A stretch of DNA of 27,231 bases from positions 1 through 27,231 of the forward strand of contig JAADFL010000163.1 in the NCBI GenBank assembly GCA_013152945.1. Direction: 5' to 3'. This document shows, in pieces, positions 1-27,231 of the stretch; position 1 is the stretch's first letter; the number at the start of each line of letters is the position of its first letter. The notes under the pieces were generated by a model. That model was not told the DNA's origin. It saw only the letters and a list, made by a program, of their open reading frames with translations, and searched no databases. The DNA is from Deltaproteobacteria bacterium (GTDB lineage: Bacteria > Myxococcota_A > JAADFL01). The position numbers were made by a program, and so were the translations under genes.

Positions 1-74
1 CCTATGACGCAGGAGAAGATGCCTAGTGAAAGAAGAAACAAGTTAAACGTAAACCGCTCTCTCTTGCTGGTCAT
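1..74 (-). CDS. 5' end of a secreted protein or lipoprotein (partial, runs off left edge)
   Basis: An ATG at 74-72 (minus strand) is preceded by a strong Shine-Dalgarno, GGAGG, six bases upstream (83-87 on the plus strand). It opens a frame of 24 codons with no stop up to the window edge. The peptide starts MTSKRERFTFNLFLLSLGIF and continues SCVI: a basic N-terminus, then a hydrophobic stretch, then a Cys at residue 22. This is the shape of a signal peptide, and IFSC could be a lipobox. The product cannot be named because only the leader is present. The call rests on the ribosome binding site plus the leader shape, so it is moderate. Confidence 0.55.
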   Translation of the reverse strand, partial: MTSKRERFTFNLFLLSLGIFSCVI

Positions 75-216
75 GACTCACCTCCGGCGAGTTTGTTTTT
101 TTGAAAATTAAAGAAATTCCGGAAATTGTCAAGTCTTACCGCGTTAGCCGTCCAGGTTGTTGGTTGTCATGCGCAGCCGGGCGATTAGAAAGCAGGCCTG
201 ATGCGGATAAACCCAT

Positions 217-236
217 CGGCAACGGCCGGCAACGGC
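217..236. repeat. Perfect 10-bp tandem duplication CGGCAACGGC x2
   Basis: The unit CGGCAACGGC occurs at 217-226 and again at 227-236, immediately beyond the restored stop codon (238-240) of the MBL-fold gene. It has no clear hairpin or U-tract, so it is recorded as a repeat and not as a terminator. Confidence 0.6.
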
Positions 237-237
237 T

Positions 238-1625
238 CTAACTCAATTCTACGGTCTCCAAGTACTCGGGCACGCTTGCTTCCATGCCCATGTCCTGAAT
301 GGATTCTGCGAGGCTTGTCGAAGCTTTGCTCTCACCGTGGACGATAAAGGTTAGGTTTTTTTTGGTTTGCCGCCCAGGTTTTCCAGCAGGGTCAGGAGTC
401 CCCGCCTGTCTGCATGTGCCGAGAAACCGTCTATTACAGTCACATCGGCCCTTACCGGCCAGTACTTGCCGAAAATTTTCAGTTCGTTTTCTCCGTCGAG
501 CAGGCTCCTGCCTCTTGTCCCTTCCGCCTGGTAACCTACGAGTAGAATAGTGTTCCTGGGATCACCGGCCCTGTTTACGAGATGGTGGAGAATCCTGCCG
601 CCTGTAAGCATTCCACTGGCCGAGATTATGATCGCCGGCCCCCTGAGATTATGGAGTGCCTTGGATTCTTCCACGCTTTTGCAAAAACGCACCTTGGCCG
701 GGGAAAAAGGGGCTTGCCCGGTTTCGAGCAGGTATTTCATTTCCAGGTTGTGAGCTTCATCGTGTTGCCTGTACAGGCCTGTAACGTCGACCGCCATCGG
801 GCTGTTTACGGCAACCGGCAGTCTTGGAATAAGTCCGTCATCTTCGAGCCCCTTTAGGGTATGAAGTATTATCTGGGTCCTGCCGACTGCAAATGCAGGT
901 ATCACCAGCACGCCGTTGCGTTCGGCGGTCTTGTTGACGATCTCCGCCAGGGGAGCCGTGGGATCGTCACTCTTATGCTCCCGGTTACCGTACGTGGACT
1001 CCATCAGGAGATAGTCGGCGCCGTTCGGCAGCATCGGCTTGGGCATGATGTCGTCCGTGAATCTTCCAATGTCACCGGAAAACAGGATTTTCCCGCCCTC
1101 TGCTTCCAGCATTATGCTGGATGCTCCGAGAATGTGACCGGCCTTGTACCAAGTGGCCTTAACACCCTTGATTATTTGTTGCGGCTCTTCGAAAGGTACG
1201 CCTCTTATCAGCTTGAGCGATTCTTTCGCCTCGGCCTCTGTATAAAGGGGCATGGCGGGACTGTGTTTTGAAAAGCCCTTCTTGTTTGCATATCTTGCGT
1301 ACTCTTCCTGTAAGTGGCCCGAGTCGGGCAGGAGTATCTTGCATAGATCTCTTGTCGCCTCCTGTGCAAAGACCTTGCCTGTAAAACCTTCTCTCACCAA
1401 CTTGGGCAAGTACCCCGTGTGGTCCAGGTGGGCATGTGTAAGCAGGACGGCATCCAATTCCACCGGATCGAATGGAGGCATGTCCCAGTTTCTCTGCCTT
1501 AGCTCTTTAAGGCCCTGATAGAGTCCACAATCCACCAGTATTTTTCTGCCGTTGATTTCGACCAGGTGCCGTGAACCTGTAACAGTATTGTTGGCGCCAC
1601 AAAACTTAATTTTCAGCTTTCCCAC
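238..1625 (-). CDS. MBL-fold beta-CASP RNase/RNA hydrolase, C-terminus in the -1 frame
   Basis: This is a zinc-dependent metallo-beta-lactamase of the beta-CASP group (CPSF-73/RNase J-like), acting on RNA in the cytoplasm. Start is GTG at 1625, five bases after AGGAGG. The HxHxDH metal motif is at residues 64-69 (THAHLDHTG). A further GDIGR region and the beta-CASP motif B, SAHAD (His404), follow. The uninterrupted frame stops at 351-353 after GGKPKKT (424 aa), before motif C. In the -1 frame, read from the A8 run at 356-363, the sequence continues NLTFIVHGESKAS and ends VPEYLETVELS at the TAG at 238-240, for about 462 aa in all. That tail holds the motif C His (HGE, about residue 430), so the zero-frame product would lack a conserved active-site residue. 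It lies 35 bp downstream of the nucleotidase gene on the same strand. Family assignment is secure. Whether the break is an indel, slippage or a truncation cannot be told here. Confidence 0.88.
354..365 (-). other. A8 slippery run at frame break in the MBL-fold gene
   Basis: The minus strand reads CCA AAA AAA ACC TAA in the zero frame. The heptamer A AAA AAA fits the X XXY YYZ pattern for tandem -1 slippage. One extra A, or a -1 slip, removes the TAA and joins the frame encoding the conserved C-terminus. No strong downstream hairpin or upstream Shine-Dalgarno-like stimulator was seen. Confidence 0.6.
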
Positions 1626-1660
1626 TTTTTCCTCCTACTATTTGTATCTCCCAATGAATA

Positions 1661-3430
1661 TTAATGATAGATCAAGTCCGGGGGCAGGCGGTCACCCTTG
1701 CTTTTCTTTCCATGACGCCTTTTCTTTGTGCGATCTTTTTTTTCCAATTTGTAACTCGTAATATTCCCCGTGCGACCGGTAATGCGATTGATGTTTCTAT
1801 TATTCTGTATGTACTTAACAACCGATTCTCTCATGCTTACTTCATGGTGTGAGATGCCTGTCGCATTCTTGAATACCGTGTATCCATCGCCGCCTGCCAG
1901 GAGAAAATCCTGAAACACGACTTTGTACGAACCGTCAGGTCTTACCATGCCTTTTTTATGTACTTTCACCGAAGTAATCCTGTGGCCCACCGGAGCGGAC
2001 GGGTCCAGGGTTACCGTGGCTCCGGCCAGTTCCAACAGGCCGTTATCGAGCGATTCCTCAAACATTTTAAATAATTGTCTGCCTGTTAAGATTCCGGAAA
2101 CAAGGTGATCCGTAAAAGGCAGGGTCTTGTACAATGCTCCATAGGTTATTACACCAGGGCCCAGGTCGGACCTGATGGCCCCCGAGTTCGTAACCGCCAG
2201 GTCAGCGCCCGGCACAAAGCTCAACATGGCACGAGTTACCAAGGCCCCCAGGGGTGATCCAAACTTTCCCATTCTTGTAAGGCGTAATTTCAGCGTTCCT
2301 ATTATGTGTGTCTTTAGCCTTCGAATCGGTCGCATCTCCTTTTCAACAGCATCAGCGATTTTCTTGTTTCTGACTATGGGCTTGCCCATGTACCTGCCGG
2401 CCTTTGTTTTGCCACCGCCGTTGTCCGCCCAAATGGTTTGCGGCGGGTGGATCAGGACCTGAAATCTCGATGCCCTGCCCGAGTCATCATCCACAGGGAT
2501 GTCCACTCTGGAAAAAGCCGTCCCATAGGCATAGGCCTGGACAACCGGCACACCGTGCACCACCAGGTCGAGCCTGGAATGGGTATGAGCAGCACAGATG
2601 AGATCCGCCGCCTTGTCTCCAAGCGCGCCCGGACCGATTGCTCGTGCCAGGTCTATGACCTCGCCCTTGAAATTGGAGTCTTCCGTGTCCCAGTGGGCTC
2701 CCATGTGTGCCAGCACAATGATTATGCTTGCACCTTTATGCCTAAGTTTGAATATTTCACGTTTGACTGCATCTGAAGTTGGTGTAAACGTTATATCAGT
2801 CACATTTGCCGGGTTCGTGACCTTACCTGTGGAAACAGTGGTAACACCTATTATTCCAACCGGTATGCCGCCTTGTTCAATCAAAACCGAAGGCTTGAGA
2901 AAACCCGGGGCAATGGGTTTTCCCGTGTCCCTGAATACTGCGTTGGCCAGGAGGAATGGAAACCCTGCCGCCCTGGAGTTTTCCTTGATTGCCCCAAGGC
3001 AGTCATCCAACGGAGTTGTAGGAGTCGACGAAGGCCCCTTGGGCCCGAAGTCGAACTCATGGTTGCCGATTGCAACTGCTTCGTAACCAAGCATGTTGTA
3101 GAATTTCACAATGGGTCTTCCCTCGGCCAGGTCGGAGACAAGGGTGCCTTGCCACATGTCACCTGCATCCAGGAGCAAGACCTGATCGTCATTGGCCTGT
3201 TTGAGTATTTGCAAATAGCCTGCAAAATACGCCAATCCGCCGACTTTCCTGCCCTTGGACCAGTACCGAACCCGGGGTTCGATTCTTCCATGGAGGTCGC
3301 AGGTGCATACCACGCTCAGGGTGCGTGCATCGACTGTCCTGTAAGTAATTATCGTGCCTGCGGCCAGCGCTAAAAAAATCACCAGGTGTTTGGCTTTCGA
3401 CTGTTTTATTTTTCCCATATTCAAGTACAA
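1661..3430 (-). CDS. Secreted 5'-nucleotidase / UshA-type metallophosphoesterase
   Basis: Two-domain 5'-nucleotidase family enzyme that hydrolyses nucleotides or related phosphoesters outside the cytoplasm. The N-terminus has a hydrophobic export signal (about residues 14-35). The calcineurin-type phosphoesterase domain shows CDLHG (D45, H47), DAGDMWQGT, GNHEFDFG, LAHMG and AAHTHS, the usual di-metal ligands. The C-terminal 5'-nucleotidase domain shows NSGAIRSDL, TYGALYKTLPF and GGDGY. The protein ends in a Lys/Arg-rich tail (KKDRTKKRRHGKKSKG) that is not part of the usual fold and may bind an anionic surface. Start: TTG at 3430 has GGAG seven bases upstream. The ATG at 3418 is also possible but is too far from that site. 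It is first in an operon with the MBL-fold gene and divergent from the PAD lipoprotein. Substrate cannot be read from sequence. Confidence 0.9.
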   Translation of the reverse strand: MYLNMGKIKQSKAKHLVIFLALAAGTIITYRTVDARTLSVVCTCDLHGRIEPRVRYWSKGRKVGGLAYFAGYLQILKQANDDQVLLLDAGDMWQGTLVSDLAEGRPIVKFYNMLGYEAVAIGNHEFDFGPKGPSSTPTTPLDDCLGAIKENSRAAGFPFLLANAVFRDTGKPIAPGFLKPSVLIEQGGIPVGIIGVTTVSTGKVTNPANVTDITFTPTSDAVKREIFKLRHKGASIIIVLAHMGAHWDTEDSNFKGEVIDLARAIGPGALGDKAADLICAAHTHSRLDLVVHGVPVVQAYAYGTAFSRVDIPVDDDSGRASRFQVLIHPPQTIWADNGGGKTKAGRYMGKPIVRNKKIADAVEKEMRPIRRLKTHIIGTLKLRLTRMGKFGSPLGALVTRAMLSFVPGADLAVTNSGAIRSDLGPGVITYGALYKTLPFTDHLVSGILTGRQLFKMFEESLDNGLLELAGATVTLDPSAPVGHRITSVKVHKKGMVRPDGSYKVVFQDFLLAGGDGYTVFKNATGISHHEVSMRESVVKYIQNNRNINRITGRTGNITSYKLEKKDRTKKRRHGKKSKGDRLPPDLIYH

Positions 3431-3560
3431 TAAACTTCTCCTTTACCGATTCTTAACACACTGGATCGGCTGTGGTAAAGTACGACTCGCTGCAGTATTA
3501 TTGTTTGCATGATTGTTTAAGGAAGTTTTTTGTTTTATAGAGACAATGTTTGTGTGTGAT

Positions 3561-3587
3561 AATTCGCCCTTGGTAAAAGAGGGTATC
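3561..3587 (+). promoter_or_regulatory. Upstream motif shared with the 7483 lipoprotein gene
   Basis: AATTCG (3561-3566) followed after four bases by TGGTAAAAGAGGGTATC (3571-3587) lies 19 bp before the PAD gene start. The same pair, with 15 of 17 bases identical and no four-base gap, is at 7415-7437 before the second DT-linker lipoprotein. It may be an operator or part of a promoter. No sigma-factor class is recognisable. Confidence 0.35.
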
Positions 3588-3606
3588 GGTAACAGGGAGT
3601 ATTGAA

Positions 3607-6264
3607 ATGAGAGGTATGCTTGGTTCAATTGCAATGCAATTGTTTCTCTTATTTTTGGGCTTTATGGCTGCGGGCCTTGGTTGCAGTGATTCGACGTCAG
3701 CAAATCATAACAATGGAGATTCAGATACTGATATAGACACGGATGTGGACCTGGATCTGGATTTGGATACCGACACTGACACCGACACTGACACGGACAC
3801 CGACACAGATACGGACACCGACACAGATACGGACACGGACACTGATATGGACACCGACACTGACACTGACACCGACACTGACACCGACACTGATACGGAC
3901 ACGGACACTGATACGGACATTGACACAGATACGGACATTGACACAGATACGGACATTGACACAGATACGGACACGGACACCGACACCGACACCGACACAG
4001 ATACGGACACCGACACAGATACGGACACCGACACCGACACTGATACGGACACTGACACCGATACAGACACAGACACTGACACTGACACTGATACAGACAC
4101 CGACACTGACACTGATACAGACACGAACAAGGAGAAAAATCCTGGTGAAGCATGCCGTTGTGATTCGGATTGCCTGGCGCCTGCACTTGGCTCGATTCCT
4201 GTTTGCCTCTATGGAATATGCATGACCTATTCGTACAAGAAGTGTTCCAACCCTGGTTCAACCGGTGAATGCCCGGAGCATATGAGGTGTTGGGGGCTGC
4301 AAGGCACAAGTGATTACTTCTGTTGGCCTGATTGCGACTATTACAAGTGTGACGGTGCATGCGACTATGATGGATCGTGTGTCATGACAGAGCAGAATTG
4401 GTGTGATCCATCGTGTGGTCACTACTGCCAAGGCGGCTCTGATTCTGACACGGACACCGACACGGATACGGATACAGACACGGATACGGATACAGACACG
4501 GATACGGATACAGACACGGATACGGATACGGATACAGGCACAGGCCCTGGTGAAATTCCGGTTGATATCAGGGCTGATACCAACAGGGACGGAATAGTGG
4601 ACCTTGACGATCCGGCGGATGATTTGAACGAAGATTCCTGGGACAATGAACATGGCGCTGTTTTCCTGGCCAACATCGACGACGATGAGGAATCGTGCCC
4701 GGCCAAGGGGCCGGACGATGAGCTGGCTGCGTGCAATGATGCTGCAGACCAGGTAGTGAACGGGCCGGATGATCTGCTCGATATGGCAATGCTCAAGACC
4801 AGGCCATGGCCGGAAGCGCCCAAGGGCACGTACGGAACTGTCACGATCGACTCCAAGGCAGGTCCGTTTGTAAGGCTCTTCATGAAGAACCAAGACAAGT
4901 ACGATGTCTTCGATCCTGACAATGACCGGCTTAACACTGATGATATAAAAAACGGTGCGACCTTTTACATGGAGGGCAAGGACATAGTAAGAAACAAGGA
5001 TGTGTGGGATGGGTTTGCCACAGTGACATACTCGATTTATCCGCAGGGATTGGGCGGTGCGGTCCGTGATAAGGTTATGTTGAGAATTTCGCCAGTGATT
5101 TTACAGCATCACTTGCACGAGCCGTATCTTGTTTTTGCTTCACCCATACCCGGATATTCCGGGGCAAGCGATTTCATTAACGATCTCGAATCAGCAGTGC
5201 AGGATTCTTCGGTTCAGGCTCAGATCCGGACTTTCGACGTGGATGATCAATGGGCCCAGGATTATCTCGAGCCTGCATACATGTCCATGCCTGCCCGGTC
5301 CGGAGCACATATCATCAGGGTATTTCTTAGGTCGGCTAATGTAACCAATCCCTGGAGTAGTTCATATCCATTGAGGCCTGCAGGCAGGGTGGTGTTCACA
5401 GAACTTCGCGGACCTGACCAGGCAGGAATACAACAGTATGACCGGTACCACGACCAGGACATGGACAGCCTGAATTCGTTCGGCAACCTGGAGACGATTC
5501 CTCCTTACCGGTTCAACGGCAATTCTTATCCGCTGGGACGGATCTTCAGGGGCTCTGTCCCCAGTATGCATCCGGACCAATCCTTCCAGAGGATGCTGGA
5601 GTCACAGGGCGTACAACCGCCGGTATACATAGATACTTCGTGGCTGGTGGTGGGCCACGTGGATGAGACAATAAGCTTTGTGAAATCGGATAATCCAAGG
5701 GGATGGACCATTGCAGTGAACGATCCGGCCCTGGCCAAATCAATGTTGGAGGATCTTCGAGACCAGGGATACGGACAGGTCAAGATGTTCGAGGGCATGA
5801 GTTGGATCAACCAGTGGGGCAATGAGTACCCGGCGGATATCAGTATAAACGCGGTCTTGAACGATTCGAATGTCATGGGAGCCAGTGCGGAAGCAGTGGT
5901 GGAGATTGATTCCGAGCTCAAGATCTTGAAGCAGGAGACAGGAATTACCGACCAGGAACTGTTGAAGGTTCCGTTTCTGCATTTCAAGACACAGGGAGCT
6001 TCTCTGGCATATCAACCAGGCACTATAAACGGGCTCTCGCTTGGAGAGGATGATTTTCTTGCTCCGGATCCACATGGACCGGTCATTTCGGGCAAGGACG
6101 TGTTCAAGGAACAGTTGGAAACAGAGTTCGGCAAGAACAATATCAAGGTGCACTGGATAGAAGACTGGAACCTGTTGCACAGGAACTACGGCGAAGTACA
6201 TTGTGGCACCAATTCGGTTAGAAAGGTGCCGAAACAAGACAAGTGGTGGGAGGTGGCGGAATGA
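3607..6264 (+). CDS. DT-linker lipoprotein with protein-arginine deiminase (PAD) domain
   Basis: Predicted envelope-anchored enzyme converting protein arginine to citrulline. Start ATG 3607 has GGGAG seven bases upstream. Residues 1-26 form a signal peptide ending in Cys26 (GLGC, a non-canonical lipobox). Residues about 38-173 are an Asp-Thr repeat. Residues 183-274 are a module with 16 Cys. Residues 279-310 are a second DT tract. From about 317 the protein matches the PAD family: an Asp-rich middle region (IRADTNRDGIVDLDDPADD) typical of its calcium-binding domain, then the catalytic domain. PAD4 Asp350, His471, Asp473 and Cys645 correspond to D552 (WAQD), H684 and D686 (GHVDE) and C866 (EVHCGTN), so the active site looks complete. 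The stop overlaps the start of the next lipoprotein gene (ATGA), indicating translational coupling. Calcium dependence and targets are inferred from the family, not shown. Confidence 0.93.
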   Translation: MRGMLGSIAMQLFLLFLGFMAAGLGCSDSTSANHNNGDSDTDIDTDVDLDLDLDTDTDTDTDTDTDTDTDTDTDTDTDTDMDTDTDTDTDTDTDTDTDTDTDTDIDTDTDIDTDTDIDTDTDTDTDTDTDTDTDTDTDTDTDTDTDTDTDTDTDTDTDTDTDTDTDTDTDTDTNKEKNPGEACRCDSDCLAPALGSIPVCLYGICMTYSYKKCSNPGSTGECPEHMRCWGLQGTSDYFCWPDCDYYKCDGACDYDGSCVMTEQNWCDPSCGHYCQGGSDSDTDTDTDTDTDTDTDTDTDTDTDTDTDTDTGTGPGEIPVDIRADTNRDGIVDLDDPADDLNEDSWDNEHGAVFLANIDDDEESCPAKGPDDELAACNDAADQVVNGPDDLLDMAMLKTRPWPEAPKGTYGTVTIDSKAGPFVRLFMKNQDKYDVFDPDNDRLNTDDIKNGATFYMEGKDIVRNKDVWDGFATVTYSIYPQGLGGAVRDKVMLRISPVILQHHLHEPYLVFASPIPGYSGASDFINDLESAVQDSSVQAQIRTFDVDDQWAQDYLEPAYMSMPARSGAHIIRVFLRSANVTNPWSSSYPLRPAGRVVFTELRGPDQAGIQQYDRYHDQDMDSLNSFGNLETIPPYRFNGNSYPLGRIFRGSVPSMHPDQSFQRMLESQGVQPPVYIDTSWLVVGHVDETISFVKSDNPRGWTIAVNDPALAKSMLEDLRDQGYGQVKMFEGMSWINQWGNEYPADISINAVLNDSNVMGASAEAVVEIDSELKILKQETGITDQELLKVPFLHFKTQGASLAYQPGTINGLSLGEDDFLAPDPHGPVISGKDVFKEQLETEFGKNNIKVHWIEDWNLLHRNYGEVHCGTNSVRKVPKQDKWWEVAE
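3718..4125 (+). repeat. Coding DT minisatellite, first tract of PAD lipoprotein
   Basis: About 68 six-base units of the form GAYACN encode alternating Asp-Thr, with a few Ile, Met, Val or Leu substitutions at the Thr position. The third codon base varies, so the protein pattern is kept more strictly than the DNA. It separates the lipid anchor from the Cys-rich module. Confidence 0.9.
4441..4536 (+). repeat. Coding DT minisatellite, second tract of PAD lipoprotein
   Basis: About 16 units encode DSDTDT and onward to DTDTG between the Cys-rich module and the PAD region. The units alternate GACACG and GATACGGATACA more regularly than in the first tract, which suggests more recent local duplication. 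Confidence 0.85.
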
Positions 6265-7250
6265 AGACGAATAGAAAATACAATGACAGTAAATTTCTTT
6301 ACCTCGTGCCGGTTTTCCCGATCGTTTTTTCAATCTTCTTTGGTTGTTCCAATAAACCCGGTGTAACAAATGCCCCGGCTTCAATGTCTCTGACAAGGCA
6401 GGACAAGGCGACTCTGGCAGCGCTCGACAAGACAATAGCCAAGGCAAAGGCCGGGGCCATGTCCGGATATTTCGGGAAGGTGGATCTTCTCATGAACAGG
6501 GTGCCGTACCTTAAAAAGACTAAAAGAGGGCGTTTTGCAGTAGTTACGCCGTTGCTCGAGTCAATCGGCTCGAGTGCCGCCTTGCCCATGATCGAGAAGT
6601 TGAGGCACAAGGAAAAGCCGGGAGGCTTCTCCGAATCATCGTGGATTGCCTGGAGGATTGGATTATTGGAAGCATTGTCGGACTTCAAGGACAAGAGAGC
6701 GCTCATCGTGGCAAAGGATATTCTTTTGGATCCAAATACCGGGGAGCCCGTGGCTCGTGCGGCGGCAAGTGCAATAGGGACTCTTGGAGGTGAGCAGGAG
6801 AGCGAAATGTTGATATCGATTGCTTCCAAAAAGGATGAAAAAGGTCTTGCAGTGCTTACCGCCCTGGGCCGGGCAAGAGAACCAAACGTCATCGAGTTCC
6901 TTGGCCGGGTAATGAGCACGGACACCGACAGGGCAAGGATAAAGGCGGCAGTAAGGTCCATGCGTACATTGGCCAACAAATGGGCCTGGCGGAGCGGGAG
7001 CCTGGGAACGAGAGACGAACAAGAGGAGTTCCAACAGAAGGCGACACGAAAACTGCTTATTGGATTCAAGGCCCACTTTCAGGATCCGTTGCTGAACGAA
7101 GAGTTTGTAAAGGCATTGGAGGTTGTGGATTGGCCGGGTGCAACCGGTATATTGGATGCTATGATGGAGCATGCAAGTTCGCAAGGGCTTCAAAAGGCAT
7201 TGAGTGAATTAAAGACAAGGCTTGAGAACAATCCGTTGAACAGGAAATGA
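6261..7250 (+). CDS. HEAT-repeat-like lipoprotein coupled to the PAD gene
   Basis: Predicted 329-aa envelope protein. Start is ATG 6261, overlapping the TGA of the PAD gene (6262-6264), with GGGAGG upstream inside that gene. An upstream GTG in the same frame is less likely. Residues 1-29 form a signal peptide ending FFGC, a plausible lipid cysteine. The mature part is a series of amphipathic alpha helices, for example ALPMIEKLRHKE, ARAAASAIGTLGG, AVLTALGRAREPNVIEFLG and ARIKAAVRSMRTLA, resembling HEAT / PBS-lyase-type repeats. These usually make a curved protein-binding solenoid. No catalytic motif is visible. The four-base overlap suggests it is made in proportion to the deiminase and may be a partner or chaperone for it; that role is inference. 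Confidence 0.8.
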   Translation: MKTNRKYNDSKFLYLVPVFPIVFSIFFGCSNKPGVTNAPASMSLTRQDKATLAALDKTIAKAKAGAMSGYFGKVDLLMNRVPYLKKTKRGRFAVVTPLLESIGSSAALPMIEKLRHKEKPGGFSESSWIAWRIGLLEALSDFKDKRALIVAKDILLDPNTGEPVARAAASAIGTLGGEQESEMLISIASKKDEKGLAVLTALGRAREPNVIEFLGRVMSTDTDRARIKAAVRSMRTLANKWAWRSGSLGTRDEQEEFQQKATRKLLIGFKAHFQDPLLNEEFVKALEVVDWPGATGILDAMMEHASSQGLQKALSELKTRLENNPLNRK

Positions 7251-7319
7251 AAGTGCCCTGTCCATGGATACTTAAAGTTTTTATGAGCGGGTCGATTACG
7301 CGGGTAAGCAGGTTGTCCT

Positions 7320-7460
7320 GTTTGCCGGTCGTTTATTATGTTTTGAAAAGAAAATGTTTTCATACTATGTTTCCAAAACCCGGTTGTTCGGTGTCTTGAG
7401 TTGCCGGATGCTGAAATTCGTGGTGAAAAAGGGTATCAGGAGTTTGCCGGTTTATTATGG
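7320..7460. repeat. Imperfect direct repeat in the intergenic region before the second DT lipoprotein
   Basis: GTTTGCCGGTCGTTTATTATG at 7320-7340 recurs at 7442-7460 as GTTTGCCGGTTTATTATGG (two bases deleted), about 100 bp apart. The second copy ends about 22 bp before the start codon at 7483. A short inverted repeat (TGAAAA / TTTTCA) lies between them. No gene fits in 7251-7482. Confidence 0.5.
7415..7437 (+). promoter_or_regulatory. Second copy of the shared upstream motif
   Basis: AATTCG directly followed by TGGTGAAAAAGGGTATC, 45 bp before ATG 7483. It matches the motif before the PAD lipoprotein gene at 3561-3587. Possible common regulator site; function unknown. Confidence 0.35.
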
Positions 7461-7482
7461 GAAGGAACAATAGGAGGAAAAA

Positions 7483-9648
7483 ATGAAATACTTGAGGGTG
7501 ACAAGCTTGTTACTTGGTCTCTTTTTGACGGCGTGGTTTGTTGCGGCATGTTCCAGTGGCAGCACTTCGCCAAATGGTGACACCGATGTAGACACCGACA
7601 CCGACACTGATACAGACACAGACACCGATATCGACACGGACACAGACACGGACACGGATGCAGATACAGACACGGACACGGATGCAGATACGGACACGGA
7701 CACGGATGCAGATACGGATACGGACACGGATGCAGATACGGACACGGATACAGACATTGACACCGACACCGACACCGACGTTGACACCGACACCGACACT
7801 GACGTTGACACCGACACCGACACTGACGTTGACACCGACACCGACACCGACGTTGACACCGACACCGACACTGATGTTGACACCGACACCGACACTGATG
7901 TTGACACCGACACCGACACTGACGTTGACACCGACACCGACACAGACACCGATGTAGACACCGACACCGACACAGACACAGACACAGACACTGACACGAG
8001 CCAGGACTTCAGGGTCCTAAGCCTGACTCCAGGGGATGGTTCCCTGGATGTTCCCACTACTACCGACGTAGAGGTGGCGTTCAGCAAACCCGTGGATTTC
8101 AACAAGGATTTTTATGTGCTGCTCGCTCCGGCTCCCCCGAACGGCTATCCAACCCCCAATGTCAGCCAGGATTTAAAGACCTTTTCATGGAAAAACATGA
8201 CCCTGGCCGCTGATACACAATACGTGTTGATGGTGATACTGGCATACAGCCAGGATGGAGATACCCTGGCCCAGGCCGGGGAAGCCATATTCACAACCGG
8301 TTCAGCTTTGCCTGACACCAGCATTTCAGGCACTGTCCTGTATTTTCCGAATCCTGTTCCTGATTATTTCCCGACAGACTTGTCATCCGCTTCTGTCATC
8401 GCTGAAAGTGAACTCGGCATGCCTACGGCTGACAATACCTTTGGCTTGGGACCTGTATCATCTGAAGGAGCTTACTCCATAGACTACATCAAGCCGGGCC
8501 AGTACTTTTTATTCAGCGCCATGTCTGTGGCCGGGAACACATATTTTGGCATTCATGATGGGGATGGTGACGGAATTCCCTTCGAATCAACCGACAAGGT
8601 CGGTATTTCGAACGGCGAACACTTGAAGGAAAAGAACATCAAGTTGTTTCTCGATAGTTTCAGCCTGGTTGAAAACTCGCCGTTACAAGGACAGACCTCG
8701 GTACCAAAGGACATTACAGCGACTGTCAAGTTCAGTGCACGCATCGATGCGGCAGCGAGCAAGTTCTACCTGACCCCGGAGCCCGTGTCGCATTCGGAAC
8801 TAAAAAGCGCCCAGGACGGCTTCGGCGCCGAGATGGACCTGAAGTTGGCCGATAATACGAGCTATGCAGGCCTTATCGAGGACATTGTCGGTCAGGACGG
8901 CGGTTCCCTGGCCAATCCTACATTGGTTAGGTTCACCACCGGCAATGCGCTGCCCACCGGTGTTGTAGATGGAAAGGTGGAACTTGGCGGTGATGTCCCG
9001 TCTGTTATAATCGACGGTGAGATAATGGTTTACCTGGCCGAGGCCAGGCCGGCCTCGCCGAACGCGTCAATGGGTGAACTCGGCGTTGCAGGTTTCCAGG
9101 TACTGCCCAGTACAGGTGGTGATTTCAAGCTCGAAAACGTGCCTGCAGGCACGTACACACTGTTTGCCTTTGCCCGTTTAAAGTCGGGACAGGCTGCATC
9201 AGCGGCATTGGCGTACCTGGATGTGAATAATGACCAGGCATATACGGATGATGACCTGTTCGCCCTGGCCAAGGGAGAGCACAAGACAGTCAATATCACA
9301 CTGAATCCATGGGTGGGTACAGGTACTATTTCAGGCAAAGTGAGCCTGGATTCTGGTTTGTCGGGGCTGCTCGATTCTCCAATCGGAATAACCGTCATGA
9401 TTTCACTGGACCCGCTATCCATAGGCAAGACACCCAAGATAGTAGGGACCACTGTCATCAACAACGAGGACGGCTCTTTCACGGTAACCGGCCTTTTCCC
9501 TGGTGATTATTATGTGTCCGGCATCTATTTCTTCCAGGGAGGCGGTTCGGCTGTCGGTGCATATCCCTCATTGTTGAGTCAACAGAGTGTGACACTTGGT
9601 GAAGGCGGTAGCCTGAAGGACATCAACTTTACCATGTACAAATTATAG
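7483..9648 (+). CDS. DT-linker lipoprotein with Ig-like and carboxypeptidase-regulatory-like beta domains
   Basis: Predicted surface lipoprotein of 721 aa. Start ATG 7483 has GGAGG five bases upstream. The signal peptide ends in a canonical lipobox, VAAC (Cys23). Residues 33-172 are a 140-residue Asp-Thr linker. Residues about 176-290 resemble a bacterial Ig-like domain ([25 protein letters not shown], Big_5-type). A carboxypeptidase-regulatory-like beta sandwich follows (ISGTVLYFP to [10 protein letters not shown]). A second Ig-like domain starts near [18 protein letters not shown]. Two more regulatory-like sandwiches come next ([13 protein letters not shown] and [13 protein letters not shown]). 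No catalytic residues were recognised, so a structural or adhesive role is most likely. It stands alone between the PAD pair and a convergent tRNA gene, and shares an upstream motif with the PAD gene. Confidence 0.85.
7579..7998 (+). repeat. Coding DT minisatellite with 24-base higher-order period
   Basis: The 140-residue Asp-Thr tract has a second period of eight residues: DTDTDTDA four to five times, then DTDTDTDV about eight times. At DNA level this is a 24-base unit such as GTTGACACCGACACCGAC plus ACTGAC, repeated nearly exactly between about 7780 and 7950. Ala blocks use GATGCAGATACG-type units; Val blocks use GACGTTGACACC-type units. Confidence 0.9.
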
Positions 9649-9670
9649 AGCAAACGGCTTAAAAGCCCCT

Positions 9671-9720
9671 GCCAATAAAATTTTCCGCATATTGCTGTTT
9701 ATCTTGCTGTTTTTATTGGC
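9671..9720. terminator. Possible terminator: 10-bp inverted repeat between convergent transcripts
   Basis: GCCAATAAAA (9671-9680) and its exact complement TTTTATTGGC (9711-9720) flank a 30-base loop containing TTGCTGTTT twice. It sits 22 bp after the stop of the beta-domain lipoprotein and on the tail side of the tRNA-Gln gene. The stem is AT-rich and the loop long, so terminator function is uncertain. Confidence 0.35.
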
Positions 9721-9857
9721 GTCCGGCTGATGTTGCTTCTCCTTGAAATGTTTGGGCATGCTTTTCCCATGACACGTGGGTTTGCAAAATGATCCTGCCT
9801 GGTTGAGGGATTTTTCCCTTTCGACTTGTTCCGGCTAACTAATGATGACTATGGCTT

Positions 9858-9931
9858 TGGCTGGGGGACAAGGATTCGAACCTTGACTTACGGGGCCAGA
9901 ACCCGCCGTCCTGCCATTAGACGATCCCCCA
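9858..9931 (-). tRNA. tRNA-Gln (anticodon CTG), CCA encoded
   Basis: The minus strand from 9931 folds as a full cloverleaf. The acceptor stem is TGGGGGA paired with TCCCCCA. The D arm is GTCT with GGAC. The anticodon stem is GCGGG with CCCGT (one G-T pair), around loop TTCTGGC with anticodon CTG. The T arm is CAAGG TTCGAAT CCTTG. The discriminator is G, and CCA is encoded at 9860-9858. The anticodon reads CAG codons. The 5' end is one base past the stop codon of the preceding gene, so the tRNA is probably cut from a longer mRNA. Confidence 0.95.
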
Positions 9932-9932
9932 G

Positions 9933-10364
9933 TTATTTTTTGTTGTTCTTATCGATCTTGCGGCCCTTCTTACCGGCGCCGATGGGTGTAACATTTTTCG
10001 GATCCGGATACGACTTGCGCTTGAGAATATAGATATGGACTACTCCCTTGTACTGGCTGATGTTGACTCCATTCCATCCATCCTTGGACACACTGTTCGA
10101 AATGTGGACGACCTTGGCCGCAGGGATGTTCATTACCTGTCTTATCCTCTTGCCGTGCCACTTGCCTTGTCTGCTGAAAAGCTTTCTGAAGAACTTGACG
10201 GTATGTCGCAGGTCGTACGGAGAAACGTACCTGTCCTCTGCCACCTTTTTCGAGCCCCTGGGCAACATGAGACCATATACCACCGGGTTGTCTGCAATTG
10301 CCGTTCGGGGCAGCGCCGCCATGATCAAGGAAACAACAACTATGGACTTTCCAAAGAGCATCAT
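9933..10364 (-). CDS. Small secreted protein of unknown function
   Basis: A 143-aa product with a clear signal peptide: MMLFGKSIVVVSLIMAALPR, then TAIADN, predicted to be cut after AIA (about residue 24). The mature protein is basic, with an Arg/Lys-rich centre (KFFRKLFSRQGKWHGKRIRQ) and a Lys-rich tail (GKKGRKIDKNNKK). I do not recognise a family. No good Shine-Dalgarno precedes ATG 10364, which lowers confidence in the exact start; a second ATG follows immediately. It lies 38 bp after the CPBP protease gene on the same strand and ends one base before the tRNA-Gln gene, so all three are probably co-transcribed. Confidence 0.65.
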   Translation of the reverse strand: MMLFGKSIVVVSLIMAALPRTAIADNPVVYGLMLPRGSKKVAEDRYVSPYDLRHTVKFFRKLFSRQGKWHGKRIRQVMNIPAAKVVHISNSVSKDGWNGVNISQYKGVVHIYILKRKSYPDPKNVTPIGAGKKGRKIDKNNKK

Positions 10365-10402
10365 GGTGAAAGTAGATAACTTCGGATGATGGCCATGTCA
10401 AG

Positions 10403-11155
10403 TCAAAACATCAGGTGATGCAACCTGCCGGCGGCAAAAAGCGCGGCAATGTCCATGGACAGGGCGACCATGCCATGTATCAAGGCACAGTACAAAACCG
10501 ACCTTGTCCGCAGGGCGAGAATGCCCAGGGCCACACCTGCTATGATCGAAGCAAATGCCTCCGGCTGTGGTTTGCCAACGTGGAGGAGGGCGAACGGAAC
10601 GGTTTGGACAAGTACGGCGTACGTTCCGCCGATTGCCTCTTCCAGGGAAAACAGCATGAATCCGCGAAAAAAGAACTCCCATGCAAAGAAATAGCCCATG
10701 TAAGCAGACTCATAGATTAGAAATTCCAGGGGGCCGGAGCCTGCATTACTGCACAAGGGGTACTTATGTTGAAAAGATGGCAACTGGGCTGCCGCCGTTA
10801 CAATGGGAAGCATTACCATGATAGAGATTGCCGATATTATTAGGCCTTGTTTCCAATTGCCCAAGGAAAGGCCCAACCCGGAAATCGGTCGGCCTGTCAT
10901 GAGCTTCCATGAAAGTAAGGGAATTAAAGCCAGCAGAAGCAGTGTGCTGGTGTACCAATAGATGTATGGAAAAATAGGTACGAAGCGACCGCGGACCGGG
11001 AAAAGACCGTACAGGTTTGTACGAAAGAAGCTGGTGCTGCCGTAATATTCATATGCCAGCAGGAAAAATGCTCCTCCAACCAGGGCGAGCATGGCCCTTG
11101 AATCGGTCTTTTTCAATTCCCTGAATGCTTCTCCTATGGTTTTTGTGATATTCAT
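10403..11155 (-). CDS. CPBP-family (CAAX/Rce1-type) glutamic intramembrane protease
   Basis: A 250-aa integral membrane protein with about seven hydrophobic segments. Motif 1 is WEFFFRG (E160, R164), motif 2 is FALLH (F188, H192) and motif 3 is HGMVA (H227), the CPBP/Abi signature. Two positions deviate: the first Glu of the usual EExxxR is Trp159, and the residue four after His227 is Ala where Asn or Asp is common. Activity is therefore not assured. Start ATG 11155 has no convincing Shine-Dalgarno. It is divergent from a matrixin protease whose C-terminus resembles a MYXO-CTERM signal. Sorting enzymes for such Cys-containing signals (myxosortases) belong to this family, so a sorting role is a reasonable inference, not a demonstrated one. 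Confidence 0.85.
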   Translation of the reverse strand: MNITKTIGEAFRELKKTDSRAMLALVGGAFFLLAYEYYGSTSFFRTNLYGLFPVRGRFVPIFPYIYWYTSTLLLLALIPLLSWKLMTGRPISGLGLSLGNWKQGLIISAISIMVMLPIVTAAAQLPSFQHKYPLCSNAGSGPLEFLIYESAYMGYFFAWEFFFRGFMLFSLEEAIGGTYAVLVQTVPFALLHVGKPQPEAFASIIAGVALGILALRTRSVLYCALIHGMVALSMDIAALFAAGRLHHLMF

Positions 11156-11413
11156 GCGGTTTTTATAATGTTCATATTTTTATGGTTTTGTAAAAAGCCG
11201 GGAGAGGTCTTGTCGAATAATTCAGGCCTTTTATTCAAAATCGCCAAGCTCCGGGCTTTATGCTCCGTTTTTACGAAGCTGTCCTATGTCGGCCAAGTAT
11301 ATGTTATCGAAAGCATCCGGGGCAAGGAGCTTGTCGGGTTACATCATGTTGGTAACGCATTCGATTGACAGGCCCGGACCATAAGGGCTAGGTTTCATTA
11401 CATGGAGAAGAGC

Positions 11414-12166
11414 ATGCGCCTGTCTTTTATCATTTTGTGGTCGTTGTGCCCGTTCTTCCTTTTGTCCTGGACCCAGGAGCGGGTTAACGGCGATTCAGGA
11501 GCCGGTCTGCATTGGTGTACCTCGAGAGTAAACATTTGGCTGAATGAAGACGGGAGTTCCAAGATATCAGGCGGAAAGGATCTGGATGCATTACGCACAG
11601 CAATGGATGTATGGAACTCTGTGGAATGCAACCACCCAGAGCTGGTAGAGGTTGGGCTTACACAGGACCGCGACAAGCACGGCAAAGGTACCCCGGCCAG
11701 GAACTTCATAGTCTGGCGGACCAGGGACGAATGGGAACAGGCTGGATATTCCTTTTCAGCGCTTGCCATGACAACACTGTGGTACGATCCTGGTTCCGGC
11801 AGGGTGTACAAGGGCACAATGGAGTTCAATGATACACAGAATTGGAGCGTTGGTACGCCTGTAACAGGGACCGATGTCTGGAACACGGCGTCACACGAGT
11901 TCGGCCACTTCATCGGCATGGATCACAGCAAGGATCCCAACGCGACAATGTATCCGTACACAGGCGGACATGACATGGTCAAGCGTGACCTGAATAATGA
12001 TGATATCAACGGAATTTGTTCCATTTACAGCAAACCATACAAGGATTGCTCGGACAACGGGTGTGGTTGCACAAATGGCTCCGGCTCAATAAGCATGGGA
12101 ATGGTGGCGCTGTTGCTTTTAATCCTCCTTGTTTTTGTATTGAGATCGAAGGCAGGTGAATATTGA
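11414..12166 (+). CDS. Matrixin-type zinc metalloprotease with MYXO-CTERM-like tail
   Basis: Secreted M10-like protease, about 250 aa. I prefer ATG 11414 because GGAG lies six bases upstream and the leader then reads MRLSFIILWSLCPFFLLSW; ATG 11402 in the same frame is possible. The zinc motif HEFGHFIGMDH (HExxHxxGxxH) is at about residues 161-171, followed by ATMYPY, a plausible Met-turn. A late segment DLNNDDINGICSIY is typical of matrixins. The C-terminus is tripartite: CSDNGCGC, then a membrane helix (MGMVALLLLILLVFVL), then RSK. This matches the layout of MYXO-CTERM sorting signals, which suggests cleavage and surface anchoring at the Cys. The stop overlaps the start of the methyltransferase gene by four bases. 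Substrate unknown. Confidence 0.88.
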   Translation: MRLSFIILWSLCPFFLLSWTQERVNGDSGAGLHWCTSRVNIWLNEDGSSKISGGKDLDALRTAMDVWNSVECNHPELVEVGLTQDRDKHGKGTPARNFIVWRTRDEWEQAGYSFSALAMTTLWYDPGSGRVYKGTMEFNDTQNWSVGTPVTGTDVWNTASHEFGHFIGMDHSKDPNATMYPYTGGHDMVKRDLNNDDINGICSIYSKPYKDCSDNGCGCTNGSGSISMGMVALLLLILLVFVLRSKAGEY

Positions 12167-12888
12167 GAGACTTTAGTCGATTCGAAGCGATGGCGGATCT
12201 GTACGACAGGAATTACCGGCATGCGGTTCCGTTTTACGATGAGTTGCACCAGATATTGGCTACGACCATCGGACACGTTTTATCAAGGCAGGCGCTCGTT
12301 TTGGATTTGGGTTGCGGGACCGGTGAAATAGGCAGGAGAAGCCTCACCCTGGTGCCAGAGGCAAGCTGGGTGCTGGTGGATGGTTCAGAAGCCATGTTGA
12401 GACGGGCAAGGGCCATTCTCATGGGCAGGGTGCGGGATGCACTTGTAGGCGATTTCACCGGCCGGGATATCTGGTCCCAGTTAAAAAACCTGGATGCGGT
12501 TGTATCCTCGTTTGCCTTTCATGCCATAGACGATAATGAGAAGAGATTGGTCATGGAAAATGTCGCCAATGCACTGAAACCCGGCGGCATTTTCCTGATC
12601 GGCGACCTGGTCAAGGTAAAGGGAAACACCGAGGCCATGATTTACAAGAGTTTGGTAAAAGAAAACATGGATAGGAGCTTGAAAGAGGGGTTGCTGGAAC
12701 CGGCGTTTTTCGAAAAAGAATTTCATCGAAAAGAAGGGGATTCTTGGGAGGAAATGCCTGCAGGCCTGGAAGAGCAATTGGAGTGGATATCCAGGGCCGG
12801 GTTGGAACCTGTCCTCATATGGAAATATCTCGGCGTGGCGCTTTTCGGGGGCGTGGCGCGGGAATCCACAGCACAACGGAGTAATTAG
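12163..12888 (+). CDS. Class I SAM-dependent methyltransferase
   Basis: Cytoplasmic methyltransferase of 241 aa. Start is TTG 12163, overlapping the TGA of the protease gene (TTGA), with AGGTG four bases upstream. The Rossmann motif I VLDLGCGTG is at residues 46-54, the acidic end of strand two is VLVDGSE, and the motif IV-like segment is VVSSFAFHAID. KPGGIFLIGDLV is the usual post-motif strand. The sequence resembles small-molecule or ubiquinone/menaquinone-type methyltransferases, but the acceptor cannot be identified. It is placed between a secreted protease and a glutaredoxin-like lipoprotein in one operon with near-zero spacing; no functional link is obvious. Confidence 0.88.
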   Translation: MRDFSRFEAMADLYDRNYRHAVPFYDELHQILATTIGHVLSRQALVLDLGCGTGEIGRRSLTLVPEASWVLVDGSEAMLRRARAILMGRVRDALVGDFTGRDIWSQLKNLDAVVSSFAFHAIDDNEKRLVMENVANALKPGGIFLIGDLVKVKGNTEAMIYKSLVKENMDRSLKEGLLEPAFFEKEFHRKEGDSWEEMPAGLEEQLEWISRAGLEPVLIWKYLGVALFGGVARESTAQRSN

Positions 12889-12893
12889 AGGGG

Positions 12894-13709
12894 ATGAGGA
12901 GACTCGTTCTTTCAACTCTCTTTTTTGGGGCGAACATATATTTTGCCGTATTTGTGTTTCCCTGCCTGGCGGGATGCCAGAAGATTGGAGAAGAGATCGG
13001 GACAAAGGCGGCTCAAAATATACATGACATGTTTTCTTCAAGCCATGACAAGAGAGGCCGGGGAAAGGATGAAGGAGCCACAAAGGCTGAAGGAGATAAT
13101 GTATCCAAGGCGCAGTCATTACATGACCGGCATGGTTCGGCGGTCCGGGCCCCGGTTAATGGTGTGGAATCAAGGGCATTTCATGAGAAAAAGGGGCGAA
13201 AAAAGAGAGGCCGCAGGGGATTGCCGGCCGTGTACGTGGATTCGAAGGGAAAGATTGTTCGAGTCGACTCTGTGGACAAGGTTCCGAAGAGATTCAGGAG
13301 AACAATGATTGTTATGGGCTCACGCCTTCCCGATACCAAGGGGAAGAAAAGAGTCAAGGCCGGGCATGCCAAGGAAAAAAAGGGAACTCTTGAAAGGCAA
13401 TTGGACAAGGTCATATCCATCTGGAAGAACGCTGTCTCTGATAATTCAAAAAACATGGACAGGAAAAAACAGCGTAAGGGCAACAAGGTGATTATGTACC
13501 AGACATCCTGGTGCCCTGCTTGCCGGGCAGCCAGGAGTTACATGGACAAGCAAGGTATAGATTACACCACCAGGAACGTCGAGAGTGATGCTGTTGCAAG
13601 GAAGGAGTTCAGGAAGTACGGGGGCAGGGCCGTTCCTCTTCTGGTCGTGAACGGCAAGGTGATTAAAGGGTTTGATCCCAATGCATTGGAAAAGGCTTTG
13701 AAAAAATAG
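12894..13709 (+). CDS. Lipoprotein with C-terminal glutaredoxin domain
   Basis: Predicted envelope thiol-disulfide protein of 271 aa. The signal peptide ends in a canonical lipobox LAGC (Cys28). Residues about 30-190 are a hydrophilic, Lys/Arg-rich region with little recognisable structure, including a segment (LPAVYVDSKGKIVRVDSVDKVP) that may be a small beta unit. Residues about 195-271 are a glutaredoxin-like domain: strand VIMYQTSW, active site CPAC (C207, C210), and the cis-Pro loop AVPLLVVNG. The active site differs from the classic CPYC. It starts five bases after the methyltransferase stop, so it is the third gene of the operon. A role in redox control of Cys-rich envelope proteins is possible, as several are encoded nearby, but is inference. 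Confidence 0.85.
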   Translation: MRRLVLSTLFFGANIYFAVFVFPCLAGCQKIGEEIGTKAAQNIHDMFSSSHDKRGRGKDEGATKAEGDNVSKAQSLHDRHGSAVRAPVNGVESRAFHEKKGRKKRGRRGLPAVYVDSKGKIVRVDSVDKVPKRFRRTMIVMGSRLPDTKGKKRVKAGHAKEKKGTLERQLDKVISIWKNAVSDNSKNMDRKKQRKGNKVIMYQTSWCPACRAARSYMDKQGIDYTTRNVESDAVARKEFRKYGGRAVPLLVVNGKVIKGFDPNALEKALKK

Positions 13710-13780
13710 GGGATGGGCTAAGCGCCAATGATATCAAGAAGTAAGAACCCTCCGTCCCCGTTTGTGGTGCCCGTTTGTTC

Positions 13781-14152
13781 TCAACCTCCGGCCACCATGG
13801 CCAAGTGCTGACTGGTGATGATCATCATTGTGATCAAATAGGCCAACTGGACGACCGCCAGCCCGGTTACCAGGAATAGAGGCCACCACCTGGAACGAAA
13901 ACGCCAGACCACGAACGCCAGGCCGGCCAGCACGATCGCCCAGAGGGGAAACCAGAAGAAAGGGTCGTTTTGGAGGCTGCTTCCCGAGTTCCAGAACCCG
14001 TGCAGGATTTCGGGCACCTCGAATTTCTGGCCGTGATCCAGGTACCAGTCGACCGTCGCGGGCACGTAGAACAAGAAGACCCATGCGGAGAACAGTTGCA
14101 CACCCGAAAGGAATGCATAGCCGATCCAGTTGATGCGTTTCTGCCCGGACAT
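13781..14152 (-). CDS. Small membrane protein, three predicted helices
   Basis: A 123-aa hydrophobic protein starting at ATG 14152, with AAGGA four bases upstream. Helices are at about residues 10-32 (WIGYAFLSGVQLFSAWVFLFYV), 66-84 (FFWFPLWAIVLAGLAFVVW) and 88-112 (WWPLFLVTGLAVVQLAYLITMMI). The loop between helices one and two (TVDWYLDHGQKFEVPEILHG) is polar and probably outside. I do not recognise a family. It is convergent with the protease operon, with 71 bp between stops, and borders the repeat-rich region on its upstream side. Judged real from hydrophobic periodicity and the ribosome site. Confidence 0.65.
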   Translation of the reverse strand: MSGQKRINWIGYAFLSGVQLFSAWVFLFYVPATVDWYLDHGQKFEVPEILHGFWNSGSSLQNDPFFWFPLWAIVLAGLAFVVWRFRSRWWPLFLVTGLAVVQLAYLITMMIITSQHLAMVAGG

Positions 14153-14379
14153 TTTATCCTTGCTTCCTGTTCGGCATCAGCCTGCCTGTGCCGATTCATC
14201 ACATCGTTCCAGGTAACAAGTCACATGCGAGCCGCCTGACCGGCACCGGTTTTCAACAGGGGATGATCTATCAAACCGGGCGGTTTAGTGCAAAGGTTTT
14301 TCCTGGGCACTGTGGTAGCCGAATTAAAATGTCAGTAGGAAGGGGATTCGTCCCATTCGGATTCAGGCTGTTCGCAATA

Positions 14380-14430
14380 ATTCCAGGGGCGTTGCCCCTG
14401 TCTGACATATTACGCCCTTTCAGGGCTTAA
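14380..14430 (+). repeat. Two-hairpin REP-like repeat, copy 1
   Basis: Hairpin A is CAGGGGC-GTT-GCCCCTG (14384-14400); hairpin B is GCCCT-TTC-AGGGC (14414-14426), joined by a short AT-rich spacer. The order ATTCC, hairpin A, spacer, hairpin B, CTT is repeated in the opposite orientation at 14533-14583. Confidence 0.7.
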
Positions 14431-14532
14431 TTGGTGCCAGGCATTCAAAGCATCCGGCCGTACATCCCGCATCATAGGGACATCGTCCTTTATTGAATCA
14501 TTCCCAATTAAATCAAATAAAATCAATTCCCC

Positions 14533-14583
14533 AAAAGCCCCAAAGGGGCGAAATAAAATAGCCTGGGGCAACGCCCCAGGAAT
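14533..14583 (-). repeat. Two-hairpin REP-like repeat, copy 2 (inverted)
   Basis: On the minus strand: ATTCC, hairpin A CCTGGGGC-GTT-GCCCCAGG (14562-14580), AT-rich spacer, hairpin B GCCCC-TTT-GGGGC (14537-14549). Stems are longer and cleaner than in copy 1. Differences between copies often fall on both sides of a stem, which keeps the pairing. Confidence 0.7.
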
Positions 14584-14708
14584 CATTGGTACCAAACGAT
14601 CCCCGTCACCCGCTCTGCGGGAGAGGGGGACAAAAGGGGGTGAGGGCGGTGGAAAGCCGGCCTGGTCCAGGAGATAAAAATACAAATTATTAGGATTGGA
14701 TCTCGCAC

Positions 14709-14728
14709 GGGTGGTTCGCGAACCGCCC
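14709..14728. repeat. 20-bp palindrome
   Basis: GGGTGGTTCGCGAACCGCCC is self-complementary except for one position that would be a G-T pair in RNA. It stands alone in non-coding DNA 130 bp past the end of the downstream lipoprotein gene. It could be a dispersed repeat or a protein-binding site. Confidence 0.55.
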
Positions 14729-14857
14729 CTAGTTCATGAAATAACAGCATATTTTAGGTACCCTGAAAATCAACCTGGGTGGGGAGGGCCGGAAATACTT
14801 ACTTAAATACAAACTACTTGTTCGTTTCCAGGTTTTAACACAACCAACAATAAATTT

Positions 14858-17084
14858 TCAGTCACAATCCCCGCTGTATTTCCAGGTATTGAAATCATAG
14901 GTGCATTCTCTGCCGTGTTTCCTAATAGTCATGCTGTTGTCGTGCCACTCGATCACGGGATTATTGTCCCCATCAGTAACGTTTAATCTTTTTAAAGGAT
15001 AGTTTTTGCTGGTTGTCCCGTTTATTTTTGGAAGCAGGCCCATCCCGGTGTTGTAATCGGCACAAATTTGATCACCGAGTCCTGTCTTGAGGCAAGTGGA
15101 ATTCAGATCTCTTGAGGCTGACTTGAATTCATTAAAGCTCTTGTAGTCGCAATTCGAACAAATAGTAGCCACCTCCATTCCCGCCGACTGGTCCCTTACC
15201 CTTACGGCCAGGGCGGTTGTGCCGGCAAGGAAGTATCCCCACGACGTGTCTTTCATGGTATAGTCGGCGCAAATATTATTGTTTTCACTGCAAACAGCGG
15301 CGGTTATCTTTGTCAAATTCTCCTGCCCGATATCAAAGGTATTTGAGCCGAGAAGAAACTGGGCATAAAGATGGCTGCCTTTGGATGGGACAAAGATTGC
15401 GTTTCTATATGGAAGCGTGCTTGTCCCGAAATTGGTTCCGGCATACTTGTCGCCATAGTTTATTTTCTCTTCATTGTTGATAAAAACCATGAATGGAGCC
15501 TTTAGGCTCTTCAAAACAAGTGAGTTCCCGCCTGTAATTGATCCTCCAATAGCCCAATCCGCGTTAACCGTGGCCGAACCGCTGGAAAGGATTGGACCGG
15601 AACCAGACCTGTAATGAGATTGGTTCATGTATTCGATATAGGACTTTGGTTCGTCGCTTCGATCCACGATATCTATGATAACTGCGGGAGGTCTGTAATT
15701 GGTTATATAAAGCGGATTCAAGGCCACCCAGTTTCGGAAATTCTCGTCTTTTTTCCAGTAGTACTCCCAGGGGAAGAATCTGAACTCTCCCTGTCTGGTG
15801 TCATGCGAATAGTTTCTACCATAGGGAGCGGAGCAAACAGTATTGTAACCATCTTCAACAACACAATTGGTGCCGGTGTCAAGGAAGAGGAGGTCAAGAG
15901 CCATCTTTGCCTTTCGGCGCAGTTCCTCGTTTTTTGTGGTCTCGTGCAACATCAAGAAGGCATTGACGAAAGCCCATGTGTAGGCCTGACTATCCATTTC
16001 ATTCGCGAGTCTTGAATTTGCGCCCTGCTTGGCCAAGCCATCCAACTCGTAATTCAGAAAATCCTTGGTTAATTGGTAACGGTTGTAAGTGTTGCCCGCC
16101 TTGTACCCTTGAAACTGGCACCATTTATTGTTCTGTTGGCAGTTGTATATTCCATCCCGGTCAAAAGCCTCACTGTACAAAAAATCGCCGACCATCATCT
16201 GTAACGCCTGGTTGGGGTTCCTGTTTGCTTCTCTTCCGAGACAACCAGGCATTTCTTTCATGATTTTGTCTTTGGTTTGTTGGGACAGTTTGTCTGCATA
16301 TTTGATTAATATGTACATCAATTGCGGGGGCCTGTACGAAGTGCTCGTATAACACCAGTTTCCATCATTTTCATCCCTGAACATGAACTCGTTGATATCT
16401 GTATTTGCCAGGTCTTCATTGCCGTTGACCAGCCATGCCCAAAGACAGCGACTGTCATTTCCGGCTTTCACGTTCGTTTCGCCATTGCAATACTCGTACA
16501 GGTACCTTTGACGATTGCTTTCAAATTTCTTTAGCTCGTTTCCTGTGTCGGTATCCGTGTCAGTATCGGTGTCGGTATCCGTGTCAGTATCGGTGTCGGT
16601 ATCCATGTCAGTATCGGTGTCGGTATCCATGTCAGTATCGGTGTCGGTATCCATGTCAGTATCGGTGTCGGTATCCGTGTCGGTATCCGTGTCGGTATCC
16701 GTGTCGGTATCCGTGTCGGTATCCGTGTCGGTATCCGTGTCGGTATCCGTGTCGGTCGGTATCGGTGTCGGTATCCGTGTCGGTATCGGTGTCGGTATCC
16801 GTGTCTGTGTCAGTATCAGTATCTCCATTCCTGACACACTTGAATTCAAAATTACACAGAAAACCATCCGGGCACTGTGAAGTTTTCTCGCACTCCACGC
16901 ATCTGCCTGCCATCGGTCCATTCTGTGCGCAGATCCTTTTGTCCGGGCACTCTGTGTCCAGCTTGCAATTTTGTTCATTGCTGTTTCCTTGGCAGTTACC
17001 AAGAAAAAGAAAAAACAGAAAAAGAATCACTGGATTAACAATAGTAGATATAAATTTCTTTTCATGCGGCCAAAAACAATTCAT
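14858..17084 (-). CDS. Cys-rich DT-linker lipoprotein with frame break in the linker
   Basis: Start ATG 17084 has AGGAGGT six bases upstream. Frame one gives a signal peptide ending LGNC (Cys31), a module with eight Cys (residues 40-83, including CKLDTECP and CVECEKTSQCPDG), and a DT linker from residue 88. It then reads into RHGYRHGY and stops at 16656. The rest of the linker and a domain of about 550 residues ending YSGDCD (stop 14858-14860) lie in another frame. The switch maps to 16751-16763, where one repeat unit is two bases short or four bases long. The C-terminal part is helix-rich at first (QAYTWAFVNAFLMLHETTKN, RRKAKMALDLLFLD) and beta-rich later. It is reminiscent of alpha/alpha-toroid plus beta-sandwich enzymes such as polysaccharide lyases, but I cannot assign a family. 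It may be a pseudogene, a phase-off state or an assembly error. Confidence 0.8.
16545..16823 (-). repeat. Coding DT minisatellite with frame-breaking irregular unit
   Basis: About 46 six-base units, on the plus strand alternating GTGTCG and GTATCC/GTATCG. At 16751-16763 the order GTCGGTCGGTATC interrupts the period and shifts the frame. All three minus-strand frames stay open through the tract, so the shift is not revealed by an immediate stop. Confidence 0.9.
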
Positions 17085-17258
17085 TTAATTACCTCCTGGA
17101 ACCAAGCAATATTAATGAGAAAGGGGTTGAATTGCATAGTTGGTATTTGATTGGAAACATCCATAATTAACCTTCAGAGTATCACTGGCAGTGTAAAAAA
17201 AAAGAAAAATCAAAATCAAAGACGGAAGTTGCTTGAATTTATTTTGTATGAAACAACA

Positions 17259-17273
17259 GAATATGCAATATTC
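17259..17273. promoter_or_regulatory. Palindrome GAATAT-GCA-ATATTC in a divergent promoter region
   Basis: A perfect inverted repeat of six bases around a three-base centre lies 36 bp upstream of the lipoprotein start at 17310, in the AT-rich 225-bp gap between two divergent genes. It could be an operator for a dimeric regulator. No known consensus was matched. Confidence 0.3.
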
Positions 17274-17309
17274 AGTTGGTAAGGAGAGCCTGGAGGAAAA
17301 AAGACGAAT

Positions 17310-18326
17310 ATGAGATTGACTTTGCCGCTCTTGTTTTCCCTTTTATTGTTTTCATTACAAGGTCCAATCGGGTGTTTTCAGCCTGCCCCCACAGGCTGGA
17401 AAGCCGAGGTGGACCTTCCAAGCGTGCCTTTCTGGGAAAACCAGGTAATCCGGATCGATTCCAAGCATATTCAGCAAGAAGCAGATGCCTACTGCAACGA
17501 CCGGGGGTGGAATGCAGACGAGGCGGCGTTTCTTTTCGGTCGGATGCCTTTGACCGATTTTGACAATCTGTGCCGAACTCCATTACCCGAACTCCTGGGC
17601 GATATGTATCTTTCAGGGTATCTTGGAGGACTTTGGCTCGCAGACGTACTCGGATCATCGCCCGGGATGGGTAATAACAGTGCAGCAACAGACCAGCAGG
17701 CAGCATTTATTTCCATGCTGTCCGATACGAGAGACAGGTTGGACTGGGCATCCGGCCCAGGCAAGGACGTGCTCCAAAAGGCATATAACGAGGTGTCCAT
17801 GCTTCTCTTGCTTTATGGTTATAACAAGGGATACATCGAGGCAATCCTGGATAAACCTCCTGCCGGGATCGATCCCCAGGAAACCGTGCTTGAATGCAAT
17901 TCCTTCCTGGATTGCACGTGGAGTGAAGTTCACTTGAATGTATTGGACCGATTTGATTTTGCCCTGGCCAAGCTGGAATCAAAGCCGGACAAGAGGTGGC
18001 GCGAGATGGCCCGGAAGGTGGATTCGTCGGAGAAATCGTCAATTGCAATGGGTAAGAAAGTCTGGGATCAAATTCTTGGAGAAAATAGCATCAAGGCTTC
18101 AGAGTATGACATGTTGGTCGAACTTTCACTTGGTTACCTGCTGGCTGGAAAGGCAGCGGTTCTTGGAGTAATGTCAGGTTATGCCGAACAGGATGTACAG
18201 GCCGGAAGGTGTGGTTTAAACCTGGATGCAGGTCTTTACCTGTGGTCCAACGCATATTTCATGGGACTTAAGGACATCACCGGACCCGGTGATCGCCGGG
18301 CGGTGCTGACGTGCATGAAGTTGTAG
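17310..18326 (+). CDS. Probable lipoprotein of unknown function
   Basis: A 338-aa protein with signal peptide MRLTLPLLFSLLLFSLQGPI followed by GC (Cys22, a non-canonical lipobox). The mature part is mostly alpha-helical and acidic-polar, with paired Cys in ECNSFLDCTW and single Cys near both ends (AYCNDRGW, LTCMKL). A glycine- and leucine-rich stretch (LLGDMYLSGYLGGLWLADVLG) may be a buried helix. No family is recognised. A GGAGG lies 13 bases before ATG 17310, further than usual. It is divergent from the broken DT-linker lipoprotein and separated from the next gene by 265 bp, so it is probably transcribed alone. Confidence 0.75.
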   Translation: MRLTLPLLFSLLLFSLQGPIGCFQPAPTGWKAEVDLPSVPFWENQVIRIDSKHIQQEADAYCNDRGWNADEAAFLFGRMPLTDFDNLCRTPLPELLGDMYLSGYLGGLWLADVLGSSPGMGNNSAATDQQAAFISMLSDTRDRLDWASGPGKDVLQKAYNEVSMLLLLYGYNKGYIEAILDKPPAGIDPQETVLECNSFLDCTWSEVHLNVLDRFDFALAKLESKPDKRWREMARKVDSSEKSSIAMGKKVWDQILGENSIKASEYDMLVELSLGYLLAGKAAVLGVMSGYAEQDVQAGRCGLNLDAGLYLWSNAYFMGLKDITGPGDRRAVLTCMKL

Positions 18327-18331
18327 AAAAT

Positions 18332-18360
18332 TTGACGCGCGTCTTTCATAATCCTATTCT
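18332..18360 (+). promoter_or_regulatory. Candidate sigma-70-like promoter
   Basis: TTGACG (18332-18337) and TATTCT (18355-18360) are separated by exactly 17 bp just after the stop of the preceding gene. Transcription would begin near 18367, leaving a leader of about 225 bases before the zinc-ribbon gene. A second candidate -10, TATAAT at 18521-18526, lies closer but lacks a good -35. Confidence 0.35.
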
Positions 18361-18591
18361 TGCAATGCAATGTGTGCTCGACTAGAGTCGTTGCCGATAT
18401 TTTTTTTCGAGCCAACACCGAGGGAACGGAGTGACTGGCAAGGCGTGACGATAAGCTGACACTTGGAGGTATCTCGAGACGGAGCACTGCAGCCGGGGCT
18501 TCGAGGGCCGGCGGGATGCGTATAATACTATTGGCAACGGCAATGGAGTGAAGAGATTTTTTAAGGCATTCTGTTGCCGGGGAGTTATTTT

Positions 18592-20154
18592 TTGAGAACA
18601 GGGCGGTACACAGCAGTAACGTCATTTTTGCTTTTCATTTCATATGCGGGTGGTGTCCCGGCGGCCGGCTTGGCAGGTTATTGGACAGGCGTGGACCTGG
18701 TTGAAAGAAATAAGGTCGATTCATGGAAACCTATTTGTGGAAACAGGCCCCCGAGACACAAGAGATTGCCCAAGGGTCCTTACAAGATCAAGACATTCCA
18801 GAAGGAATTCAATATATTCCTTGGTACCAAGCTCTTTCTATCAAGCTATAAATGCAACTCCAGGAACGATTATGTGAAAAGGCGGGAGCACTCGGTGAAA
18901 AGAGGCTTGTACACGACTACTTGCGGGTCTTCCAAGGCGGATAAGATCTTTGAAGTGGGTACATATACGTTCAAGGTGGTTCACCATGACCGAATAGAGT
19001 ATAGCGAGAACAGCACCCTGCTTAGTACAAAGGAGGGTGTGGAATGCAGCTTCGAGCATACTCTAAAGGGTATTTTTGTGAGGAAGGGCTCGGTTGAAGA
19101 AAGTGTTGTACTGGGTATGGAGGCAGGGCAAAAAGCAGAAGCCGGTCAGGGCGACGAAAACAGGAAGTGCCCACCGCCCGATTCGGCCAGGCCTGTTGCA
19201 ACCCTGAAATTGACCCCGGCCCGCCAGGTTCTGGCTCCGGGACAGAGAGCCTGCTTCAAGGCAGTTGCCCTCGATGCTGCAGGATGCCCGGTCGAGGCTG
19301 TGCCCAAGTTTAGACTCGGTAACTTGAGCCCTGGCTTAGCGGCCCGCGTGGATGCAAATGGTTGCGTATCTGTCAAGGATGCTCCGGGGCTTGGTGTATC
19401 CTTCAGGGTATTGGCCGGCTTGGGGCCGCGCCAGGCGTCATCCAAGATTGTGATCGGCATTTCAAAGGTAAAAAGGACAACAGGCAAGGTGTCCAAGAAA
19501 ATAGGTGAAAAGGCTGACGTCAGGATTGATATCAGGAGCCTGGAGCCTTCAGGAGAAGTGGATAAGGCCTGGCTAAAGAGGCATCAGCAAGAATTGCAGA
19601 ACAGGGCAGGGGCGCGAAGAAGGGCGGAAGGAACCAACTGGTTTTTGCTTGCACTCATATTCGGGATGATACTTGCGGCCGGCATTGCACTCTTCGTGGC
19701 ATTGAAATCACACGGTAAGGCTGCTGAGAACGAGGAAATAATCTTTTATTCCGCGCCGAGGCCGTCAAACACTCTTGTTGCGACCATGCCCAAGCTGGAG
19801 CTGAAGAGATGCCCGAAGTGCAAAAAGACATTCCAGTCCAATGCGAAGTTCTGCCCGTTCGACCGGAATGAACTCGAGGTTCTGAATCCGGATGCTCCTG
19901 CGATGGTTGCAGAGGCCCATGGCGGAAGTTTGAGGCACTGCCCCAAGTGTGGCCGTATTTTCGAGTCCAGGGGTAAATTCTGTCCTTTTGACAGGACGAA
20001 ACTGGACGAGATATCGGCTGAGGAAGCAGCCGAGTTATCAGCCCGTTCAGGCAAGAAATCACTAAAATGTCCCAAGTGCGGTCGTGTATTCGAGCAGGGC
20101 AAATTCTGTCCATTCGATAGTACGCGGCTCGAAGAAATAGGAAAAAAAGGTTGA
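18592..20154 (+). CDS. Membrane protein with exported domain and three C-terminal zinc ribbons
   Basis: A 520-aa protein. I chose TTG 18592 because GGGGAG lies seven bases upstream and a clean signal peptide follows (TAVTSFLLFISYAGG, cut near PAA). TTG 18574 is an alternative. The exported part contains two Cys-bearing regions (SYKCNSRNDY, TTTCGSSK) and a beta-rich segment (VATLKLTPARQVLAPGQRAC) like an Ig-type fold. A helix at about 350-373 (WFLLALIFGMILAAGIALFV) crosses the membrane. On the cytoplasmic side are three copies of CPKC-x(7-9)-F-FCPFD-x3-L, starting at C407, C450 and C493; the last is shorter by one. Similar ribbons are common in myxobacterial signalling proteins. It begins the 18592-25492 gene run and is 20 bp from the ABC1 kinase. 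Function unknown. Confidence 0.82.
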   Translation: MRTGRYTAVTSFLLFISYAGGVPAAGLAGYWTGVDLVERNKVDSWKPICGNRPPRHKRLPKGPYKIKTFQKEFNIFLGTKLFLSSYKCNSRNDYVKRREHSVKRGLYTTTCGSSKADKIFEVGTYTFKVVHHDRIEYSENSTLLSTKEGVECSFEHTLKGIFVRKGSVEESVVLGMEAGQKAEAGQGDENRKCPPPDSARPVATLKLTPARQVLAPGQRACFKAVALDAAGCPVEAVPKFRLGNLSPGLAARVDANGCVSVKDAPGLGVSFRVLAGLGPRQASSKIVIGISKVKRTTGKVSKKIGEKADVRIDIRSLEPSGEVDKAWLKRHQQELQNRAGARRRAEGTNWFLLALIFGMILAAGIALFVALKSHGKAAENEEIIFYSAPRPSNTLVATMPKLELKRCPKCKKTFQSNAKFCPFDRNELEVLNPDAPAMVAEAHGGSLRHCPKCGRIFESRGKFCPFDRTKLDEISAEEAAELSARSGKKSLKCPKCGRVFEQGKFCPFDSTRLEEIGKKG

Positions 20155-20174
20155 ATTAAAGATTGCCGGAAAGA

Positions 20175-21854
20175 ATGAAAACTAGATACAGGGATTCGCG
20201 TGTTGCCAGGTTCAGATCTCTAAAGGCCTATTTTGTCGCGGTACTGGTAATAGGCAGTTACCTGTGGTTGGCCCTCAAGAAAAAAATTTTCGGCGGTTTC
20301 CTTTCAAAGAACTCCTATACCAAGACACATAGAAAGAATGCGCGCAGAATCGAAAAGGTCGTCTTGGAACTCAAGGGGCTTTATATAAAAGTTGGTCAGC
20401 TTTTCAGCATCATGACCAATATCCTTCCCGACGAATACAGGGAACACCTGGAGAAACTTCAGGACGCTGTTCCACCGAGACCTTACTCGGAAATAGAAAC
20501 GAGACTGAAAAAAGAGTTGGGACAAAATCTTGAAGACAGGTTCAACGAGATCCAGGAGAAGCCTATCGCTTCTGCTTCCATAGCCCAGGTACACCTCGCA
20601 ACCACCAAGAACAACGAAAAAGTTGCAATCAAGGTCCAATACCCTGGAATAGAAAAGATAATTCGTCAGGATCTCAAGACATTGAGAGGCATACTATCCA
20701 TGGTCGAGCGATTGTTGCCGGACTATGGCCTGGAACACGTTTATAAAGAAGTCAGGCAGATAATATTGCAGGAATTGGACTTCAAGTCGGAAGGCGAAAA
20801 CCTGGAATGCATTTCTTCCAACTTCAAAAACATGGAAGAATTTGCTTTTCCGCGGGTTTACTGGGATCTGACCACCAAGAAGGTTCTTGTCACGGAGTAC
20901 CTTCCAGGGATAAAGGTCTCGGATATCATGAAACTCGACAAGGAAGGAATCGACCGGAAACAACTCGCACGCACCATTGTACGTGGCTATTGCAAGCAGA
21001 TCTTTCTCGATGGTTGCTTTCACGGCGATCCCCATCCAGGCAATCTCATAGTGAGAAAAAGCGGTGAAGATTCGTTCAAGCTGGTAATGGTGGATTTCGG
21101 ATGCATCGGCCACTTGTCGGACAAGGTCAGAAAAGGCATACAGGAGTTCGTTGAAGGAGTGATTCAGCGTGATGGTTCGAAGATACAGCATGCAATAAAG
21201 ACAGTGGGGTTCATGGCGAAGAAAGGGGATCCCAAGGTCTTTGAAAGGGTCGTGAGGTACTATCTTACAAAGTTCGAAGGTTTCGAATCCAGGAGCCTCG
21301 AAGAAATCAAACTGGATCCTCAAAAGGGTCTTGGAGACCTTCGGGCCCTGGACGACCTTGGAATAGGTATCAGTGAATTGACCCGGTCCTTTAATGTTCC
21401 AAAGGACTGGGTAGTCCTGGAAAGGACATTGCTCCTTGCAATGGGGCTATGCACGAGGCTCGATCCCTCGATGAATCCTGTTACCGCCATAGAACCCTAT
21501 TTCACGGAATTCGTGCTGGGCAAGAATAAGGACTGGAGCGAATTCCTCATGGAGACGGCCAAGAACGTAGGCATGTCGAGCTTGTCGCTGCCGGGTGACC
21601 TCAGGAGATTCCTGGAGCGCGCCCTTTCCGGAGAAATGGAAATCAACATTACCGGCCTGGAAAAGCGTAATAAGGCGATACTGATTGCAGCCAGGCAGGG
21701 CCTCTATGCATTCCTGGCAGTATCGTGTGCAGGATTCGGGGCCTATTACGATCATCTGTCTGCCGGAAATATATATGCTTCGATTTCATGGACCTTGAGC
21801 ACGACTTTCGGTCTGTTGCTGTTTTTCAGTTTACTCAAGAACAGGTTGCGCTGA
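20175..21854 (+). CDS. ABC1/UbiB/AarF-family atypical protein kinase
   Basis: Member of the ABC1 (ADCK/UbiB) kinase-like family, which supports quinone or lipid metabolism at the membrane. I chose ATG 20175 (MKTRYRDSRV) with GGAAAG just upstream; TTG 20163 is possible. It has the family KxGQ motif (YIKVGQLFSIMTNILP, about residue 72), the Ala-rich loop SASIAQVH, the VAIKVQYPG lysine, the catalytic-loop HGDPHPGNL and the metal-binding DFG (VDFGCIG). A hydrophobic segment near the N-terminus and two at the C-terminus (GLYAFLAVSCAGFGAYY, WTLSTTFGLLLFFSLL) suggest membrane attachment. About 559 aa, normal for the family. No other ubiquinone gene is visible here, so the ubiB symbol is withheld. 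Confidence 0.93.
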   Translation: MKTRYRDSRVARFRSLKAYFVAVLVIGSYLWLALKKKIFGGFLSKNSYTKTHRKNARRIEKVVLELKGLYIKVGQLFSIMTNILPDEYREHLEKLQDAVPPRPYSEIETRLKKELGQNLEDRFNEIQEKPIASASIAQVHLATTKNNEKVAIKVQYPGIEKIIRQDLKTLRGILSMVERLLPDYGLEHVYKEVRQIILQELDFKSEGENLECISSNFKNMEEFAFPRVYWDLTTKKVLVTEYLPGIKVSDIMKLDKEGIDRKQLARTIVRGYCKQIFLDGCFHGDPHPGNLIVRKSGEDSFKLVMVDFGCIGHLSDKVRKGIQEFVEGVIQRDGSKIQHAIKTVGFMAKKGDPKVFERVVRYYLTKFEGFESRSLEEIKLDPQKGLGDLRALDDLGIGISELTRSFNVPKDWVVLERTLLLAMGLCTRLDPSMNPVTAIEPYFTEFVLGKNKDWSEFLMETAKNVGMSSLSLPGDLRRFLERALSGEMEINITGLEKRNKAILIAARQGLYAFLAVSCAGFGAYYDHLSAGNIYASISWTLSTTFGLLLFFSLLKNRLR

Positions 21855-21896
21855 AAGAAAAAGAGATAAAAACCAGGGAACCGGAGGCCTTTTGAA

Positions 21897-22772
21897 ATGG
21901 CGAGATTTGCTGATACCCATATACATACGACTGCTTCGCCGTGCGGATTCATTGAACCATCCAGGTTGTTGCAACGTGCAGCCGATTGCGGGTTGGACTG
22001 CATAGTAATAACCGATCACAACACGACCAAAGGAGCAAAGGAGGTGCTTGAGAGACAGGCCAGCAATCCCAGGTTCCTGGATATCGAAGTCGTGGTTGGA
22101 ATCGAGACATTGACTCAATATGGAGAAATTGCCCTCATCTACATGGACGGCGAGGATGCAAAGGCGATCGAGGCCCTACGGCCTGGTCCGGCAGAGCCTT
22201 TCCTGCTGGAGTCGTTATTGAGTGAAGTTGAAAAAAGAAAGAATGCCGGAAAGAGAATTCTGTCCGGCGTCGTCCATCCGTTCAGTTCCGGGCTTAGAGG
22301 AGCTTTCAGATTCGGTGACTACCTGCGTGACAATGCCCGTTACTATGCGGCTTCGGAAAATTCCGGAAGGTACGTGGATGTCGACTGGTGGCTCGAGGTG
22401 GTGGGGATACCCTCCAACGAAAGATCCGAGTTCGACAACACGGCGGTGGTAGCCTTATTCGAACTTTTCCGGCGCTTCGATTTCGTGGAGGTCTTCAACG
22501 GCGCGAATTTTTTTCCATCTGAAAACCGCAAAGCCGCCGCACTTGCCAGGGTATTCGACAAACCCGGCACATGTGGATCCGACGCACACTTGTCAGCGGC
22601 TGTTGGCTCGGCCAGGACAATGTATTTCGGTTCCAGCCTGCGGGACGCCATCTTGAACCGGGAGGTCCAAACGGTAGCGAAACGCTTCAACTATCCGAAA
22701 GCATTCGTTTTCCGTTCTGCAAGCGGCTTCAAGCGTCATGTTTGGCGGAAATTACCTTTCAAGAACACTTGA
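21897..22772 (+). CDS. PHP-domain metal-dependent phosphoesterase
   Basis: A 291-aa cytoplasmic protein with a polymerase-and-histidinol-phosphatase (PHP) fold. Start ATG 21897 has GGAGG nine bases upstream. Metal ligands are visible in order: HIH (H8, H10), TDHN (D40, H41), GIE (E70), VVHPF (H127) and GSDAH (D229, H231). Family members hydrolyse phosphoesters such as nucleoside 3',5'-bisphosphates or histidinol phosphate, or act as exonucleases. The substrate here is not evident. An insertion near residues 150-185 (ARYYAASENSGRYVDVDWW to FDNTAVVALF) is longer than in the smallest family members. It follows the ABC1 kinase by 42 bp on the same strand. Confidence 0.88.
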   Translation: MARFADTHIHTTASPCGFIEPSRLLQRAADCGLDCIVITDHNTTKGAKEVLERQASNPRFLDIEVVVGIETLTQYGEIALIYMDGEDAKAIEALRPGPAEPFLLESLLSEVEKRKNAGKRILSGVVHPFSSGLRGAFRFGDYLRDNARYYAASENSGRYVDVDWWLEVVGIPSNERSEFDNTAVVALFELFRRFDFVEVFNGANFFPSENRKAAALARVFDKPGTCGSDAHLSAAVGSARTMYFGSSLRDAILNREVQTVAKRFNYPKAFVFRSASGFKRHVWRKLPFKNT

Positions 22773-22876
22773 ATTTAGAACAGGCCGGGTTCGTTTGACA
22801 CAGTAGAGGTGTTTTGAATAGAGTCGATATTCTAATTTCGGATGTTGTTCAAAAGAAGTGCGAGGGAGGTATTCGG

Positions 22877-23992
22877 ATGAGAACCAAGATATTCTTGCTT
22901 GGCCTTCTTTCCCTTTTTGTTTTTTGCTTCGCTTCCCAGGCGGCCAGGGCGAAAAGGTCTAATATCGTATTTATCTTTGATTGTTCGGGTTCAATGTACA
23001 AAACGGTAAGGGACGGTGCTATAAAGACTACGAGGTTTGCAGTGGCCCAGGAAGCCTTTCTGAAGGCTATGAAAGAGCTTCCCACCAACAATCCGAACTT
23101 GTACGTGTCACTCATGTACTATGGCGCCAAAAGGTCGTGTGGCGACGACACGATCAAGCTAATTGCACCTCTTGCAAGGCATGACACGGCGCACAGGGTA
23201 TTGTTACAGGAACTGGTGGATGCAATGAAACCGGGTGACTTCGGGAGCACGCCTATCGCCCGTTCCATTCGCAAGGTGGGGAAGATTTTTAAAGGCCATG
23301 AAAAGGACGTCAATACCGTGGTGCTTATTACCGACGGCGAGGAAGAATGCGAAGAAAAGACCGCAGCCTGTAAGGCAGTGGAAAAGCTGTCGGACGACGG
23401 ACTTCTGACTTTGTCGTTTGTAATCGGTGCTTTCCTGGGCAACCAAGCCAAGGATGCGCCGCCGACTGTCAGGTGTATAGGAGATTTCAAGACTGCGGAC
23501 AACCAATCTGCTTTTTCTAAAGATTTCAAATACGTGATGGTGAATTCCATAGTTCCCCTGCAGTTGCCGCCACCCCCGCCGTCAAAGAAGGGGCATGTTG
23601 GGCGCCATGTGGCTGCTGTACCGCCGCCGCCACCGCCGCCAAGAGTGAAGTTGCCGGGATTCCTGCGTGTAGACGTGGATGCAGGTAGATATGATGCCAC
23701 CTGGACGTTGCTGATAACGGATTCCAATGGGAAAAATGTGACCGGCGGCGGACAATTGATGGGCGGGGGAGCTCCTCAGTTCGGCAGGTCTGCAAACAGG
23801 AAACTTCCTGCCGGAAAATACATTGTAAAGGTGACAGGTGTAGGAGGCAGGGACAGGTCTCCGAGGGTATGCAAGCAAGAGGTTATAATCCCCGAAGGAG
23901 GAGTGAAGAGGCTGAAGCTGGTCCTCGATAAATGCAGGACAGGTTTCGACATGCCGGCGTTTCCGGGCGGCGGGGGATTCCCGTTCAAATAG
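22877..23992 (+). CDS. Secreted von Willebrand factor A domain protein with proline-rich hinge
   Basis: A 371-aa exported protein. The frame is open from 22814, but ATG 22877 is preferred: GGGAGG lies seven bases upstream and a signal peptide follows (MRTKIFLLGLLSLFVFCFAS, cut near ARA). The vWA domain starts at SNIVFIFDCSGSM, with MIDAS residues D35, S37 and S39, GSTPI for the threonine, and LITDGEEE for the second acidic loop. Cys pairs include SCGDD, ECEEKTAAC and VRC. Two proline runs (231-235 and 249-255) form a hinge to a C-terminal beta domain of about 110 residues ending in a Gly-rich tail (FPGGGGFPFK). Probable role is metal-dependent binding of a protein partner in the envelope. Downstream is the MFS gene, 45 bp away. 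Confidence 0.88.
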   Translation: MRTKIFLLGLLSLFVFCFASQAARAKRSNIVFIFDCSGSMYKTVRDGAIKTTRFAVAQEAFLKAMKELPTNNPNLYVSLMYYGAKRSCGDDTIKLIAPLARHDTAHRVLLQELVDAMKPGDFGSTPIARSIRKVGKIFKGHEKDVNTVVLITDGEEECEEKTAACKAVEKLSDDGLLTLSFVIGAFLGNQAKDAPPTVRCIGDFKTADNQSAFSKDFKYVMVNSIVPLQLPPPPPSKKGHVGRHVAAVPPPPPPPRVKLPGFLRVDVDAGRYDATWTLLITDSNGKNVTGGGQLMGGGAPQFGRSANRKLPAGKYIVKVTGVGGRDRSPRVCKQEVIIPEGGVKRLKLVLDKCRTGFDMPAFPGGGGFPFK

Positions 23993-24009
23993 TGAGTATT
24001 TTTCTCACT
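23991..24009. other. Small hairpin between vWA and MFS genes
   Basis: AGTGAG (23991-23996) and CTCACT (24004-24009) pair around a T-rich loop, starting inside the vWA stop codon and ending before the MFS ribosome site. It may modestly limit read-through or protect the upstream message. Evidence is the inverted repeat alone. Confidence 0.3.
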
Positions 24010-24037
24010 CCCAAACCGGTTTCAGAAAGGAAGAGAA

Positions 24038-25492
24038 ATGGAAGAGCAACAGGCCGCGCAACAAGGCTCATGGATAGAGCCTATCAAGCAGTATTTTCTC
24101 GATTTCGGGGTCTTGAAAGACAACCCGATGGAGTTCTGGGCCATCCAGATCATCAATTTCCTGGACATGGCGGCATATTTTTCCATGATTTCCATCATCA
24201 CATTGTTTTTAACGGATAACATCGGGTGGAACGATGTAAATGCCGGTTACATAGTTACCGCTTTCACCATGTTCGTGACAATATCGCTGTTCTTCAGCGG
24301 TTTCATTACGGATTCACTGGGAATCAAGGCCTCGCTGATACTTGCAATGATTATACAGGGTGTAACCAGGTTCGGTGTGCTGATGTGCGGTTTGCTCCCG
24401 GATTTACCGGGTAGGCAGTGGCTTGTGATCCTTTCCCTTGTGTTGACGGCGCCGGGCATGGCAATGACTCAGACTGTTTTTCAGGCTGCAAACAAGCGCT
24501 TCAGTACAACTCGAAGCAGGTCTGCTTCCTTCAATATTTGGTACCTGGTCATGAACGTGGGCGCTATCATCGGCGGCTTGATGATAGACTGGGTGCGGTT
24601 GGTTCTCAAGATAGACAACAGTTACATTTTCGCTTTTGCAACAGGCGCTGCGGTCCTTAGTATACTTACCGCCATTGTCATGATTCGAAGGGAAACACAG
24701 GCTGGAAAACCTGAAACGTCTCCCGAAACATCTAATCAAGACGGGGAAGAAGCAGGGCGGAAGGAAGAAAAGAAAGGGGCCTGGCAGATATTCAGGGAAG
24801 TAACTGCAGAGTCCGCTTTCTGGAGATTCATAGTGCTCATGGCCGCACTCTTGGGTGTAAGGGCTATTTTCCTGTACATGTACCTGTTGATGCCCAAGTT
24901 CTGGGTGCGGGTAATCGGTCCTGACGTAGAGATGGGTTTGCTTCAGACCATCAACCCGGTGCTTATCGTAATAGGGCTCGTATTGTTCATTCCCATAGCC
25001 AACAAGTTCAATGTCTTCAAGATGCTTGTTTTCGGCGCTATCATCAGCTCATTTTCATTGTTTGTTTTGATTTTGCCGTACAATTGGTTCTCGGGTGATG
25101 TTGCAACTGCATTTTTCTGGATGTCGGTAATCATGCTGGTGGTATTGAGCATGGGTGAGGTGATATGGAGCCCCAAGCTGCAAGAGTACACTGCGGCGAT
25201 CGCACCACGCGGCCAGGAGGGAAGTTATCTCGGCATGAGCATGATGCCGTGGTTTTTTGCAAAGCTCCTGGTAAGCGCCATGTCGGGTCACATGCTCGCA
25301 AAATGGGTGCCTGAAGGAACCGGCGAAAACTTGAAATCAGGGCATCTGACGTTTTGGCAGTCACCGTCCGCTCTATGGTTGATCTTATTCTTGTGGGCAT
25401 TGAGTGGGCCGATACTGGCGCTGGTGTTCAAGGGATGGCTGACAAAAGGGGCAAACCTGGACCCGCCGGCAAAAAAAGAAAAAGGTGAATGA
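24038..25492 (+). CDS. MFS transporter, POT/oligopeptide-like
   Basis: A 484-aa inner-membrane transporter with about 12 hydrophobic helices. Start ATG 24038 has AAGGAAG four bases upstream. The first half shows the family's loop 2-3 signature (FSGFITDSLGIKASLILA, resembling GxxxDxxG[R/K]) and ends in VMIRRE. A charged central loop (ETQAGKPETSPETSNQDGEE and following) separates it from the second half, beginning near SAFWRFIVLMAALLGVRAIF. Long helices at 5-6 and 10-11 (GEVIWSPKLQEYTAAIAPRG) recall proton-dependent oligopeptide transporters. However, the ExxER motif expected of that group is not evident near the N-terminus, so the substrate is left open. It is the last gene of the 18592-25492 run. 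Confidence 0.88.
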   Translation: MEEQQAAQQGSWIEPIKQYFLDFGVLKDNPMEFWAIQIINFLDMAAYFSMISIITLFLTDNIGWNDVNAGYIVTAFTMFVTISLFFSGFITDSLGIKASLILAMIIQGVTRFGVLMCGLLPDLPGRQWLVILSLVLTAPGMAMTQTVFQAANKRFSTTRSRSASFNIWYLVMNVGAIIGGLMIDWVRLVLKIDNSYIFAFATGAAVLSILTAIVMIRRETQAGKPETSPETSNQDGEEAGRKEEKKGAWQIFREVTAESAFWRFIVLMAALLGVRAIFLYMYLLMPKFWVRVIGPDVEMGLLQTINPVLIVIGLVLFIPIANKFNVFKMLVFGAIISSFSLFVLILPYNWFSGDVATAFFWMSVIMLVVLSMGEVIWSPKLQEYTAAIAPRGQEGSYLGMSMMPWFFAKLLVSAMSGHMLAKWVPEGTGENLKSGHLTFWQSPSALWLILFLWALSGPILALVFKGWLTKGANLDPPAKKEKGE

Positions 25493-26032
25493 TTAGTTCC
25501 GATTTCCTGCTTTTTGCAATGACTTCACATAACGTTTGATATACCCGGAGCCGTCAGGACGGGAAAGGTTGGGTCTGTCCATTAAAATTCCGTCCCCTGT
25601 TTCCACACCCCGTTTCCACCCTGTTTCCGCCCTGTTTCCCCGTGCCCTGTTTCCCTGTTTGTGCCCCTTTGGCTCTTTTTTGCATGTTGTTGCGGGGTGT
25701 TTTTATACCCATATATGCTGGTTTCAGGAACCTTTCATGTTTGACAAAGCAGGGGTTTGGTCTTTTGTTTACGAGTCGGCGTTAGGGTTAGGGTGGGTGA
25801 AGCTGTTTTTTCAGCGACCTATTAAGGTTAATAAAAATAAGGAGATGATGAAAAACAGGATGCTGAATATCGTTGCATTCGAGATTCACTGATACTGATA
25901 TGTATTCGGTGGAGAAAAGCAAGGAAGATGCAACCATGTGGTATAAATCTTGCTTTTCATAATTGTCGAGTTTGTTCTTTAGTCAATATTTGGGGCTTGA
26001 GAGGTAGCAATGGAGGCGAAACGGAGGGACGG
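25493..26032. other. 540-bp gene-free region with short tandem repeat
   Basis: No convincing gene is present. An open frame at 25536-25892 reads mostly through the repeat and has no ribosome site. The region holds five CCCTGTTTCC-type units (25595-25654). Weak promoter-like hexamers are present (TTGACA at 25741 without a matching -10; CATAAT at 25958 without a -35). I looked for a c-di-GMP riboswitch before the GGDEF gene and found none. Confidence 0.6.
25595..25661. repeat. Degenerate tandem repeat of CCCTGTTTCC
   Basis: Units at 25595-25604, 25608-25617 (CCCCGTTTCC), 25619-25628, 25630-25639 and 25645-25654, plus a partial CCCTGTTTG at 25653-25661. Spacing is 11 to 15 bp. The second unit differs by one base. 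The array lies about 100 bp after the MFS gene. Confidence 0.8.
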
Positions 26033-27124
26033 ATGAGCAATTCTGAAGAGTTGAAGGCCCTACACCGGGTTGGGAAAACCATAGTATCTTCTCTAGATAT
26101 CGAAGTCGTGCTCAAGAAAATAATGGAGCAGGTTTCAAATCTTTTTTCCGCCAGCAACTGGTCACTCATACTGGCCGATGAAAAGGACGAATCCCTGTAC
26201 TTTGCCTTTGCAGTCGGCAAGTCGGCTCATAAGCTCCTGGGGAAAAGATTGTCACGTTACGAGGGAATCTGTGGTTGGGTGATTGAGACCGGTGAGCCTG
26301 TAATAATTGAAGATGTTTCAAAAGACGAGAGATTCAGTTCAAGGATGGACGATATTACCGGTTTTGAGACATACAGTGTCATGGCGGCACCCTTGGTTTT
26401 CAAAGGTAAGATTCTTGGTGCAATAGAACTTGTGACAGCCAAGGGAGGTAAGGCATTTTCAAGAGAACAATTGGAACTCCTTGAATTATTTGCCGACTAC
26501 GCCGCTGTGGCCCTGGCCAATGCAAGGAACTACAAGAAGTTGGAGAAACTGACCATTTCGGATGAATGCACGGGCCTTTACAATTCCAGGCATTTACTTA
26601 CCGTCATGGAGAAAGAACTTATCAGGTTCAAGAGGTACAAGAGGCCATTTTCCATCTTGTTCTTTGACTTGGATCACTTCAAGAAAGTGAATGACATTTA
26701 CGGTCACCTGGTTGGAACAAACGTGCTCGGGGAAGTGGGTGAGTTGGTGCAGTCAAGTTTACGTGAAGTCGACATAGCATTCAGGTACGGAGGCGATGAA
26801 TTCGTGGTGGTATTTCCTGAAACGGGAAAGAGGGGAGCGATCTGTGCGGCGTACAGGATTTGGCGGGTTATTCGGGAACATGAGTTCAAGGTGGGTAACG
26901 GGCTTGGACTCAAGTTGACGGCCAGTATAGGTGTTGCAGGCGTTCCGGATGATGAAGTTGAAGTGGAACAATTGCTCAAGGCAGCGGACGAGGCAATGTA
27001 CATGGCCAAGGCACGTGGAAGGGATTCGATTTTTGTCGCAGGCATGGGAAAAGTGGTACCGGGCCGGGAAAACGAATTAAAATTGATCGTGGAACCGCCG
27101 ACCCGTCGAGCCATCACAGTATAG
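26033..27124 (+). CDS. GAF-GGDEF diguanylate cyclase
   Basis: A 363-aa cytoplasmic sensor enzyme predicted to make cyclic di-GMP from two GTP. The frame is open from 25928, but ATG 26033 is preferred because GGAGG lies five bases upstream. Residues about 1-165 are a GAF sensor domain (SASNWSLILADEKDESLYF to YSVMAAPLVFKGKILGAIEL). Residues about 185-345 are the GGDEF domain: ECTGLYNSRHL, FFDLDHFKKVND (metal and GTP ligands), then the intact active site GGDEF in FRYGGDEFVVV, and AADEAMYMAKARGRD. An RxxD inhibitory site (REVD) lies five residues before GGDEF, so product feedback is likely. It has no export signal or membrane segment and no EAL or HD-GYP partner. It stands alone after a 540-bp gap. 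Confidence 0.95.
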   Translation: MSNSEELKALHRVGKTIVSSLDIEVVLKKIMEQVSNLFSASNWSLILADEKDESLYFAFAVGKSAHKLLGKRLSRYEGICGWVIETGEPVIIEDVSKDERFSSRMDDITGFETYSVMAAPLVFKGKILGAIELVTAKGGKAFSREQLELLELFADYAAVALANARNYKKLEKLTISDECTGLYNSRHLLTVMEKELIRFKRYKRPFSILFFDLDHFKKVNDIYGHLVGTNVLGEVGELVQSSLREVDIAFRYGGDEFVVVFPETGKRGAICAAYRIWRVIREHEFKVGNGLGLKLTASIGVAGVPDDEVEVEQLLKAADEAMYMAKARGRDSIFVAGMGKVVPGRENELKLIVEPPTRRAITV

Positions 27125-27231
27125 TTCGCGTCTCCACCCACCCGTCCCCACCCACGTTGATTTTCTTCCTGCCTGATTTATTGGTAATTACAAGTAGCTA
27201 TGGCATGACGCGTGCAAGACTGTCATGCAAA

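Follow-up and report, generated by a model that had tools for sequence, protein, structure and literature searches.

Peptidylarginine deiminases (PADs) belong to more than one enzyme family. The enzyme pPAD of Porphyromonas gingivalis is an exported bacterial peptidylarginine deiminase, like the one we describe here, but it comes from a different enzyme family and is calcium-independent. The vertebrate enzymes PAD1-4 combine the PAD_M and PAD_C folds with D/H/D/C catalytic residues and with Asn/Asp-rich calcium residues in PAD_M, and they also possess PAD_N and a calcium-switch Asp. Fungal and actinobacterial PADs match PF03068 and make up the non-animal clade of PMC8826395; they have no PAD_N, and they show an HH strand before PAD_C and a DxNxDG-type loop. 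The cyanobacterial PADI of Cyanothece sp. 8801 is likewise a bacterial PF03068 enzyme, placed in the animal-like clade with PAD_N and a calcium switch, and it is active, calcium-dependent and able to citrullinate proteins (PMC8826395). The same work gives the calcium-switch residue D389 as found only in the animal/late cyanobacterial clade and sets pPAD apart from the PF03068 PADs. PADs were reported there from <1% of bacterial species and from at most 11% of any bacterial group listed, namely the cyanobacteria, in a sampling that was older than ours and different from it.

Two other kinds of system bear comparison with this locus. Some secreted enzymes have a co-encoded dedicated partner, as with lipase and its lipase-specific foldase or staphopain and staphostatin. 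In the staphylococcal SD-repeat proteins SdrC and ClfA, a long acidic stalk of dipeptide repeats separates the head from the anchor.

We analyzed a stretch of 27,231 nucleotides of myxococcotal DNA (the window), whose source genome (4.84 Mb, 94% complete) has a single PAD. The open reading frame at 3607-6264 (+) encodes an 885-aa PAD-family protein and has an AGGGAG ribosome site 7 bases 5' of its ATG. The most informative feature of the locus is the gene that overlaps its 3' end, which encodes an exported HEAT-repeat protein (Table 1). As in the lipase/foldase and staphopain/staphostatin pairs, the cognate partner is co-encoded downstream, although the folds are unrelated. We lean, at a little better than an even chance, towards the explanation that the locus is a two-gene cassette of a calcium-dependent envelope peptidylarginine deiminase and its cognate HEAT partner.

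Table 1. Features of the PAD-HEAT locus, with positions counted from the first nucleotide of the window.
Feature	Position	Strand	Basis or remark
Signal peptide (residues 1-25) and lipobox Cys26 of PAD lipoprotein	3607..3684	+	Prosite-type lipobox pattern
First Asp-Thr tract (residues 40-173)	3724..4125	+	Scrambled synonymous codons; tract type found genome-wide
16-Cys module (residues 174-280)	4126..4446	+	Pfam search, genome search for copies
Second Asp-Thr tract (residues 281-310)	4447..4536	+	
PAD_M-like calcium-binding region (residues 320-485)	4564..5061	+	Invariant calcium-type positions in 49 homologues; PAD4 superposition
PAD_C catalytic domain (residues 486-882; D552, H684, D686, C866)	5062..6252	+	PF03068 match, model vs PAD4
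GGGAGG ribosome site inside PAD gene	6248-6253	+	7 bases 5' of HEAT ATG
ATGA overlap, PAD stop / HEAT start	6261-6264	+	Recurs in 31/49 loci
Predicted exported HEAT-repeat partner, alpha-solenoid, 329 aa, lipobox FFG-Cys29	6261..7250	+	PF13646, family profile, model
Terminator-like hairpin after two-gene operon	7303..7326	+	10-pair stem, consensus match only; regional site count at chance level

In a plain sequence search the PAD-family protein matched human PAD1-4 with E values of 1e-39 to 1e-43 (8e-43 for PAD4). PF03068 matched residues 486-882 with E=1.2e-91 and 308 bits against a cut-off of 25, and the same protein scored 311 bits in a whole-genome PF03068 search. No match was obtained for the window PAD with PF08527, which gave weak matches in relatives, or with a PAD_N profile. 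Residues 307-885 were then modelled with AlphaFold2 from 49 window and locus sequences (mean pLDDT 95.3, pTM 0.93), and when the model was compared with solved structures all of the top matches were human PADs. The model superposed on PAD4 residues 111-663 with a Z of 49 and 1.8 A over 514 residues at 28% identity, and its folded part aligned from about residue 110-111 of PAD4 onward. The best matches were ligand-bound (Ca2+-bound) PAD4 structures, while calcium-free PAD2 gave Z 39-41. As modelled, the protein has PAD_M and PAD_C and is without PAD_N.

The predicted catalytic residues D552, H684, D686 and C866 align with the PAD4 residues that we take to be numbered D350, H471, D473 and C645, and all four are invariant in an alignment of homologues (49/49). 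The calcium-type residues N356, D358, D359, D360, D378 and D392 are invariant in the same 49 homologues, as are the loop residues of D324-x-x-R327-x-G329, and the PAD_M-like region contains the loop DTNRDGIVD and the motif NIDDDE...NDAAD. A first-pass annotation of this DNA had read the protein as a PAD with all four catalytic positions and an Asp-rich calcium-binding region, and had proposed a PF03068 search and a structural comparison with PAD4 as checks. Both residue sets are upheld by the alignment, the profile matched, and the structural match ran across the full PAD_M+PAD_C length.

By sequence alignment the PAD4 calcium-switch residue D388 (PADI2 D389) falls on V595 of the window PAD, beside a gapped stretch, and calcium control may therefore differ from that of the human enzymes. 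The valine fits the description in PMC8826395, and on these features the window PAD appears to be of the fungal/actinobacterial-like type; both PAD_N and the calcium-switch Asp, by which the animal/cyanobacterial PADI clade Ai is defined, are absent. QHHLH occurs in the window PAD before PAD_C and xHHL in the consensus, a candidate counterpart of the triple-His position of PMC8826395. Streptomyces PADs are 35% identical to the window protein and two of them show Sec-type signals. In contrast to the window PAD, the actinobacterial PADs that we examined lack a lipobox, a long linker and a HEAT gene, and the vertebrate enzymes differ from it in that it is exported with a lipobox and has a HEAT partner gene.

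From its sequence, the protein is probably a calcium-dependent envelope peptidylarginine deiminase; calcium-dependent hydrolysis of peptidyl-arginine to citrulline would be expected because of what is known of PAD enzymology. One alternative is that it acts outside the cell as an arginine deiminase on small peptides or free arginine, releasing ammonia outside the cytoplasm. This would be in keeping with the backbone-holding residues R372 and R374 of PAD4, which have no one-to-one alignment in the window PAD; column counts show a retained Arg at 575 or 576. We consider it improbable, however: the PAD fold takes in PAD_M and PAD_C from end to end, the neighborhood shows no conserved gene for arginine transport or catabolism, and the cyanobacterial PAD citrullinates proteins (PMC8826395).

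The signal peptide with a candidate lipid Cys, the two Asp-Thr (DT) tracts and the 16-Cys module named in the first-pass annotation were all recovered. The lipobox is MRGMLGSIAMQLFLLFLGFMAAGLG-C (...FMAAGLG-C26) and fits the pattern, and exactly 16 Cys lie at residues 183-274, between the DT tracts. The Cys module matched nothing in Pfam, and the genome has no clear paralogue of it.

To place these features we used 282 genomes sampled evenly from the Myxococcota, which were searched with PF03068 and HEAT-family profiles. PF03068 was found in 71 of them, and 84 PAD ORFs were taken from stretches of no more than 20 kb around the matches (one locus being a duplicate of another). By a simple rule, 74 of the 84 have a recognizable lipobox, and several of the others were cut by contig ends. 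The lipobox is therefore the norm in this lineage and the window protein is no oddity. A PAD displayed on the cell surface had been called an unusual setting; with about a quarter of the sampled genomes carrying PADs, most of them apparent lipoproteins, a lipobox-bearing PAD is not exceptional in this phylum. One PAD type there travels with a partner gene as a unit. We found no paper on lipoprotein PADs of Myxococcota in the literature searched, which is largely without subscription journals. The PAD may sit on the outer membrane, facing either outward or the periplasm; the first-pass annotation had suggested extracellular or prey proteins as possible substrates. In M. xanthus, Ala at position +7 is a sorting signal to the extracellular matrix (PMC3222651). 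That residue is present in the window PAD, but in only 6 of 73 family members, and we gave it no weight.

Between anchor and head, the window PAD resembles SdrC and ClfA in its long acidic dipeptide stalk. It differs from them in having DT rather than SD repeats, a lipid anchor rather than LPXTG, and an enzyme as its head, and its NCBIfam similarity to SD-repeat proteins stems from the repeat only. The codons of the DT tracts are synonymously scrambled (GAC 53/GAT 29; ACG 26, ACT 16, ACC 16, ACA 15), so the tract is maintained as a peptide and is no simple DNA microsatellite, though its exact length needs caution in a contig-level assembly.

It had been suggested that this linker concentrates calcium near the enzyme. 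A direct role of the stalk as the calcium reservoir of the PAD would suit the composition of the linker, in which 100 of 290 residues are acidic. However, DT tracts also occur in unrelated proteins across the genome, for example in the product of 7483-9648 of the window: the DT pattern gave 1428 overlapping matches genome-wide against 0 for the reversed pattern, and at least 40 tract ends in the genome were not followed by G. Furthermore, PAD linkers in this lineage range from almost none to the 290 aa of the window protein, which is the longest, and may be DT-, Gly/Thr-, Asn-, Asn/Pro- or Asp/Gly-rich, some with Cys modules. Among the 50 full-type PADs whose linker was measured, only 8 have an acidic linker, and many linkers are Gly-rich or 11-20 aa long. 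A general role of the linker in concentrating calcium is thus unlikely and finds no support, and a reservoir function of the DT stalk itself is very improbable. The most likely explanation is that the DT stalk is a generic envelope spacer of this organism, because tracts of the same type occur elsewhere in its genome and the relatives mostly have short or non-acidic linkers. A search of the literature for Asp-Thr stalks returned no relevant paper.

In three relatives the PAD linker includes a somatomedin-B domain or two (PF01033, best E 1.7e-17); this module is familiar from extracellular proteins of animals.

At the junction of the two genes, the TGA that ends the PAD (6262-6264) shares bases with the ATG of the HEAT gene (6261-6263), and the two genes are probably translationally coupled. 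The HEAT protein has a signal peptide. It scored 32 bits with PF13646 (cut-off 27.7) and 256 bits with the family profile. Its model is an all-helical solenoid (pLDDT 94.6, pTM 0.90) that resembles the engineered alphaRep and other HEAT/Armadillo binders (Z 15.5 and below). The predicted fold is a common arrangement, showing binding potential and no specific function, and being generic it does not tell a chaperone from an inhibitor or a subunit.

A HEAT gene adjoins every one of the 49 testable full-type Myxococcota PADs, which represent eight families (rows of at least 400 aa, with the duplicate left out; a further three PADs run into the end of their contig). It lies upstream of the PAD gene in one locus and downstream in the others, with the ATGA overlap in 31. 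Conversely, the HEAT family was detected at E<=1e-15 in 45 of the 282 genomes, and 44 of these also have a PAD, the exception being a weak match of 3e-16. Copy numbers agree as well, with PAD:HEAT ratios of 2:2 in six genomes and 4:4 in another, and no other neighbor is conserved at the breadth of the HEAT gene in PAD neighborhoods. The linkage is obligate and the copy numbers are matched.

When the HEAT partners of paralogous cassettes within one genome were swapped, agreement between distance matrices never improved, which shows inheritance as a unit and not contact. A mirror-tree correlation of 0.83 was set aside as evidence, since shared descent and physical linkage both inflate it. No PAD was found in a phage collection. 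The strict linkage suggests that this citrullinating enzyme works with a dedicated partner. The literature searched, which largely omits subscription journals, yielded no paper on a PAD with a HEAT protein, and any novelty of the pairing is relative to that literature.

On the other hand, 28 PADs have no HEAT gene. In a tree of 83 rows, all from Myxococcota, they form one side of a single branch with support 93, including one very long branch (L120) whose place among the 28 is unsure. A HEAT gene was never found beside these animal-like-clade PADs. Most of them are apparent lipoproteins too, and most have animal-like motifs: WxQDE(L/I/F)E, DSIR, often DRGLD (DSIRxRGLD), and SFGNLEVSPPVTVDGVEYPFGRI. 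In locus L080 the PAD at 5721-7343 (+) has Asp at the calcium-switch position D389 when aligned with human PADI2. As this Asp is said to be exclusive to another clade, the HEAT-less Myxococcota PADs deserve a place in the tree of PMC8826395. We also found no HEAT gene within about 4 kb of three actinobacterial PADs (Streptomyces/Embleya plasmid loci); PAD folding in general therefore does not depend on the partner. Taken together, the animal-like clade and the three actinobacterial PADs argue that the need for a partner is specific to the full-type PAD in these cells.

The most likely role of the HEAT protein is that of an obligate cognate alpha-solenoid partner of the PAD, either a chaperone or an inhibitor. 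In the mechanism that we propose, the PAD would be exported by the Sec pathway and, judging by its lipobox, tethered in the cell envelope by a lipid anchor, the long flexible DT/Cys-rich linker carrying its catalytic head. In envelope proteins or external ones it would then turn arginine side chains into citrulline by the Cys/His/Asp/Asp mechanism of PADs, and calcium filling the PAD_M sites would switch it on. Given this calcium requirement, we propose that the enzyme is off in the cytoplasm and on outside. The periplasm and the exterior probably hold enough calcium to switch it on, and a PAD switched on in transit would be a threat to the cell's own envelope proteins. The HEAT solenoid would serve only its cognate PAD and would bind it during or after export, binding being suggested by its co-encoded, exported and strictly cognate nature. 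As a chaperone or inhibitor it could protect the envelope proteins of the producing cell from deimination, and such strict pairing would be explained most simply by a co-translated partner with the task of folding, shielding or escorting the PAD. The narrower assignment, that the HEAT protein acts on a bacterial PAD as its dedicated inhibitor or as its export chaperone, we make tentatively and at somewhat less than even probability.

The main rival casts the HEAT protein as a targeting subunit, permanently in place, that recruits particular Arg-containing substrates to the envelope PAD. HEAT/Armadillo alpha-solenoids bind proteins and peptides, designed Armadillo repeats bind Arg-rich peptides, and both window proteins have a lipobox and could stay together on one membrane. 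In most relatives, however, a lipoprotein PAD is paired with a HEAT protein that has an ordinary cleavable-type signal peptide with AxA-type sites (assigned by eye), so that the two need not stay together and the final compartment of the HEAT protein may differ between the window and these relatives. No sequence feature separates a subunit from a chaperone or inhibitor, and we regard permanent targeting as unlikely though worth keeping in view. Another possibility is that the HEAT protein is itself a substrate and that citrullination changes its binding properties. This could be reconciled with the obligate linkage and with several conserved arginines in the HEAT consensus, of which R61 is nearly invariant, but HEAT repeats often have conserved Arg residues and, to our knowledge, enzymes rarely carry one co-encoded substrate. 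We therefore give this idea little credence and retain the cognate chaperone or inhibitor as the preferred role.

If the HEAT protein controls the PAD, it would be a natural PAD regulator, of interest for work on citrullination in inflammation. If the inhibitor or chaperone reading is true, the cassette shows how bacteria handle a calcium-triggered citrullinating enzyme in their own envelope. The PAD-HEAT unit provides a testable handle on the roles of bacterial PADs and on why the PAD family needs so much calcium, perhaps because its enzymes are meant to act beyond the cytoplasm.

Several other features were observed in the window. The next gene after the cassette, 7483-9648 (+), encodes a DT-stalk lipoprotein with the lipobox VAAC and weak fn3_3/Ig-like matches. 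A further DT-tract lipoprotein gene, 14858-17084 (-), has an apparent frameshift within the tract: the signal peptide and the Cys-rich part lie in the ORF at 16656-17084 (-), and after an irregular GACCGAC step in the repeat the DT frame goes on in the ORF at 14858-17002. This could be an assembly error, a mutation or slippage-based switching. A matrixin-type metalloprotease with a MYXO-CTERM sorting domain, in keeping with the assignment of this DNA to the Myxococcota, is encoded at 11402-12166 (+), and the Rfam RNA Acido-Lenti-1 was matched at 14536-14580 (-) with a score above the gathering threshold.
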